From Loktanella sp. 5RATIMAR09 (GTDB lineage: Bacteria; Pseudomonadota; Alphaproteobacteria; Rhodobacterales; Rhodobacteraceae): a stretch of 64,000 nucleotides of DNA. Shown piece by piece: positions 1 through 64,000 of the stretch; the stretch's first letter is position 1; every line of letters begins with the position of its first letter. The stretch is from NCBI RefSeq assembly GCF_001419985.1, contig NZ_LJAL01000001.1:310001-374000 (forward strand), written 5' to 3'. Below the pieces are notes generated by a model. The model was given only the letters and a program-made list of their open reading frames with translations, searched no databases and was not told the origin of the DNA. The position numbers and the translations under genes were made by a program.

Positions 1-271
1 AGTGATTGCCGAAAGAATTGAGACAGCTCCAGTACAAAACGCAGATGTGGTATCAGCCCGCGCACTTACCGCACTATCTGGGCTGCTTTCTTTGACCCAG
101 CGCCACCTAAACCAGGAAGGGTTGGCCCTATTTCACAAAGGCCGACAATCCGGACAGGAAGTTGCCGATGCGCAAATGATCTGGTCGTTTGACCTTGAAG
201 AAAACGCCAGTATCACTGATCCTGACGCACGAATACTTGCCATCCGAAGGATAGATACGCTTGGCTCATGA
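1..271 (+). CDS. rsmG: 16S rRNA m7G527 methyltransferase RsmG, C-terminal part
   Basis: This is the last 89 codons of a gene that begins before the window; the reading frame is open back to base 2. RsmG methylates G527 of 16S rRNA with S-adenosylmethionine. The visible part has the family's late core and tail: an SARALTAL segment, then ALFHKGRQ (family pattern lFxKG), and a final strand ending in IRRID. The catalytic SAM-binding core is off-window. The stop overlaps the first codons of parA, the usual rsmG-parA-parB order in alphaproteobacteria. Identification rests on the tail motifs plus this order. Confidence 0.85.
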   Translation, partial: VIAERIETAPVQNADVVSARALTALSGLLSLTQRHLNQEGLALFHKGRQSGQEVADAQMIWSFDLEENASITDPDARILAIRRIDTLGS

Positions 272-1058
272 TCCAATAATTATCGCGGTTGCGAACCAAA
301 AAGGCGGTGTGGGCAAAACGACCACCACTATTAATTTGGGTGCAGCATTGGCAGAAAAAAAGAAAAACGTCCTGCTGATTGATCTGGACCCGCAAGGGAA
401 CGCATCGACCGGCCTTGGCGTTGACCATGAAAAGAGAGAGGCCACAACCTACGATCTATTGGCCGGTGACGTTACCCTGACCAAGGCCATTCAGAAAACA
501 TCCGTCAATCGGCTTTGCATTATCCCGGCTACAACAGACCTAAGCTCTGCTGACCTTGAACTTGTCGATAACGCAAAACGAAGCTTTCTCTTGCGCGATG
601 TACTGCGGGGCAGTGATCCGGCGCTTTTCGTTTTTGACTACATTTTGATAGACTGCCCGCCATCTCTCAACATATTGACGGTAAACGCAATGGTTGCCGC
701 ACATTCCATTATCGTCCCGCTTCAAAGCGAGTTTTTCGCGCTAGAAGGCCTTTCACAGCTCATTCTGACCGTCCGCGATGTCCGCCAGTCGGCCAACCCC
801 GACCTCCGGATCGAAGGCATCGCGCTCACCATGTACGACAGCAGGAACAATCTTTCGCTTCAGGTTGAGGATGACGCACGTCAGAACATGGGTGATATGG
901 TGTTCAAAACCGTCATTCCCCGCAACGTCCGCCTGAGCGAGGCGCCTTCCTTTGCGATGCCGGTGCTCTCTTATGACAGCACATCAAAAGGCAGCGTTGC
1001 ATATCGTTCGCTTGCAGACGAATTGATTGAAAGAACAAAGAAAAAGAAGGCCGCATAG
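261..1058 (+). CDS. parA: Chromosome-partitioning ATPase ParA
   Basis: ParA is a Walker-type ATPase that forms a gradient on the nucleoid and moves ParB-parS complexes apart. The deviant Walker A motif KGGVGKTT lies at residues 14-21, followed by the family motif DLDPQGNAST near residue 42 and the Walker B-like segment YILIDCPPSL. At 265 residues it is a normal-sized chromosomal ParA. The best start is TTG at 261, inside the rsmG end, because GAAGGA lies upstream at usual spacing and the protein then begins right before the first strand. The stop abuts the parB ATG, so the two genes are translationally coupled. Confidence 0.95.
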   Translation: MAHDPIIIAVANQKGGVGKTTTTINLGAALAEKKKNVLLIDLDPQGNASTGLGVDHEKREATTYDLLAGDVTLTKAIQKTSVNRLCIIPATTDLSSADLELVDNAKRSFLLRDVLRGSDPALFVFDYILIDCPPSLNILTVNAMVAAHSIIVPLQSEFFALEGLSQLILTVRDVRQSANPDLRIEGIALTMYDSRNNLSLQVEDDARQNMGDMVFKTVIPRNVRLSEAPSFAMPVLSYDSTSKGSVAYRSLADELIERTKKKKAA

Positions 1059-1946
1059 ATGACACGTACACCAAAGAAATCCCGCGGACTGGGTCGTGGC
1101 TTGTCTGCCCTGATGTCGGATGTTGCAACAGATGGTGGAACCGAGGCCCCCGTCAAGCGGCCCGATCTGGTCGTTCCCATCGAACGGGTCCAGCCCAACC
1201 CTGATCAGCCCCGCCGGACCTTCGCCGAGGACGCGCTTGATGAACTGGCAAATTCCATCGCCGAAAAAGGCATTATTCAGCCTTTGATTGTCCGCCAGTC
1301 TCCGTCTGATCCCGATCTTTTTGAAATCGTCGCTGGGGAACGTCGCTGGCGCGCCGCGCAACGGGCGAAACTGCATGAAATTCCGGTTCTTTTGCGCGAT
1401 TATAATGATACCGAAGTTCTTGAAATTGCGATTATCGAGAATATCCAGCGCGCAGACCTCAATCCCGTGGATGAGGCCGCTGGCTATAAACAATTGATGG
1501 ACCGCTTCGGGCACACGCAGGATAAACTCGCGTCCGCATTGGGCAAGAGTAGAAGCCATATCGCAAACCTGCTCCGTTTGTTGACCCTGCCAGACGAGGT
1601 GCAGACCTACCTTGTCAGCGGCCAGCTGTCCGCAGGTCACGCGCGTGCCCTTGTGGGGCACGAGCATGCCGTCGCCTTGGCTCGCGAAATCATTCAACGT
1701 AAGCTTTCGGTCCGCGAGACAGAGAAACTCGCCAAGAAGGGCCCTGCAATCAAGAAGCGTTCGGTCCCTGGCGCACCGGTGCCCAAAGATGCGGATACAA
1801 TCCAGATCGAGGATGAGCTGTCAGCCACACTGCGGATGAAAGTTACAATTGATCATCCCGCAGGCAGCGAAGGTGGAAAGATGACGATTGCGTATAAGTC
1901 GCTTGATCAACTGGATGATCTGCTGCGTGCGCTCTCTGGTGGCTAA
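1059..1946 (+). CDS. parB: Chromosome-partitioning protein ParB
   Basis: ParB is the parS-binding CTPase clamp that loads onto the origin region and works with ParA. The order of parts is clear: a basic ParA-interaction tail with GLGRGLSALM (residues 10-19), the CTP-binding boxes GERRWRAAQR (93-102) and ENIQRADLNP (127-136), a helix-turn-helix around 156-174, and a C-terminal dimerisation region. The start ATG directly follows the parA stop. The stop TAA shares bases with the hemW stop on the other strand. A perfect parS was not found in the window; a degenerate candidate lies inside hrcA. Confidence 0.96.
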   Translation: MTRTPKKSRGLGRGLSALMSDVATDGGTEAPVKRPDLVVPIERVQPNPDQPRRTFAEDALDELANSIAEKGIIQPLIVRQSPSDPDLFEIVAGERRWRAAQRAKLHEIPVLLRDYNDTEVLEIAIIENIQRADLNPVDEAAGYKQLMDRFGHTQDKLASALGKSRSHIANLLRLLTLPDEVQTYLVSGQLSAGHARALVGHEHAVALAREIIQRKLSVRETEKLAKKGPAIKKRSVPGAPVPKDADTIQIEDELSATLRMKVTIDHPAGSEGGKMTIAYKSLDQLDDLLRALSGG

Positions 1947-3106
1947 TCGTTCAATAAGGCACGCAGGACAGCATTTAAGACAGGGGCACCTTGTGGCGTT
2001 AGTTGTAGGGTCCCCGACTCATAGGTGACCATCCCTAAATCTACCAAACCATTGATTTTATTTATATAATCGTGACTGGCGAGTTGTGAGAACCGCGTAA
2101 TATCCACACCTTCACGCAGTCGCATCCCCATTAACAGAAACTCCGCAAACTGCTCGTGTTGGGTGAGCGCCTCGCGTCCCAAATCCCCGTTTCCTGTTTT
2201 GCGGACCTGTGCCAACCACCCCATGGGCGCGCGTGGTGCCTCGGTGGCAAAACGCTGGCCATTCAACGTCAAACGCCCATGGGCTCCGGGGCCAATCCCT
2301 GCATAATCGCCATAGCGCCAATAGATCTTGTTATGGATACTTTCACAGCCGGCCCGCGCATGATTTGACACCTCATAGCCTGCAAAACCGGCCTTTTCGC
2401 AAATCTCCTGTGTCGCGGCATACATATCAGCTGCCATATCATCGTCGGGTAAATCGCGCAGTTTGCCCGCCGCATAGCGATCGCCAAAGGCCGTGCCATC
2501 CTCAATTGTCAGTTGATACAGTGACAAGTGATCTACCGCGAGGTTCAACGCGCGTCGCAGCTCGGCCTCCCACGCCGCGACGGATTGGCCCTGCCGCGCG
2601 TATATCAGATCAAAACTGACCCGATCAAAAACAGACCGCGCAATCTCAAAGGCCTGCATCGCTTCATCCGCGCTATGCAATCGGCCCAAAGCCTTCAAAT
2701 CTGCATCATTCAGCGCCTGAATGCCCATGGAAATACGGTTCACTCCCGCATTGCGGTACCCAGCAAAGCGGCCCGCTTCAACAGAGGTTGGATTGGCTTC
2801 CAAAGTGATCTCGATATCATTCGCAATCGGCCAAGTCGCGCGTACCTTTGTCAGGATTGCATCGACCACTGCGGGCTCCATCAGGCTCGGCGTGCCACCC
2901 CCAAAGAAAACAGACCGCAACACACGGCCCTCTGTTTCCGCGCCGACACGCGCGATCTCGCTCAAATAGGCATCAGCCCAAGCATTCTGGTCAATCTGGG
3001 CAACAACATGACTGTTAAAATCGCAATAGGGACACTTCGCCTGACAAAACGGCCAGTGAATATAGAGGCCAAAACCTCCATGTTCCCAATCTTCCATCTT
3101 AGGCAA
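1943..3106 (-). CDS. hemW: Radical SAM heme chaperone HemW
   Basis: HemW binds heme and a [4Fe-4S] cluster and delivers heme to respiratory proteins; it is often misnamed oxygen-independent coproporphyrinogen oxidase. The radical-SAM cluster motif CQAKCPYCDF (Cys21, Cys25, Cys28) lacks the fourth cysteine of HemN's CxxxCxxCxC, which fits HemW. FFGGGTPS and a HemN C-terminal domain ending near residue 380 are also present, and 387 residues is the usual length. It is the last gene of the minus-strand rph-rdgB-hemW operon, overlapping rdgB by 8 bases. Confidence 0.93.
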   Translation of the reverse strand: MPKMEDWEHGGFGLYIHWPFCQAKCPYCDFNSHVVAQIDQNAWADAYLSEIARVGAETEGRVLRSVFFGGGTPSLMEPAVVDAILTKVRATWPIANDIEITLEANPTSVEAGRFAGYRNAGVNRISMGIQALNDADLKALGRLHSADEAMQAFEIARSVFDRVSFDLIYARQGQSVAAWEAELRRALNLAVDHLSLYQLTIEDGTAFGDRYAAGKLRDLPDDDMAADMYAATQEICEKAGFAGYEVSNHARAGCESIHNKIYWRYGDYAGIGPGAHGRLTLNGQRFATEAPRAPMGWLAQVRKTGNGDLGREALTQHEQFAEFLLMGMRLREGVDITRFSQLASHDYINKINGLVDLGMVTYESGTLQLTPQGAPVLNAVLRALLND

Positions 3107-3707
3107 AACAACCCGCGATCAGTTTGGCAAAGGCATCGGCACGGTGGCTTATCCTGTTCTTTTCCCAGCGATCCATCTCGCCAAAGGTGATGTCATAGCC
3201 GTCAGGCTGAAAGATCGGATCATATCCATGCCCTTGGTCGCCCCGCATCGGCCAAACAATCTGGCCCGGCATGACACCAGGAAACACTTCATCATGTCCA
3301 TCAGGCCACGCCAGAACCAGGGTGCAACAAAATCGTGCAGTCCGTGGGTAGGGGGCAGAAACAGACTCTAACTCGGCCCAACTCCGCTCCATTGCCATCT
3401 TGAAATCACGGCCATCGGGCGTTTCTGCCCAATCTGCTGTGTAAACACCCGGCGCACCACCCAGCCCATCAATCTCGATCCCGCTATCATCCGACAGGGC
3501 CGGCAGGCCGGTTGCCTTGGCCGCTGCATGCGCTTTGATCCGTGCGTTTCCGACAAAGGTCGTTTCTGTCTCCTCTGGCTCGGGTAATCCATGATCCGCG
3601 TTTGACGTCAAAGACACCCCGTAAGGACGCAACAGATCGGCGATTTCTTCCAGCTTCCCTTGGTTATGGGTCGCAATCACCAATTCCTTGCCGTCAAACC
3701 GCCGCAT
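3099..3707 (-). CDS. rdgB: dITP/XTP pyrophosphatase RdgB
   Basis: RdgB (Ham1 family) hydrolyses non-canonical purine triphosphates such as dITP and XTP to monophosphates, keeping them out of DNA. The signature regions are present: ATHNQGKLEEI near the N-terminus, a TTFVGNARIKA segment, SDDSGIEIDGLGGAPGVYTA in the centre, and GHGYDPIFQP with ISHRADAF near the C-terminus. The ATG overlaps the rph stop by one base (TGATG arrangement), so it is translationally coupled to rph. Length, 202 residues, is typical. Confidence 0.95.
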   Translation of the reverse strand: MRRFDGKELVIATHNQGKLEEIADLLRPYGVSLTSNADHGLPEPEETETTFVGNARIKAHAAAKATGLPALSDDSGIEIDGLGGAPGVYTADWAETPDGRDFKMAMERSWAELESVSAPYPRTARFCCTLVLAWPDGHDEVFPGVMPGQIVWPMRGDQGHGYDPIFQPDGYDITFGEMDRWEKNRISHRADAFAKLIAGCFA

Positions 3708-4414
3708 CAGGACACCGCTGCCAATTGTGCCGCCGTCAGCTCGGCAACACCTTTCTCCGCCAGATCAAGCAAGGCATCCATCTGCGCGCGCGAATAGGTC
3801 GACCCTTCAGCAGACATCTGTACCTCGATCAGTTTTCCAGCTGTCATGACAAAATTCCCGTCAACACCGGCTTCACTATCCTCGGGATAATCCAGATCAA
3901 GCACTTCCTGACCTGCATAGATCCCGCAAGAAATTGCCGCGACTGGGTCGATCAACGGATCACTGATCACATCGCCCGCCTTCATCAGCTTCTGCACTGC
4001 CAGCTTCAACGCAACCCAACCACCGGTGATTGATGCACAGCGTGTGCCCCCATCGGCCTGAATAACATCGCAATCCACAACAATCTGGCGCTCGCCCAGT
4101 GCGACGCGATCAACACCGGCCCGCAAAGACCGCCCGATCAAACGCTGGATTTCCTGTGTGCGGCCGGATTGGCCGTTTTTGGCCTCCCGCCGCATCCGCG
4201 TATTTGTTGCACGTGGCAACATCCCGTATTCCGCTGTCACCCATCCAAGGCCCGAGTTCTTCAAAAATGGGGGTACACGTTCATCAATTGTTGCGGTGCA
4301 TAATACGTGGGTGTTACCGCATTTGATAAGACAAGACCCTTCGGCGTGCATCGTCACGCCTGTCTCGATTGAGATTTCGCGCATTTCATTCGTTTGACGG
4401 CCAGATGGACGCAT
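3707..4414 (-). CDS. rph: Ribonuclease PH
   Basis: RNase PH is a phosphate-dependent 3'-5' exoribonuclease that trims tRNA precursors. The chosen start gives [14 protein letters not shown], the normal RNase PH N-terminus, and a 235-residue protein; an AGGAGG ribosome-binding site sits 7 bases before it. The longer frame back to 4471 would add 19 unrelated residues. Family motifs include [44 protein letters not shown] and [12 protein letters not shown]. It leads the rph-rdgB-hemW operon, divergent from hrcA-grpE. Confidence 0.96.
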
Positions 4415-4477
4415 CGGGTTTCCTCCTATCGGTTGCATCAGCGGCATACGCTGCCCACATATGAAATCCAACCCCGA

Positions 4478-4505
4478 TTGACGCTACCGCAAACTTCGTT
4501 TTAAT
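4478..4505 (+). promoter_or_regulatory. hrcA: Putative sigma-70 promoter of hrcA-grpE
   Basis: TTGACG at 4478-4483 and TTTAAT at 4500-4505 are separated by 16 bases; each matches the housekeeping consensus at five of six positions. A transcript starting about 7 bases later would leave room for the ATG at 4530 but not for a TTG at 4515. No CIRCE inverted repeat (TTAGCACTC-N9-GAGTGCTAA) is visible here. This is inference from sequence only. Confidence 0.5.
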
Positions 4506-4529
4506 TGGCACGCCTTGCCCGTGGACCCA

Positions 4530-5594
4530 ATGACAGAACAATCGCCAAATATTGACGAAATGAACGCGCGCTCGCGCGAGGTGTTTCGCCGTGTGGTCGA
4601 AGGCTACCTTGAAAGCGGGGCGCCTGTCGGGTCACGCACACTCACCCGTGATTTTTCTGAACAGGTCAGCGCCGCCACAATCCGCAATGTGATGCAAGAC
4701 CTTGAATACCTTGGTCTGTTGGGAAGCCCCCATGTCAGCGCCGGTCGCATTCCCACCCAGTTGGGGCTGCGCCTTTTCGTTGACGGGTTGCTCGAAGTCG
4801 GCGATCTTGATGGCCAGGACCGCGAAAAGATCGACCGCACGGTCACGTCGAACAATCAGGACGTGACCTCCGTTCTGGATCAGGTCGGTCAGGCGCTCTC
4901 TGGTGTGACGCATGGTGCCAGCCTTGTGCTGACCCCGAAACACGAAGCGCCGATCAAACATATCGAATTTGTCTCGCTGTCTGCCGAACGTGCGCTGGTC
5001 GTGCTCGTCTTCGGCGATGGACACGTTGAAAACCGCGTCTTTACGCCGCCGCCCGGCCAAACCCCGTCTTCCATGCGCGAGGCTGCGAATTTCCTCAATG
5101 CGATCGCAGCAGGGCACACGCTATCTGACCTCAGTGCCGTAATTTCACGTGAGATCAAAACACGGCGTCAGGAAATCAATGCCTTGGCTGCCGAACTCGT
5201 CGAAAATGGCGTCGTGCTTTGGGAAAATGAAGGCGAATCAACCGAAAGGTTGATTGTGCGCGGTCGTGGCAACCTGCTGGGCGAGGGCGGAGACGAGGCT
5301 GATCTTGCCCGTATCCGGAGCCTGTTTGATGACCTTGAACGCAAGCGTGATATCGCGCAATTCCTTGATCTTGCCGAAGAAGGTGAGGGGGTGCGCATTT
5401 TTATTGGCTCCGAGAACAAATTGTTCTCACTTTCGGGTTCATCTCTGGTCGTTTCCCCTTATATGAACGCCGATAAAAAGATCATTGGCGCCGTTGGGGT
5501 GATTGGTCCAACACGGCTGAACTATGGGCGCATCGTACCAATCGTGAACTACACCGCAAAGCTGGTCGGCAAGATGATCGTTGACCGCTCGTAA
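4530..5594 (+). CDS. hrcA: Heat-inducible transcription repressor HrcA
   Basis: HrcA represses chaperone operons by binding CIRCE operators and needs GroEL to fold. The N-terminal winged helix is recognisable from EMNARSREVFRRVVEGYL and GAPVGSRTLTRDF, followed by the characteristic LGLLGSPHVSAGRIPT. The C-terminal GAF-like domain ends with the conserved GVIGPTRLNYGRIVPIVNY. ATG at 4530 was chosen (354 residues) because the putative promoter's start point lies just before it; a TTG at 4515 would add five residues. grpE follows after 11 bases. No CIRCE was seen at hrcA or dnaK, so its target (likely groESL) is probably elsewhere. Confidence 0.93.
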   Translation: MTEQSPNIDEMNARSREVFRRVVEGYLESGAPVGSRTLTRDFSEQVSAATIRNVMQDLEYLGLLGSPHVSAGRIPTQLGLRLFVDGLLEVGDLDGQDREKIDRTVTSNNQDVTSVLDQVGQALSGVTHGASLVLTPKHEAPIKHIEFVSLSAERALVVLVFGDGHVENRVFTPPPGQTPSSMREAANFLNAIAAGHTLSDLSAVISREIKTRRQEINALAAELVENGVVLWENEGESTERLIVRGRGNLLGEGGDEADLARIRSLFDDLERKRDIAQFLDLAEEGEGVRIFIGSENKLFSLSGSSLVVSPYMNADKKIIGAVGVIGPTRLNYGRIVPIVNYTAKLVGKMIVDRS

Positions 5595-5605
5595 AGGGAA
5601 GACTG

Positions 5606-6163
5606 ATGTCTGATAAAGACGAAGAACTACAAAGCCTTGATGAACTCGCAGCCGAAGGCGACGAGATCGATTTCGATGCAGCTGAGGCAAGCTTTGATGA
5701 AATCGAAGCATTGCGTGCAGAGCGTGACGAATTCCGTGACAAGTTCATGCGCGCGCTGGCAGATGCGGAAAACACCCGCAAACGGGCCGACCGTGACCGT
5801 CGTGAAGCAGAGAACTATGGTGGCTCAAAACTTGCCCGCGATATGCTGCCGGTTTACGACAACCTGCGCCGCGCGTTGCAGTCTTCAGCCGAGGCCGAGC
5901 AAGAGGCGAACAAAGCCCTGCTTGAAGGTGTCGAGCTGACAATGCGCGAATTGATCAGCGTGTTCAAAAAGCACGGAATCGACCCTATTACACCTGAAGT
6001 TGGTGATAAATTCGATCCGCAACTGCACCAGGCCATGTTCGAAGCGCCCGTGCCAGGCACCAAAGCCGGCGAGATTATTCAGGTCGCCGCTGAAGGTTTC
6101 ATGCTGCACGACCGCCTCTTGCGTCCCGCGCAGGTCGGCGTGTCATCAATGCCCGCGTCCTAA
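5606..6163 (+). CDS. grpE: DnaK nucleotide exchange factor GrpE
   Basis: GrpE dimers release ADP from DnaK (encoded at 56493-58397) in the DnaK-DnaJ-GrpE cycle. The protein has an acidic N-terminal tail, a long coiled coil around residues 30-90 with FMRALADAENTRKRADRDR, the LPVYDNLRRAL segment, and the beta-wing signature FDPQLHQAMFE...GTKAGEIIQVAAEGFMLHDRLLRPAQVGV. Length is 185 residues. A GGGAAG ribosome-binding site precedes the ATG, and the gene follows hrcA in the same operon. Its stop codon shares bases with the mutS stop on the other strand. Confidence 0.96.
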   Translation: MSDKDEELQSLDELAAEGDEIDFDAAEASFDEIEALRAERDEFRDKFMRALADAENTRKRADRDRREAENYGGSKLARDMLPVYDNLRRALQSSAEAEQEANKALLEGVELTMRELISVFKKHGIDPITPEVGDKFDPQLHQAMFEAPVPGTKAGEIIQVAAEGFMLHDRLLRPAQVGVSSMPAS

Positions 6164-8781
6164 AGCTTGGACCGCAACTCATAAATCAGATCCAGTGCAT
6201 CCCGGGGGCTCAACTCATCGGGGTGCACATCGCGCAAACGTTCTTCAATAGCCGAGGGTTTTGGCGCAACGCTTACCGGGGCAGGTGTTGCAGAAAACAG
6301 CGGCAGATCATCAATGATCGCTTTCTGTGCTGTCCCGCCTTCGCGCTCACCTCTTTCCAAAGCTTCCAGAACCACCTTGGCGCGCTCCACAACGACGGCG
6401 GGTAGCCCCGCCAATCGTGCCACTTGCACGCCATAACTGCGATCGGCGGTGCCACGCTTGACTTCATGCAGGAAAATAACGTCGCCTTCCCATTCTTTCA
6501 CGGCAACCGTCGCATTATCTACGCCATCCAGCTTTGCCGATAGCGCCGACATTTCATGGTAATGTGTGGCAAACAGTGCGCGACAGCGGTTTACATCATG
6601 CAAATGTTCTAACGTTGCCCAAGCAATCGACAGACCGTCATATGTCGCGGTACCGCGCCCAATTTCATCCAGAATGACAAGCGCACGATCATCGGCCTGA
6701 TTAAGGATCGCTGCCGTTTCCACCATCTCGACCATAAAGGTGGACCGCCCGCGTGCCAGATCGTCAGATGCCCCGACGCGGCTGAACAACTGGCTGACAA
6801 TTCCGATGTGGGCCTCTGCGGCTGGCACAAAACTCCCCATTTGTGCCAAAATCGCAAGTAACGCATTTTGCCGCAGAAACGTCGATTTACCTGCCATGTT
6901 TGGGCCGGTCAGCAACCAGATCGGCGTTTGCGTCAATCCGCAATCATTGGCGATAAACGGCGCGCCGTCTTTCTGTAAAGCTGCTTCAACCACAGGATGC
7001 CGCCCGCCAGAGATATCAAACGCGCGGCTGTCATCAACCTGTGGCCTGACCCAGTTTTCGCTTACTGCCAATTCCGCGAGACCTGCGTTCAGGTCAATCT
7101 CGGAGAGCGCGCGCGCCAGTGCGCCAAGCGGGCCTGCTTCTGTGACAATTGCCTCGGATAGGCTGGAATAGAGTCTCTTTTCGATCTCGAGTGCCCGTCC
7201 ACCTGCGTTCAGGATGCGCGTTTCAATTTCGGACAGTTCCACTGTGGTAAAACGCACCTGATTGGCGGTGGTCTGGCGATGAATGAACGTCTCGTTCAGG
7301 GGCGGAGCCATCATTTTGCCCGCATGCGTTGCCGTTGTCTCGATAAAGTACCCCAGCACATTATTGTGCTTGATCTTCAGCGAAGACACGCCTGATGTTT
7401 CAATGTACTCTGATTGCATCTGCGCAATCACCGAACGGCCTTCGTCACGCAGTTTGCGTACCTCGTCCAATTCGGCGTCATATCCCGGTGCAATGAACCC
7501 GCCGTCACGCATCAAGAGGGGCGGCTCTGCGATCAACGCCTCATCCAGCAGGTCCAACAGTGCTTCATGTCCTGTTAAATCTCGCGCTGCGTCAGCGAGA
7601 TTCTGTGGTAAATCCACTGACAACAATGTCGATAGTGCAATAGCCTGCCCGAGCGTATTGCGAATTGCCGCCATATCCCGCGGCCCGCCTCGATCCAGTG
7701 CCAAACGTGACAACGCACGGTCCAGATCATGCACACCGCGCAAACTCTCGCGGATATCCGTCGTCAGGCGTGCCTGATTGGATAAAAATGCGACCGCATC
7801 CAACCGCCTTGTGATGACATCACAATTGCAGGACGGCGATGAAAGCCGCCGTTCCAGCAAACGCGCACCACCTGCGGTAACGGTGCGATCAATGCAATGC
7901 AAAAGCGATCCTTGCTTGCCGCCATTCATCGCTTGGGTCAGTTCCAGTGACCGCCGTGTTGCCGCATCAATCTGCATGGCTGCCGACTGGCCTTCCTGAA
8001 CGGGGGGACGCAACAAAGGCAGATTTCCGCGCTGTGTAATTTCCAGATATTCGGCGACGGCAGACATCGCGCCAATCTCGGCGCGACCAAAGCTGCCAAA
8101 CGCATCCAGTGACCCGACCTTATAGACACGACACAGGCGTTTTTCGCCCGAAACACTGTCAAATGCCGCAGCCCCCAAGGTTGTCAGCGTTGCACCTGAA
8201 TCAGACACTATTGCAGCCCAATCAGTCTCTGATCCATCTGCGACAATCACTTCGCGTGGTGTCAATCGGGCCAGTTCGGGGCCCAGTTGCGCTCCCCCGC
8301 AAGGCATGACATGGAACGCACCGGTCGAGATATCGACCCAAGCCAGAGCCCCCGCATCGCGCACGCTATGATAGGCGGCCAGAAAATTATGCCGGCGTGC
8401 ATCCAGCAACGAATCCTCGGTCAACGTACCCGGCGTCACCAAACGCACCACTTCACGTTTCACAACCGCCTTATAGCCGCGCTTTTTTGCCTCAGCGGGG
8501 CTTTCCATCTGCTCGCAAACCGCCACACGGAACCCTTTGCGGATCAGCGTCAGGAAATAGCCTTCAGCCGCATGATGCGGCACACCGCACATGGGAATAT
8601 CCTGATCATCATGCTTGCCGCGTTTTGTCAGCGCGATATCCAGCGCTTCGGCCGCAGCAACCGCATCGTCAAAGAACATCTCGTAAAAATCGCCCATCCG
8701 GTAAAACAGCAGCGCATCAGGATGCTCTGCCTTGATTTCCAGATATTGCGCCATCATCGGCGTTACTGTGCTGTTGCTCAT
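6160..8781 (-). CDS. mutS: DNA mismatch repair protein MutS
   Basis: MutS recognises mismatches and small loops and starts methyl-independent or -directed repair with MutL. The N-terminal mismatch-binding domain is intact (LLFYRMGDFYEMFFDDA, with the Phe-x-Glu reading motif close to residue 33). The ATPase domain has LLTGPNMAGKSTFLRQ (Walker A), a Walker B VILDEIGRGTATYDG, and FATHYHEM. Full length is 873 residues. It stands alone on the minus strand, tail-to-tail with grpE. Confidence 0.97.
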   Translation of the reverse strand: MSNSTVTPMMAQYLEIKAEHPDALLFYRMGDFYEMFFDDAVAAAEALDIALTKRGKHDDQDIPMCGVPHHAAEGYFLTLIRKGFRVAVCEQMESPAEAKKRGYKAVVKREVVRLVTPGTLTEDSLLDARRHNFLAAYHSVRDAGALAWVDISTGAFHVMPCGGAQLGPELARLTPREVIVADGSETDWAAIVSDSGATLTTLGAAAFDSVSGEKRLCRVYKVGSLDAFGSFGRAEIGAMSAVAEYLEITQRGNLPLLRPPVQEGQSAAMQIDAATRRSLELTQAMNGGKQGSLLHCIDRTVTAGGARLLERRLSSPSCNCDVITRRLDAVAFLSNQARLTTDIRESLRGVHDLDRALSRLALDRGGPRDMAAIRNTLGQAIALSTLLSVDLPQNLADAARDLTGHEALLDLLDEALIAEPPLLMRDGGFIAPGYDAELDEVRKLRDEGRSVIAQMQSEYIETSGVSSLKIKHNNVLGYFIETTATHAGKMMAPPLNETFIHRQTTANQVRFTTVELSEIETRILNAGGRALEIEKRLYSSLSEAIVTEAGPLGALARALSEIDLNAGLAELAVSENWVRPQVDDSRAFDISGGRHPVVEAALQKDGAPFIANDCGLTQTPIWLLTGPNMAGKSTFLRQNALLAILAQMGSFVPAAEAHIGIVSQLFSRVGASDDLARGRSTFMVEMVETAAILNQADDRALVILDEIGRGTATYDGLSIAWATLEHLHDVNRCRALFATHYHEMSALSAKLDGVDNATVAVKEWEGDVIFLHEVKRGTADRSYGVQVARLAGLPAVVVERAKVVLEALERGEREGGTAQKAIIDDLPLFSATPAPVSVAPKPSAIEERLRDVHPDELSPRDALDLIYELRSKL

Positions 8782-8904
8782 GTATCCCCCGGGATCATCC
8801 CGCGCACATTACCACCGCATGAAAGCTGCGAAACCCTGAAATGAATCCGTTGCAGGTCCTTGGCAGAAACCGCTATGTCTTGTGGACTAAAACAGGGGGA
8901 CCCG

Positions 8905-11160
8905 ATGTCGAAGAATAAACTGACCCGCGAAGATGCGTTGCAATTCCATATGCATCCAACCCCGGGCAAATGGGAAATTCAGGCAACTGTCCCGATGACG
9001 ACGCAACGCGATCTGTCGCTGGCTTATTCCCCCGGTGTCGCAATCCCCTGCGAGGAAATCGCCGCAAACCCCGCGCTGGCCTATGATTACACCAACAAAG
9101 GCAATCTGGTCGCCGTGATTTCAAACGGCACTGCGGTCCTTGGTCTTGGCAATCTGGGCGCGCTGGGCAGCAAGCCGGTGATGGAAGGCAAATCAGTGCT
9201 TTTCAAACGCTTTGCCGACGTCAATTCCATCGACATCGAACTTGATACCGAAGACCCCGAAGAATTCATCAAGGCGGTCCGGCTTATGGGCCCCACGTTT
9301 GGCGGCATCAATCTGGAAGATATCAAAGCACCCGAGTGTTTCATCATCGAACAAACGCTCAAAGAGCAGATGGATATTCCTGTCTTTCACGACGATCAGC
9401 ACGGGACAGCAGTGATCTGTGCCGCAGGTCTGCTGAACGCGCTACACCTGTCTGGCAAGAAAATCGAAGACGTTAAGATCGTCCTCAACGGGGCCGGCGC
9501 CGCCGGGATTGCCTGCCTCGAATTGCTCAAGGCGATGGGTGCCAAGCACGACAACTGCATCATGGCTGATACCAAAGGTGTCATTTACCAAGGCCGGACC
9601 GAGGGCATGAACCAATGGAAATCCGCCCATGCCGCGAATACCACTGCCCGTACACTTGATGACGCGATGAAGGGATGTGACGTGTTCCTCGGAGTCAGCG
9701 CCAAAGGTGCCGTGACACAGGAAATGGTGTCTAACATGGCCGAAAACCCGGTTATTTTCGCTATGGCGAACCCTGATCCTGAAATTACACCCGAAGACGC
9801 CCATGCCGTGCGCGAAGACGCTATCGTCGCCACAGGCCGCAGCGATTACCCCAATCAGGTCAACAACGTGCTGGGCTTTCCGTACCTTTTCCGCGGTGCG
9901 CTGGATATTCACGCCCGTGCCATCAACGATGAAATGAAAATCGCCTGCGCCGAAGCACTGGCTGCGCTCGCCCGCGAAGACGTGCCCGATGAAGTGGCGA
10001 TGGCCTACGGCAAAAAGCTGACCTTCGGGCGCGATTACATCATCCCCACGCCCTTTGATCCGCGCCTGATCCACCGCATCCCCACGGCGGTGGCGCGGGC
10101 TGGTATGAAGACCGGCGTCGCACGGCGGCCCATCGTCGATATGGACGCCTATGAATTGTCGCTTAAATCCCGCATGGACCCCACGCAATCCATCTTGCGC
10201 AGCCTGAATGCGCGTGCCCGCGCCAACCAATCCACCGTTGTGTTCGCCGAAGGGGATGATCCACGCGTATTACGCGCTGCGGTCATGTATCAGCGGTCTG
10301 GCATGGGCAAGGCGCTGATTGTCGGGCGTAAAGATGATGTGAAACAAAAGCTGACCGCCGAAGGTCTGGCCGAGGCCTTTGAGGAGCTTGAAATCATCAA
10401 CGCCGCCACGACTCCGCATTTGGAAACCTACAAGGATTTCCTTTATAAGCGGCTACAACGCAAAGGATTTGATGCGCAAGATGTCCATCGCCTTGCCGCA
10501 CGCGACCGTCACGTGTTTGCGACACTCATGCTTGCGCATGGCCATGCCGACGGGATGGTCACAGGGGCTACACGCAAGTCAGCGCATATTCTGGAATTGA
10601 TCAACCACGTCTTTGACGCCGAACCCCATGATGGTGCGGTGGGTGTTACCGCTGTCCTGCACAAAGGCCGGATCGTGCTGATCACCGACACGCTTGTCCA
10701 CGAATGGCCCGATGAAAACGATCTTGCCGACATCGCCGAACGCGGGGCTGCCGTCGCGCGCGAGCTTGGACTGGAACCGCGTGTTGCGTTCCTGTCTTTT
10801 TCGACCTTCGGTTACCCTGTCTCGGAGCGGGCCGAAAAAATGCACAAGGCGCCGCAAGTGCTCGACGCGCGTAAGGCTGATTTCGAATACGAGGGCGAAA
10901 TGACGGTTGATGTGGCGCTCAATGTCGCCGCACAAGAGAATTATCCGTTCCAACGTCTCACCGGGCCTGCAAATGTCTTGGTTGTTCCGGCGCGGCATTC
11001 CGCCTCGATTTCTGTGAAACTGATGCAGGAAATGGCAGGTGCCACCGTGATCGGGCCGATCCTGTCGGGTATCGGCAAGCCGATCCAGATCTGCTCAACC
11101 GTGTCGACCGTGAACGATATCCTCAACATGGCCGTGATTGCGGCTTGCAAGGTCGATTGA
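8905..11160 (+). CDS. maeB: NADP-dependent malic enzyme with C-terminal phosphotransacetylase-like domain
   Basis: This enzyme oxidatively decarboxylates malate to pyruvate, linking the TCA cycle to gluconeogenesis and NADPH supply. The 751-residue product is the chimeric MaeB type. The malic N-terminal domain has LSLAYSPGVAIPC and YTNKGNLVAVISNGTAVLG. The NAD(P)-binding domain has LNGAGAAGIACLEL. A phosphotransacetylase-like domain starts after about residue 430 (VVFAEGDDPRVLRAA...SAHIL). In this family the PTA domain is a regulatory module. The ATG at 8905 was chosen because AGGGGGA lies just upstream and MSKNKLTREDAL matches the usual start; the in-frame TTG at 8860 lacks support. Confidence 0.94.
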   Translation: MSKNKLTREDALQFHMHPTPGKWEIQATVPMTTQRDLSLAYSPGVAIPCEEIAANPALAYDYTNKGNLVAVISNGTAVLGLGNLGALGSKPVMEGKSVLFKRFADVNSIDIELDTEDPEEFIKAVRLMGPTFGGINLEDIKAPECFIIEQTLKEQMDIPVFHDDQHGTAVICAAGLLNALHLSGKKIEDVKIVLNGAGAAGIACLELLKAMGAKHDNCIMADTKGVIYQGRTEGMNQWKSAHAANTTARTLDDAMKGCDVFLGVSAKGAVTQEMVSNMAENPVIFAMANPDPEITPEDAHAVREDAIVATGRSDYPNQVNNVLGFPYLFRGALDIHARAINDEMKIACAEALAALAREDVPDEVAMAYGKKLTFGRDYIIPTPFDPRLIHRIPTAVARAGMKTGVARRPIVDMDAYELSLKSRMDPTQSILRSLNARARANQSTVVFAEGDDPRVLRAAVMYQRSGMGKALIVGRKDDVKQKLTAEGLAEAFEELEIINAATTPHLETYKDFLYKRLQRKGFDAQDVHRLAARDRHVFATLMLAHGHADGMVTGATRKSAHILELINHVFDAEPHDGAVGVTAVLHKGRIVLITDTLVHEWPDENDLADIAERGAAVARELGLEPRVAFLSFSTFGYPVSERAEKMHKAPQVLDARKADFEYEGEMTVDVALNVAAQENYPFQRLTGPANVLVVPARHSASISVKLMQEMAGATVIGPILSGIGKPIQICSTVSTVNDILNMAVIAACKVD

Positions 11161-12026
11161 TGGCAATCTGGAACCTTGGGTCAATCAACGCGGATTTCGT
11201 GTACCGCGTCCCACACATTCCCGCACCGGGTGAAACGCTGTCGTCCACCGGCCGCCAGATGTTCTTGGGCGGCAAGGGGACCAATATGTCGGTCGCTGCA
11301 GCCCGTGCTGCGGCCCGCGTACATCACATTGGCGCGGTCGGTGAAGACGGACGCTGGGCGATCCAGCGCTTGCTTGAATATGGTGTCGATACCCGCAATA
11401 TCGCTGTATTAGACACTGAAACCGCCCAAGCGATCATTATGGTCGATCCCGAGGGCGAGAATGCAATCGTCCTTCATCCGGGGGCAAATGCCGAAATCCC
11501 CCAAGTTACCCTGCAGGCCGCAATGGCCGAGGCGGAAACCGGCGATTGGCTGATCATCCAGAACGAAACCAACCTGCAACGCACCGCCGCCGAAATGGGC
11601 AAAAAGCTGGGTCTGCAAATCGCCTATGCTGCGGCGCCCTTCGATGCAGATCGTGTAAAGGCGGTGTTGCCGTCTCTCGATTTTCTGATCCTCAACGCGG
11701 TTGAGGCTGCCCAGTTTGAAGAGGCCACCGGCACAGCCCCCGCTGATTTGCCTGTGCGCGATGTCATCGTGACCCGCGGTGCAGACGGCGCAGATTGGTA
11801 CAGCGCGGCTGGAAAACAGCATTTCCCTGCGATCAAAGTCGACCCTGTCGATACCACCGGCGCAGGTGATACCTTCACCGGTTACGTTCTTGCTGGCCTT
11901 GATCGGGGATTGCCGATGGCGCAGGCGATCGGGCAAGCGACCAAAGCAGGCGCGCTGATGGTCATGCGGCATGGCACCGCCGATGTGATCCCCGATCTAT
12001 CCGAAGTGCAGGACTTTCATCCCTGA
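11160..12026 (+). CDS. PfkB/ribokinase-family carbohydrate kinase
   Basis: The 288-residue protein is a PfkB-family sugar kinase that would phosphorylate a sugar or nucleoside hydroxyl with ATP. It shows GGKGTNMSVAAARAA (first PfkB signature) near residue 39 and the C-terminal ATP/anion-hole signature DTTGAGDTFTGYVLAG with its catalytic Asp. The ATG overlaps the maeB stop by one base, so it is probably co-transcribed with maeB. Ribokinase is the closest well-known relative, but no rbs transport genes are nearby and the substrate cannot be assigned. Confidence 0.88.
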   Translation: MAIWNLGSINADFVYRVPHIPAPGETLSSTGRQMFLGGKGTNMSVAAARAAARVHHIGAVGEDGRWAIQRLLEYGVDTRNIAVLDTETAQAIIMVDPEGENAIVLHPGANAEIPQVTLQAAMAEAETGDWLIIQNETNLQRTAAEMGKKLGLQIAYAAAPFDADRVKAVLPSLDFLILNAVEAAQFEEATGTAPADLPVRDVIVTRGADGADWYSAAGKQHFPAIKVDPVDTTGAGDTFTGYVLAGLDRGLPMAQAIGQATKAGALMVMRHGTADVIPDLSEVQDFHP

Positions 12027-12050
12027 CATCTGCGTTTTCCCTCTTGGAAC

Positions 12051-12066
12051 GGCCAGAACACTGGCC
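12051..12066. other. Small perfect hairpin between kinase and aminotransferase genes
   Basis: GGCCAG, an AACA loop and CTGGCC form a perfect 6-bp stem 26 bases before the aminotransferase start. No U-run follows, so it is not a classic terminator. It could be an mRNA-stability hairpin, an operator half-site pair, or chance. Confidence 0.3.
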
Positions 12067-12092
12067 TAGCGTCCGCGATAAGGAGACCGCAA

Positions 12093-12992
12093 ATGACCGA
12101 AGTGACCACTCATCAGGCCCAGGATGATGCCCGTAACGAGACGATCCTGATCTACGTTGACGGCAAGATCGTTCCCAAATCCCAAGCGACCGTCAGTGTT
12201 TATGACAGCGGATTTATGCTGGGTGATGGTGTTTGGGAAGGGCTGCGGCTTTATGATGGCAAATGGGCCTTTATGGATGAGCATCTTGACCGGCTTTTCG
12301 AGGCCGCAAAAGCGATTGATCTCGACATTGGCATGGACCGAAAAGGCGTGGTTTCCGCCTTGTTAGAGACACAAAAGGCCAATGGCATGACCACAGATGC
12401 CCACGCGCGACTGATGGTGACCCGTGGGGTAAAGGTGCGCCCTTTCCAACACCCCGGCCTGTCGCAATCTGGGCCTACTTTCGTGATCATCATGGAGCAT
12501 TCGCGCCCCAAAATCCCGCGCCCGATTACCCTTGCCACGGTCCCCCACCAGCGTGGCCTGCCAATGACGCAAGACCCGAAACTGAACAGCCACTCGAAAC
12601 TCAACTGCATCCTCGCCTGCATCGCTGCGCAAAAGGCAGGTGCAGATGAAGCGCTGATGCTCGACGTGCATGGCTTTGTGAACACGACAAATGCCTGCAA
12701 CTTCTTTATCGTCAAAAAGGGCGCGGTCTGGACCAGCACGGGTGACTATTGCATGAACGGCATCACCCGCCAAAAGGTGATCGACCTGTGCCGCGCCAAT
12801 CAGATACCGGTGTTTGAGCGCAACTATAGCCTCGTTGATACTTACGCTGCAGATGAGGCGTTTCTCACGGGGACTTTCGGCGCGCAAACCCCCGTCAGCA
12901 CGATTGATGGCCGCACGATTGGTAGCGGCGAACTCGGTCCGGTGACCGCACGTTTGCGCACGCTCTACAAGGATTTGGTGGAACGGTCATGA
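12093..12992 (+). CDS. Class IV aminotransferase (BCAT/D-amino-acid aminotransferase fold)
   Basis: The 299-residue protein has the fold-type IV PLP aminotransferase layout: YDSGFMLGDGVWEGLR near residue 37, a PLP lysine candidate Lys169 in SHSKLNCILA, and TGTFGAQTPV near the end. Branched-chain and D-amino-acid aminotransferases normally carry a glutamate that holds the PLP ring nitrogen in a G-x-x-x-E pattern; here the stretch GFVNTTNACNFF places Thr198 there. AGGAGA lies upstream of the ATG. The next gene encodes a sulfotransferase-like protein, and the pair looks like one unit. Calling it IlvE would go beyond the evidence. Confidence 0.85.
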   Translation: MTEVTTHQAQDDARNETILIYVDGKIVPKSQATVSVYDSGFMLGDGVWEGLRLYDGKWAFMDEHLDRLFEAAKAIDLDIGMDRKGVVSALLETQKANGMTTDAHARLMVTRGVKVRPFQHPGLSQSGPTFVIIMEHSRPKIPRPITLATVPHQRGLPMTQDPKLNSHSKLNCILACIAAQKAGADEALMLDVHGFVNTTNACNFFIVKKGAVWTSTGDYCMNGITRQKVIDLCRANQIPVFERNYSLVDTYAADEAFLTGTFGAQTPVSTIDGRTIGSGELGPVTARLRTLYKDLVERS

Positions 12993-13044
12993 TGTGGCAG
13001 CAGTATGTACACGCTGTGGACAACCTCTCCGCGGGATGTGGCCG

Positions 13045-13743
13045 ATGAGAATTGCCATGTGGTCCGGCCCGCGCAATCTCTCGACCGCGATGATGTACGC
13101 CTTTGGCAACCGCGCGGATTTCGCGGTTTGGGATGAGCCGTTCTACGCCCCCTATCTGAAGGTAACCGGCGCAAACCACCCGATGCGTGCTGACATCATC
13201 GCCGGACACGAGACCGACCCGACGATCGTCGCACAACGCTGTTTAGACACTATTCCAGCCGAAAAACCGCATTTCTACATGAAGCACATGCCGCATCACA
13301 TGATTGCGGGCTTCCCGTTAGACTGGGCGCGGGATTGCATCAACATCCACCTGATCCGCCACCCCGCCCGCGTGATTGCAAGCTACGGTGCCAAGCGTGA
13401 CGAGATGACGCTCGAAGACATCGGCTTCACCCAGCAAGCGGCCCTCTATGACCAGATTGGCGGCCTCGTAATTGACAGTGCGGACATCCGTGCAGACCCC
13501 GGTACGATGTTGGAAAAACTCTGTGATGCGATTGATCTGAACTTCGATCCGGCAATGCTCGCATGGCCCGCAGGGCCACGTGCGGTTGATGGTGTCTGGG
13601 CCGCCCATTGGTACAACGCGGTCCATCAAAGTACGGGATTTGCGTCTGCCGAAGGGCCGCTACCGACGGTAGATGCAAAACATCGCCAAATGCTTGCCAA
13701 AGCCATACCGCTTTACGAAAAAATGCAGGCCAGAAAGCTCTGA
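13045..13743 (+). CDS. Sulfotransferase-like P-loop protein
   Basis: The 232-residue product starts MRIAMWSGPRNLSTAMM. The SGPRNLST stretch is a P-loop like the PAPS 5'-phosphosulfate loop of sulfotransferases, and INIHLIRHPARVIASY resembles the 3'-phosphate-binding segment. It would transfer a sulfuryl group or otherwise use a nucleotide; the acceptor is unknown. ATG at 13045 was chosen because earlier in-frame starts add residues not resembling the family. It follows the aminotransferase gene by 52 bases on the same strand. It ends tail-to-tail with argG, with a repeat element between them. Confidence 0.75.
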   Translation: MRIAMWSGPRNLSTAMMYAFGNRADFAVWDEPFYAPYLKVTGANHPMRADIIAGHETDPTIVAQRCLDTIPAEKPHFYMKHMPHHMIAGFPLDWARDCINIHLIRHPARVIASYGAKRDEMTLEDIGFTQQAALYDQIGGLVIDSADIRADPGTMLEKLCDAIDLNFDPAMLAWPAGPRAVDGVWAAHWYNAVHQSTGFASAEGPLPTVDAKHRQMLAKAIPLYEKMQARKL

Positions 13744-13753
13744 AAGCCCTCGC

Positions 13754-13812
13754 CATTATTGGCCCAAAAATATCTTGGGGGGGACCCGGTACGGGTCGGG
13801 GGTAAAACCCCC
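13754..13812 (-). repeat. 3'-UTR repeat element, copy A (downstream of argG)
   Basis: Read on the minus strand, the element begins directly after the argG TGA. It consists of a GGGGG-TTTTA-CCCCC hairpin, a second hairpin GACCCG/CGGGTC, a C-run, and then the conserved block GATATTTTTGGGCCA followed by ATAAT. Copy B at 15109-15167 has the same order and the same conserved block after another stop codon. The hairpin plus T-run suggests a transcription terminator or RNA-processing signal for argG. Confidence 0.75.
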
Positions 13813-15027
13813 TCAGCCCTTACGATTACGCGCCGCCAGCAACTTCAGCCGCAACGCGTTCAACTGGATGAACCCTTGCGCATCCGTCTGGTCATAAGCA
13901 CCCGCATCATCCTCGAAGGTCACATGCGCCTCAGAATACAGTGACTGATCCGACCAGCGCGCAACAGTCGTGGCCGACCCTTTATAAAGCTTCACACGCA
14001 CCGTTCCAGACACATGCTCCTGGCTCTTGTCGATCAGGGCTTGCAGCATTTCCCGCTCGGGCGAGAACCAGAAACCGTTGTAGATCAGCTCCGCATACCG
14101 GGGCATGATGCTGTCTTTCAGGTGCCCCGCACCGCTATCCAGCGTAATCTGCTCAATCCCGCGATGCGCTTCGAGCAGCACAGTACCGCCGGGTGTTTCG
14201 TAAATCCCGCGTGATTTCATGCCGACAAAGCGGTTTTCAACCAAATCAAGCCGGCCGACACCGTGCTTGCCACCCAATTCGTTCAGCTTGGTCAGGATCG
14301 TTGCAGGCGACATGCGCTCGCCATTGATTCCTACGGCATCACCACGCTCAAACGCAATCTCGACCATCTCCGCAGTATCGGGGGCCTCTTCGGGGGCGAC
14401 GGTGCGCTGGTACACATAATCCGGCGCCTCAACACCCGGATCTTCAAGTACTTTCCCCTCGGATGATGTGTGCAAAAGGTTTGCATCCACACTGAACGGC
14501 GCTTCGCCGCGCTTGTCTTTGGCAACAGGAATCTGGTTCTTTTCGGCGAACTCCAAAAGACGGGTCCGGCTTGTCAAATCCCACTCACGCCAAGGCGCGA
14601 TCACCTTGATTTCAGGGTTCAACGCATAGGCCGCCAGTTCAAACCGCACCTGATCGTTGCCTTTACCAGTCGCACCATGCGCCACAGCATCGGCCCCCTC
14701 TGCGGCAGCAATCTCAACCAGCCGCTTGGAAATCAAAGGCCGCGCAATCGAGGTGCCCAGCAGATAAAGCCCTTCGTACAGCGCATTGGCGCGAAACATG
14801 GGGAAAACAAAGTCGCGCACAAACTCTTCGCGCAGGTCCTCGATATAGATCGCAGATGCGCCCATCATCTCTGCTTTGGCGCGCGCTGGTTCAAGCTCCT
14901 CACCCTGACCAAGGTCGGCAGTAAAGGTCACGACCTCGCAGCCATACTCGGTTTGCAACCATTTCAGGATGATCGAGGTATCAAGCCCACCGGAATAGGC
15001 CAGTACAACTTTTTTCGGAGCGGTCAT
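13813..15027 (-). CDS. argG: Argininosuccinate synthase
   Basis: ArgG joins citrulline and aspartate with ATP to make argininosuccinate in arginine biosynthesis. The N-terminal PP-loop [18 protein letters not shown], the segment [14 protein letters not shown], and ETPGGTVL are all family marks. Length, 404 residues, is normal. It is a single gene on the minus strand, with repeat copy A just after its stop. argJ, also arginine pathway, lies 33 kb away at 48406-49620. Confidence 0.97.
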
Positions 15028-15108
15028 GCGTCAACGCCTTTGCATCAATATAAGTTGACCCGCGCGATAAAGGTTTTTGAGGGCAGGAGCAAGAACACCA
15101 ACCTCCCA

Positions 15109-15167
15109 CATTATTACTGGCCCAAAAATATCCTGGGGGAGACGCGCAGCGGCGGGGGTGAACCCCC
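15109..15167 (-). repeat. 3'-UTR repeat element, copy B (downstream of NUDIX gene)
   Basis: Read on the minus strand it starts right after the NUDIX gene's TAG: a GGGGG-TTCA-CCCCC hairpin, a variable GC-rich part, a C-run, and the block GATATTTTTGGGCCA followed by GTAAT. It lies between the NUDIX gene and argG on the same strand. The variable middle differs from copy A while both ends are kept, as expected for a structured element. The argG promoter must lie in the remaining bases 15028-15108. Confidence 0.75.
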
Positions 15168-15605
15168 CTATCGCGCGAACCGTGCCACAAAATCCGCATC
15201 TCCGTCGTTGTAAAGCTCTGCCAAAGCCTCCTCGACCGATAACCAAAGCGCCAGATGCCCGGGCTCGCTTGGCGGGCCGTGGGGTCGCACGGGGCGTGCC
15301 AGATAGATATGACACAGCTTTTCGGCCCATAGGTCGTATTCCGGCATAAAGGTGAACCGCCGGAACGCGCCCAGCTTGCGTGGTGCCGCAATGCGCCAGC
15401 CTGTTTCCTCGAATACCTCGCGGTGCAGCGCATTCAGCGGATGTTCACCCGGATCGATACCGCCGCCGGGCAGTTGAACCTCAAAATGCGGATCGCCCTG
15501 ATAGGTGCACAGCAACTTGCCTGCACGCGGCAAAATCGCGTAAACACCGGGTCGTAATTTGTAGCGCTGCCCGTTTTGTGGCACCTCGCCATACCGTCTG
15601 ATCAT
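15168..15605 (-). CDS. NUDIX hydrolase
   Basis: The 145-residue protein carries a NUDIX box: GGGIDPGEHPLNALHREVFEETGWRI around residues 50-75, in which the REVFEETG part holds the metal-binding glutamates. It would hydrolyse a nucleoside diphosphate linked to another group; the substrate is unknown. The start at 15605 (MIRRYGEVP) has GGTGAAG upstream; the longer frame to 15806 runs antisense through hslO and is not credible. It is divergent from hslO, and repeat copy B follows its stop. Confidence 0.88.
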   Translation of the reverse strand: MIRRYGEVPQNGQRYKLRPGVYAILPRAGKLLCTYQGDPHFEVQLPGGGIDPGEHPLNALHREVFEETGWRIAAPRKLGAFRRFTFMPEYDLWAEKLCHIYLARPVRPHGPPSEPGHLALWLSVEEALAELYNDGDADFVARFAR

Positions 15606-15681
15606 AGCTTCACCCTTGGACGCCGCCTTGCCCCACCTATATAGGCGCGGTATGCCATCCAGAAACCTGTTAGGAAAGACC

Positions 15682-16674
15682 ATGAGCCTCGGCACCAAAA
15701 TCGCCTGGGACGATACCGTCCTGCCATTCCAACTTGACGCCTCCGACATCCGTGGACGGGTGGCGCGGCTTGATGGTGTGTTGGAACAGGTTCTCAAGCA
15801 GCACAACTATCCCGCCATGATCGAAGGTCTGGTGGCTGAAATGGCGCTATTGACCGCATTGATCGGTCAAACCATGAAACTGCGGTGGAAGCTGTCATTG
15901 CAGGTTCGCGGCGATGGCCCCGCGCGTTTGATCGCCACCGATTACTATGGCCCGACCGAAGACGGCGCACCTGCGCGTATCCGTGCATATGCTTCGTATG
16001 ACGCGGAAACACTGGATCAGACGGCTGATCCGTTTAGCCAGATTGGCAAGGGTTATTTTGCGATCCTGATTGATCAGGGTCAGGATATGGCCCCCTATCA
16101 GGGGATCACACCGATTGCTGGCGGGTCTCTTTCCGCCTGTGCCGAGACCTATTTCGCACAGTCCGAACAACTGCCGACGCGGTTTCAACTGACCCATGGC
16201 CTGTCGCAACTGCCCGGTGAAGGGACCCATTGGCGTGCGGGTGGCGTGATGTTGCAGCACATGCCCAAGGCGTCACCCCATGTGACCGGTGAAGGCGGAT
16301 CAGGCGAAGATGGCCTGCTGGACGCAACTGATATCTTGGATGCTGAAGAGGGCGAAAACTGGATTCGCGCCAATGTGCTCTTGGATACGGTGGACGAGAT
16401 TGAGCTGATCGGCCCAAGCGTTGCGCCCACGGACCTGCTTGTGCGTTTGTTCCATGAGGAACAGCCGCGCGTCTATGATGCCCAGCCCGTCAAATTCGGC
16501 TGTAGCTGTTCCGAAGATGCTGTCCGTCAAAGCCTGTCGATCTATTCGGCCAAGGATATCGGCACGATGACAACAAAAGAAGGCACCGTAACGGCAGACT
16601 GCCAGTTCTGTGGGGCGCATTATATTTTCAAACCTGAAACGCTCGGGTTCGAAGCCACGGACACCGGTGCCTGA
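15682..16674 (+). CDS. hslO: Redox-regulated chaperone Hsp33
   Basis: Hsp33 is a holdase activated by oxidation of a zinc-bound cysteine cluster. The C-terminal redox switch is present: CSC in the FGCSCSEDAV segment and CQFC in ADCQFCGAHY, the CxC...CxxC pattern. The N-terminal domain starts MSLGTKIAWDDTVLPFQL, matching alphaproteobacterial Hsp33. ATG at 15682 has AGGAAAG upstream; the frame extends upstream but without support. Length is 330 residues. The next gene overlaps its end by 8 bases. Confidence 0.94.
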   Translation: MSLGTKIAWDDTVLPFQLDASDIRGRVARLDGVLEQVLKQHNYPAMIEGLVAEMALLTALIGQTMKLRWKLSLQVRGDGPARLIATDYYGPTEDGAPARIRAYASYDAETLDQTADPFSQIGKGYFAILIDQGQDMAPYQGITPIAGGSLSACAETYFAQSEQLPTRFQLTHGLSQLPGEGTHWRAGGVMLQHMPKASPHVTGEGGSGEDGLLDATDILDAEEGENWIRANVLLDTVDEIELIGPSVAPTDLLVRLFHEEQPRVYDAQPVKFGCSCSEDAVRQSLSIYSAKDIGTMTTKEGTVTADCQFCGAHYIFKPETLGFEATDTGA

Positions 16675-17251
16675 TCTACGTAAAAGACTGGAAGATGCGC
16701 TTGCACAAACGGGCAGCGCTTCTTCCGATTTTGACCTGAACGCCGATGTGAAAAAACCTGATGCGGTGCTTACGCCTGCGGCCGTTCTTATCGGAATTCG
16801 CGCTGAAACAAAGACCGTTATTCTTACAAAGCGCTCGGCGCGGCTCAAACATCACCCCGGTCAAATTGCCTTTCCTGGCGGCAAGAAAGATCCCACTGAC
16901 GACACGCTTGTCGATGCCGCCCTGCGCGAAGCCAGCGAGGAAATTGGCCTGCCGCCTCTGATTGTCGATGTTCTGGGTGAACTGCCGCCGCATCAGACCG
17001 TCACGGGGTATCAGGTGACACCGGTTGTCGGTCTCATTGACGGGCACTATGATCCTGTGGCGGAGCAGGGCGAAGTGAGCGAGATTTTCGAGGTCCCTTT
17101 GACGCATCTGGTCGATGCCCGAAACTACCTGATCGAGGGTCGCCGCTGGCAAGGTCGTCGCAGGCTTTATTACACCGTGCCTTTCGGCCCCTATTATATC
17201 TGGGGCGCCACCGCCCGCATCCTGCGCGCCTTTGCCGAGCGAATGACATGA
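16667..17251 (+). CDS. CoA pyrophosphatase-type NUDIX hydrolase
   Basis: The sequence ILTKRSARLKHHPGQIAFPG followed by GKKDPTDD and ALREASEEIGL is the signature of the NudL/YeaB group, which cleaves coenzyme A and its derivatives to 3',5'-ADP and phosphopantetheine compounds. The likely start is GTG at 16667 (194 residues), overlapping hslO by 8 bases; longer frames would run deep inside hslO. It ends with an ATGA overlap to the CCA-adding enzyme gene. Start choice is less certain than identity. Confidence 0.88.
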   Translation: MPDLRKRLEDALAQTGSASSDFDLNADVKKPDAVLTPAAVLIGIRAETKTVILTKRSARLKHHPGQIAFPGGKKDPTDDTLVDAALREASEEIGLPPLIVDVLGELPPHQTVTGYQVTPVVGLIDGHYDPVAEQGEVSEIFEVPLTHLVDARNYLIEGRRWQGRRRLYYTVPFGPYYIWGATARILRAFAERMT

Positions 17252-18384
17252 CCCGCATTTCCGCATCATGGTTGCACGACAGGGCTGCTCAGAAGGTCTG
17301 CGCCTTGCTGACCGACGCGGGCCATCAGGTGTGGTTTGTGGGGGGATGTGTCCGCAATGAACTGCTGGGTGCGCCCGTCGCGGACCTTGATCTTTCGACA
17401 GATGCCTTGCCGCAAACTGTGATGACATTGGCCAAAAAAGCACGGATCAAGGCCATTCCCACAGGGATCGACCATGGAACAGTCACCTTGGTTGTCAACG
17501 ACACCCCGTTCGAGATCACGACGTTTCGCCGTGATGTTGCCACCGATGGTCGCCGCGCTGCTGTCGCCTTTTCCGATAACATCAAGGATGATGCGCGCCG
17601 CCGCGATTTTACCATGAACGCGCTTTACGCAGCCCCCGATGGCCAGATCACCGACCCTCTGGCTGGTTTGCCCGATCTTCTCGCGCGCCGTGTGCGGTTT
17701 ATCGAAGACGCTGATCAGCGGATCAAAGAAGACTACCTGCGCATCCTGCGTTTTTTCCGGTTTTACGCGTGGTATGGGAATGTGCACGAAGGCCCTGACC
17801 GCGATGGGATGGCTGCCTGTGCCGCCAACATCGAGGGCCTGCAATCGCTTTCGGTAGAGCGCATCACCGCCGAGATGCTGAAACTGCTTGGCGCACCTGA
17901 TCCTGCACCGGCCTTGGCCGCGATGGCCTCTACCGGAGCCTTGGCGCAGGTCTTGCCGGGTGCCGAAACCGGGGCGCTGGCCGTACTGGTCCATCTTGAG
18001 CAGGAATCCCGCGTCGCGCCTGATCCCTTGCGCCGTTTGGCGGCGATCGGCGGGGACCCCGCGCAGGCCTTGCGCCTGTCCAACGCTCAATCCCGCGCGC
18101 TGGGTCACATCACTGCCAGTCTGTCACCGGTTGAAACCGCTTACCGCCACGGTGAAGCCGCAGGCAGGGATGTCTTGTTGGTGCAATCGGCATCACTGGG
18201 ACAGCCCGTCAATGACACTGTAGTTGCATCCGTGAAGCATGCCGCAAACCAGACCTTCCCGTTGAGAGCTGCCGATCTGATGCCTGCGCTTTCCGGGCCC
18301 GCGCTGGGCAAAGCCCTGCAAGACGCCGAAGCGCGATGGATCGCCTCGGGCTTTACTTTGACGAAAGCAGATCTGCTTGGCTGA
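17248..18384 (+). CDS. cca: CCA tRNA nucleotidyltransferase
   Basis: This enzyme adds or repairs the 3'-CCA end of tRNA. It belongs to the class II nucleotidyltransferase fold: VWFVGGCVRNELLG near residue 28, then the metal-binding DLDLSTDA, the TGIDHGTVTLV and EITTFRRDV segments, and RRRDFTMNALYA. Length is 378 residues. It starts by ATGA overlap with the NUDIX gene and overlaps the next gene by 8 bases, forming a compact hslO-nudix-cca-lysE run. The family also contains poly(A) polymerases; without other copies to compare, the CCA role is the better reading. Confidence 0.9.
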   Translation: MTRISASWLHDRAAQKVCALLTDAGHQVWFVGGCVRNELLGAPVADLDLSTDALPQTVMTLAKKARIKAIPTGIDHGTVTLVVNDTPFEITTFRRDVATDGRRAAVAFSDNIKDDARRRDFTMNALYAAPDGQITDPLAGLPDLLARRVRFIEDADQRIKEDYLRILRFFRFYAWYGNVHEGPDRDGMAACAANIEGLQSLSVERITAEMLKLLGAPDPAPALAAMASTGALAQVLPGAETGALAVLVHLEQESRVAPDPLRRLAAIGGDPAQALRLSNAQSRALGHITASLSPVETAYRHGEAAGRDVLLVQSASLGQPVNDTVVASVKHAANQTFPLRAADLMPALSGPALGKALQDAEARWIASGFTLTKADLLG

Positions 18385-18958
18385 CCTTTTGCCCCTGATC
18401 GGTTTTGTCTTTTTTGGCCTCTTCTCGCCGGGCCCGAATGTCATTTTGATTACAACCTCCGGTGCACGCTTCGGATTCCAGCGCACTCTGCCGCATATCA
18501 TCGGCGTGGCTTTGGGTGTTGGCATCATTGCTGCTGTCACCGGCATCGGTATCGGGGCGTTGATCACCGCGCAGCCTGCGCTCGGTGGGGTGTTGAAGAT
18601 CATCGCGAGCGTTTGGATTCTCTGGATGGCCTATAACCTGTGGCGCGCGGATCCGTTGAAGCGGCGCGAGACGGATAGACCTTTTACCTTCCTTCAGGCG
18701 ATCCTGTTTCAGTGGGTGAACCCCAAGGTTTGGGTCGTTGCGCTCAGCGCCACCGCCTATGTCGCGACGCTGGCACCTGTGCAGCAGGCGCTGACTTTGG
18801 CTGCGACCTTCTCCTCGCTCAACCTTGGCGTCTGCATCTTCTGGGCGATGGCAGGCAGTTTGCTGGCTTATCTGCTGAAAAACCCTGCGGCCTGGCGTAT
18901 TTTCATGCGCGTTATGGCGCTGGCTTTGGCAGGTTTTTCGGTCCTTCTTTTTCTCTGA
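18377..18958 (+). CDS. LysE/RhtB-family amino acid exporter
   Basis: The 193-residue protein is very hydrophobic with about five to six predicted membrane segments and the family's N-terminal GLFSPGPNVILITTSGARFG (PGPN motif). The family exports amino acids or similar small molecules. Start is TTG at 18377 inside the end of cca; this gives the standard N-terminus. The substrate cannot be inferred. Bases 18959-19004 hold only the AAAGGCAGG ribosome-binding site for the next gene. Confidence 0.87.
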   Translation: MADLLPLIGFVFFGLFSPGPNVILITTSGARFGFQRTLPHIIGVALGVGIIAAVTGIGIGALITAQPALGGVLKIIASVWILWMAYNLWRADPLKRRETDRPFTFLQAILFQWVNPKVWVVALSATAYVATLAPVQQALTLAATFSSLNLGVCIFWAMAGSLLAYLLKNPAAWRIFMRVMALALAGFSVLLFL

Positions 18959-19004
18959 GACAAGCTTTGCTATAGCGGGGGTCTAACCCAGAAAGGCAGG
19001 CCCC

Positions 19005-20852
19005 GTGTTTCGTTGGTTCGAAGGTCTTGTCGATCCCTATGTGCCCTACAAGGAGAACGACACGCCGCCCAAGCGGCTTTACCCGTTTCTGCGCGCCTAC
19101 GCAGAGCCGTTCAAAAAGGTTTTTTGGGTCACAGGTATTTCCGCTGTCATCATCGCAATGATCGAAATCTGGCTGCTCAGCTATCTTGGCCGCCTCGTTG
19201 ATATTCTGGGCGGCGGCACACCTGCGCAGGTCTGGGCCGAGAGCGGTGCGGAGTTTCTGCTGGTCGCATTCCTGATCCTGACCATCCGTCCCGCATTTCA
19301 TATGTTGCAGATCCTGCTGCTGAATAACACGATCCTGCCGAATTTTGGCACGCTTGTGCGTTGGCGGACGCATCGCCATGTGTTGCGGCAATCAGTGGGC
19401 TGGTTCGAGGATGATTTCGCAGGCCGTATTGCGAACCGCATCATGCAAACACCCCCTGCTGCGGGGTCGGTCGTGTTTCAACTGTTCGATGCGCTGACCT
19501 TTGCCGTGGCCTATGTCATCGGTGCTGCTGTTTTGCTTGGGCAGGCGGATTTACGGCTGTTGGTGCCGCTGATGCTGTGGCTTGTTCCCTATCTTGTGCT
19601 GCTTCGCTGGGTGATCCGCCGCATCACACCCGCGTCCGAGGCGGCTTCGAATGCGCGCAGTGCGGTGACGGGGCGTGTGGTTGACAGCTACACGAACATT
19701 CACGCCGTCAAGATGTTCGCGCATCACGACCGCGAAATTGATTACGCCAAAGAAGCGATCGAGGAAGCGCGGCGGACCTTCCAGATCGAAATGCGGCTTT
19801 ATACGCTGATGGACGCGGGTTTGATGCTGCTGAATGGCGTATTGGTTGTGGGTGTCGTTGGCTGGTCTATCTGGCTTTGGATGCAAGGGATGGCGTCTGT
19901 CGGTGTGGTTGCTGTTGCAACTTCGCTTGCGCTGCGCCTGAATGCGATGTCGGGCTGGATCATGTGGGCAATGACCGATTTTTTCCGCGAACTGGGTGTC
20001 GTGAAAGAAGGAATGCTGACAATCGCGCAGCCTGTGATGTTGGTTGATCAACCCGATGCCGAGGCATTGGATATTCACGCCGGCGCAGTCGAGGTGTGTG
20101 ATCTTTCGCATCACTATGGCAAGAAAACCGGCGGTCTGGATCATGTGAACCTGTCGATCGCTGCCGGTGAAAAGGTCGGCCTTGTCGGGCAATCCGGCGC
20201 CGGAAAATCCACGCTCGTCAAGCTGCTGCTGCGGTTCTACGATGTGGAGCAGGGCCAGATCCTGATTGACGGGCAAGACATCAAATCCGCCACTCAGGAC
20301 AGCCTGCGCAGCGCTGTTGGCATGGTGCAACAGGATAGTGCGCTTTTGCATCGGTCGGTGCGCGAGAATATCCTGTATGGCAATCCCGCCGCCACTGAAG
20401 AAGCCATGATCGCCGCCGCCCGAAAGGCCGAGGCACATGATTTCATTCTCGGTCTGCAAGACAACGAAGGGAATACGGGATATGATGCCCGTGTCGGTGA
20501 ACGCGGCGTGAAACTCTCGGGCGGTCAACGGCAGAGGATCAGCCTTGCACGGGTTATTCTGAAGGACGCGCCGATCCTGCTCTTGGACGAAGCGACGAGC
20601 GCACTAGATAGTGAGGTCGAAGCCGCAATTCAGCAGACCCTTTATGGTATGATGGAAGGCAAGACCGTCATCGCCATCGCACACCGTTTGTCGACGATTG
20701 CCCAGATGGACCGGATCATCGTGATGGATCAGGGCCGCATCATCGAAGACGGCACGCATGACGCATTGCTGGCGGCAAATGGACAATACGCACGGTTCTG
20801 GGCGCGCCAATCAGGGGGCTTTCTGGGACAGGGCGGACAGGAAATAGAATGA
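19005..20852 (+). CDS. ABC transporter, fused membrane and ATPase domains (subunit 1)
   Basis: The 615-residue half-transporter has an ABC-exporter (type IV) membrane domain in about the first 330 residues and a nucleotide-binding domain after it. Walker A is GQSGAGKST, the signature is LSGGQRQRIS and Walker B ends LLLDEATSALDSE with a catalytic glutamate. GTG start with AAAGGCAGG upstream. It overlaps its sister gene by ATGA, so the two probably form a heterodimer that exports lipid or drug-like substrates. Both halves keep intact ATP sites. Confidence 0.92.
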   Translation: MFRWFEGLVDPYVPYKENDTPPKRLYPFLRAYAEPFKKVFWVTGISAVIIAMIEIWLLSYLGRLVDILGGGTPAQVWAESGAEFLLVAFLILTIRPAFHMLQILLLNNTILPNFGTLVRWRTHRHVLRQSVGWFEDDFAGRIANRIMQTPPAAGSVVFQLFDALTFAVAYVIGAAVLLGQADLRLLVPLMLWLVPYLVLLRWVIRRITPASEAASNARSAVTGRVVDSYTNIHAVKMFAHHDREIDYAKEAIEEARRTFQIEMRLYTLMDAGLMLLNGVLVVGVVGWSIWLWMQGMASVGVVAVATSLALRLNAMSGWIMWAMTDFFRELGVVKEGMLTIAQPVMLVDQPDAEALDIHAGAVEVCDLSHHYGKKTGGLDHVNLSIAAGEKVGLVGQSGAGKSTLVKLLLRFYDVEQGQILIDGQDIKSATQDSLRSAVGMVQQDSALLHRSVRENILYGNPAATEEAMIAAARKAEAHDFILGLQDNEGNTGYDARVGERGVKLSGGQRQRISLARVILKDAPILLLDEATSALDSEVEAAIQQTLYGMMEGKTVIAIAHRLSTIAQMDRIIVMDQGRIIEDGTHDALLAANGQYARFWARQSGGFLGQGGQEIE

Positions 20853-22681
20853 CCCCAGAACGCTGGATCGACCCCTTTGAACCCGCCGAGGGTCCGCCGC
20901 CACAAACGCTGATGGCGTTCCTGCGCTGGTGCCTGAAAGGCAGCACAAAAATCACGCTTTGGGCCGGATTAGTGTCTGCTTTGGCAGGCACGCTTGAGGT
21001 GGCAACGGCGCTTATGCTGGGGTGGGTCATCGATGCCGCGCTCAATTCATCGGGCGAAGGGTACTTTACGGAGAACGTGGTCCTACTGCTTGGTGTAACG
21101 GCCTTTTTTGTCGTGCTGCGCCCCATCATTCTTGGTGTTTCCGGCGTTATGCAGGCCGTGGTTGTTGGCCCGTCTTTGGGCAACCTTATCCTTTCCCGTT
21201 TGCACCGGCATTCTCTGGGCCAGTCGGTGACGTTTTTTGACGACGATTTTGCCGGACGCATTGCACAAAAACAGATGCAGGCGGCGCGTGCGACGACCGA
21301 TCTGATTGTTGATATGATCCACACGGTGGCCTTTGCTTTGGCGTCTTTGGTTGGCTCAATCATTTTGTTGTTCACAATTGATGCGCGGTCCGCGCTGCTG
21401 TTGGCGATTTGGGCAGTGTCTTATATCTGGCTGATCCGTTTTTTCATGCCGCGTATTCGTGCGAGATCCAAAGCGCGTGCCGCAACGCGGGCGATGGTTA
21501 CGGGGCAGGTCGTGGATACGATTACCAATATCAAAACCGTCAAACTGTTTGCCCATGACGATCACGAAGACCGTGCCGCAATTGACGCGATGGAGAACTA
21601 CTGGGGCACTGCTGTACGCTATGGCTGGATGTCTGCATCCTTCCGCTTTTGGCTGATGGCGCTGGGCGGGCTGTTGCCGGTTCTTCTGGTCGGTATGACT
21701 CTCTATTTCTGGAGCATCGGCACCGCTTCTGCCGGTGATATCGCCGCTGCAGGTGCAATTTCGCTGCGGCTTTCGCAAATGACAGGGTGGGTCAGTTTCA
21801 CCTTGATGGGGATGTACGCCAATGTCGGTGAGGTTGAAGATGCGATGATCACACTCAGCCCGGCACATACGCTGACCGATGCCGAAAACGCGATTGAATT
21901 AACCGCACACAAGGGTGCGATTATGCTGGATGATGTGTCATTTACCTATGGCGGCGGCCCTGGTGGGCTGGATGGTGTGTCGCTCGATGTTGCGGCGGGT
22001 GAAAAGCTCGGGCTGGTCGGTGCGTCGGGGGCGGGCAAGTCAACCTTGGTCGCACTCTTGCTGCGGCTCTATGATCCCGAAGCGGGCAGAATTGTGATTG
22101 ACGGCGCTGATTTGCGTGACGTGACCCAAGAAAGCCTGCGCCGCCAGATCGCGATGGTCACGCAGGAAACTGCGATGTTCAACCGCTCGGCCCGCGATAA
22201 CATCAAATACGGCAAACCCGATGCGACACAGGATGAAATAGAAGCGGCGGCAAAACAGGCCGAAGCGCATGATTTCATCCTGACGCTGAAAGACCACAAA
22301 GGGCGCAGTGGCTATGATGCGCATTTGGGCGAACGCGGGGTCAAGCTTTCTGGCGGTCAACGGCAGCGCATTGCCATCGCGCGCGCAATCCTGAAAGACG
22401 CGCCAATTCTTGTGCTCGACGAGGCGACAAGCGCGCTTGATTCCGAGGTCGAAGCATCAATTCAATCAGCGTTAGACTCTATTATGGACGGAAAAACCGT
22501 TATTGCGATCGCACACCGTTTGTCTACTTTGGCGCGGATGGACCGTATCGTCGTGCTTGACGCAGGTCGCATTGTCGAACAAGGAACGCATGACGTGCTC
22601 TTGGCCCAAGGCGGGCTTTACGCGCGCTATTGGAACCGCCAATCCGGTGGGTTCATCAATGTGAAAGATGCGGCGGAATAA
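20849..22681 (+). CDS. ABC transporter, fused membrane and ATPase domains (subunit 2)
   Basis: This 610-residue protein is the partner of the gene before it and a clear paralogue. Six membrane helices are followed by a nucleotide-binding domain with Walker A GASGAGKST, signature LSGGQRQRIA and LVLDEATSALDSE. The shared segments HDFIL and GERGVKLSGGQRQRI in both subunits show common descent. The stop is directly followed by the ATG of the RNA methyltransferase gene, so all three genes are likely on one transcript. Substrate unknown. Confidence 0.92.
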   Translation: MTPERWIDPFEPAEGPPPQTLMAFLRWCLKGSTKITLWAGLVSALAGTLEVATALMLGWVIDAALNSSGEGYFTENVVLLLGVTAFFVVLRPIILGVSGVMQAVVVGPSLGNLILSRLHRHSLGQSVTFFDDDFAGRIAQKQMQAARATTDLIVDMIHTVAFALASLVGSIILLFTIDARSALLLAIWAVSYIWLIRFFMPRIRARSKARAATRAMVTGQVVDTITNIKTVKLFAHDDHEDRAAIDAMENYWGTAVRYGWMSASFRFWLMALGGLLPVLLVGMTLYFWSIGTASAGDIAAAGAISLRLSQMTGWVSFTLMGMYANVGEVEDAMITLSPAHTLTDAENAIELTAHKGAIMLDDVSFTYGGGPGGLDGVSLDVAAGEKLGLVGASGAGKSTLVALLLRLYDPEAGRIVIDGADLRDVTQESLRRQIAMVTQETAMFNRSARDNIKYGKPDATQDEIEAAAKQAEAHDFILTLKDHKGRSGYDAHLGERGVKLSGGQRQRIAIARAILKDAPILVLDEATSALDSEVEASIQSALDSIMDGKTVIAIAHRLSTLARMDRIVVLDAGRIVEQGTHDVLLAQGGLYARYWNRQSGGFINVKDAAE

Positions 22682-23884
22682 ATGCTGACAATCGAAAGTC
22701 TGACCCACCTTGGCATGGGTCGTGCCTCTGACGGGCAATCCTTGTTGCCCCGTGTCCTGCCGGGCGAAGAGGTGGATGTCGCGCAAGACGGGACCTTGCG
22801 GATTGTGACGCCTTCGGTTGATCGGGTCGCTGCCCCTTGCCGCCATTTCAAGACCTGTGGTGGCTGTGCGATGCAACACGCCACTGACGCGTTTGTTGCC
22901 GCGTGGAAACAGGATATTGTTGTAAAGGCGGTTCATGCCCGCGGACTCGACCCTGCGTTCCGCGAAATCGCGACGTCACCCGCACAGTCGCGCAGGCGGG
23001 CAAAATTCTCGGGTCGGCGCACGAAAAAAGGTGCTATGGTCGGGTTTCATACCCGCGCGTCGGATAATCTGGTGCAGGTAACAGACTGCCAACTGGTCAC
23101 GCCATCGTTGCTGGCCAGTTTTCCCGCGCTTGAGGCTTTGACCGTTTTGGCCTGTTCGCGCAAAGGCGAAATCGACCTGACCGTAACGGATGCGGCTCTT
23201 GGCCCCGATGTATTGATCGGGACCGAGAAAGAGCTGACATCGCAGTTGCGCGTCGAATTGGCGGCACTAGCTAACCGGTTCGGTCTGTCACGGTTGGTGT
23301 GGAACGACGAACCTGTTGTTACGATCAATCTGCCGATGCAGGATTTTGGCGGGACAGGCGTTGTGCCACCGCCCGGTGCGTTTTTGCAGGCAACAAAACA
23401 TGGCGAGGCCACGTTGCTTGCCGCAGTTGAGGAAATCACTGCAGACGCGGCCCGCATCATCGACCTTTTTGCAGGCTGTGGCACCTTCACATTGCCGCTT
23501 TCAAAACGATCAGAGGTGCATGCAGTGGAAAGCGAAGCCGCGATGCTGAGTGCACTTGATCGGGGTTGGCGGGCGGGACATCAGTTGCGCCGGGTCACGA
23601 CAGAAACCCGCGATTTGTTTCGTCGTCCGTTTGAGGCGGATGAGCTGCGCCATTTTGATGCTGCCGTGATCGATCCGCCGCGCGCAGGGGCCGAGGCGCA
23701 GATCGCAACACTGGCTGAATCGGACATCAAAACCGTCGCAATGGTGTCCTGCAATCCTGTGACATTCGCCCGCGATGCCAGATTTCTGGTCGATGCGGGC
23801 TTTGCGATGCCTTGGGTGCAGGTTGTGGATCAGTTCCGCTGGTCGCCCCATGTTGAGGTTGTTGCATCATTCACGCGGAAATGA
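22682..23884 (+). CDS. RNA m5U methyltransferase (TrmA/RlmC/RlmD family)
   Basis: The 400-residue protein methylates a uridine of rRNA or tRNA at C5 using SAM. It has a CxxxxxCGGC iron-sulfur motif (CRHFKTCGGCAMQH near residue 53) and a later partner cysteine in DCQLVTP. The SAM motif is IIDLFAGCGTFTLPL, DPPRAGA follows, and the catalytic cysteine lies in MVSCNPVTFARD. A full TRAM domain is short or absent at the N-terminus. Which RNA it modifies cannot be told from sequence alone. ATG directly follows the upstream stop. Confidence 0.88.
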   Translation: MLTIESLTHLGMGRASDGQSLLPRVLPGEEVDVAQDGTLRIVTPSVDRVAAPCRHFKTCGGCAMQHATDAFVAAWKQDIVVKAVHARGLDPAFREIATSPAQSRRRAKFSGRRTKKGAMVGFHTRASDNLVQVTDCQLVTPSLLASFPALEALTVLACSRKGEIDLTVTDAALGPDVLIGTEKELTSQLRVELAALANRFGLSRLVWNDEPVVTINLPMQDFGGTGVVPPPGAFLQATKHGEATLLAAVEEITADAARIIDLFAGCGTFTLPLSKRSEVHAVESEAAMLSALDRGWRAGHQLRRVTTETRDLFRRPFEADELRHFDAAVIDPPRAGAEAQIATLAESDIKTVAMVSCNPVTFARDARFLVDAGFAMPWVQVVDQFRWSPHVEVVASFTRK

Positions 23885-23972
23885 ATGAAATCGTTCAACA
23901 ATCGCTTTTCCGAAACAACTTGATCATATATTCTGTCGTAAACGGCGTAGACCGTAGTGATTGGGCAGAGAT

Positions 23973-24464
23973 ATGATTTCAAGACGTACCATGATTGCGG
24001 GTTCGGCCGCATTTGGGCTTGCCGGCTGTGCAAGCCAGCCAACGGTTTACGCCGGACCAGAGGTTACCCGCATTCAGGTGCTGAAAGAACGGCGCGAGAT
24101 GCAGTTGCTCAACAACCGCACGCTTTTGAAGTCTTACAAGATTGATCTGGGTTTTGACCCGATCGGTCACAAGACCAAAGAGGGCGACGGCAGAACACCC
24201 GAAGGCGGCTACCGGATCGACCGGCGCAACCCTAACAGCCGTTTTCATCTTTCATTGGGGATTTCCTATCCTGACGCCAGTGATCGCGCTTATGCGCAGG
24301 CCAAAGGTATTGATCCGGGTGGTGACATCTTTATCCACGGCACACCGCAAAAATGGCTCGGCACACCGGATTGGACGTGGGGCTGTATCGCTGTGACCAA
24401 CGAAGAGATGGAAGAAGTCTATGCTATGGTCGACACAGGCACGCTGATCTACATCTATGCCTAA
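23973..24464 (+). CDS. YkuD-type L,D-transpeptidase-like lipoprotein
   Basis: The 163-residue protein has a Tat-like lipoprotein signal: MISRRTMIAGSAAFGLAGC, with Cys19 as lipidation site. The YkuD domain shows the catalytic His in IFIHGTP and cysteine in WTWGCIAVTN. The CIAVT form resembles the YafK/DpaA branch rather than the SHGCIRL form of cross-linking enzymes, so it may cleave or move peptidoglycan-attached partners. ATG at 23973 gives the signal peptide directly; a TTG at 23961 would add four residues. It shares its stop bases with the CAP gene on the other strand. Confidence 0.85.
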   Translation: MISRRTMIAGSAAFGLAGCASQPTVYAGPEVTRIQVLKERREMQLLNNRTLLKSYKIDLGFDPIGHKTKEGDGRTPEGGYRIDRRNPNSRFHLSLGISYPDASDRAYAQAKGIDPGGDIFIHGTPQKWLGTPDWTWGCIAVTNEEMEEVYAMVDTGTLIYIYA

Positions 24465-25012
24465 AAGCTGAAGCCGGCGATTGGCTGTCTGACGCTTGGG
24501 TCGCTTCCCATGTTCAAGGTCCACCAAAGCTTGGCTGATTCCTCTTGGTACCAGGAAAAGCCCATATAGCGTGCTTCAGGGTCAAGAATCACGGCGCGTG
24601 TATCGGGTTGCGCCATCCACGCACCCAGTGTCTGCAATTCGGATTCAAACGATTCAGAAATATTCTCGCCCAAAAGCCGCCCCGGGAAACCCACGCGACG
24701 CGCCCGTTCCACCGGGCTTGAGCCATCAGATCCAAAAAGCCATGGCCGGTTTTGTACGGCCATATCGCGTGAATGTGTCGCGGCAGCGGCGTTCAGCCGT
24801 GCATCAAGTACGACAGGTGAAACACCGGCGGTTTGCCGCAGCGCGTTCACGCTGTCCAGCATCCGGAATTGTACGGCGGCATCATCGCCGGGTCGGATAA
24901 CATATGCCGTAGGTAACGGCAGACCATCGGGCCCAATCGGTCTGTTGCTTGGAGCACTACAAGCCGCAAGCCCGACTGCCGCCAGTCCCATCACCATTTC
25001 GCGTCGCAACAT
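24461..25012 (-). CDS. CAP/SCP-domain lipoprotein
   Basis: The 183-residue product starts with a lipoprotein-type signal peptide, MLRREMVMGLAAVGLAAC, and continues with a CAP (SCP/PR1) domain. Recognisable features are VNALRQTAGVSPVVLDARLN, THSRDMAVQNRPW and GENISESFES, the last corresponding to the CAP GENI motif. CAP proteins act outside the cytoplasm, but their activity is rarely known. ATG at 25012 was chosen, with AAGGAC upstream; a TTG at 25042 would add ten residues. It lies between two L,D-transpeptidase-like genes. Confidence 0.82.
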   Translation of the reverse strand: MLRREMVMGLAAVGLAACSAPSNRPIGPDGLPLPTAYVIRPGDDAAVQFRMLDSVNALRQTAGVSPVVLDARLNAAAATHSRDMAVQNRPWLFGSDGSSPVERARRVGFPGRLLGENISESFESELQTLGAWMAQPDTRAVILDPEARYMGFSWYQEESAKLWWTLNMGSDPSVRQPIAGFSF

Positions 25013-25127
25013 TAGACCGCTCGTCCTTTTTGAGTTTCTCAACCTTTAGCTTGATTGACGTGACACTTCAAACCCACATCCACCCAGATCGGCGGGAATG
25101 ACATTTGTTTGAATTGCGGTGTCCGGC

Positions 25128-25155
25128 TTGACACATTATCTACCAAGAATAAGAA
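25128..25155 (+). promoter_or_regulatory. Possible promoter of the second L,D-transpeptidase gene
   Basis: A perfect TTGACA lies at 25128-25133. The matching -10 is weak (TAAGAA at 25150-25155 with 16-base spacing). A strong GAGGAGG ribosome-binding site follows at 25168-25174. Only the -35 match is convincing. Confidence 0.35.
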
Positions 25156-25179
25156 AAGTGATCCTTTGAGGAGGGCCAA

Positions 25180-25761
25180 ATGACTAATTCATTCTCGCGG
25201 CGCGGATTTCTGGCCGCTTCGGCAGCAATGGTCGGCACGGGGGCAGTTGCGCAGACGGCCAACAGTACCGAAATCGAGGCTGATATCTCGCAGGGTGTTC
25301 AACGAAATATTGCAAGTTTCCGGTCTTTGGACTGGCAGCCGTACTTCAGCAATCTGAACAACGGCGCGATTCTCGTCGACCTGCAATCGCGCGCTTTGCA
25401 TTATTGGTCTGAAGATGAGGCGATTTATAAGCTTTACCCAACAAGTGTGCCGCTGTCCGATGAGCTGACACGCACGGGCCGGACCGAGATTACACGCAAG
25501 GTCGAAGGACCAAGTTGGGCGCCAACGCCATCCATGAAGCTGCGTAACCCAGAGTGGCCCGATTTCATTGGTCCGGGTCCAGATAACCCCCTTGGCACGC
25601 ATGCCCTGCATCTGTCTTGGCAGTACTACCGTATTCATGGCACGCACGACACACGCAAGATTGGCCGCCGGTCATCGAACGGGTGCGTTGGCCTTTATAA
25701 CGAACAGATTGCAGAACTATATGCGCTAACTCGTGTTGGTACGCAGGTCTTGCTGATTTGA
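25180..25761 (+). CDS. Tat-exported YkuD L,D-transpeptidase
   Basis: The 193-residue protein begins with a classic Tat signal, FSRRGFLAASAAMVGTGAVA, cleaved after AVA. The YkuD domain includes the catalytic histidine in YRIHGTH and the cysteine in SSNGCVGLYNEQI. Such enzymes form 3-3 peptidoglycan cross-links or attach proteins to the wall. The residue two after the cysteine is Gly, while the usual motif has Arg (GCIRL). The start is secured by GAGGAGGGCCAAATG. A strong bidirectional terminator follows. Confidence 0.88.
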   Translation: MTNSFSRRGFLAASAAMVGTGAVAQTANSTEIEADISQGVQRNIASFRSLDWQPYFSNLNNGAILVDLQSRALHYWSEDEAIYKLYPTSVPLSDELTRTGRTEITRKVEGPSWAPTPSMKLRNPEWPDFIGPGPDNPLGTHALHLSWQYYRIHGTHDTRKIGRRSSNGCVGLYNEQIAELYALTRVGTQVLLI

Positions 25762-25782
25762 CGTTGATAGGCTTTGTCTAAC

Positions 25783-25815
25783 AAAAAGGGCGCATCGCAT
25801 GATGCGCCCTTTTTT
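25783..25815. terminator. Bidirectional intrinsic terminator
   Basis: A perfect 9-bp stem GGGCGCATC / GATGCGCCC with loop GCAT is preceded by AAAAA and followed by TTTTTT. It lies between the convergent L,D-transpeptidase gene and the kinase gene and would end both transcripts. Confidence 0.9.
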
Positions 25816-25847
25816 ATCCGTATTTCCTGTGTGTTAGGGCGATCCGG

Positions 25848-27134
25848 CTATCTGAGAAAACCCAGACGCCACCACTTTTTCTTGCGTTCCTCGGCTGCCA
25901 ATCGCGCAGCTTTGCGTGCTTCAAGTTCGGCGACTGTCTTTTCTACCGCACGCCGCTCTTCCACTGTATCGACCAGATTGCTTATCTCCGCCTGCGGGGA
26001 TTTATCTGTCTCGTGGTTGAATTCCCGAACCCAACCCGGTGCCTTTACCGGTTTGGGCTGTTCTGACTTAAGCTCAAGCGGTTTTGACTTTGGTGTACGT
26101 GGTTCAGAGTTCAGGACGTACTCGTTCGTCTCTGACACCAGACGTGTCAGGGTCTTGTTGAGATCAAACCGGGAATTCACTTTGAGCGGTTTTACACGTG
26201 TGCCCTCTTTGTTGATGATGTTCAGCCATTCGCGTGCTGACTGAATCCGCGCCTTGGGCAAGATTTGCATGGCCTTGTCGATCGCTTCGAGAAAAACACG
26301 ATCATATTCGGGGAATCGCCCGGCAAGCGGTTCACAAGGATCAGGGTTTCTACCCGCAAATTCGGCCATGCGGGTTTGGCTGTTTGGCGGGGCAACTCCG
26401 CTGATCAGGTGATAGAACGTCGCGCCCAGCGCATAAAGGTCACTGCTGGGGCCTTGTTTGCCGCCTGCAAAGTAGAATTCCTGCGGGGAATAGCCGTCTT
26501 TGACAATCAACACTGCCGACACAGCACGGGTTTCACGGCTGGCTTCTTCGCGCGCCGCACCGAAATCAATCAGGAACGGGCTTCCCCATTTGTCCAACAG
26601 GATGTTGTCAGGCGAGATGTCGCGGTGCAGCAGGTCATTTTGGTGGACAAGATCGACCGCATCCAGAACCTTGATCAGAATTTCCTTGATCTGGGCGGGC
26701 GGCAGAGGCTTGTTCTTGTCGTTCACAATGCTCAGCAAATCGCGGCCGTGAATCAGATCAAGAACCATATAGGCGGTCTGGTTGTCCTCAAAGATGCGAT
26801 GTACCCCCACGATATTGGGGTGGCGCATCTTCGCGATGCTCCGCGCCTCACGCATGAACATCTTTACAATTGTACGGTATTTTTCTTTGTGCTGGTCAGA
26901 GCGAACGAGGACGTTCTTGCCCTGGCGCATACAGAACACTTCAGGGTAGCATTCTTTAATAACGACCCGACGATCAAGGTAGTTATCCCTGGCCAGATAG
27001 GTGATCCCAAAGCCGCCGTTGCTTAGCGCCCTTTCCACCGTAAACTGGTCGCCCAACAAGGCTGTTCCATCAGGAAGTGCTTCACTTCTTTCCGGTTGCT
27101 CTTCGCCTTGTACCTGCTGAGTTGCTGCAGTCAT
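25848..27134 (-). CDS. Soluble serine/threonine protein kinase
   Basis: A eukaryotic-like (Hanks-type) kinase. It has a glycine loop LSNGGFGITYLARD, the ATP lysine in VVIKECYP, the catalytic loop LLHRDISPDNILLD, and DFGAA; the segment YSPQEFY stands where APE is usual, as in other bacterial kinases. All catalytic residues are present, so it should be active. The C-terminal third is charged and low in complexity, ending in a basic tail (RKKKWWRLGFLR). No membrane segment was seen. ATG at 27134 was chosen (428 residues), but in-frame starts at 27155 and 27260 are possible. No phosphatase or FHA gene is adjacent, so its target is unknown. Confidence 0.9.
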   Translation of the reverse strand: MTAATQQVQGEEQPERSEALPDGTALLGDQFTVERALSNGGFGITYLARDNYLDRRVVIKECYPEVFCMRQGKNVLVRSDQHKEKYRTIVKMFMREARSIAKMRHPNIVGVHRIFEDNQTAYMVLDLIHGRDLLSIVNDKNKPLPPAQIKEILIKVLDAVDLVHQNDLLHRDISPDNILLDKWGSPFLIDFGAAREEASRETRAVSAVLIVKDGYSPQEFYFAGGKQGPSSDLYALGATFYHLISGVAPPNSQTRMAEFAGRNPDPCEPLAGRFPEYDRVFLEAIDKAMQILPKARIQSAREWLNIINKEGTRVKPLKVNSRFDLNKTLTRLVSETNEYVLNSEPRTPKSKPLELKSEQPKPVKAPGWVREFNHETDKSPQAEISNLVDTVEERRAVEKTVAELEARKAARLAAEERKKKWWRLGFLR

Positions 27135-27361
27135 AATTCTCACGTGTCGTGCCATACTCTCGGCACGCTCCAAACAAACACTTTTACAGCAGTTGTCATG
27201 CCATAGAATTATGTTTCCTTTGGGGCGATGACCGGTAAAAATATGACATAATCTGCCCAAAATGCAGTCTATTCAGGCAATCAGCCGGTAATTCTTTGTG
27301 TCGTGTTCAGCTAATCGTCAAAAACAGTCGATATTGGACCATTTGATACCAACTGCCGCAA
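27135..27361. other. Intergenic stretch upstream of the kinase gene
   Basis: This 227-base, rather AT-rich gap separates the kinase start from the end of the DUF6522-like gene; both are on the minus strand. It probably holds the kinase promoter. I see no convincing -35/-10 pair, hairpin terminator, RNA gene or small ORF with a ribosome-binding site. Confidence 0.5.
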
Positions 27362-27613
27362 TCAAGTACCGGCCTTGATTCTTGTGGTCTTCAGTACGGT
27401 CCCGTCAGCGTCGCAAATCAGCCGAACGCGTTGACCTTTATACCAAAATGTCAGGCGCACGCGCCCTGCATCCTCGTCGACACCCTGTTCGGAACGGCTT
27501 GTGATTTCTCCCGACCGCATTTTTGCGGGTACTTCCGAAGGATCCAGACCAAGCAGCGGCCCGAGATCATGGGCATCAACCGTCGCACCGCTATTGGATA
27601 GGTCGACTTTCAT
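27362..27613 (-). CDS. Small conserved protein, DUF6522-like
   Basis: An 83-residue protein: an N-terminal part with DAHDLGPLLGLDPSEVPAKM, then two or three strands with EDAGRVRLTFWYKGQRVRLI ending in a turn DADGTV. This pattern matches, from memory, the uncharacterised DUF6522 family; a profile search would confirm it. It follows hemH by 9 bases on the same strand, so it is probably co-transcribed and may relate to heme or respiration, but this is only context. Confidence 0.7.
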   Translation of the reverse strand: MKVDLSNSGATVDAHDLGPLLGLDPSEVPAKMRSGEITSRSEQGVDEDAGRVRLTFWYKGQRVRLICDADGTVLKTTRIKAGT

Positions 27614-27622
27614 CCTTGGCGT

Positions 27623-28708
27623 TTAACCCAACCATCCCTTGAGGTTTTTCTCGATCACGCCCGAGAGCGCATCAATATGTGCGGGATCATCGTTGAGGCA
27701 CGGAATATAAGTGAAGTGTTCGCCGCCGGCCTCTTCGAAGCTTTCTTTGATCTCTTCGTTGATCTCTTCCAGCGTCTCGATGCAGTCAGCCGAAAAAGCG
27801 GGCGCACAAACGGCGATGTTCTTTACGCCGTCTTCCTCGGCAAGGCGCGCAACCTCTTCAACTGTATAGGGTTTCAGCCATTCCTCTGGTCCGAAACGCG
27901 ACTGGAAGGTCGTGACGATCTGCGTATCATCCCAGCCCAGACGTTCCTTTAGCAGGCGCGTCGTTTTCTGACATTGGCAATGATAGGGATCACCCTCGCG
28001 CAGGTAACGTTCCGGAACGCCGTGGTAAGAACAGACTAGCTTCTCGGGCTTTGTTTCTGCTTCCGCATAGGCGCGTTCAATGGATTGCGCTAACGCCTCG
28101 ATATAGGCGGGTTCGTTGAAGTAAGGCTCGACAACGCGCGCGACAGGCTGCCACTTCTCTTCCATCAGGGCACGGAAGAATTGGTCGTTTGCTGTGGCCG
28201 ACGTCGCACCGGCGTAATGCGGGTAAAGCGGAAAAAACAGGATCTTGGTACATCCTGCTTCGACCATTTCGCGCACCTTTGATTTGGTCGAAGGATTGCC
28301 ATAGCGCATACAGAAATCAACGCGCACATCATCGCCATACCGTTCAACCATCTGCGCTTTGATCGCCGCGGTTTGTTTCTTGGTGATGGTCAGAAGCGGG
28401 CTCTCGTTGTCTTCCTCGTTCCAGATCGACTTGTAGGCCGCACCAGAGGAAAACGGACGTTTTGTCAGGATGACAAGCTGCAGAAGCGGTTGCCAGATCC
28501 ACGCCGAGTAATCCACGACACGTTTGTCGGAGAGAAATTCATTCAGGTACCGCCGCATGGACCAGTAATCGGTCGCGTCAGGTGTCCCGAGATTCGCCAG
28601 CAAAATGCCAACACGGGCCGGCTTTACCGCCGGATGATCGGGTTGCGCATGTACGGGGCATACGGCGGGGCGTTCTTCGGCCTGGTTTTGTGCATCAAAC
28701 ATTTTCAT
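27623..28708 (-). CDS. hemH: Ferrochelatase
   Basis: HemH inserts Fe2+ into protoporphyrin IX, the last step of heme synthesis. Family motifs include ILLANLGTPDATDYWSMRRY, FPLYPHYAGAT with the catalytic region, and SYHGVPERYL with the active-site histidine. GDPYHCQCQKT and CAPAFSADCIETLEEI follow, the latter with the conserved glutamate. Length is 361 residues. AAGGG lies just before the ATG; Met3 could also serve as start. It is downstream of the methyltransferase gene and upstream of the DUF6522-like gene. HemW at the window start concerns heme as well. Confidence 0.96.
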   Translation of the reverse strand: MKMFDAQNQAEERPAVCPVHAQPDHPAVKPARVGILLANLGTPDATDYWSMRRYLNEFLSDKRVVDYSAWIWQPLLQLVILTKRPFSSGAAYKSIWNEEDNESPLLTITKKQTAAIKAQMVERYGDDVRVDFCMRYGNPSTKSKVREMVEAGCTKILFFPLYPHYAGATSATANDQFFRALMEEKWQPVARVVEPYFNEPAYIEALAQSIERAYAEAETKPEKLVCSYHGVPERYLREGDPYHCQCQKTTRLLKERLGWDDTQIVTTFQSRFGPEEWLKPYTVEEVARLAEEDGVKNIAVCAPAFSADCIETLEEINEEIKESFEEAGGEHFTYIPCLNDDPAHIDALSGVIEKNLKGWLG

Positions 28709-28760
28709 GGGCCCTTAGGTAACGTCATTTCGCTGGTAGTTAAATGGGATACGCGCCGCG

Positions 28761-29594
28761 TCAATCATTGGACCTGTTTAAAGGCGTTTCTTTTGTGTTT
28801 AGCGCATCCGCAAGGCGCGTTTGTGCGCTTCCGGGGCGCAATGGTTGCGGTTGGCTTGCGGCCGGTGCCCATCCGGTGAGCGTGATGAACTCGAAAGTGG
28901 CATCGACGCGATTCTCGGCATTGCGGAAATTATCGGCGTAAATACAGGCGGCCTCGGTCAGGACGTTGCGGCGAGTCGCGTGTTTGATCCGGCCCGTGAG
29001 CGCATTGTTCTCGCCCATTTTGCGCAGATCATGCATCAGGTGAAACGCATTGACATAACTGGCAGTCAGCGGTGTGCCGTCCGCGACCGGCAAGGCAAAG
29101 CCGGCCCGTTGCAGAAGCCCGCCCAGATCACGAATTTCGCCCATAGGTGCGATCCGTGGCGACAGGCCGCCGGTGACAGCGACCTCGGCCTCGGCGAGTG
29201 ACATGCGCAACTCGTGCAGGGTTTGCCCGCCAAGGAAGGTGCAGAGCAACAACCCGTCAGGCCTGAGCGCATGGCGCGCCTGCACCAACTGGCCCACAGG
29301 ATCATTTGCCCAATGCAGACACATCGTGTGCAGGATCAGGTCATGCGCCTGTGATTTCAGATCAAGCGTGTCGTCATCCGGCACAATCGTCGCATCAGGG
29401 TAACGGGCGGCCCAAAAATCGGGAAAACCGGTGACAATCGCGACGGACGTAAAGGTTCTGTTAACCTCGTTCAGTCTCTCTTGAAGTTCATCGGCGGCGT
29501 GCTCTTGCAGGAACAAGGCATCGGGCAAAGCGCGGGCGCGGTTGCGCATCAAAGCGGCGCGGTCGGTGATCTGGGGCATAGTCATGCCGGTCAT
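28761..29594 (-). CDS. BioC/NDUFAF5-like methyltransferase-fold protein
   Basis: The 277-residue protein matches a class I methyltransferase-like family related to BioC and to the mitochondrial complex I factor NDUFAF5. The start region has MRNRARALPDALFLQEHAADEL, and later parts include MCLHWANDPVGQLVQARHALRPDGLLLCTFLG. The usual glycine-rich SAM motif I is not recognisable; TSVAIVTGFPDFW stands where it should be, so catalysis by ordinary SAM chemistry is uncertain. NDUFAF5 itself hydroxylates an arginine. The start could be any of the ATGs at 29594, 29585 or 29579. Only 13 bases separate it from divergent comF. Confidence 0.75.
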   Translation of the reverse strand: MTGMTMPQITDRAALMRNRARALPDALFLQEHAADELQERLNEVNRTFTSVAIVTGFPDFWAARYPDATIVPDDDTLDLKSQAHDLILHTMCLHWANDPVGQLVQARHALRPDGLLLCTFLGGQTLHELRMSLAEAEVAVTGGLSPRIAPMGEIRDLGGLLQRAGFALPVADGTPLTASYVNAFHLMHDLRKMGENNALTGRIKHATRRNVLTEAACIYADNFRNAENRVDATFEFITLTGWAPAASQPQPLRPGSAQTRLADALNTKETPLNRSND

Positions 29595-29607
29595 TTAGGG
29601 TGCATTC

Positions 29608-30330
29608 ATGCGGTTGCAAAGCGTCATTCGGGCAATTTATCCCGCGCAATGTGTCGCGTGCGATGCACCGACAGAGGATGATTTTGGTCTTTGCGCCGCA
29701 TGTTGGCGCGAAACGCAGTTCATTGGCGGGCTTGTTTGCGACAGTTGCGGTGTGCCGCTGCCGGGCGAGGATCACGGTGAAACGGTGCAGTGCGATGAAT
29801 GCATGACCATTGCCCGCCCGTGGGATCGTGGCCGCACGGTTCTGGCCTATAGCGGTGTCGGACGGCGCCTTGTCTTGGCGCTCAAACATGGAGATCGTAC
29901 CGAACTTGCCCGCCCTGCTGCACGCTGGATGGCGCAGAAAATTCCCGATTGGGCTGGATTAGACACTGTTTTTGTGCCTGTCCCGCTTCATTGGCTGCGC
30001 CTTCTTCGCAGGCGTTACAATCAATCCGCCCTTCTTGCGCAAGAGATCGGGAAAGTGATGGATGCGCCGGTCTGTGTTGATGCGCTCTTGCGCCCGAAAC
30101 GTACGGCGACATTGCAGGGCCATAGCCGTGACGCGCGTTTTTCCGAGCTTGCAGGGGCTATCTTGCCCAATCCCAAACGCCTGGCGCAGATCGCGGGTAA
30201 ACACGTGATTCTGGTGGATGATGTCATGACCTCGGGGGCCACCCTTGCCGCCAGTGCCGAGGCTGCGATGGCCGGCGGTGCCAGAAATGTGTCGATTGTT
30301 ACTCTGGCAAGAGTGGTCAAAGACGCTTAA
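29608..30330 (+). CDS. comF: ComF-family phosphoribosyltransferase-like protein
   Basis: The protein has four paired cysteines at the N-terminus (CVAC, CAAC, CDSC, CDEC) that should bind zinc, and a PRTase domain whose PRPP-binding loop is VILVDDVMTSGATL. ComF helps transforming DNA uptake in naturally competent bacteria, but homologues are common in bacteria not known to be competent. Length is 240 residues. AGGG lies upstream of the ATG. It begins a plus-strand set with grxC, the nitrilase and marR. Confidence 0.87.
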   Translation: MRLQSVIRAIYPAQCVACDAPTEDDFGLCAACWRETQFIGGLVCDSCGVPLPGEDHGETVQCDECMTIARPWDRGRTVLAYSGVGRRLVLALKHGDRTELARPAARWMAQKIPDWAGLDTVFVPVPLHWLRLLRRRYNQSALLAQEIGKVMDAPVCVDALLRPKRTATLQGHSRDARFSELAGAILPNPKRLAQIAGKHVILVDDVMTSGATLAASAEAAMAGGARNVSIVTLARVVKDA

Positions 30331-30361
30331 ATCAATGCCACGCGATGCGAGGATCATTCAA

Positions 30362-30619
30362 ATGGCAACTGTCGAAATTTATACCAAACCAACCTGCGGG
30401 TTTTGTCATATGGCCAAACGCCTGCTGTCTTCCAAAGGCATCAGCTTTGCCGAGGTCAATATTTCTGCACAGCCTGAGCGCCGTGCAGAGATGATACAGC
30501 GCGCGAATGGTGGCAGCACTGTGCCGCAGATATTTATCGGCGACACCCATGTTGGCGGGTGTGACGATCTTTTCGCACTTGAGCGTGGCGGCAAACTGGA
30601 CGCGTTGCTGGCTGCATGA
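30362..30619 (+). CDS. grxC: Glutaredoxin 3 family
   Basis: An 85-residue dithiol glutaredoxin that reduces disulfides or glutathione adducts with GSH. The active site is CGFC (Cys12 and Cys15), followed by the cis-proline STVPQIFIG and the GGCDDLFALE glutathione-binding segment. ATG at 30362 has GAGGA upstream; the upstream extension of the frame lies inside comF and is not credible. It overlaps the nitrilase gene by ATGA. Confidence 0.95.
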   Translation: MATVEIYTKPTCGFCHMAKRLLSSKGISFAEVNISAQPERRAEMIQRANGGSTVPQIFIGDTHVGGCDDLFALERGGKLDALLAA

Positions 30620-31446
30620 AGGCGGCACTTCTCCAGCTCAACAGCAGTGATGATCCTGTCGCCAATCTGGCGCGGACCGTTGGCATGGTCGCGCAAGCAG
30701 CCGGGCAGGGTGCGGGCTTTGTTCTGACGCCCGAAGTGACCAACTGTGTCTCGCAAGATCGCGCGCACCAGACGCGGGTTCTTCAGGACGAGGCCGAGGA
30801 TATCACCCTTGCTGGACTACGTGCTGCGGCGATCAAACATGACCTCTGGCTCTCGATTGGGTCACTGGCGCTGAAAACGGACGATGCGGATGGGCGGTTC
30901 GCGAACCGTTCGTTCCTAATTGATCCGGCGGGGCAGATCGTCGCGCGTTATGATAAAATCCATATGTTTGACGTAGCGGTGTCCGAGACGGAAACCTACC
31001 GCGAATCCGCCGGATATCGGCCGGGCACACAGGCGGTTGTCGCGGATACGCCTTTCGCAAAGGTCGGGCTGAGTATCTGCTACGATATCCGCTTTGCCTA
31101 TCTTTACCGTGCGCTTGGCCAAGCAGGCGCGCATGTCTTGCTGGTGCCCTCTGCCTTTTCCCCCGTCACGGGGGCCGCCCATTGGGAACCCCTGCTGCGT
31201 GCCCGCGCCATTGAAACGGGGTGTTATGTCTTGGCGGCTGCACAGACCGGCCGGCATGCGGCCCAGGCAGGCAAGCCGCGCCAGACATATGGGCACACGA
31301 TGGCAATTTCGCCCTGGGGCGAGATCTTGGCGGATTTAGGGACCGAACCGGGGTTGGCCTTGGTTGATCTTGACCCTGCGGAAGTGGCACAAAGCCGCAA
31401 ACGGATTGCGGCCCTCAGCCATGATCGTCCCTTTGAAGGCCCCTGA
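30616..31446 (+). CDS. Nit1-type carbon-nitrogen hydrolase (probable deaminated-glutathione amidase)
   Basis: The 276-residue protein has the nitrilase-superfamily triad: Glu40 in LTPEVTN, Lys114 in RYDKIHMF and Cys155 in LSICYDIRF. The Nit1 branch hydrolyses deaminated glutathione, a side product of transaminases, back to alpha-ketoglutarate and cysteinylglycine. Its ATGA overlap with a glutaredoxin gene supports a glutathione role but does not prove it. Other amide substrates remain possible. Confidence 0.85.
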   Translation: MKAALLQLNSSDDPVANLARTVGMVAQAAGQGAGFVLTPEVTNCVSQDRAHQTRVLQDEAEDITLAGLRAAAIKHDLWLSIGSLALKTDDADGRFANRSFLIDPAGQIVARYDKIHMFDVAVSETETYRESAGYRPGTQAVVADTPFAKVGLSICYDIRFAYLYRALGQAGAHVLLVPSAFSPVTGAAHWEPLLRARAIETGCYVLAAAQTGRHAAQAGKPRQTYGHTMAISPWGEILADLGTEPGLALVDLDPAEVAQSRKRIAALSHDRPFEGP

Positions 31447-31889
31447 TGTCAGATACCGCACATAACCTTGCCGTTTCCCTGTTCAGCGAAATCCTTGCCG
31501 TGGATCAGTTGGCGCGGGCAAATGTGGCGCGGGTCTTGCCGAAAGGGATGGAGCTTTCACATTTTTCGGTTCTGAACCATCTGGCGAATGCGGGTGCCGA
31601 ACGGACACCTGCGCAACTGGCCAAGACGTTCCACCTGACCCGGGGCGCGATGACAAACACCCTTCACAAACTCGAATGGGCGGGGTGGGTGCATGTGCGC
31701 CCCGATTGGGATGATGCACGGCGCAAAATGGTCGCGATCAGCCCGTCGGGTCAGGCCGCGCGCGACGCGGCTTTGGCCGCTATCGCCCCTGTGATTGCCG
31801 ATGTCGTGACCAAAGTGGGTGAAGACAAAGCCAAAGCCGTTCTGCCCGTTCTGCGGGAAATGCGATTGAAGCTGGGTCAGGTCGAATAG
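31446..31889 (+). CDS. MarR-family transcriptional regulator
   Basis: A 147-residue winged-helix protein with the MarR layout: an N-terminal helix, ELSHFSVLNHLANAG, the recognition helix region LAKTFHLTRGAMTNTLHKLEWAGWV, and the wing RPDWDDARRKMVAISPSG. MarR proteins bind palindromes near their own genes and respond to small ligands. It starts by a one-base TGATG overlap with the nitrilase gene, so it may control this comF-grxC-nit-marR set or the tight comF/methyltransferase divergent junction. Confidence 0.87.
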   Translation: MSDTAHNLAVSLFSEILAVDQLARANVARVLPKGMELSHFSVLNHLANAGAERTPAQLAKTFHLTRGAMTNTLHKLEWAGWVHVRPDWDDARRKMVAISPSGQAARDAALAAIAPVIADVVTKVGEDKAKAVLPVLREMRLKLGQVE

Positions 31890-31916
31890 CGCGGTGGTAC
31901 GCGTCAAAAGGGTGCC

Positions 31917-32864
31917 CTATGGAACCGGCTCTTCCAGGTGTAGAAGGGTCACGAGACCTGCTCTTAAAGCGACTTTAGGGGCCCAACCCAGCAGATTTTC
32001 AGCTTTTTTGATGTCAGGCCGGCGGCGCTGCGGATCGTCAACCGGCCGACCCTCAAACACAATGTCGTTCCTATCGCCAAAGAGGGCGATAATTTCTTGT
32101 GCGGTCTCAAGGATCGTATTCTCGACAGGGTTCCCAATGTTGAAGATCTCGCCCCGCGCAGCAGGAACTTCGCCGAGACGCAGCAACCCGTCAACGGTAT
32201 CACTGACATGACAAAAGCTGCGGGTCTGTGTCCCGTCACCGTGGATTGTCAGTGCCTTTCCGGTCTTTGCCTGAGCCACAAAATTAGGGATAGCGCGCCC
32301 GTCTGACACCCCCATGCCAGACCCGTAAGTGTTGAAGATGCGGGCAATGCGAATATCGGCGCCCAACGTGCGGACAGCGTCCATCAAAAGTGTTTCTGCC
32401 GCCCGTTTGCTTTCGTCATAGCAGGCGCGCGGTCCGACCGGGTTCACATGCCCCCAGTCAGTTTCCTTTTGCGGATGTGAAAGCGGGTCGCCGTAAACTT
32501 CACTGGTTGAGGCCTGTACGAGTGTCGCATTGCAGCCATGCGCATGTTCAAAGAGCTGCAGTGTCCCCAGAACATTGGTTTTCCAAGTCCGGATCGGATC
32601 ACTTTGATAGTGCACGGGCGATGCGGGACTGGCCAGATTGTAGACGATATCGACCTGTGGAAGTGTCGTGGGCTGCGAAATATCGCAGGTCAGGACCGTT
32701 AAATCGGTTTGATCCAGTGTTTCGAGTGGTTCTTCCTGCCCTGTCGAGAAGTCATCTACAATATAAACCCTGCTGCCTGCCTCCAGAAGTGCCCGCACCA
32801 GATGGCGCCCGATAAATCCTGCGCCACCTGCGACAAGGACGGTTTGATTGTTCCAGAAAGTCAC
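31917..32864 (-). CDS. UDP-glucuronate decarboxylase-like (UDP-xylose synthase)
   Basis: An extended short-chain dehydrogenase of 315 residues. It has the NAD motif GGAGFIG (13-19), the YxxxK pair (Tyr149, Lys153) in CYDESKRAAE, and the UXS signatures YNLASPASPVHYQSDPIRT, STSEVYGDPLSHPQ and ARIFNTYG. UXS converts UDP-glucuronate to UDP-xylose and CO2. The GT90 gene overlaps its start by 4 bases and should use such a sugar nucleotide. No UDP-glucose dehydrogenase is in the window. Other NAD-epimerase activities are possible, but the SPASP motif favours UXS. Confidence 0.87.
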   Translation of the reverse strand: MTFWNNQTVLVAGGAGFIGRHLVRALLEAGSRVYIVDDFSTGQEEPLETLDQTDLTVLTCDISQPTTLPQVDIVYNLASPASPVHYQSDPIRTWKTNVLGTLQLFEHAHGCNATLVQASTSEVYGDPLSHPQKETDWGHVNPVGPRACYDESKRAAETLLMDAVRTLGADIRIARIFNTYGSGMGVSDGRAIPNFVAQAKTGKALTIHGDGTQTRSFCHVSDTVDGLLRLGEVPAARGEIFNIGNPVENTILETAQEIIALFGDRNDIVFEGRPVDDPQRRRPDIKKAENLLGWAPKVALRAGLVTLLHLEEPVP

Positions 32865-33889
32865 GCGCGCCGCTCGCGTTCTTCGATGGCACGCACAGCA
32901 AAATCAGTTTCGCTTTCAAAGGTCAGACCTTTGGCCAGGATCTGGCCCTTTCTAGCGATCTCGGCTGCCTCGGCTTGATGCGTCTTGACCCAGTCGATCC
33001 TTTCACGCAGGTCCGAAAGGTCGGCGCTGATCGGTACGAAATGCACCCACGGGATCAGCCGGTCATAGTACCATTGCCGGTAGCCAAAGGGGCTTGCGAC
33101 CTTGAGCACACAGCAACCCAGCTTCAACCGCTGCAAAAGGTTGCACCAAGCGTTCGTAAAGCCGTCAATATCAATCGCGTATTTCATGGCCCCCCAGTTG
33201 TGGGTCGGTATGAAATCGCCTGTCAGGCCAGCCTTCTGAAGGACACCGTTTTCATTGCGTCGCGGGTCCGAAACAAACTTGAAATCAACATTCAGCGCTT
33301 TGCATTTCTGTGCCATACGTAGCCGCTGGATCACGCCGGGATTGTCTTCTGCCCATGGTTCAAGTGAAAAATGTCCGGTTCCATTCAGCGCGCCGCGCCA
33401 GATAATGTCATCTCGCCGCTGATCCCATGCAGGAGCGCGCTGTGCCGCGAACAGATCTGTTTCGGCATAGCCGTGGTCGCGGAAAAAATGCGGGTCCGGC
33501 AAAACTGTGTACTCTGGTGAGGCGGCAGAAAATCTGTAGCACGCGACACTCTGTTGATTCCCGTCAGAGATATTCATCAGAACTTCAAGCGCGCCGTTGG
33601 TCATGCTGACCCAGTAGACACAGGATGCAATACGGTCCCGGAAATAGGTGAGCGAGTATCGCGGCAGGTTCTGGTTGATGAGAACGGTTATTTTGCCGCC
33701 CGTTCTCGAAATGATAACATCGGTCGGCGATATAGGGATGCCGGAGTTGCGCACTCTGAAAGGCACTGGTGTAACGCCTGCGCGACTGAATACCTTTCTG
33801 GCATCGCGCATGATAAGCCAAGGCTGTTCAATTTTTGCGCGCGTATTGCGAAGTTGCCGCCTTGCACGCGATAAAGGTGATATCAACAC
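32861..33889 (-). CDS. GT90 (CAP10-like) glycosyltransferase
   Basis: The 342-residue protein carries the CAP10/KDELC domain: IIWRGALNGTGH, KYAIDIDGFTNAW and CCVLKVASPFGYRQWYYDRL followed by PWVHFVPI. These belong to family GT90, whose known members use UDP-xylose or UDP-glucose; the bacterial ones usually modify LPS or capsule. No membrane segment was seen, so it probably acts in the cytoplasm. It precedes the UDP-xylose-synthase gene with a 4-base overlap. Base composition in this pair looks somewhat AT-richer than nearby core genes. Confidence 0.85.
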   Translation of the reverse strand: MLISPLSRARRQLRNTRAKIEQPWLIMRDARKVFSRAGVTPVPFRVRNSGIPISPTDVIISRTGGKITVLINQNLPRYSLTYFRDRIASCVYWVSMTNGALEVLMNISDGNQQSVACYRFSAASPEYTVLPDPHFFRDHGYAETDLFAAQRAPAWDQRRDDIIWRGALNGTGHFSLEPWAEDNPGVIQRLRMAQKCKALNVDFKFVSDPRRNENGVLQKAGLTGDFIPTHNWGAMKYAIDIDGFTNAWCNLLQRLKLGCCVLKVASPFGYRQWYYDRLIPWVHFVPISADLSDLRERIDWVKTHQAEAAEIARKGQILAKGLTFESETDFAVRAIEERERRA

Positions 33890-33975
33890 ATCAGTTCCAG
33901 GTCGCTGGGCGGGATAGTTTCATCAATCCCGCTCCTCAGCAACAGTGCTATTGACCCATCCTTGCGACGGTAAAG

Positions 33976-34722
33976 CTATGCAACAGGCTTTGTTGCTGCC
34001 GTCACATAGTTGACGGACAGGTCACGGTCCGAGATGGACCACGTGAATTTGGCAAAATTGAACACAAAACCTTTGCGGTCGACCGGCGTCATGCCGGCCT
34101 TTTCCAGAAATCCGAACAGCTCATCCGGCGTGATGAATTTGTTCCATTCATGTGTGCCCTTCGGCAGCCAGCGCATGACGTATTCAGCGCCGACAATCGC
34201 CATGACAAAGGACTTCGGGTTGCGGTTGATGGTCGAGCAAATGTGAATACCGCCCGGTTTCATCAATTGCTGGCACGCATCCAGATAACCTTGCGGATCG
34301 GCCACGTGCTCGACGACTTCCATATTCAGAACGGCATCGAATTGTTCGCCTGCTGCGGCCATGGCTTCGGCCGTGGTGTGGCGATAGTCGATCTCAAGGC
34401 CTGATTGTTCGGCATGGATTTGCGCCACCGGAATATTGCGTTCTGCCGCATCGGCCCCCACGACAGTCGCGCCCAATCGTGCCATCGGTTCGCACAAAAG
34501 GCCGCCACCGCAGCCAATATCGAGAATCCGCAGGTCTTTGAACGGTTCGGGCTGGCCGAGGTCGCGCCCGAATTCGGCGGCAATTTGACGCGTGATATAG
34601 TCAAGCCGCACAGGGTTCATCATGTGGAGAGGCTTGAATTTGCCGTTCAGATCCCACCATTCTGCGGCCATCGCCTCAAACTTGGCAATTTCACCGGGGT
34701 CTACTGTGTTCGTTGCCGACAT
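33976..34722 (-). CDS. ubiG: Ubiquinone biosynthesis O-methyltransferase UbiG
   Basis: UbiG performs both O-methylations of ubiquinone synthesis. Motifs: [20 protein letters not shown] and [12 protein letters not shown] at the start, the SAM motif [22 protein letters not shown], then NMEVVEHV and TINRNPKSF. Length is 248 residues from the ATG at 34722, which has GGAG at normal spacing; the ATG two codons earlier is too close to it. It stands alone on the minus strand, divergent from pip. Confidence 0.95.
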
Positions 34723-34775
34723 TTTCATCGCTCCGCGTTGTGGTCACTTAGTTCAACACGCGATATAGGGTGATT

Positions 34776-35771
34776 ATGGACAAAGTCGTAGGACAAAAGC
34801 GCCCAGGGGCACATCTTTACCAGCCGATTGATCCCTTTGATCAGCGGATGCTGGATGTTGGCGATGGTCACCGCATTTACATGGAACAATGCGGCAATCC
34901 GGACGGTGTTCCTGTTGTGGTGTTGCATGGCGGCCCCGGCGGCGGATGCAGCCCTGCGATGCGCCGTTATTTTGACCCCAATGTTTTCCGCATCATCCTG
35001 TTTGACCAGCGCGGTTGCGGCCGCTCAAAGCCCCACGCCAGCGTTGAGGCAAATACAACCTGGCATCTGGTCGCTGATATCGAGTTGATCCGTGAAACAC
35101 TGGGTATTGACCGCTGGATTGTCTTTGGCGGGTCATGGGGTGCGACGCTGGCGTTGATTTATGCCCAGGCTCACCCTGACCGCGCCGCCGCTCTTGCCCT
35201 GCGCGGCGTGTTCCTGATGACCAAGCCCGAGCTGGATTGGTTCTATGGTGGCGGTGCCGGAAAATTCTGGCCTGATCTGTGGGACCGTTTTGCATCTTTG
35301 ATTCCCGAAGACGAGCATGATGACTTTATCGCCGCTTATCACCGCAGGTTGTTTTCGGGTGATCATCACCTTGAGGTGCGTTTTGCGCGCGCCTGGGCGT
35401 CATGGGAAAACGCCCTCGCTTCGATCGAGAGCGACGGTGTGACAGGGGAAAGCCCTGCGGATTATGCACGCGCCTTTTCGCGGCTTGAGAACCATTATTT
35501 TTATCATGGCGGCTTTCTGAACGAAGATCAGCAAATTCTGCATCCTGACCAGATGGCCAAGATTGCCGATGTGCCGGGCGTTATTGTTCAGGGGCGCTAC
35601 GACATGATTTGTCCGCCTGTTTCTGCACATAAGCTGTCGCAGATGTGGCCCAAGTCGCGCCTGACTTTCATCGGGCGCGCCGGACATGCCTTATCGGAAC
35701 CCGGGATCAGCGCAGAACTGGTCCGCACGATGGACATGATGGGTGCTCAGCGCGCTACGCTGGGGCTTTAG
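34776..35771 (+). CDS. pip: Prolyl aminopeptidase (proline iminopeptidase)
   Basis: An alpha/beta hydrolase of about 331 residues in the S33 family that removes N-terminal proline from peptides. Typical motifs: VLHGGPGGGCSPAMRRYFDP, FDQRGCGRS, nucleophile elbow FGGSWGATLAL, and GRYDMICPP with the catalytic Asp region; the His is in GRAGHALSE. ATG at 34776 follows AGGGTG; a GTG at 34770 is possible. The next genes encode a peptide importer, which fits use of proline-containing peptides. Confidence 0.93.
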   Translation: MDKVVGQKRPGAHLYQPIDPFDQRMLDVGDGHRIYMEQCGNPDGVPVVVLHGGPGGGCSPAMRRYFDPNVFRIILFDQRGCGRSKPHASVEANTTWHLVADIELIRETLGIDRWIVFGGSWGATLALIYAQAHPDRAAALALRGVFLMTKPELDWFYGGGAGKFWPDLWDRFASLIPEDEHDDFIAAYHRRLFSGDHHLEVRFARAWASWENALASIESDGVTGESPADYARAFSRLENHYFYHGGFLNEDQQILHPDQMAKIADVPGVIVQGRYDMICPPVSAHKLSQMWPKSRLTFIGRAGHALSEPGISAELVRTMDMMGAQRATLGL

Positions 35772-35831
35772 GGTTTACAGACGGGAATATGCCGCTAAGC
35801 TTTAGGTCCAGCTACCGGGGAATTCGTAAAC

Positions 35832-36824
35832 TTGGGCAACGTCCTAACGATTATTTTGCAACGTCTCGCGCTCGGCCTTCTCACATTGCTTATTGTGTCG
35901 ATCGTCATCTTTGTTGCGGTCAATTTGCTGCCCGGGGACTTTGCGGAATCCATTCTGGGCCAAGGGGCCACACCTCAGGCAGTTGCGGCGATCCGCGCCG
36001 ATCTCGGGCTGGATGAGCCGCTTGTGTCACGCTACTTTCAATGGCTGGGCGGTGTGATTCAGGGCGATCTGGGCACCAGTTTCGCACAGGCGAATTTTTC
36101 AAGCTTTACGGGGACAGACTCGGGCGCAACAACTGTTGCTGCACAGATTGCGCCGCGTTTCAGCAATACGATGTTCCTTGCAATGATCACGGCCGCCATT
36201 GCGGTGCCGTTTTCGATCATCCTTGGTATTCTGGCAGCGCTTTACCGCAATACCGTTTTTGACCGCGCGACGAACATTTTTACGCTGACTTCGATCTCAA
36301 GCCCCGAGTTCTTTCTGGCCTACGTGCTGATCCTGTTTCTGGCCGTTCTGAACCCGATCTTTCCGTCATTGTCGAATATTTTCGCGGGCATGCCATTTGG
36401 TGAGCGTGTCGAGAAATCCATGTTGCCCGCTTTGACGCTGACGCTTGTTGTCACCGCCCATATGATGCGGATGACGCGGGCGGCGATCATCAATCTGCTG
36501 GCCTCGCCCTATATCGAAATGGCGCGGTTGAAGGGCCTTTCGCCGATGCGGGTGATCGTCAAGCACGCTCTGCCAAACGCGCTGGCCCCGATCATCAACG
36601 TCATCGCGCTGAACCTTGCGTATCTGATTACCGGCGTTGTCGTGGTCGAGGTGGTGTTCGTTTACCCCGGCATTGGCCAGCTTTTTGTGGATGCCGTGAA
36701 GAACCGTGACATCCCCGTTGTGCAGGCGTGCTGCCTGATCTTTGCAACGGCCTTTATTCTGTTGAACCTGACAGCCGACATTTTGTCGATCCTGTCCAAC
36801 CCGCGTCTGAGGCATCCGAAATGA
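35832..36824 (+). CDS. Peptide ABC transporter permease, DppB-like
   Basis: The 330-residue protein has about six membrane helices and the EAA-type permease loop (EMARLKGLSPMRVIVKHALPNA). The DppB-type start LTLLIVSIVIFVAVNLLPGD is present. It is the first gene of an ABC importer (permease, permease, fused ATPase, binding protein). Start is TTG at 35832, with a weak GGGGAA upstream. Its stop overlaps the next gene by ATGA. Confidence 0.9.
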   Translation: MGNVLTIILQRLALGLLTLLIVSIVIFVAVNLLPGDFAESILGQGATPQAVAAIRADLGLDEPLVSRYFQWLGGVIQGDLGTSFAQANFSSFTGTDSGATTVAAQIAPRFSNTMFLAMITAAIAVPFSIILGILAALYRNTVFDRATNIFTLTSISSPEFFLAYVLILFLAVLNPIFPSLSNIFAGMPFGERVEKSMLPALTLTLVVTAHMMRMTRAAIINLLASPYIEMARLKGLSPMRVIVKHALPNALAPIINVIALNLAYLITGVVVVEVVFVYPGIGQLFVDAVKNRDIPVVQACCLIFATAFILLNLTADILSILSNPRLRHPK

Positions 36825-38020
36825 TTTTATGGATCGCCATCGCGTTGGTTGGCATGGCTGCCTTGGCTTGGGGGTTTCGCTTTGCGGGACAGGCCGCCAC
36901 AGGAAACGCACCGAAGTTTCGGGATATGCCTTATGGCGTCGCCTACGGCTATGTTCTGGGGGTGGCTGTTCTTGTCTGGCTGGTCTGGGCTTATATGCAA
37001 GGACGCAGTTCTGACACCGCGATTGCCAATAAGTTCTTCTTCCTGCGCATCGCCATTGAGGGCTTTATCATCTTCGCCATCGCGGCATGGCTGTTCCGCA
37101 TACTGGGGCGGTCTGTCGGGACCGCGGCAACCAAAAAGCTGTTCCGTTCGATGCCTTTGACCGCGGCGTTCGGCATTCTGACTATTCTGATTTACGCAAT
37201 CCTTGCGATTTTTGCAGGCGCAATTGCGCCTTACGGTCAGGAACAGATTATCCAAGGCGTTGCTGCGAATATAATTCCCGGCGGCGATCCTGCGCTGGGC
37301 GGTAACCCTGATTTCCCGCTGGGGACCGACCAGATCGGCCGCGATATCCTGAGCCGGTTGATCTATGGCGCGCAGAACACCGTTGGCATTGCTTTTGCGA
37401 CCACCGTTCTGGCGTTTCTCCTTGGGGGGACCTTCGGTTTTTTGGCGGCCACGTTGGGTGGATGGCTGGATCAGCTTTTGTCGCGCGCGGTTGATGTCTT
37501 GATGGCGATCCCGTCGCTGATTTTCGCGCTTTTGCTGATGACCATTGCGCAAGTGTGGGCCCCGCAGCTGGGCATCCCTCTGACCTTCTTTATGGTTATC
37601 ATCATTGCTGTGATCGACAGCACGCGGGTCTACCGTCTGGCGCGCGCAGTCGGACAGAATATTGTCGTGATGGATTATATCGAGGCTGCCAAACTTCGTG
37701 GTGAGGGGTTGGGATATCTTGTTTTCAAAGAAATCCTGCCCAATGCGATGGCCCCGCTTCTTGCCGAATTCGGCCTGCGCTTTTGCTTCGTCTTTCTGAC
37801 AATCGCATCTTTGTCCTTCCTTGGTGTGGGCATCCAGCCGCCATTGGCCGATTGGGGAACAATGGTGCGTGATCTGGCGGGCTTTGTGAATTTTGCGCAA
37901 TTCGCGCCGATGGCGGCAACGGCCCCCTTGCTGGCGGCCGGTGCGATTGCGCTGCTGACGGTTGCGGTGAATTTCGTCGTGGACTGGATGCTGCAGAAAT
38001 CATCGGGGCTGAAGGAATGA
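36821..38020 (+). CDS. Peptide ABC transporter permease, DppC-like with long N-terminal extension
   Basis: The 399-residue second permease has the DppC core: LGTDQIGRDILSRLIYGAQN near residue 170 and the EAA loop DYIEAAKLRGEGLGYLVFKEILPNA. Ahead of the core lie about 100 extra residues with roughly three membrane segments (MILWIAIALVG..., YGYVLGVAVLVWLVWAYM, IAIEGFIIFAIAAWLF). Ordinary DppC proteins are near 300 residues. ATG at 36821 overlaps the first permease stop; upstream in-frame codons lie inside that gene. Confidence 0.89.
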   Translation: MILWIAIALVGMAALAWGFRFAGQAATGNAPKFRDMPYGVAYGYVLGVAVLVWLVWAYMQGRSSDTAIANKFFFLRIAIEGFIIFAIAAWLFRILGRSVGTAATKKLFRSMPLTAAFGILTILIYAILAIFAGAIAPYGQEQIIQGVAANIIPGGDPALGGNPDFPLGTDQIGRDILSRLIYGAQNTVGIAFATTVLAFLLGGTFGFLAATLGGWLDQLLSRAVDVLMAIPSLIFALLLMTIAQVWAPQLGIPLTFFMVIIIAVIDSTRVYRLARAVGQNIVVMDYIEAAKLRGEGLGYLVFKEILPNAMAPLLAEFGLRFCFVFLTIASLSFLGVGIQPPLADWGTMVRDLAGFVNFAQFAPMAATAPLLAAGAIALLTVAVNFVVDWMLQKSSGLKE

Positions 38021-39666
38021 GCGAAGAACCACTCGTCAAAATGCGCGATGTCTGGCTAGAGGGCCGGAGCGATGAAACATGGAACCCTATTATCAACGGC
38101 GTGGACCTGACGCTTGCACGTGGCGAGGTGCTTGGGTTGATCGGTGAATCCGGTGCCGGCAAATCGACCTTGGGACTGGCCGCGATGGGCTATACCCGCG
38201 ATGGTGTGCGCATTTCCAAAGGGTCCGTTGAATTCGACGGTATTGACCTGCTGAAAGCCTCGGCTTCGGTCAAGCGTGAATTGCTGGGCAAGCGTATTGC
38301 CTATGTCGCACAATCTGCTGCTGCGAGCTTTAATCCCGCCCACAAACTAATGGATCAGCATGTTGAAGGCCCCGTGCAGCATGGCGTGATGAGCCGTGCC
38401 GAGAGTGAAGCGGACGGGATCGAGCTTTATCGTAAACTGCGCTTACCGAACCCCGAACTGATCGGGTTCCGCTATCCGCACCAAGTGTCCGGCGGTCAGT
38501 TGCAGCGCTGTATGACGGCGATGGCCATGTCTTGTCGCCCTGATCTGATTATTTTTGATGAACCGACGACCGCGCTCGATGTGACCACGCAGATCGAAGT
38601 GCTGGCCTCGATCCGTGATATTGTAGAGCAGTTCAATACCGCCGCGATCTATATCACCCATGACCTCGCTGTTGTGGCGCAAATGGCCGACCGTATCAAA
38701 GTGCTGCTGAAAGGCGATGAGGTCGAAACCGCCGACACCCGCACCATGCTGTCTGCGCCGACGCAGGACTACACAAAATCACTTTGGGCGGTGCGCAGCT
38801 TTGAGCGGCCGCAAAAACCCGCAATACAGACGGGCTCTGTCCCGGTCGTGAGCGTCCAGAATGTTGATGCGTCTTATGGCACGGTACCGGTGCTGCATGA
38901 CGTCAGTTTTGATTTGCATGAAGGCCGCACTGTTGCGGTTGTTGGTGAAAGCGGGTCGGGGAAATCGACGACCGCGCGCTGCATTACAGGGCTCTTGCCA
39001 CCCAAAGCAGGGCAAATCCTTTTGAATGGCGAAGTATTGCCCGCTGACTATCGCAAGCGGAGCAAGGACCAGTTGCAGCAGGTCCAGATGATCTACCAGA
39101 TGGCGGACACGGCGTTGAACCCGCGCATGTCCATCGGCCAGATTATTGCGCGCCCGGTCGAGTTCTATCTCGGCTTGAAGGGCAAAGAGAAACGCAAAAA
39201 GGTAGATGGGCTTCTCGAGCAGATCGAGCTTGAGCCGTCACAGTATTATCACCGCCTTCCGTCCGAACTCTCTGGCGGGCAAAAGCAGCGGATCGGGATC
39301 GCCCGTGCGCTTGCGGCAGAACCCAAGTTCATCATCTGCGATGAGGTGACGTCTGCGCTTGATCAGCTGGTCGCGGAAGGCATTCTGCGACTATTGGCAC
39401 GGTTGCAGGATGAACTTTCGCTGACTTATATGTTCATAACCCATGATCTTGCGACAGTGCGGGCGATTTCGGACGAAGTGGTCGTCATGAAGGACGGTCG
39501 TGTGGTAGAACAAGGGCCAAAGAAGGAAATGTTCAAGCCGCCACATCACGCCTACACCGATCTGTTATTGTCCTCGGTTCCTGAAATGGATCCGGACTGG
39601 CTCACCAATCTACTGGCTGAACGCGGAGTTGATAACATCGGCGATGCAGCTGTTGATAAGATGTAA
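38017..39666 (+). CDS. Peptide ABC transporter, double ATPase subunit (DppD-DppF fusion)
   Basis: Two ABC ATPase domains in one 549-residue chain power the importer. Domain 1: Walker A GESGAGKST (43-51), signature VSGGQLQRC, Walker B IFDEPTTALD. Domain 2: Walker A GESGSGKST, signature LSGGQKQRI, Walker B ICDEVTSALD. Each has an H-loop (YITHDLAVV, FITHDLATV). Start overlaps the permease stop by ATGA. A small hairpin separates it from the binding-protein gene. Confidence 0.92.
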   Translation: MSEEPLVKMRDVWLEGRSDETWNPIINGVDLTLARGEVLGLIGESGAGKSTLGLAAMGYTRDGVRISKGSVEFDGIDLLKASASVKRELLGKRIAYVAQSAAASFNPAHKLMDQHVEGPVQHGVMSRAESEADGIELYRKLRLPNPELIGFRYPHQVSGGQLQRCMTAMAMSCRPDLIIFDEPTTALDVTTQIEVLASIRDIVEQFNTAAIYITHDLAVVAQMADRIKVLLKGDEVETADTRTMLSAPTQDYTKSLWAVRSFERPQKPAIQTGSVPVVSVQNVDASYGTVPVLHDVSFDLHEGRTVAVVGESGSGKSTTARCITGLLPPKAGQILLNGEVLPADYRKRSKDQLQQVQMIYQMADTALNPRMSIGQIIARPVEFYLGLKGKEKRKKVDGLLEQIELEPSQYYHRLPSELSGGQKQRIGIARALAAEPKFIICDEVTSALDQLVAEGILRLLARLQDELSLTYMFITHDLATVRAISDEVVVMKDGRVVEQGPKKEMFKPPHHAYTDLLLSSVPEMDPDWLTNLLAERGVDNIGDAAVDKM

Positions 39667-39698
39667 TTCGAATCATTCACGAGGGTGATGGAATAAAC

Positions 39699-39713
39699 CG
39701 GCGAAAGACGCCG
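39699..39713 (+). other. Intercistronic hairpin before the peptide-binding protein gene
   Basis: CGGCG-AAAGA-CGCCG forms a perfect 5-bp stem in the 74-base gap between the ATPase and binding-protein genes. No U-run follows. Such hairpins can protect the downstream mRNA part and help make more binding protein than transporter; this is inference. Confidence 0.35.
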
Positions 39714-39740
39714 AATAAGACAACTAGGGAGAATGCAAAG

Positions 39741-41282
39741 ATGCAAGGAATTAGTAGACGCGGCCTGTTAAAGACGGGTGTAGCAGCGGGTGTGTTGGGC
39801 CTATCGGGTATGCCACTTCGCGCGCAGACACGCGGTGGCAAACTGACGGCTGGCCTTTCAGGTGCGAACACATCCGATAGCTGGGACGGGCGCACACACT
39901 CGGACCTCTTTATGATCGCCTCGGCGCAGGGCGCTGTTTTTGACAGCCTGACCGAAGTTGGCGCCGACGGTTTGCTGAAGGGCGAATTGGCCGAAAGCTG
40001 GGAAGCATCTGCTGATGCAAAAGTCTGGACATTCAACCTGCGTCAGGGTGTGACCTTCCACAACGGCAAAGCCTTCGGTGCGGACGATGTGATTGAATCC
40101 CTGCAAATGCACGTTGCTGAAGGCGCGAAATCTGCGGCAGAACCGATTGTTTCGGCCATCACCGAAATGACCAAGGTCACAGATCATCAAATCCAGCTGA
40201 CGCTTGCTGCCGGAAACGCTGATCTGCCCTATCTGTTGTCCGATTATCACCTGCTGATGTATCCAGCGGGCCAGATTGAAGAGGCAATCGCGCAGGGTAT
40301 CGGTACGGGCCTTTATCAGGTGCAGTCTTTTGATCCGGGCGTGCGCATGGTCGCAACCCGCTATGCGGATCACTACAAAGGTGACAGCGCCGGTTTCTTC
40401 GATGAAATCGAATATATCGCAATCAATGACAACACAGCGCGGACCAATGCCCTGCTGACCGGTCAGGTCGACGCGATCAACCGGATTGATTTTCAGACCG
40501 AGGCGCTGTTGCGGGCAAACCCTGCGCTGCGCATTCAGGAACTGACCGGTAACCAGCACTATATCTTCCCGATGCTGACGCAGGTTGACCCGTTTACCGA
40601 CGTGAACGTACGCCGCGCGCTGAAGTACGGCATCAACCGTCAGGAAATGGTGGACAAGATCCTGCTCGGTCACGGGCAGATCGGTAACGATTCGCCGATC
40701 GGTCCTGCAAACCAGTACTACAACCCGGATATGGAACAGCTGGCTTATGATCCAGACAAATCCAAATTCTACCTCAAGGAAGCTGGCCTCGACAGCATCA
40801 ACCTTGATCTCTCGGCATCCAATGCTGCGTTCGAAGGTGCCGTTGATGCGGCGCTTCTTTACAAGAACTCTGCCAGCGAAGCCGGAATCAATATCAATGT
40901 GATTCAGGAACCGGCTGACGGTTATTGGTCCAATGTCTGGCTGAAAAAGCCATGGTGTGCCAGCTATTGGTCAGGCCGCGCGACAGAGGACTGGATGTTC
41001 TCGACTGCATACGAAGCGGGCGCACCTTGGAACGACAGCCAGTGGGATCATCCGCGTTTCCAGGAACTGCTTTTGTCAGCGCGCGCTGAACTCGATAGCG
41101 ACAAGCGCCGTGAGCAGTACTACGAGATGCAGCAGATCCTGCGTGACGATGGTGGTGTGATCCTGCCAATGTTTGCCAACTACGTGCAGGCGTTGAACAA
41201 CCGCATCGCGACACCGGACACAGTGGGCAACCTCTGGCAGATGGACAACGCGCGTATGGCCGAGCGTTGGTCGCTGGCGTAA
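39741..41282 (+). CDS. Peptide ABC transporter substrate-binding protein (family 5)
   Basis: A 513-residue periplasmic binding protein with a Tat signal, ISRRGLLKTGVAAGVLGLSG, cut near LRAQ. Family 5 features include LAESWEASADAKVWTFNLRQ, VTFHNGKAFGADDVIESL and VNVRRALKYGINRQEMV. The family binds peptides, nickel or sugars; the neighbouring peptidase and DppBCDF-type subunits favour peptides. GGGAGA lies upstream of the ATG, and a strong terminator follows the gene. Confidence 0.9.
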   Translation: MQGISRRGLLKTGVAAGVLGLSGMPLRAQTRGGKLTAGLSGANTSDSWDGRTHSDLFMIASAQGAVFDSLTEVGADGLLKGELAESWEASADAKVWTFNLRQGVTFHNGKAFGADDVIESLQMHVAEGAKSAAEPIVSAITEMTKVTDHQIQLTLAAGNADLPYLLSDYHLLMYPAGQIEEAIAQGIGTGLYQVQSFDPGVRMVATRYADHYKGDSAGFFDEIEYIAINDNTARTNALLTGQVDAINRIDFQTEALLRANPALRIQELTGNQHYIFPMLTQVDPFTDVNVRRALKYGINRQEMVDKILLGHGQIGNDSPIGPANQYYNPDMEQLAYDPDKSKFYLKEAGLDSINLDLSASNAAFEGAVDAALLYKNSASEAGININVIQEPADGYWSNVWLKKPWCASYWSGRATEDWMFSTAYEAGAPWNDSQWDHPRFQELLLSARAELDSDKRREQYYEMQQILRDDGGVILPMFANYVQALNNRIATPDTVGNLWQMDNARMAERWSLA

Positions 41283-41302
41283 GTCTTGGCTGATTGAAGA
41301 TA

Positions 41303-41332
41303 AAACGCCCCGCCAAACGGTGGGGCGTTTTG
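41303..41332 (+). terminator. Intrinsic terminator after the peptide transporter operon
   Basis: AAAACGCCCCGCC and GGTGGGGCGTTTT pair almost perfectly around an AAAC loop, with the T-run as part of the stem end. It lies 20 bases after the stop codon. Confidence 0.87.
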
Positions 41333-41359
41333 TGTTTGAGGGGCCGGATGCAAGAACCC

Positions 41360-41388
41360 TTGCACCTTCCCCCGCCTTCCCCTATATC
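41360..41388 (+). promoter_or_regulatory. rimP: Possible promoter of the rimP-nusA-infB operon
   Basis: TTGCAC at 41360-41365 and TATATC at 41383-41388 are 17 bases apart. The match to consensus is moderate. It is the best pair between the preceding terminator and rimP and would give a leader of about 100 bases that includes the hairpin at 41441-41463. Confidence 0.35.
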
Positions 41389-41440
41389 ACTGTCAACACC
41401 GGCGTTTGGCTTCCACCCCCAGACACCACCGAAATTCGCA

Positions 41441-41463
41441 ACGGGCCGTGTGCCCGTTTTTTT
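41441..41463 (+). terminator. Terminator-like hairpin in the rimP leader (putative attenuator)
   Basis: ACGGGC and GCCCGT form a 6-bp stem with loop CGTGT, followed directly by a run of seven Ts (41457-41463). It lies 28 bases before the rimP ATG. Because a full terminator already ends the upstream operon, this second one probably acts on transcripts headed into rimP-nusA-infB. Confidence 0.65.
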
Positions 41464-41491
41464 GTGTCCGAATGATAAGTCGGAAAGAATG

Positions 41492-42067
41492 ATGAACGAT
41501 CTGATCGCCAAAGCGGCCATTGACCGCCGCATCGCTGAAATCATCACCCCTGTCGTCGAAGACATGGGGTTCGAAGTCGTGCGTGTCCGGCTGATGACCG
41601 GCAAGGAAAGCATCTTGCAGATCATGGTCCAGCGTCCCGACGGCCAGATCGAAGTTGATGAATGTGCCCAGATCTCCACTGCGGTGAGTGCAGTGCTGGA
41701 TGTCGAAGACCCGATTCTGGATGTCTACACGCTTGAGGTTTCAAGCCCCGGCATTGACCGTCCGCTGACACGGATGAAGGATTTTGACCAATGGGAAGGC
41801 TTTGAAGCCAAGGTTGAAACCGATGAGCTGATTGATGGTCGCCGCCGCTTCAAAGGGCAGTTGGCGGGCACCGAAGGTGATGAAATTCTGATCACGATTG
41901 CCGAGGGCACGATTGGTCTGAAATTTGAATGGCTGTCAGACGCCAAACTGGTCCTGACAGATGAGTTGATCCGCGATGTTTTGCGCGGGCGCAAAGACGC
42001 GGGTCAGATCGACGAGACCCAATTTGATGAAATCGAAACCATCATTGATGGCGAGGAGAACACTTAA
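41492..42067 (+). CDS. rimP: Ribosome maturation factor RimP
   Basis: RimP assists 30S subunit assembly. The 191-residue form starts [20 protein letters not shown], followed by the family's [27 protein letters not shown] and [23 protein letters not shown] at 41492 has GGAAAG upstream; another ATG sits one codon earlier, and the long frame beginning at 41294 crosses the terminator region. nusA starts two bases after its stop codon. Confidence 0.93.
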
Positions 42068-42068
42068 G

Positions 42069-43676
42069 ATGGCTTATACATCCGCCAACCAGTTGGAGCT
42101 TTTGCAAACAGCAGAGGCCGTGGCCCGCGAAAAAAACATCGAGCCCGGGCTTGTTGTGGAAGCGATGGAAGAATCGCTCGCCCGTGCGGCCAAGTCGCGT
42201 TACGGCGCCGAGATGGACATTCGCGTGTCCATCGACCGCAAAACCGGCAAGGCGACCTTCACCCGCGTGCGGACTGTGGTCGAGGATGAAGAGCTTGAGA
42301 ACTATCAGGCCGAGTTCACCGTAGAGCAGGCCAAGGAATACATGGACAACCCAGAGGTCGGGCAGCAGTTCATTGAAGAAGTACCACCGGTTGAACTGGG
42401 CCGCATTGCGGCACAGTCTGCCAAGCAGGTGATCTTGCAAAAGGTCCGCGAAGCCGAGCGTGACAAGCAGTACGAAGAATTCAAGGATCGCGCTGGCACG
42501 ATCATCAACGCGCTGGTCAAGCGTGAAGAGTACGGCAACGTGATTGTTGATGTGGGCTCAGGCGAAGCCGTGCTGCGCCGCAACGAAAAGATCGGGCGCG
42601 AGGCCTATCGTCCGAATGACCGTATCCGCTGCTACATCAAGGAAGTGCGCCGCGAACAGCGCGGTCCGCAGATTTTCCTGTCGCGTACAGCGCCTGAATT
42701 CATGGCAGAACTGTTCAAGATGGAAGTGCCTGAAATCTATGAAGGCATCATCGAGATCAAAGCCGTCGCCCGCGACCCCGGTTCACGCGCAAAGATCGCT
42801 GTCATCTCTTATGATGGTTCGATTGACCCTGTGGGTGCCTGTGTTGGTATGCGCGGTTCCCGCGTGCAGGCCGTTGTGAATGAACTGCAAGGCGAGAAGA
42901 TCGACATCATTCCCTGGAATGAAGACATGCCGACTTTCCTTGTGAACGCGTTGCAGCCTGCCGAAGTGTCCAAAGTTGTTCTGGACGAAGAAGCCGGCAA
43001 AATCGAAGTTGTGGTTCCTGAGGAGCAACTGTCGCTGGCGATTGGCCGTCGCGGTCAGAACGTGCGTCTTGCATCGCAACTGACCGGTCTGGACATCGAC
43101 ATCATGACCGAGGAAGAAGAGAGCAAACGTCGTCAGGCTGAATTCGAGCTGCGCACGAAATTGTTCATGGATACTCTTGATCTGGACGAGTTCTTTGCCC
43201 AACTACTGGTATCTGAAGGGTTCACAAACCTTGAAGAGGTGGCCTACGTCGAAGTTGACGAACTTTTGGTCATCGAAGGTGTTGACGAAGACACCGCCAG
43301 CGAATTGCAGGCCCGTGCGCGCGATTATCTGGAAGCGCAGGCCACAAAGGCGATGGAAGCGGCTCGTGCCTTGGGTGTCGAAGACAGCCTTGTGAATTTC
43401 GAAGGGCTGACACCTGCCATGCTAGAGGCGCTGGGCAAAGACGGCGTGAAAACGCTGGAAGACTTTGCAACCTGTGCAGACTGGGAACTGGCCGGTGGCT
43501 GGACGACGGTCAACGGCGAACGCGTGAAAGACGAAGGCGTGCTGGAGCCGTTTGATGTGTCGCTGGAAGAAGCGCAAGACATGGTCATGACCGCCCGCGT
43601 GATGCTGGGCTGGGTTGACCCCGATGATCTTGCTTCGGACAGCGAAGAAGAGCTGATTGCGGAGGAGGAGGCCTGA
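42069..43676 (+). CDS. nusA: Transcription termination/antitermination factor NusA
   Basis: NusA binds RNA polymerase and modulates pausing, termination and antitermination. The 535-residue protein has an N-terminal polymerase-binding domain, an S1 domain (GTIINALVKREEYGNVIVDVG), KH domains with GACVGMRGSRVQAVVNEL and LSLAIGRRGQNVRLAS, and two C-terminal helix-hairpin repeats followed by an acidic tail. ATG at 42069 has GAGGAG upstream. It sits in the usual rimP-nusA-ylxR-infB operon, and the leader hairpin could be its feedback target. Confidence 0.96.
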   Translation: MAYTSANQLELLQTAEAVAREKNIEPGLVVEAMEESLARAAKSRYGAEMDIRVSIDRKTGKATFTRVRTVVEDEELENYQAEFTVEQAKEYMDNPEVGQQFIEEVPPVELGRIAAQSAKQVILQKVREAERDKQYEEFKDRAGTIINALVKREEYGNVIVDVGSGEAVLRRNEKIGREAYRPNDRIRCYIKEVRREQRGPQIFLSRTAPEFMAELFKMEVPEIYEGIIEIKAVARDPGSRAKIAVISYDGSIDPVGACVGMRGSRVQAVVNELQGEKIDIIPWNEDMPTFLVNALQPAEVSKVVLDEEAGKIEVVVPEEQLSLAIGRRGQNVRLASQLTGLDIDIMTEEEESKRRQAEFELRTKLFMDTLDLDEFFAQLLVSEGFTNLEEVAYVEVDELLVIEGVDEDTASELQARARDYLEAQATKAMEAARALGVEDSLVNFEGLTPAMLEALGKDGVKTLEDFATCADWELAGGWTTVNGERVKDEGVLEPFDVSLEEAQDMVMTARVMLGWVDPDDLASDSEEELIAEEEA

Positions 43677-43701
43677 TCGCAGGCCTCTGAGGGGATCGCA
43701 G

Positions 43702-44334
43702 ATGGCGCGTGGTGGCCATAACAAGGAACGCGATGATGTTGAACGTAAGTGCATCGTCACGGGCGAAGTGCAGCCAAAGGCTGGCTTGATCCGCTTTGTT
43801 GTGGGCCCTGACAATCAGGTTGTGCCTGATGTTCTGGGCAAACTGCCGGGCCGGGGCATGTATGTGACGGCTGACCGCAAGACGCTGGAAGAAGCGAAGA
43901 AAGGTCAGTTTTCACGTTCCGCCAAGCAAGCGGTCACCGTGCCCGACGGTCTGATGGACGAGGTTGAGCGCCAACTTGCCCGCCGCACCGTTGACCTGAT
44001 CGCATTGACCCGCAAAGCGGGCCGTGCGGTCTGCGGATTTGAGAAAGTAAAGGGTTGGCTCGCCGGTGGTGAGCGGGTCCGTGTTCTGGTTCAGGCCTCT
44101 GACGGGTCGGAACGTGGCAAAACGAAATTATGGACGCCCGAGGGCGCCCGATACTTTGGCTGCCTGACGGCACAGGAATTGGGTTTGGCATTTGGGCGGC
44201 AAAGTGTGATACATGGCGCGCTTGCGACTGGCAGACTCAGCGATCGTGTTGTAGAGGAAGCCACAAAGCTACGCGGATTACGCGAAGGGAACGGGGGCGA
44301 TACGGCCCTCGGGAAGGATAAAGAAGCTAAATGA
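43702..44334 (+). CDS. YlxR-L7Ae fusion RNA-binding protein
   Basis: The N-terminal part is a YlxR (DUF448) domain with [20 protein letters not shown] and [13 protein letters not shown]. The second half, from about residue 90, resembles an L7Ae/ribosomal L30e-like fold ([20 protein letters not shown]). The two-domain form, 210 residues, is common in alphaproteobacteria and always sits between nusA and infB. Its exact function is unknown. AGGGG lies upstream of the ATG, and it overlaps infB by ATGA. Confidence 0.9.
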
Positions 44335-46814
44335 GCGATAACGACGGTAAAAAGACACTCGGCCTTGGTGGTTCACGTCCCAGCAACGTGAAGCAGAGCT
44401 TTAGCCATGGGCGGACCAAAAACGTCGTGGTGGAAACCAAACGCAAACGCGTTGTGGTGCCGAAGCCCGGTGCAGCCAAACCTACGACAACCGGTGGCCC
44501 CGTTGGCGGCGATCCTAAAAAGCGTCCCGCGGGTATTTCCGATGTCGAACTAGAGCGCCGGATGAATGCGCTGAAGATGGCAAAAGCCCGCGAGGCCGAA
44601 GAGGCCGCCGCGCGCGAAGCTGACGAAAAAGAACGCGCCGCCGAGCGTGAAGCGCGCCGCGCCGAGATGGAGGCCAAAGAGGCCGAGGATCGCGAGCGCG
44701 AAGAGCGTGCCAAGGCGAAAGCCGAGGAAGAAGAGCGCAAGGCCGCTGCTGCTGCGAAAGCCAAGGCGATCGCAGATGCGCCGCCTGCCGCCGCTGCTGT
44801 TCCCGGTGAAACCGAGATTTCCCGCCCGTCTGCCGCGCCGCGCAAAGCGGATCGCGGAAACGATGCGCGTGACAAGGAAACCAAGCCGAAACAAAACCGT
44901 GGCGGTGAAGATAACCGCCGCTCTGGCAAGCTGACGCTGAACGATGCGATGGCTGGCCGCGAAGGTGGGCGTCAGCGCTCGATGGCTGCAATGAAGCGCA
45001 AGCAGGATCGCGCCCGTGCGAAAGCGATGGGCGGATCGGTCGAGCGTGAAAAGGTCTTCCGCGAAGTGGCGCTGCCCGAGGCGATCACTGTGTCGGAACT
45101 GGCCAACCGGATGACCGAGCGTGTTGCCGACGTTGTGAAAGCGTTGATGACCAACGGTATCATGGCGACGCAGAACCAGACAATTGATGCGGATACCGCT
45201 GAATTGATTATCGAAGAGTTCGGCCACACAGTTGTGCGTGTCTCTGATGCAGACGTCGAAGACGTTATTCAGGCGGTTCAGGACAAGCCAGAGGATCTCA
45301 AACCGCGTCCACCGATCATCACGATCATGGGCCACGTTGACCACGGCAAAACCTCGCTGCTGGATGCGATCCGTAACGCCAAAGTCGTTGCTGGCGAAGC
45401 AGGCGGCATCACGCAGCATATCGGCGCCTATCAGGTCACGACCGAAAGCGGTGCGGTTCTGTCTTTCCTCGATACACCGGGCCACGCCGCCTTTACCTCG
45501 ATGCGTTCGCGCGGTGCGCAGGTCACAGATATCGTTGTACTCGTTGTCGCGGCGGATGACGCTGTGATGCCACAAACCGTTGAGGCGATTAACCACGCGA
45601 AAGCGGCGAAAGTGCCGATGATCGTGGCGATCAACAAGATCGACAAACCAGAGGCAAACCCTGACAAAGTGCGCACCGATCTGTTGCAGCACGAAGTGAT
45701 TGTCGAGAAAATGTCCGGCGATGTGCAAGACGTCGAAGTGTCGGCTATCACGGGCAAAGGTCTTGACGAGCTTCTAGAAGCGATTGCGCTGCAGGCCGAA
45801 ATTCTTGAATTGAAAGCCAACCCTGACCGCGCTGCCGAAGGTGCCGTGATCGAGGCGCAGCTTGACGTGGGCCGTGGCCCCGTTGCGACTGTTCTGGTGC
45901 AGAACGGGACATTGCGCCAAGGCGATATCTTTGTTGTGGGCGAGCAGTACGGCAAGGTCCGTGCGCTGATCAACGACAAAGGTGAGCGTGTGCAAGAAGC
46001 GGGTCCTGCGGTTCCGGTTGAGGTGCTCGGCCTGAATGGCACACCAGAAGCGGGCGACGTGCTGAACGTGGTTGATACCGATGCGCAGGCGCGTGAAATC
46101 GCGGAATACCGTGAAAAGGCCGCGAAAGAAAAACGCGCTGCTGCCGGTGCTGCGACGACGCTGGAACAGCTGATGGCGAACGCCAAGGCCGACGAAAATG
46201 TCAGTGAACTGCCGATTGTGGTAAAAGCTGACGTGCAAGGCTCGGCAGAAGCCATTGTGCAAGCGATGGAAAAGATCGGCAACGACGAGGTGCGTGTGCG
46301 TGTCCTGCACTCTGGTGTTGGTGCGATCACCGAAACCGATATCGGCCTAGCCGAAGCATCCGGCGCGCCTGTCTTTGGCTTTAACGTCCGTGCGAATGCC
46401 TCGGCACGAAACACCGCCAACCAGAAGGGTGTCGAGATCCGCTATTATTCGGTCATCTACGATCTTGTGGACGACGTAAAAGCGGCGGCCTCTGGTCTGT
46501 TGTCTGCGGAAATTCGCGAAAAGTTCATCGGCTATGCCAACATCAAAGAGGTCTTCAAGGTCTCCAATGTTGGTAAAGTCGCGGGCTGTCTTGTGACAGA
46601 AGGTGTTGCGCGTCGTTCTGCGGGTGTGCGTTTGCTGCGCGACAACGTCGTGATCCACGAAGGTACGCTGAAAACGCTGAAGCGCTTTAAGGACGAGGTT
46701 GCCGAGGTGCAATCCGGTCAGGAATGCGGCATGGCGTTCGAGAACTATGATGATATCCGCCCGAACGACGTGATCGAGATTTTCGAGCGCGAAGAGGTTG
46801 AACGGAACCTTTAA
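44331..46814 (+). CDS. infB: Translation initiation factor IF-2
   Basis: IF-2 is the GTPase that brings initiator tRNA to the 30S subunit. The 827-residue protein has a long charged, Ala/Glu/Arg-rich N-terminal region (about residues 60-200), an IF2N domain, and the G domain beginning with G1 [12 protein letters not shown]. The G3 DTPGHAAF and G4 NKID motifs follow, and C-terminal domains end in [10 protein letters not shown]. It starts within the YlxR gene stop (ATGA). A strong terminator closes the operon. Confidence 0.97.
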
Positions 46815-46833
46815 GAACGGGTTTCAGGAATAG

Positions 46834-46865
46834 AAAAAGGGCGGCCCTAGCGGGCCGCCCTTTTT
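46834..46865 (+). terminator. Intrinsic terminator after infB
   Basis: A perfect 9-bp stem GGGCGGCCC / GGGCCGCCC with loop TAGC is flanked by AAAAA and TTTTT. It is strong in both directions and lies 20 bases after the infB stop. Confidence 0.92.
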
Positions 46866-46893
46866 GCATATCATCTGCGGTGGCTGTGACATG

Positions 46894-46915
46894 GCGATTG
46901 GCTGCAATCGCTTTT
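46894..46915 (+). terminator. Second hairpin with T-run downstream of infB
   Basis: GCGATTG and CAATCGC pair around a GCTG loop, followed by TTTT. It is weaker than the first terminator and could back it up for plus-strand transcripts. On the minus strand no T-run follows. Confidence 0.4.
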
Positions 46916-46950
46916 CAAGCCGAACGCGACTATCGCGCGCAGAAACTGAT

Positions 46951-47892
46951 TCATTTGAGGTTCTTTATATCTGCTGCTTCCATGCGTTGTTTGGCTCTAC
47001 GACCCAAGGGTGCGATGTGCAGCCTGCGGCTGAGAAAGGAAACGAGAGTATCGTACACTCCGTATCGCTTGAACCTGAAGCGCCACACACCGCGCTTGTT
47101 TATTGCCCACAAGGACAGCTTCTTGGCGGTGCTTGGAACGGCGGAGAGATAGCCGCTGGCGGTGTAGCCGGATGTTGAGAGAAGGGTGCCGATCTTTTGT
47201 TCGACAAGTGATACTTCATCGCTTGTCTGCTTGTGCTTCCATTGAAAGATCAATGTGGGATCCGGCTTGGAGTAGGTACTTTTCAAATTATAATCCAGCA
47301 TCTTTGGATCGTAGTCTTCCCCACAAAATGCGGAAATCGTGGAAAGAGTGTCTTCAGGCGCTGTTATAAGTCCTTCATATTGGATTGTCATGCTTTGCGT
47401 CTGTGCAACTTGTGGCTGGCAGGCATGCCACTCATTCTCTGTATTGATCCAGTGGTCGACACCAAAATAGACATGTCCCGCCCAACCCATACCAACCGAT
47501 GAACGCGCCACATCACGTGGATCACGCACGAGATGGATTATGCGCGCATCAGGGAAGACATCCAGTGCCTTGGATAGTCCTCTGTGCAGAACGAGGACTG
47601 CGGTCTTTGCACCATTTTCTGAAATCTGATCAAGAAAGCGCTCTGGTGTTGGTGGTGACATTTCATCTGCTTTGTACCGCTCTTCAAATGCGCGATACAT
47701 TCTGTCACTTTGCAATGCGGATAAATCATACCGATATGACCTTGCGTCGGGCAGCAGATGGTCAAACATGAAGTCCGTTTCCGCCGGGCATGATATGTTG
47801 GTATTTGCATCCAACATCAATCTCAGCAGTGTCGATCCTGATCGAAGCGCACCGAAGACGATAACCGGGGGTGCCGTTGCCCGTCCTGTCAT
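46951..47892 (-). CDS. Sulfotransferase
   Basis: A 313-residue sulfotransferase of the Sulfotransfer_3 type that would move sulfate from PAPS to a hydroxyl or amino group. The 5'-phosphosulfate loop is FGALRSGSTLLRLML, and the 3'-phosphate segment is IHLVRDPRDVARSSVGM. ATG at 47892 has AAGGAAG upstream; a TTG at 47931 would add 13 residues. The acceptor is unknown. The gene appears AT-richer than the infB and argJ genes around it and is flanked by hairpins, so it may be acquired. CysQ at 59545-60342 would recycle its PAP product. Confidence 0.83.
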   Translation of the reverse strand: MTGRATAPPVIVFGALRSGSTLLRLMLDANTNISCPAETDFMFDHLLPDARSYRYDLSALQSDRMYRAFEERYKADEMSPPTPERFLDQISENGAKTAVLVLHRGLSKALDVFPDARIIHLVRDPRDVARSSVGMGWAGHVYFGVDHWINTENEWHACQPQVAQTQSMTIQYEGLITAPEDTLSTISAFCGEDYDPKMLDYNLKSTYSKPDPTLIFQWKHKQTSDEVSLVEQKIGTLLSTSGYTASGYLSAVPSTAKKLSLWAINKRGVWRFRFKRYGVYDTLVSFLSRRLHIAPLGRRAKQRMEAADIKNLK

Positions 47893-48010
47893 GGATGACG
47901 CTTCCTTATCTCTTTGGCATAGATTGGACAAAAGACTCTTGGGTTATGTATTGCAGGATTGATAACCCGTTTTCACTAGCGGATTTTGCGGCAAAAGTCA
48001 CCACTGTGCT

Positions 48011-48409
48011 CTACAACCAATCCCTTAAAATCGGGATCAATGGTACATCTGCCGCCGGCATCGGGTAATTGCGTAGATCATTTGCCCGCACCCATTTGAG
48101 CGCCTGTCCCTCGCGCGATTGCGGGGTTCCATCCCATTTCCGGCAGGCGAACAGCGGCATCAGCAGGTGGAAATTCTCGTAAGTATGGCTGGCAAAGGTC
48201 AGCGGCGCGAGGCAGGATGCCCATGTATCAATGCCCAATTCCTCTTGCAGTTCGCGGATCAGCGCGACTTCGGGCGTTTCGCCCGTCTCCACCTTGCCGC
48301 CGGGGAATTCCCAAAGGCCAGCCATGGACTTTCCTTCGGGGCGTTGCGCCAAAAGGACGCGGCCGTCGCCATCAATCAAGGCGACAGCAGACACCAGAAC
48401 AGTCTTCAT
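48011..48409 (-). CDS. mutT: 8-oxo-dGTP diphosphatase MutT
   Basis: The 132-residue NUDIX protein matches MutT. VLLAQRPEGKSMAGLWEFPG leads into the box GGKVETGETPEVALIRELQEELGI, with the metal-binding glutamates in RELQEELG. MutT removes 8-oxo-dGTP from the nucleotide pool. It overlaps argJ by 4 bases and is the last gene of the parvulin-argJ-mutT minus-strand run. A GGGTTAT/ATAACCC inverted repeat (47941-47968) follows, without a T-run on this strand. Confidence 0.9.
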   Translation of the reverse strand: MKTVLVSAVALIDGDGRVLLAQRPEGKSMAGLWEFPGGKVETGETPEVALIRELQEELGIDTWASCLAPLTFASHTYENFHLLMPLFACRKWDGTPQSREGQALKWVRANDLRNYPMPAADVPLIPILRDWL

Positions 48410-49620
48410 GAGCGGTAATCGGCGTTGATTGTGATGTAGCCGTGGGTCAGATCACAAGTCCAAACGGTGCTTGCCCCGCCGCCGATCCCCAGATCAACCC
48501 CGATCTCAAGCTCGGCGTTTTTCATATAGGCGCTGGTGGCCTCTTCTGAATAATCCGGCGCGCGCCAGCCATTCTCGGCGACAGTGATATCGCCAAACCG
48601 AATGCTGAGTGTGTCGCGGTCTGCTGCAGCGCCTGACTTGCCCACAGCCATCACAATGCGCCCCCAGTTGGCGTCTTCACCTGCGATCGCGGTTTTTACC
48701 AGAGGTGAATTGGCGATGGAGAGTGCCACTTTATGGGCGTCGTTATCATTCTCTGCGCCGATCACTTTGACCGTTACGAACTTGGTCGCCCCTTCGCCGT
48801 CACGCACGACCTGATGCGCGAGGTCCTGCATGACATCGTGCAAGGCCGCTGCGAAATCGGCGTTTCCTGTCACATCCACACCTGATGCGCCAGTTGCGGC
48901 CATCAAAAGTGAGTCAGAGGTCGATGTGTCGCTATCGACGGTGATGCAGTTAAAGGTTTTTGCGTTGGTTTCAGAGACAAGCGTCTGCAAATCCGCCTGC
49001 CCGATCTGCGCATCGGTAAAGATATAGACCAGCATCGTCGCCATATCCGGTGCGATCATGCCAGAGCCTTTGGCGATACCAGCGATCTTCACGTCTTTGC
49101 CGTCCACCGTGATTGTGGCTGCGGCGCCTTTGGCAAAAGTATCGGTGGTCATAATCGCGCGGGCGGCGTTTTCAATCTCGTCCGCGCTTTGGTTTGCGTG
49201 CAATTCCGCGATCTTGGCAATGATCCGGTCATGTGGCAGCGGCTCACCGATGACGCCTGTTGATGCGGTGAAAATCCGGTCCATAGGCGCGCCTGTTTCG
49301 GCCGCCACGGCCTGACAAACCGCTTCAACCGATGCGCTGCCGCGGCTGCCGGTGAAGGCATTTGAATTGCCCGAGTTTACCAGGAAAGCAGCGATATCGC
49401 TGGTGTCACTGCCCAGTTTCGCCTGACAATCCAGCACAGGTGCAGAGCGTGTGGCCGAGCGCGTGAAGACCCCGGCAACAGCAGAGCCGGGCGCGACGAT
49501 CGCCAGCATCACATCGGTACGGTTCTTGTATTTGACGCCTGCGGAGGCCGCCGCAAAGGTGACCCCGCCAATTTTGGGCAGTTCCGGAAAGGTTGCGGGG
49601 GCAAGGGGCGAAACAGGCAT
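48406..49620 (-). CDS. argJ: Bifunctional ornithine acetyltransferase / N-acetylglutamate synthase
   Basis: ArgJ moves the acetyl group from N-acetylornithine to glutamate, keeping arginine synthesis cyclic, and can make N-acetylglutamate from acetyl-CoA. It self-cleaves at an A-T bond; here KGSGMIAPDMATML puts the nucleophile at Thr195. Other marks are LVNSGNSNAFTG, TASTGVIGEPLP and the C-terminal SYLT-like HGYITINADYRS. Length is 404 residues. It starts 6 bases after the parvulin stop and overlaps mutT. Confidence 0.95.
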   Translation of the reverse strand: MPVSPLAPATFPELPKIGGVTFAAASAGVKYKNRTDVMLAIVAPGSAVAGVFTRSATRSAPVLDCQAKLGSDTSDIAAFLVNSGNSNAFTGSRGSASVEAVCQAVAAETGAPMDRIFTASTGVIGEPLPHDRIIAKIAELHANQSADEIENAARAIMTTDTFAKGAAATITVDGKDVKIAGIAKGSGMIAPDMATMLVYIFTDAQIGQADLQTLVSETNAKTFNCITVDSDTSTSDSLLMAATGASGVDVTGNADFAAALHDVMQDLAHQVVRDGEGATKFVTVKVIGAENDNDAHKVALSIANSPLVKTAIAGEDANWGRIVMAVGKSGAAADRDTLSIRFGDITVAENGWRAPDYSEEATSAYMKNAELEIGVDLGIGGGASTVWTCDLTHGYITINADYRS

Positions 49621-49626
49621 ATCAGA

Positions 49627-50469
49627 TCAATCCAGCAGGTTGGTTGCATCAATCAGGCTGGGGTCAAACTGGCCCGGCTCTGGTTTTGTAATTGTTTCCT
49701 CTGCCGCCAACGCGTCCAGACGGACAGTGATTGCCGCCTCTTGGAGTTCGGCGGTCAGCTCGCGGCGGACCTCGTCAAGTGTCGGGCCGGCCTGGATCCG
49801 CTTGTCGAGCAGTGTCGCAACATGCCAGCCGAACTGGGTTTCAAACGGCTCGGTCACGCCACCGACCTCAAGCGCTGTCACGGCGGTTTCGAATTCTGGC
49901 ACCATCGCGCCAGCGCCGAACCACCCCAGATTGCCGCCATTCGCGCCTGTTGGTCCTGTGGAAACATCACGGGCTACATCAGCAAAGGCCGCACCTTCAT
50001 CAATGCGCGTCTTGGCTGCGGCGGCTTCTTCTTGTGTTTCGACAAGAAGATGTGCGGCGTTGAATTCCTCGATCTCTTCGGCATTCGCATATCGCGCTTC
50101 ATAGGCGGCCTGTAGATCTGCCTCGGTTACTGCATTTTCGGCAATCTGTGTAATCTCTTCGGCCGCAAGCAAAGAACGGCGTTCGTTCAGCAGCGTAAAG
50201 TTCGTGCGCGCCGAAGGTTCGCCTGCTGCATCCGCCAAAAGCTGTTGCTGGATCAGTTGATCGACAAGACCATCAAAAAGCACTTCGGCAGGGAGTTGCG
50301 CATACTGCGGCGGCAGCAGGGTGCGGGCGATGATAATCTCGCCCATGGTGATCTCTGTCTCGCCAACAGTGGCAACAACTGTGTCAGCTGTTACGTCTTG
50401 GGCGAAGGCCCCGGTGGACAAAGTGGCGGCCACAGCAGTTGCACCCAAAAATGTAACATGTTTCAGCAT
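49627..50469 (-). CDS. Periplasmic parvulin-type peptidyl-prolyl isomerase
   Basis: The 280-residue protein has a Sec signal peptide cut after AFA and a SurA/PrsA-like N-terminal helix region. A rotamase (PpiC) domain around 135-235 has FNAAHLLVETQEEA, GPTGANGGNLGWFGAGAMVPEFE and TQFGWHVATLLDKR. It would help outer-membrane or secreted proteins fold. It is divergent from secA across 196 bases, a sensible pairing for export. A long charged tail follows the PPIase domain. Confidence 0.9.
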   Translation of the reverse strand: MLKHVTFLGATAVAATLSTGAFAQDVTADTVVATVGETEITMGEIIIARTLLPPQYAQLPAEVLFDGLVDQLIQQQLLADAAGEPSARTNFTLLNERRSLLAAEEITQIAENAVTEADLQAAYEARYANAEEIEEFNAAHLLVETQEEAAAAKTRIDEGAAFADVARDVSTGPTGANGGNLGWFGAGAMVPEFETAVTALEVGGVTEPFETQFGWHVATLLDKRIQAGPTLDEVRRELTAELQEAAITVRLDALAAEETITKPEPGQFDPSLIDATNLLD

Positions 50470-50665
50470 TATACGTTCCCTTGATAGGCCGCGGCGGCCC
50501 GCGGCGTTGACACTGTACTGGCAGCCCCTTACATCCCAAAGATGCCTCGAGGAGGCCGTTATAGTTCGATAATCTTGGCCCTTTCTAAGTGGCCTGAAGC
50601 GGGCCTACAAGCGACCTCCTCTCAAATAGATGTCAGACAGGCGCCGAGGCGCCATCGGAGAGAAC
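50470..50665. promoter_or_regulatory. Divergent intergenic region between parvulin and secA genes
   Basis: This 196-base region must hold both promoters. A perfect TTGACA at 50507-50512 and a TATAGT at 50560-50565 are visible on the plus strand but are too far apart to pair. GGCGCC-GA-GGCGCC (50641-50654) could fold next to the secA ribosome-binding site (GGAGAGAAC). I see no convincing SecM-like leader peptide. Confidence 0.4.
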
Positions 50666-53374
50666 ATGCTGGGTTTCGGAACTATTGCCAAAAAGGTGTT
50701 TGGCACCGCAAACGACCGCAAAGTAAAAGCCGCCCGCCCCTTGGTCGACAGGATCAATGCGCTGGAGCCCGAGTTTGAGGCGCTTTCTGACGAAGGCATC
50801 AAGCAAAAGACAGAAGAGCTTGCCAAGCGTGCAATGGGCGGCGAGAGCCTTGATGATCTGTTGCCGGAGGCATTTGCCAACTGCCGCGAGGCTGCGAAAC
50901 GTGCCCTGGGTTTGCGGGCGTTTGACACCCAGCTCAAGGGCGGCATCTTTCTGCATCAGGGCAATATCGCCGAAATGAAAACCGGTGAAGGCAAAACGCT
51001 TGTTGCGACCTTCCCCGCCTATTTGAACGCGCTGACAGGCAAAGGCGTGCATATCGTTACTGTGAACGACTATCTGGCGCGCCGTGACGCGGAATGGATG
51101 AGCAAGGTGTATGGCGCCTTGGGTCTGACCACCGGTGTGGTCTACCCCCAGCAGCCAGAAAGCGAAAAGAAAGCCGCCTATGCCTGTGACGTGACCTATG
51201 CCACCAACAACGAGCTGGGTTTTGACTATCTGCGCGACAACATGAAATCCGAGCTGAGCCAGATGTTCCAACGCGAACATAACTTTGCGATTGTGGACGA
51301 AGTCGACAGTATCCTGATTGATGAGGCGCGCACACCGCTGATCATTTCCGGCCCCGCGCAAGACCGGTCCGACATGTACGCGACCATCGACAAAGTGATC
51401 CCTGGTGTGGCGGATGACCACTTTACGCTTGATGAAAAGACCCGCCAGGTGTCGTTCACGGAAGAAGGCAACGACTTTCTTGAAGAAAAACTCGGTGCTG
51501 CGGGGCTCTTGCCTGAAGGGCAGACGCTTTATGATCCCGAAAGTGCGACTTTGGTCCACCACGTGAACCAGGCATTGCGCGCGCACAAACTGTTTACCAA
51601 GGACAAAGACTATATTGTCCGCGATGATGAAGTCGTGCTGATTGATGAATTCACTGGTCGTATGATGGCGGGTCGCCGTCTGTCGGACGGTCTGCATCAG
51701 GCAATTGAGGCGAAAGAAGGCTGCACGATCAAGCCTGAGAACGTGACTTTGGCCTCTGTGACCTTCCAGAACTATTTCCGCCTTTACGACAAACTGGGCG
51801 GCATGACGGGTACCGCTGCGACCGAGGCAGAGGAATTCCGTGAAATCTATAACCTTGGCGTGGTTGAGGTGCCGACAAACCGCCCTGTTGCCCGTATCGA
51901 CGAAGACGACCAGGTATACCGGACCGCGCGCGAGAAATTCGAAGGTATCGTCGCAGAGATCAAAGAGGCCCACGCCAAAGGCCAGCCGATTCTTGTGGGT
52001 ACGACTTCGATCGAAAAGTCAGAAGCTTTGGCCGAGATGCTGAAAGCCGAGGGAATCACCTATAATATTCTCAACGCGCGGCAGCACGAAAAAGAAGCCC
52101 AGATTGTGGCCGATGCCGGCAAGCTGAATGCGGTGACGATTGCGACCAACATGGCAGGCCGTGGTACGGACATTCAGTTGGGCGGTAACGTCGAGATGCG
52201 TGTGATGCAGGCCATGGAAGAAAATCCTGACGCGGACATCGAAGCGGTTCGTGCCAAGATCGAGGCCGAAGTTGCCGATGAAAAGGAAAAGGTTAAGGCG
52301 GCTGGCGGTCTTTATGTGCTCGCGACTGAGCGCCACGAAAGCCGTCGGATTGATAACCAGCTACGTGGCCGTTCCGGCCGTCAGGGTGATCCGGGCCGTT
52401 CTGCTTTTTTCCTGTCGCTTGAAGACGACCTGATGCGGATTTTCGGCTCTGACCGTCTGGACAAAGTGCTGTCCGGTCTCGGCATGAAAGAGGGCGAGGC
52501 CATCGTGCACCCATGGGTGAACAAATCGCTGGAGCGCGCGCAGGCCAAGGTCGAAGGCCGCAACTTTGACATTCGCAAACAGTTGTTGAAGTTCGACGAT
52601 GTGATGAATGAGCAGCGCAAGGTGATCTTCTCGCAACGGCGCGATATCATGATGGCAAAGGACCTGTCCGAGGTCACAAAAGATATGCGCGATCAGGTGA
52701 TCGACGATCTTGTTCATGATTGCATGCCACCAAAAACATATGCGGATCAATGGGATACAGAGGGTCTTGCGGAAAGTGTGAAGGAACACATCGGTCTTGA
52801 TTTGCCTGTTGTTGATTGGGCTGCCGAAGAGGGCGTGGATGACGATGATATCCGCGAACGTCTTGAAGAAGCCGCCGATAAATACATGGCCGAAAAGGCA
52901 GAAGCCTTTGGCGATGAGACGATGCGCAATGTTGAAAAGCAACTCCTCTTACAAACCATTGACGCCAAATGGCGCGAACACCTGCTGACGCTTGAGCATC
53001 TGCGCTCGGTTGTTGGTTTCCGTGGATATGCTCAACGGGATCCGTTGAACGAATACAAAACCGAAGGGTTCCAGTTGTTCGAAACCATGCTGGAAAGCCT
53101 GCGTTCTGATGTCACGAAAAAGCTGGCACAGATCCGGCCGATGTCGAAGGAAGAGCAGGAAAAGATGATCGCTCAAATCCGCCAGCAGCAGGCGGCCGCA
53201 GCGGCGGCAACGGCAGGTGCAGCGGCCCCTGCGGCAGCAGCCGAGGCCACGGGAACGGTGCGTGAAGGTTTTGACGAAAACGACCCGAATACATGGGGAA
53301 ACCCCGGTCGCAATGACAGCTGCCCATGCGGATCAGGCAAAAAGTTCAAGCACTGCCACGGTCGGCTCGCCTAA
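50666..53374 (+). CDS. secA: Preprotein translocase ATPase SecA
   Basis: SecA drives proteins through SecYEG. The 902-residue protein begins [19 protein letters not shown]. It has Walker [12 protein letters not shown] and Walker [20 protein letters not shown], then [13 protein letters not shown] and the helical scaffold region. It ends in a zinc-binding tail [14 protein letters not shown] that binds SecB and phospholipid. ATG at 50666 follows GGAGAGAAC. An Ala-rich linker lies before the zinc tail. Confidence 0.97.
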
Positions 53375-53415
53375 TTTCTGACATAATCGGAACACGCTAA
53401 GACCTTTAGCCAGTC

Positions 53416-53436
53416 CTGTTAACGTCACGCTAACAG
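53416..53436. promoter_or_regulatory. Inverted repeat CTGTTA-N9-TAACAG upstream of secreted-protein gene
   Basis: A perfect 6-bp inverted repeat with a 9-base spacer lies 42 bases before the ATG at 53479 and 41 bases after the secA stop. The spacing of about 1.5 helical turns between half-site centres fits a dimeric regulator's operator. It could also be a weak RNA hairpin. Confidence 0.4.
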
Positions 53437-53478
53437 TGCACCTTCATCCTAGCTTAATTTCAGCTGTGAGGGATGGGG

Positions 53479-54471
53479 ATGTCTCGCTTAAAAACAATCA
53501 AGACAATTGCATCCACGCTGACCGTGGCGTTGTCGATTGGATTCGTGGCGCAGTATGGTGAAACGACACCGGACATGGCCGGTGCGGATATGCGTGAAAC
53601 CTACAACAAACCACCCCAGTCCTTGATGCTGTCGACAAACGCAGAAGGGCAGGCGGTCTTTGGCGTGCCGAATATCGTAACAACCCCTCTGGACCATGCG
53701 GCCAATGCAAAAAGGGTGGTCGCGGTTGATACTGTTTACACCGAATTCGACACCCCGCAATTCCAGTCCATTATGGCCACGCCCATGCCGGGGTGCGATA
53801 CCGTCATAAATACCCGCCGTGAGACTGCGGCCTTGGTCACGCTCACCGTTTCTTCCCCGTGCCTCGCGAATGCGTCATTTGTCGTGTCGCACAGTGGCTT
53901 GCGTGTCTCTGCGACCACGGATCGTGGTGGCAATGCGCGCGTTGTGATGCCGGCACTTGTTCCGAATGCCACATTCGAAGTGGCCTTTGACAACATTCTC
54001 AAAGCATCTGCCAATGTCTTTGTTCCGGAATTGCGCCGCTATGACCGTGCAGTCCTGCAATGGTCCACGACAGATAACATGCGCCTTCACGCGCTGGAAA
54101 ACGGTGCGCGGATTGGGGACCCCGGACATGTTTGGTCGGCGTCGTTCCATACGGCCCAAGATACGCGTGAAGGCAAAAACGGTTTTGTAGTCTTTCTGGG
54201 TGATTCTGAGGCTGAAATTCCCTTTCAGGCCGAGGTTTACACTTTTCCCGAGGGGCAGATGAACCGCAACAGCGGTGTCGATTTGCGGGTGGGAGTTACC
54301 GTGACAGCCGCAAACTGTGGTCGGGAAGTAGATGCAGGTACGATCCAGACCAATTCGGGCCAGACGCTTGTGGTGAAAGAGATTACGCTTCAAATGCCTG
54401 CGTGTGACCAGGTTGGTGAAGTGACGTTGATCCGGAACAAATTTACCAACCTTGCGGTGGTCTCGAACTAG
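53479..54471 (+). CDS. Secreted protein of unknown function with four cysteines
   Basis: The 330-residue protein has a Sec-type signal ([24 protein letters not shown]) and no recognisable enzymatic motif. After the signal there are four cysteines (PGCDT, SPCLAN, AANCGRE, MPACDQ) that could form two disulfides, and the body looks beta-rich. Related roseobacter proteins are sometimes labelled 'translocase' only because they lie beside secA; nothing here supports that. ATG at 53479 has GAGGG at good spacing; one at 53473 is too close. Its stop shares bases with the radC stop. Confidence 0.8.
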
Positions 54472-55235
54472 GCGGTTCCGTCAAACAGGCCGAGTGACCG
54501 AAAGCTGGTTTCCGTCGATTTTCCGATAATCAGATGATCATGCACCGTGATGTTCAGCGCCATGGCCGCCCGCGTGATTTGCCGTGTCATCTGCACATCG
54601 GCATCTGACGGCGTAGGGTCACCGGATGGGTGGTTGTGCACAAGAATAAGGGCGCTGGCATTCAGTTCGAGCGCACGTTTGACCACCTCACGCGGATAGA
54701 CCGGCACATGGTCAACCGTGCCTTTCGCCTGTTCCTCGTCGGCGATCACGGTGTTCTTGGTATCGAGAAACAGGATGCGAAACTGCTCGGTTTCGCGGTG
54801 CGCCATCGTCGTATGGCAATAATCCAGCAGAGCATCCCAGTTCGATAGCACGTGGCGCTGCATCACCTTTGAGCGCGACAACCGGTGTGCGGCAGCTTCG
54901 ACCAGTTTGAGTTCCAGCAGAACCGCATCGCCAACGCCCTTGACGCCAGAAAGCTGGGCCAGAGGTGCGGAAAGAACGCGGTTAAAGTCGCCAAAGGTAT
55001 CAATCAGCGCCCGCGCGAGCGGTTTGACATCCTGTCGCGGGATCGCGCGGAACAGCACCAGTTCAAGCAGTTCATAGTCGGGCATGGCATCGGCCCCGCC
55101 CGCCAGAAAGCGTTCGCGTAGCCGTTTGCGATGATCACGCACATAAGACGGGAGTTTGCCGGGTGCAATCGGCGCAACATCGGTTACGTCGTCATAGTCA
55201 GGAAATAGAGAGGGCGCTTCGGCAAAGTTATTCAT
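54468..55235 (-). CDS. radC: RadC-family JAB-domain protein
   Basis: The 255-residue protein has an N-terminal helix-hairpin-helix ([20 protein letters not shown]) and a C-terminal MPN/JAB domain. The metal-site pattern is complete in [36 protein letters not shown] and the upstream glutamate. RadC was once linked to DNA repair, but that role was withdrawn, and the true function is unsettled. It is downstream of dnaJ on the same strand with a 41-base gap. Confidence 0.92.
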
Positions 55236-55276
55236 GTCCTCACTTTGCCGAAGTAGTGGTTACTGCGCGGTTAACG

Positions 55277-56419
55277 TTAGCTTTTCATCGAGTCCCAAAA
55301 GCTTTTGACTGTGTCGAAAAAGCTGGATTCCTGCGGATTATTCTCTTCGCTCAGCTGGTCAAACTCTTTGAGGATTTCACGCTGGCGCGCGGTGAGTTTG
55401 ACGGGTGTTTCGACAGCCAGTTCGATGAACATGTCGCCGATACCACCACCGCGTAGGGCGGGCATGCCCTTGCCGCGCAGACGCATCTGGCGACCCGATT
55501 GTGACCCTTCGGGCACCTTTACGCGGCTGCGGCCACCGTCGATTGTGGGTACTTCGATTTCGCCACCCAATGCGGCCGTCGCGATCGACACGGGCACGCG
55601 ACAATAAAGGTTCGTGTTTTCCCGCTCGAACAGCGCATGGTTCTGCACTTCGATAAAGATATACAGATCGCCCGTTGGCCCGCCGCGCATCCCTGCTTCG
55701 CCCTCACCGGCAAGGCGGATTCGCGTGCCTGTTTCAACACCAGCGGGGATGTTCACAGAAAGCGATTTTTCCTTCTCGACGCGGCCTTGGCCGTGGCAGG
55801 TCCGGCAAGGATCCTTGATGGTCTGGCCCATGCCGGAACATGTGGGGCAGGTACGTTCGACCGTAAAGAAACCTTGCTGTGCGCGCACTTTGCCCATGCC
55901 GGAACATGTGGGGCAAGTCTGCGGTTCAGAGCCACCTTCGGCGCCCGTTCCGTTGCAAGAGCCACAGCCGACAGCGGTCGGAACGGTGATCGTTTTCTGC
56001 ATCCCTGAAAATGCATCTTCAAGGTTGATCCGGAGGTTATACCGCAGGTCATTGCCGCGCTGGGCCGCACTGCGTCTACCGCCACCGCGTCCGCCCATGA
56101 AATCGCCGAACAGGTCATCAAAGACATCAGAGAACGCACTGCCAAAATCACCTTGGCCGCCGCGTGGCCCACCGCCACCGCCGCCCATACCGTTTTCGAA
56201 CGCGGCATGGCCATAGCGGTCGTAGGCGGCTTTCTTGTTCGGGTCCTTCAGAACTTCATAGGCCTCATTGGCCTCTTTGAACTGCGCTTCAGCGTTGGGA
56301 TTGTCGGCATTACGATCAGGATGAAGCTCTTTCGCCTTCTGGCGGTAGCCCTTCTTGATCTCTGCAGCATCGGCGCCTTTGGCAACACCAAGCACTTCGT
56401 AATAATCACGTTTTGCCAT
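55277..56419 (-). CDS. dnaJ: Chaperone DnaJ
   Basis: DnaJ delivers substrates to DnaK and stimulates its ATPase. The J domain has [20 protein letters not shown] and the HPD motif in KELHPDRN. A Gly-rich linker and four zinc-binding repeats follow ([32 protein letters not shown]), then the C-terminal substrate domains. Length is 380 residues. AGGGGGAAC precedes the ATG. It follows dnaK by 73 bases with a strong hairpin in between. Confidence 0.97.
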
Positions 56420-56446
56420 GATAAGTTCCCCCTTGGGAATGACAAA

Positions 56447-56471
56447 GACCGGCCCGGTTCAGGGGCCGGTC
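56447..56471 (-). terminator. Strong hairpin between dnaK and dnaJ
   Basis: A perfect 9-bp GC-rich stem (GACCGGCCC / GGGCCGGTC) with a 7-base loop lies 21 bases after the dnaK stop. On the minus strand it is followed by TTTGTC, a poor U-run, so it may be a partial terminator or an mRNA-end protector that lets dnaK be made in excess over dnaJ. Confidence 0.6.
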
Positions 56472-56492
56472 AAATGTCAGCGGCGCGCGGCC

Positions 56493-58397
56493 TTAGTTGT
56501 CACGCTTGTCGTCGCCCAGATCTTCGAAATCCGCATCAAGGATTTCTTCGTCTGCACCCGGTGCATCCGGCTCTACTTCGCCTTCGGCTTCTTGCTGGGA
56601 CTTATAGATCGCTTCGCCCAGCTTCATGGCTGCTTCGGTCACGTTCTGGATCCCGGACTTGATCTTGTCGGCTTTGTCGCCTTCCAGATCGTCCTTGAGC
56701 GCGGCAATCGCCAACTCGATCGCTTCGATCGTGGTTGGATCAACCTTGTCTGCATGCTCTTCCATCGACTTTTCGGTCGAGTGGATCAGGCTCTCAGCCT
56801 GGTTTTTCGCATCCACAAGCTCACGGCGTTCCTTGTCGGCCTCGGCGTTTGCCTCGGCGTCCTTGACCATTGCTTCGATATCCTCATCGGACAAACCGCC
56901 AGAGGCCTGGATCGTGATCTTCTGCTCTTTGCCGGTGCCTTTGTCTTTGGCGCCGACTTCAACGATGCCGTTGGCGTCGATGTCGAAGGTCACTTCGATC
57001 TGTGGCATGCCGCGTGGCGCTGGCGGAATGTCCTCAAGGTTGAACTGGCCCAACATCTTGTTGTCGGCGGCCATCTCGCGCTCACCCTGGAACACGCGCA
57101 GTGTCACCGCGTTCTGGTTGTCTTCGGCGGTTGAAAACACCTGAGATTTCTTGGTCGGGATCGTTGTGTTGCGGTCGATCAGGCGTGTGAACACACCACC
57201 CAGAGTTTCGATACCCAGCGACAGTGGCGTCACGTCCAGCAGAACAACGTCTTTGACGTCGCCTTGCAGAACACCGGCCTGAATGGCGGCACCCATGGCG
57301 ACAACTTCGTCGGGGTTCACACCTTGGTGGGCTTCTTTGCCAAAGAATTTGGCAACTTCTTCCTTCACCTTCGGCATACGTGTCATACCACCGACCAAAA
57401 CGACTTCGTCGATGTCAGATGTGGACAGGCCCGCGTCTTTGATCGCGTCTTTACACGGCTTCAGCGACGCCTTGATCAGATCACCGACAAGGCTTTCCAG
57501 TTTCGCACGGGTCAGTTTCATAACCATGTGCAGTGGCTGACCGTTGGAGCCCATCGAAATAAACGGCTGGTTGATTTCGGTGCTGGAGGACGAAGACAGC
57601 TCGATCTTCGCTTTCTCGGCGGCTTCTTTCAGACGCTGCAACGCCATCTTGTCCTTGGTCAGATCGACCGAGTTCTCTTTTTTGAACTCATCAGCAAGGT
57701 AGTTGACGATGCGCATGTCAAAGTCTTCACCACCAAGGAATGTGTCACCGTTGGTGGATTTCACTTCGAACAGGCCGTCGTCGATTTCCAGGATTGTCAC
57801 GTCGAATGTACCGCCGCCAAGGTCATAAACAGCGATGGTTTTGCTGTCTTTCTTGTCCAGACCATAGGCCAGCGCAGCCGCTGTCGGCTCGTTGATGATG
57901 CGCAGCACTTCGAGGCCGGCAATCTTACCGGCGTCCTTGGTGGCCTGACGCTGGGCGTCGTTAAAGTAGGCAGGGACGGTAATGACGGCTTGCGTTACTT
58001 CTTCGCCAAGATAGCTCTCGGCGGTTTCTTTCATTTTGCCAAGGATAAAGGCAGAGATCTGGCTGGGGGAATATTTCTCACCCTTGGCCTCGACCCATGC
58101 GTCACCGTTGCCGCCGTTGATGACATTGAACGGCATGTTCTTTTTGTCTTTGGCAAGATCCTTGTCGTCGAACCGGCGACCGATCAGGCGCTTGACGGCA
58201 AAGATTGTATTCTCGGGGTTGGTGACAGCCTGGCGTTTCGCCGGCTGACCCACAAGGCGTTCATCATCTGTGAATGCGACGATGGATGGCGTTGTGCGCG
58301 CACCTTCGGAGTTTTCGATTACACGCGGCTTTGCACCATCCATGATGGCGATACAGGAGTTCGTGGTTCCCAGGTCGATACCAATAACTTTGGCCAT
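56493..58397 (-). CDS. dnaK: Chaperone DnaK (Hsp70)
   Basis: DnaK is the central Hsp70 with DnaJ and GrpE. The ATPase domain starts [20 protein letters not shown] and contains [20 protein letters not shown], the [12 protein letters not shown] loop and [12 protein letters not shown]. The linker [18 protein letters not shown] leads to the substrate domain and a lid ending in an acidic tail. Length is 634 residues. GAGGGA lies upstream of the ATG. A sigma-32-like promoter about 110 bases upstream fits heat induction. Confidence 0.98.
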
Positions 58398-58508
58398 TTT
58401 TCAAATCCCTCTACTTTAGGCGGTTTGAGCAGCGCGAACCCGTTTCGGCACCCGCGCCAGTTTCAGTCTGAAGTCCGCGATTGCTACGCTCGACTTCGAT
58501 CTCAGCGT

Positions 58509-58537
58509 ATATAGGGGTGGGATATTGGGGCTGCAAG
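58509..58537 (-). promoter_or_regulatory. dnaK: Putative sigma-32 (RpoH) promoter of dnaK-dnaJ
   Basis: On the minus strand CTTGCAG (58537-58531) and CCCCTATAT (58517-58509) are 13 bases apart, close to the RpoH pattern CTTGAAA-N(11-16)-CCCCATNT. A start just downstream would give a leader of about 105 bases before the dnaK ATG. No CIRCE is present. Confidence 0.65.
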
Positions 58538-58601
58538 CATCCGGAGGGTATCCAGAAGCCTAAAATGCCGCTTTTTCCGCATGGTCAGCGCTTGTTTTTA
58601 C

Positions 58602-59423
58602 CTATCTGCCAGCAGACCAGCTTATCGAGACGTGCTGGCGCCCAAAAAATTCGCCCATAAGACCGATCATGATCAGGACGAGCGACAAATAGATCGGATA
58701 CTCGACGCTGGTGAACTGCGGGTTGTAGTGCAGAAAGACGGCACCGCGCATCTGGTCGATGTTGTGGAACAAAGGGTTCCAGTCAAACATTGCCATCATT
58801 GATGCGGGCAGTGTGTTGACGACGAACATTTTGCCCGATGCGAGCATGTTCACGCGCACGTAAATCGTTTTTGCAAGCGACGTGAAACGCGGAAACCAAG
58901 GGTACAGTGCCAGAAAAATCATGCCAACCGCACAGCCCGAAAACCACGCCATCACGAAAAAGCCCATTGCGGCGACGGGATCGTAGATCGTGATGGGGTT
59001 AAAGGCGATGTGATAGAACGACAGGATCACCACCAAGGTGATGATTTGCGTGTAAAGTGTTGCAAGTGCAGCAGCCACGATAGCGATGATTGTGTTCATC
59101 GGACGGTGCAACATCATCGCAGATGTGGGCCCACCCGCGGTCATGACGGCGGTCACTGTTTTGATATGCGTGAGATAAACAAAAATCCCGCTCATGATGT
59201 AAAGCATCATATCGCCACGGATCGGAGAGCTGCGAAGCCCGAGTATGGTGAAAAACAGCAGGAAGGCGATGATCATCGTCAGGCCCTGCAACAGATTCAG
59301 CAACATTGCGATAACGGCATTGCGATGGCCGCTGCGCGCCTTGCGGACGATCGTATGATAGATCACCGCAAGCATGCTTAACAGACCGCTTGTTTTGTTT
59401 CTATAGATCGGGGTCTGGAACAT
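58602..59423 (-). CDS. ABC-2 type polysaccharide export permease
   Basis: The 273-residue protein has about six membrane helices and resembles the KpsM/Wzm group of polysaccharide or capsule export permeases (MNTIIAIVAAALATLYTQII, LALYPWFPRFTSLAKTIY). It would need a separate ATPase; none is adjacent (dnaK lies downstream). The start at 59423 (MFQTPIYRNKTSG) was chosen because the frame beyond it crosses the divergent cysQ start. Its ribosome-binding site is weak. The gene is probably tied to surface glycans made by the cysQ-kdsB-galU-GT block. Confidence 0.8.
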   Translation of the reverse strand: MFQTPIYRNKTSGLLSMLAVIYHTIVRKARSGHRNAVIAMLLNLLQGLTMIIAFLLFFTILGLRSSPIRGDMMLYIMSGIFVYLTHIKTVTAVMTAGGPTSAMMLHRPMNTIIAIVAAALATLYTQIITLVVILSFYHIAFNPITIYDPVAAMGFFVMAWFSGCAVGMIFLALYPWFPRFTSLAKTIYVRVNMLASGKMFVVNTLPASMMAMFDWNPLFHNIDQMRGAVFLHYNPQFTSVEYPIYLSLVLIMIGLMGEFFGRQHVSISWSAGR

Positions 59424-59544
59424 CGGCAGTCCGTTTAGGTGGGTGAAAGCGCTATTGTGGGTGTTGCGACGATAACCTTGCTGATCGCGCGGCGAAACAC
59501 CATAAACAGGCCGAACAGGGCTTTTTGATGACGGGTAGCATTTT

Positions 59545-60342
59545 ATGGATTTTGAAAAACTCACCAAGGTGATGCGTGCGCTTGCTTTGCAGGCTGGTGA
59601 CAAGATCATGGAAATCTATAACGGGGACGATTTTGAAGTCCGCTCTAAAAGCGATGAAAGCCCGGTCACCGTCGCGGATGAAGCCGCAGATGCGATTATC
59701 AGTGCAGGGTTGCGTACAGCCTTTCCCGACATTCCCCTGGTCACCGAAGAACAGGCGGTATCGCATCGGGTTTCGGCGCGTACATTCCTGATTGTCGATC
59801 CGCTTGATGGCACGAAGGAATTTATCAAACGGCGGGGCGATTTCACGGTAAACATCGCCTACGTCAAAGACGGCGTGCCGATGCGTGGCATTGTCTATGC
59901 CCCTGCGAAAGAGCGCCTTTTTTACACCGATGCCCAAGGCGTTTCTATCGAAGAGCAAGGCCCGTTTCATATGGGTGCACAGGGCCACACAGCCCCGATC
60001 ACCGTGTCAAAACCCGACAACAGCGCGCTTCTTGTTGTTGCGTCCAAGTCGCACCGCGATCAGGCGACGGATGACTACATCAGCAAATATGCGACAGCAG
60101 ACATGAAGAGCGCCGGGTCGTCCCTGAAATTCTGTTTGGTGGCCACCGGTGAAGCCGATCTTTATCCACGCCTGGGCCGCACGATGGAATGGGACACGGC
60201 GGCGGGCCATGCCGTGTTGAGTGGCGCGGGTGGCGCGGTTGTCCGCTTTGATGACCACACCCAGCTGCAATATGGAAAACCTGCATTTGAAAACCCGTTC
60301 TTCATCGCCTACGCCCCGGGTGTCACACTGGAGAAGCCGTAA
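59545..60342 (+). CDS. cysQ: 3'(2'),5'-bisphosphate nucleotidase CysQ
   Basis: CysQ removes PAP, the by-product of sulfate transfer from PAPS, and belongs to the inositol-monophosphatase fold. The metal motifs are DPLDGTKEF (85-93) and EWDTAAGHAVL near residue 215; Glu in VTEEQ near residue 68 is the third site. Length is 265 residues. It heads a unit with kdsB (one-base overlap), divergent from the ABC-2 permease. Its neighbours point to a sulfated-glycan or capsule role besides general PAP clearance. Confidence 0.92.
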   Translation: MDFEKLTKVMRALALQAGDKIMEIYNGDDFEVRSKSDESPVTVADEAADAIISAGLRTAFPDIPLVTEEQAVSHRVSARTFLIVDPLDGTKEFIKRRGDFTVNIAYVKDGVPMRGIVYAPAKERLFYTDAQGVSIEEQGPFHMGAQGHTAPITVSKPDNSALLVVASKSHRDQATDDYISKYATADMKSAGSSLKFCLVATGEADLYPRLGRTMEWDTAAGHAVLSGAGGAVVRFDDHTQLQYGKPAFENPFFIAYAPGVTLEKP

Positions 60343-61142
60343 TGTCCGTTATCATCGTCATTCCTGCGCGCTACGCCTCTACGCGCTATCCCGGCAAACC
60401 GCTCGTGACGCTGACGGGCGCGCGCGGTGAGGCAAAGAGCCTGATCCGCCGGTCATGGGACGCGGCCTGTGGCGTGGCAGGTGTCGACAAAGTTGTTGTA
60501 GCAACTGATGATGCGCGCATTGCCGATGCCTGCTCAGGCTTCGGTGCCGAGGTCGTGATGACATCAACCGCATGCCAGAACGGAACCGAGCGTTGCGCAG
60601 AGACGCTGGTGAATTTGGGTGAGGATTATGACATCGTGGTGAACCTGCAGGGCGATGCCCCGCTGACACCGGCATGGTTCATCGAGGATCTGGTGCAAGG
60701 CCTGCGTGATAATCCCGCAGCAGATGTCGCGACCCCTGTTTTGCGGACCGAAGGGCGTGCGCTGAACGGGCTTTTGCAGGATCGCCGCGAAGGGCGCGTT
60801 GGCGGGACAACGGCCGTCTTTGGTGCGGACAACAACGCGCTCTATTTCTCGAAAGAGGTGATTCCCTTCACGGGAAAGACCTATGGCGATGCGGATGAAA
60901 CACCCGTTTTCCACCATGTTGGTGTCTATGCCTACCGTCCGGACGCACTCAAATCCTACCCAAAGTGGCCTGCGGGGCCTTTGGAGCAACTAGAAGGGTT
61001 AGAGCAGTTGCGTTTTCTTGAACGGGGTGTTCCCATGCTCTGTGTGGAGGTCGCCGCAAAAGGCAGGCAGTTTTGGGAATTGAACAACCCCCAAGATGTT
61101 CCGCGTATCGAAGCGATGCTCAAAGAAATGGGGCATGACTAG
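60342..61142 (+). CDS. kdsB: KdsB-family CMP-ulosonate synthetase (variant)
   Basis: KdsB activates Kdo with CTP for LPS or Kdo-linked capsule. This 266-residue protein begins VIIVIPARYASTRYPGKPLV as expected and has FHHVGVYAYRPDALKSY and GPLEQLEGLEQLRFLERG. The usual QGDEPLI motif is instead QGDAPLTP (residues 103-110), and the PMI segment after PGKPL is replaced by LTGARGEAKSLI. It may use a different 8-carbon sugar. It overlaps cysQ by one base; galU follows after 110 bases. Confidence 0.8.
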   Translation: MSVIIVIPARYASTRYPGKPLVTLTGARGEAKSLIRRSWDAACGVAGVDKVVVATDDARIADACSGFGAEVVMTSTACQNGTERCAETLVNLGEDYDIVVNLQGDAPLTPAWFIEDLVQGLRDNPAADVATPVLRTEGRALNGLLQDRREGRVGGTTAVFGADNNALYFSKEVIPFTGKTYGDADETPVFHHVGVYAYRPDALKSYPKWPAGPLEQLEGLEQLRFLERGVPMLCVEVAAKGRQFWELNNPQDVPRIEAMLKEMGHD

Positions 61143-61252
61143 GCAATAAATGGCGACTAGCCGAACAATGCCGCGGAAAGTTTAGATATTTCGTCTTAAA
61201 ATGGCCTATATCAACCATTATTGCGGCGCACGTTAGTATCAAGGGTAGAGTT

Positions 61253-62146
61253 ATGGATAGAAAAGTATCAAAAGCCATTTTCCCCGTTGCGGGACTTGGC
61301 ACGCGGTTTCTGCCAGCAACAAAATCTGTGCCCAAGGAAATCATGACCTTGGTCGACCGCCCGTTGATCCAATATGCGATTGACGAGGCGCGCGCCGCTG
61401 GCATCGAGGATTTTATCTTTGTCACCTCACGCGGAAAGTCTGCGCTCGAGGATTACTTTGACCTCGCGCCTGATCTGGAAGCCGCATTGGAGGCATCCGG
61501 AAAAACCAAGCTTCTGGAAATTCTGCGCAGCACCAACATGGAAAGCGGCACGATCGCCTATTTGCGCCAGCACAAGGCGCTGGGCCTTGGTCATGCCGTA
61601 TCCTGTGCGCGCAAACTGATCGGGGATGAGCCCTTTGCCGTTATTCTGCCGGACGATGTGATCGCTGCTGACAAACCCTGCTTGCAACAGATGGTCGAGG
61701 CCTATCAGGAAACCGGTGGCGCGATGGTGGCAACGATGGAAGTCTCGCCCGCGCAAACCGCATCTTACGGTGTGCTTGATGTGGCCGCGCAAGATGGTCC
61801 GATTGTGAGGGCCAAAGGGATGGTTGAAAAACCCGCCGCAGGCACAGCGCCATCCAATCTGGCGGTGATCGGTCGGTATATTCTGACACCACAGGTTCTT
61901 GCGAATTTCGACAAGATCGGGCGCGGTGCAGGTGGTGAAATCCAGCTGACAGATGCGATTGCCGAAGAAATCAGCGCAGGCCGCGACGTGTTCGGCTATC
62001 GTTTTGAAGGGCAGCGCTATGATTGCGGGTCCAAGGCTGGTTTCTTGCAGGCGACTGTTGCCTTTGCGCTTGCGCGCGAAGAACTGCGCGATGAGTTCGC
62101 GGAATTTCTGGCGCAGATGCATGCAACCAAGCAGGCAGCACAGTAA
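61253..62146 (+). CDS. galU: UTP-glucose-1-phosphate uridylyltransferase
   Basis: GalU makes UDP-glucose, the precursor of many glycans and of UDP-glucuronate. The 297-residue protein shows AIFPVAGLGTRFLPATKSVP, KEIMTLVDRPLIQYAIDEA, AVILPDDVIAADKPC and a C-terminal GQRYDCGSKAGFLQATVAFA. An AGGGTAGAG ribosome-binding region precedes the ATG. It is followed after 8 bases by a glycosyltransferase gene. UDP-glucuronate made from its product could feed the UXS-GT90 pair. Confidence 0.96.
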   Translation: MDRKVSKAIFPVAGLGTRFLPATKSVPKEIMTLVDRPLIQYAIDEARAAGIEDFIFVTSRGKSALEDYFDLAPDLEAALEASGKTKLLEILRSTNMESGTIAYLRQHKALGLGHAVSCARKLIGDEPFAVILPDDVIAADKPCLQQMVEAYQETGGAMVATMEVSPAQTASYGVLDVAAQDGPIVRAKGMVEKPAAGTAPSNLAVIGRYILTPQVLANFDKIGRGAGGEIQLTDAIAEEISAGRDVFGYRFEGQRYDCGSKAGFLQATVAFALAREELRDEFAEFLAQMHATKQAAQ

Positions 62147-62154
62147 GGCTGTAA

Positions 62155-63165
62155 ATGGACCTTTGGCATGCGTATCGCCTGCGATGGAAGCGGCGGCGGT
62201 TCCTGTTTCGCATCTGGCGCAAGCGACACGAGATTTCGGCAGTCGTCGACCGGACAAACCTGATCGGGTCTGAAGCGATCCTTGGCTTTGCGACCGTCCG
62301 GAATGAAATTGTCCGCCTGCCTTATTTTCTGAAGCATTACCGCAAACTTGGCGTCGATCATTTTCTGTTCGTCGATAACGACAGCGATGATGGCACAGCC
62401 GAATATCTGGCCCAGCAGCCTGATGTATCGGTCTGGACAACCAAGCATAGTTATCGTTTGGCCCGTTTCGGCATGGATTGGCTGGGTTGGCTGCAATGGC
62501 AGTATGGCAATGGTCATTGGTGTCTGACCGTCGATGCGGACGAACTCTTGATCTATCCTGACCATGAGGACCGTGATCTGAAAGCTCTCACAGCATGGTT
62601 GGACGGACAGGGGCACGCCTCTTTTGGTGCGGTGATGCTGGATCTTTATCCCAAAGGCCCGCTTGAGGACGCCCCCTATGCGCCGGGCGATGATCCCACC
62701 AAAACCCTGGCTTGGTTTGATGCCGGCAATTATCGTCATCAGGTTCATCGCTATTATGGCAACCTGTGGATACAGGGCGGGGTCCGCGACCGTATTTTTT
62801 TCGCAAACGAACCTGCGCGCGCGCCAACCTTGAACAAAACGCCACTTGTCCGCTGGTCATGGCGTTATGCCTATGTCAGCTCAACCCATCAGATTTTGCC
62901 CGTCCGTTTACATGATGTTTTTGATTTTGAGGGTAACAGCAAAGCAAGCGGTGTCTTGCTGCACACCAAATTCCTGCCCATGATCGGGGCAAAGTCGGCA
63001 GAAGAGCTTGAACGGGGACAGCATTTTCAGAACACGGCACTTTATCAGCAGTACCATCAGCACCTGACCGAAAATCCGGATTTCTGGTATGAAGGGTCCT
63101 GTCGGTATAGTGGCGATGCGCAACTGGCTGCACTGGGGCTGATGTCAAAGGGGCGCTGGGTCTGA
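62155..63165 (+). CDS. Family 2-like glycosyltransferase (Glyco_tranf_2_4 type)
   Basis: The 336-residue protein resembles the Glyco_tranf_2_4 group: a basic start (YRLRWKRRRFLFRIWRK), ATVRNEIVRLPYFLKHYRKL, the VDNDSDDGT turn and a DxD-like VDADELLIYP. YPKGPL, NLWIQGG and YAYVSSTH recur in its neighbour. It probably moves a sugar in surface glycan synthesis; donor and acceptor are unknown. No membrane segment was seen. It closely follows galU. Confidence 0.83.
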   Translation: MDLWHAYRLRWKRRRFLFRIWRKRHEISAVVDRTNLIGSEAILGFATVRNEIVRLPYFLKHYRKLGVDHFLFVDNDSDDGTAEYLAQQPDVSVWTTKHSYRLARFGMDWLGWLQWQYGNGHWCLTVDADELLIYPDHEDRDLKALTAWLDGQGHASFGAVMLDLYPKGPLEDAPYAPGDDPTKTLAWFDAGNYRHQVHRYYGNLWIQGGVRDRIFFANEPARAPTLNKTPLVRWSWRYAYVSSTHQILPVRLHDVFDFEGNSKASGVLLHTKFLPMIGAKSAEELERGQHFQNTALYQQYHQHLTENPDFWYEGSCRYSGDAQLAALGLMSKGRWV

Positions 63166-63204
63166 TATGCAGGCGGGAACAAACCGGAATAGGGCGCAGT
63201 CATT

Positions 63205-64000
63205 TTGAGCATTTTGACGTCATATCGTTTGCGGTGGCAGCGGAAACGCTGGCGCATGCGTGCGTTGCGCAAGGGGCGGGAACTTGTCGCGGTGACAAAC
63301 CGCACCAAGGAGATAGCCCCCAATGACGTCTTGCTTTTCTGCACCTTCCGCAACGAAGACATCCGTCTGCCGTTTTTCTTTGATTACTACCGCAAGCTCG
63401 GGATCAACCATTTCCTGATGATCGATAACGGCAGTGAGGACGCAGGAAGCGATTTCGCCCGCGAACAGCCTGATGTGTCTTTGTGGCGCACTGATGCCCC
63501 TTACGGCGAGGCGCGCTATGGCGTTGACTGGCTGACCTATCTGCAAGGCAAATACGCGCATGGGCATTGGGCGCTGACGGTCGATGTGGATGAGTTTTTT
63601 GTCTATCCGTTCTGTGATACCCGCCCTATTCGGGCTTTGGCAGACTGGCTGGATGCGTCTGATGTACGATCTTTTGGGGCGATGCTGCTGGATATGTACC
63701 CCAAAGGCCCCGTAGGTCAGACAACGTACACGCGCGGCGATGATCCGTTTCAAACCGCCAACTGGTTTGATCCGGGCAATTATTTCATGACCCAGAACAA
63801 GCTGCTGAAAAACCTGTGGATTCAAGGCGGACCACGCGCGCGCAGTTTCTTTGCCAGCAAACCAAAGCAGGCGCCTGCGCTGAACAAGATACCTTTTGTG
63901 AAATGGCGCAGGCCCTACGCCTATGTCAGCTCGACCCATATGATGCTGCCGCGCGGGTTGAACCTTGTTTACGATCAGCAGGGTGGGGAAAAGACATCCG
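63205..64000 (+). CDS. Family 2-like glycosyltransferase, paralogue, cut by window end
   Basis: This open frame starts at TTG 63205 (MSILTSYRLRWQRKRW) and runs off the window after 265 codons. It aligns with the preceding gene along its whole length. Shared blocks include RNEDIRLPFFF against RNEIVRLPYFL, VDVDEFFVYP against VDADELLIYP, plus GDDP, NLWIQGG and YAYVSSTH. TTG is chosen because it aligns with the first gene's start and an AGGG lies upstream; no ATG fits. A long minus-strand frame at 63220-63939 is its antisense shadow. Confidence 0.82.
   Translation, partial: MSILTSYRLRWQRKRWRMRALRKGRELVAVTNRTKEIAPNDVLLFCTFRNEDIRLPFFFDYYRKLGINHFLMIDNGSEDAGSDFAREQPDVSLWRTDAPYGEARYGVDWLTYLQGKYAHGHWALTVDVDEFFVYPFCDTRPIRALADWLDASDVRSFGAMLLDMYPKGPVGQTTYTRGDDPFQTANWFDPGNYFMTQNKLLKNLWIQGGPRARSFFASKPKQAPALNKIPFVKWRRPYAYVSSTHMMLPRGLNLVYDQQGGEKTS

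What the first reader, a model, noticed from the sequence alone, without database searches (positions are those of the whole stretch)
12093..13743. Aminotransferase and sulfotransferase-like protein as a possible functional pair
A class IV aminotransferase gene is followed by a P-loop sulfotransferase-like gene on the same strand. From memory, some plant proteins called 'branched-chain-amino-acid aminotransferase-like' join similar parts in one chain; if right, this pair is a bacterial two-gene version of an undefined pathway. Such a pair could make or sulfonate an amino-acid-derived metabolite.
Basis: partly seen in the sequence, partly recalled or inferred. Interest (0 to 1): 0.55.

Follow-up and report, generated by a model that had tools for sequence, protein, structure and literature searches.

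The report
Lysine-less aminotransferase-like protein paired with sulfotransferase
Two neighbouring bacterial genes, one resembling an aminotransferase but lacking the lysine that such enzymes need and one resembling a sulfotransferase, are inherited together even when they lie far apart, which points to an uncharacterised two-protein step, perhaps in the metabolism of sulfated amino or imino acids.

Summary
The pair is real. The aminotransferase-like gene (AT, 12093-12992) is followed by a Sulfotransfer_5 gene (ST, PF19798, ATG 13045 to 13743). Of 149 genomes of the window's own family, 101 have both, 1 ST only, 4 AT only and 43 neither. In 30 of the 101 the genes are not adjacent, yet both are kept. 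In a phylum sample of 398, all 37 ST genomes have AT. No fusion was found in the loci read.

AT is not an ordinary aminotransferase. The PLP lysine is Asn in all relatives read (201 segments; 41 further rows). The residue expected at the pyridine nitrogen is Thr/Ser, while phosphate-binding residues are kept. The closest solved structure, 7z79, shares the Asn; its depositors made N174K. ST models as a PAPS sulfotransferase.

Away from ST, AT repeatedly joins polar-amino-acid ABC transporter operons and lies near cis-3-hydroxyproline dehydratase-type genes (5 of 11 AcnX copies within 8 kb). Sulfatases beside AT are fewer, but one overlaps it in Mameliella.

Best reading: a two-protein module acting on a hydroxylated amino/imino acid and its sulfate ester. 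Substrate and chemistry are unproven.

The parts
12093..12992 (+). aminotransferase-like gene (AT), 299 aa, PF01063 fold without the PLP lysine
   Evidence: closest solved structure 7z79
12585..12587 (+). codon for N165, at the place of the catalytic lysine (the Asn changed to Lys in 9j32)
   Evidence: alignments (Lys in 5cm0, 5e25, 5mqz); N in 84 of 84 distinct sequences, 201 of 201 segments, 102 of 102 rows
12684..12686 (+). codon for T198, at the place of the acid that contacts the pyridine nitrogen in ordinary class IV enzymes (role of that acid recalled)
   Evidence: T in 77, S in 7 of 84; E in the own-genome paralogue L003 and in the archaeal enzymes
13045..13743 (+). sulfotransferase gene (ST), 232 aa, Sulfotransfer_5 (PF19798)
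   Evidence: fold match to PAPS sulfotransferases
13063..13086 (+). ST P-loop SGPRNLST (residues 7-14), the expected 5'-phosphosulfate binding loop (meaning recalled)
   Evidence: S7, G8, P9, R10, N11, S13 and T14 in 84 of 84; position 12 is L 72, I 11, M 1
13357..13383 (+). ST R105...S113, the expected 3'-phosphate binding motif (meaning recalled)
   Evidence: R105 and S113 in 84 of 84
11163..12026 (+). PfkB/ribokinase-like gene just upstream, same strand; syntenic context, not shown to be part of the module
   Evidence: a neighbour of ST in 8 of the 19 non-adjacent ST loci in which ST was called

Best explanation
AT and ST form a two-protein metabolic module. ST is a PAPS-dependent sulfotransferase that puts sulfate on a hydroxyl group of an amino- or imino-acid-derived metabolite. 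AT is an enzyme of the class IV aminotransferase fold that still has the phosphate-binding cup but acts without a lysine-PLP internal aldimine. It works on the amino/imino-acid end of the same metabolite; a hydroxyproline-like compound is the leading candidate. Shown: the pairing, the co-retention, the loss of the lysine and of the pyridine acid, and the repeated recruitment of AT into amino-acid import operons and next to hydroxyproline genes, sometimes beside sulfatases. Inferred: that ST is active with PAPS, that AT binds PLP or PMP, that both act on one metabolite, and the identity of that metabolite.
For: Co-occurrence 101/1/4/43 in 149 genomes with 30 non-adjacent but co-retained pairs; 37 of 37 ST genomes have AT in a phylum sample of 398; 75 of 80 named loci have ST downstream. 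N165 in all 201 segments and 102 of 102 tree rows, while R52, G223, T225, R226 and T259 of the phosphate cup are invariant in 84 of 84 (R226 in 101 of 102). Mean identity to the window in the 12 loci that hold MutS, MaeB, AT, ST and ArgG: AT 82%, MaeB 81%, ArgG 87%, MutS 70%, ST 59%, which speaks for an active AT. ST model pLDDT 96; best matches are the CurM and olefin synthase sulfotransferase domains and TPST1/2, Z 14-15. AT away from ST: 12 of 43 loci with ABC permease genes of the polar-amino-acid type within six genes (type judged from annotated plasmid copies); ABC association needs at least 6 gains or losses on well supported branches of a quick tree. 5 of 11 AcnX genes in 34 genomes lie within 8 kb of AT, expected 0.045; [quoted passage not shown] Choline-sulfatase-profile genes over the cut-off: overlapping AT by 4 bp in Mameliella alba, 4.3 kb away in Yoonia, 3.2 kb away in G079/L241.
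Against: No activity data for either protein. The hydroxyproline and sulfatase contexts belong to AT copies away from ST (mostly a mobile clade of the own family and a second clade of about 50% identity), so they may not tell the substrate of the paired form. The sulfatase link is thin: 3 of 63 choline-sulfatase-profile matches (E up to 1e-60) lie within 8 kb of AT, and of these only one exceeds the profile's cut-off (1 of the 43 that do); expected for all 63, 0.24. Several AT operons carry a CLC chloride channel gene and proC instead. Most of the 43 AT loci show neither ABC permeases nor AcnX. No third gene is shared by the distant paired loci.
Confidence: 0.42

Rival explanations
1. AT is a catalytically dead pseudoenzyme that binds PLP, PMP or an amino acid and serves as scaffold or sensor for ST.
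For: The lysine is absent in all sequences read and the pyridine acid is Thr/Ser. ST is almost never found without AT: 1 of 102 genomes with a strong ST match.
Against: Some genomes have AT without ST: 4 of 398 and 4 of 149, one of which (G082) has a weak, distant PF19798 match. AT is the last or an inner gene of amino-acid ABC operons with no ST nearby. AT is conserved about as tightly as MaeB and ArgG.
Confidence: 0.2
2. Sulfation as activation: ST sulfates a hydroxyl to make it a leaving group, and AT then eliminates or displaces sulfate using PLP bound without a lysine, giving an imine or unsaturated product. This would parallel kinase plus PLP phospho-lyase pairs (recalled).
For: By Foldseek, ST is closest to the CurM and olefin synthase sulfotransferase domains (tied with TPST1 by Z), which sulfate to create a leaving group (recalled). 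AT neighbours include reductases of the imine-reducing families ProC, ornithine cyclodeaminase and Ldh_2. A CLC anion channel gene sits in several AT operons.
Against: No chemistry shown; fold similarity does not show a reaction; sulfatases in some AT operons would remove the leaving group.
Confidence: 0.15
3. AT is a true transaminase in which another residue (K169, four residues on) takes over from the missing lysine.
For: Position 169 is Lys in 77 and Arg in 7 of 84 sequences, Lys in 88 and Arg in 14 of 102.
Against: Arg cannot form the aldimine; the Arg type includes 7z79 itself. Position 169 aligns with a tyrosine in the archaeal enzymes.
Confidence: 0.07
4. The genes are unrelated in function and merely travel together as neighbours in a core region.
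For: In the own family the place between mutS/maeB and argG is stable.
Against: Both are kept in 30 of 101 genomes where they are not adjacent, and they are adjacent in all 14 ST genomes outside the own family in the phylum sample, in other surroundings.
Confidence: 0.04

Closest known systems
Aminotransferase-like protein of Variovorax paradoxus (PDB 7z79; N174K mutant 9j32)
   Same: 46-51% identity over nearly the whole length, Asn at the lysine position, same fold
   Different: the entry titles give no function and no sulfotransferase partner; I found no paper on it in the library
Branched-chain and D-amino acid aminotransferases (class IV, fold type IV)
   Same: fold (Z about 32 with 5e25), phosphate-binding residues
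   Different: no Schiff-base lysine, no pyridine acid; D12, R14 and N15 are invariant where the paralogue L003 has A, A and H
PAPS sulfotransferases: CurM and olefin synthase domains, TPST1/2
   Same: fold over nearly the whole chain, P-loop with Arg, R...S motif; E31 lies 21 residues after the P-loop Arg, as does the TPST2 base (TPST2 spacing recalled)
   Different: only about 10-20% identity; separate small protein tied to an AT-like partner
L-hydroxyproline gene clusters (LhpI/AcnX; PMC5144071, abstract and passages seen)
   Same: some AT copies away from ST lie among AcnX, imine reductase-family, ABC transporter and enolase-superfamily genes
   Different: 'aminotransferase', 'transaminase' and 'sulfatase' do not occur in that paper's text; the window pair itself is not in such a cluster

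Membership tests
class IV aminotransferase (as an enzyme class) | Aminotran_4 profile and fold | tested here: met
   PF01063 E 1.1e-39; fold Z 28-36 with class IV enzymes
class IV aminotransferase (as an enzyme class) | lysine that forms the internal aldimine with PLP | tested here: not met
   N165 in 84 of 84, 201 of 201 and 102 of 102; K in the own-genome paralogue L003 and in the archaeal enzymes
class IV aminotransferase (as an enzyme class) | acid at the pyridine nitrogen (recalled) | tested here: not met
   T198 or S in 84 of 84; E in L003
class IV aminotransferase (as an enzyme class) | phosphate cup (Arg, G-I/V-T-R, Thr; recalled) | tested here: met
   R52, G223, T225, R226 and T259 in 84 of 84; R52 is Ser in the paralogue L003 but Arg in the archaeal enzymes
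class IV aminotransferase (as an enzyme class) | transamination activity | not testable with these tools
   needs protein
Sulfotransfer_5 (PF19798) | profile match over the curated cut-off | tested here: met
   335 bits against 23.2, nearly whole length
PAPS-dependent sulfotransferase | fold and PAPS-binding motifs (recalled) | tested here: met
   Z 14-15 with TPST1, 4gox and 4gbm; P-loop, R105 and S113 invariant in 84
PAPS-dependent sulfotransferase | enzyme for PAPS synthesis in the genome | tested here: met
   APS kinase domain in own genome, E 2.6e-60; 137 of 149 relatives, so not discriminating
PAPS-dependent sulfotransferase | sulfate transfer to an acceptor | not testable with these tools
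   needs protein
plant sulfotransferase/aminotransferase-like single-chain proteins | both domains in one chain, same residues | not testable with these tools
   no plant genomes held; no bacterial fusion in the loci read
L-hydroxyproline gene cluster component | location among Lhp genes | tested here: inconclusive
   true for some AT copies away from ST, not for the window pair

The most novel reading that the evidence does not exclude
A lysine-independent enzyme of the class IV aminotransferase fold works in tandem with a sulfotransferase: ST sulfates a hydroxy amino or imino acid (hydroxyproline-like), and the AT-like partner carries out the next step, perhaps sulfate elimination, on a PLP held only through its phosphate. 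This would be a new enzyme chemistry and a new class of sulfated amino-acid metabolites in marine and soil Proteobacteria, perhaps also in plants.
Probability: 0.15. Interest if true: 0.85.

Novelty: new variant of a known kind. Interest (0 to 1): 0.6.

Why it matters
The lysine is generally held to be indispensable in aminotransferases. Here a large, slowly evolving protein family has Asn in its place, is tied by inheritance to a sulfotransferase, and is also recruited into amino-acid import operons. The lysine-less structure 7z79 has no function in its title. The pairing with PF19798, the non-adjacent but co-retained pairs, and the neighbours (cis-3-hydroxyproline dehydratase, imine reductase families, choline-sulfatase family) turn it into a testable question with a short list of substrates. 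Dinoroseobacter shibae is a ready test strain: its AT is on plasmid pDSHI05, and in genome G035, whose 72,296-base contig holds the same AT, ST lies on the main contig.

Tried and rejected
Third conserved partner: gene calls and clustering in 60 loci plus the window (neighbour lists printed for 32 of them) and in 80 named loci gave only syntenic housekeeping neighbours (mutS, maeB, PfkB kinase, argG; lpd and its neighbours in sphingomonads). My simple gene caller misses genes in some loci, so absence is weak evidence.

Fusions: none among six-frame ORFs of the loci fetched up to then; later loci were not tested for fusions.

APS kinase as a discriminating profile: present in 137 of 149, uninformative.

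ST on plasmids: none in 72,556 records at E 1e-20, while AT is in 20 at E 1e-60. In the family of G365, 0 of 119 have ST and 2 of 119 have AT; no control genome rang for ST, so that zero is weak.

SBP_bac_3 enrichment near AT: the list was cut, so I give no figure.

Defence-system library: no match for either protein.

Papers: nine searches ran, on 7z79/9j32, lysine-less class IV enzymes, the recalled plant loci, PF19798, sulfated hydroxyproline and AcnX clusters; I saw no functional study of this pair in their listings. Seen: passages of PMC12506393 and PMC11625862, where PF19798 appears only in lists; abstract and passages of PMC5144071; otherwise listings and the starts of abstracts.

Rows dropped or limited: two of the 104 genomes with ST matches were left out because their only match was weak (G082, counted as AT only; G098, counted as neither); 'not adjacent' there also covers pairs on different contigs, so assembly breaks may hide a few adjacent ones. 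The 201 segments were chosen by a family score of at least 400 bits and include repeats (163 distinct). In one search, 3 of 46 AT loci and 1 of 20 ST loci were missed by the gene caller, and one of the 46 (L262) was a pair. In one search, 64 sulfatase matches were counted as 63 because two pieces are one broken gene. The P values treat genomes as independent, which they are not. The tree is the quick one (the careful search did not finish), with labels that I assigned by hand. In the alignment the outgroup is misplaced at residue 165; the lysine position rests.

Full report
Observation. The two genes are present as described. AT is 12093-12992 (299 aa, PF01063); ST is 13045-13743 (232 aa, PF19798). 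Upstream on the same strand lie maeB and a PfkB/ribokinase-like gene, and downstream on the other strand argG (maeB, mutS and argG named by reading the proteins).

Pairing. In 149 genomes drawn from the own family, PF19798 was searched and the AT protein at E 1e-60. Using ST matches of full strength (102 of the 104 genomes with any match), 105 genomes have AT, 101 have both, and 43 neither. In 71 of the 101 the genes are adjacent on one strand (70 in the order AT-ST, 1 reversed); in 30 they are not. Co-retention in these 30 is the strongest evidence for a shared function. In a sample of 398 genomes of the phylum, 37 have ST and 41 AT, and all 37 ST genomes have AT; the 14 of these outside the own family have the two genes side by side (13 AT-ST, 1 ST-AT by the printed coordinates). 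The 80 are ranked by similarity to a gammaproteobacterial-type query and are not a random sample.

AT is not a standard aminotransferase. Aligned with lysine-bearing enzymes (own-genome paralogue L003; archaeal enzymes), the PLP lysine is N165 in AT. It is N in 84 of 84 distinct sequences, in all 201 segments of a wider set (200 by motif, one, L170, read by eye with a changed following residue) and in 102 of 102 rows of the tree set, 41 of them from loci not in the 201. The acid expected at the pyridine nitrogen is T198 (77) or S (7); position 169 is K (77) or R (7); D161, H167, S168 and N200 are invariant in the 84 (H167 is lost in L170). R52, G223, T225, R226 and T259 of the phosphate cup are invariant in the 84. 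In the 12 own-family loci that hold MutS, MaeB, AT, ST and ArgG, mean identity to the window is 82% for AT, 81% MaeB, 87% ArgG, 70% MutS and 59% ST, so AT is under strong constraint. The best solved relative is 7z79, 'aminotransferase-like protein from Variovorax paradoxus' (E 6e-87), and 9j32 is its N174K mutant (title); in the alignment the same Asn is the one changed to Lys. The AT model (mean pLDDT 86, lower around residues 31-40 and 161-170) matches 7z79 with Z 36.5, rmsd 1.9 over 291 residues.

ST. The model (mean pLDDT 96) matches TPST1 (Z 14.8, rmsd 4.3, 207 residues), the olefin synthase sulfotransferase domain 4gox (Z 14.6, 3.4, 209) and the CurM domain 4gbm (Z 14.4, 3.6, 211); these are ties. 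By sequence alone 4gox is also the best hit, weakly (E 0.003). W6, S7, G8, P9, R10, N11, S13, T14, D30, E31, K80, R105 and S113 are invariant in 84. E31 sits 21 residues after R10, as the catalytic Glu does after the P-loop Arg in TPST2 (recalled). The own genome has an APS kinase domain.

AT away from ST. In genomes with the genes apart, ST mostly stays at the ancestral spot (mutS a neighbour in 14 and maeB in 14 of the 19 loci where ST was called), while AT lies elsewhere. On a quick tree of 103 rows, 38 of the 55 rows labelled as AT away from ST form one clade (support 95) apart from the window's paired clade, and association with ABC operons needs at least 6 gains or losses on well supported branches. 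Among 43 AT loci examined, 12 have ABC permease genes of the polar-amino-acid type within six genes. Annotated plasmids show the operon regulator, binding protein, two permeases, ATPase, AT in Marinovum, Mameliella, Yoonia (there with an ornithine cyclodeaminase-family gene before AT), Palleronia and others, with a CLC channel gene and proC in Paracoccus, Thioclava and Agrobacterium; in others (Ruegeria, Dinoroseobacter, P. seriniphilus) AT stands beside other genes. For most of these plasmid hosts I did not check whether the chromosome holds ST.

Hints at the substrate. In 34 genomes with AT not adjacent to ST or without a strong ST, there are 11 AcnX genes over the cut-off; 5 lie within 8 kb of AT (217, 272, 584, 5108 and 7328 bp), expected 0.045; none lies near ST. 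[quoted passage not shown] PMC5144071 (abstract and passages) states that this gene often sits in L-hydroxyproline clusters with ABC-type transporter, regulator and proline-racemase-like genes, that there are two unrelated pyrroline-2-carboxylate reductases, and that in Labrenzia an enolase-superfamily gene takes its place. Ldh_2, ornithine cyclodeaminase-family, ProC and enolase-superfamily genes are seen beside AT here, though the enolase-superfamily ones fall below the cut-offs of all families listed. Sulfatases: 3 of 63 matches to the choline-sulfatase profile lie within 8 kb of AT, expected 0.24, and only one of the three passes the cut-off; one (L243) stands with a formylglycine-generating-enzyme-type gene. 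In Mameliella alba a choline-sulfatase (591 bits, cut-off 433) overlaps AT by 4 bp and is followed by DapA-like, FAD oxidoreductase, SDR and aldehyde dehydrogenase genes. So a sulfate link appears on the AT side without ST, but in few loci.

Interpretation. I read the pair as one metabolic module: ST sulfates, and AT handles the amino/imino end without a lysine-PLP aldimine. The sulfation-as-activation version is the boldest reading; the scaffold version cannot be excluded. What is known: the fold families, the lysine-less structure and the Pfam domain. What I did not find described, in the searches named under Tried and rejected: the link between the two families, their co-retention, or the operon contexts.

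Noticed in passing
L274:8892-10676, L275:8918-10678, L276:8959-10680, L282:6917-8638: A CLC chloride channel gene (ClcB-like in the two tested, L274 and L276) follows the lysine-less AT in amino-acid ABC operons on plasmids of Agrobacterium, Thioclava and Paracoccus, with proC; an anion released by the pathway is one possible reason.
   Followed up: partly
L284:6001-12836 and L286: Mameliella alba plasmid operon: AT overlapping a choline-sulfatase-family gene, then DapA-like, D-amino acid dehydrogenase-like, SDR and aldehyde dehydrogenase genes, with a proline racemase-family gene further on; looks like catabolism of a sulfated imino acid.
   Followed up: partly
L224: An AT locus on a short contig of an actinobacterium (Segeticoccus rhizosphaerae) resembles proteobacterial copies; contamination or transfer.
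   Followed up: no
G126:C23, G139:C13, G073:C1 and others: Weak second PF19798 matches (about 32-72 bits) in several genomes of the own family, a distant sulfotransferase subfamily; their neighbours were not examined.
   Followed up: no
L243:1-3987: Sulfatase, formylglycine-generating-enzyme-type protein and a B12-binding-domain protein encoded together next to an AT/ABC operon.
   Followed up: partly
AT residues 169 and 198: The counts at the two positions match (K 88/R 14 and T 88/S 14 of 102), which suggests two AT subtypes, K/T and R/S; the pairing row by row was not checked.
   Followed up: no
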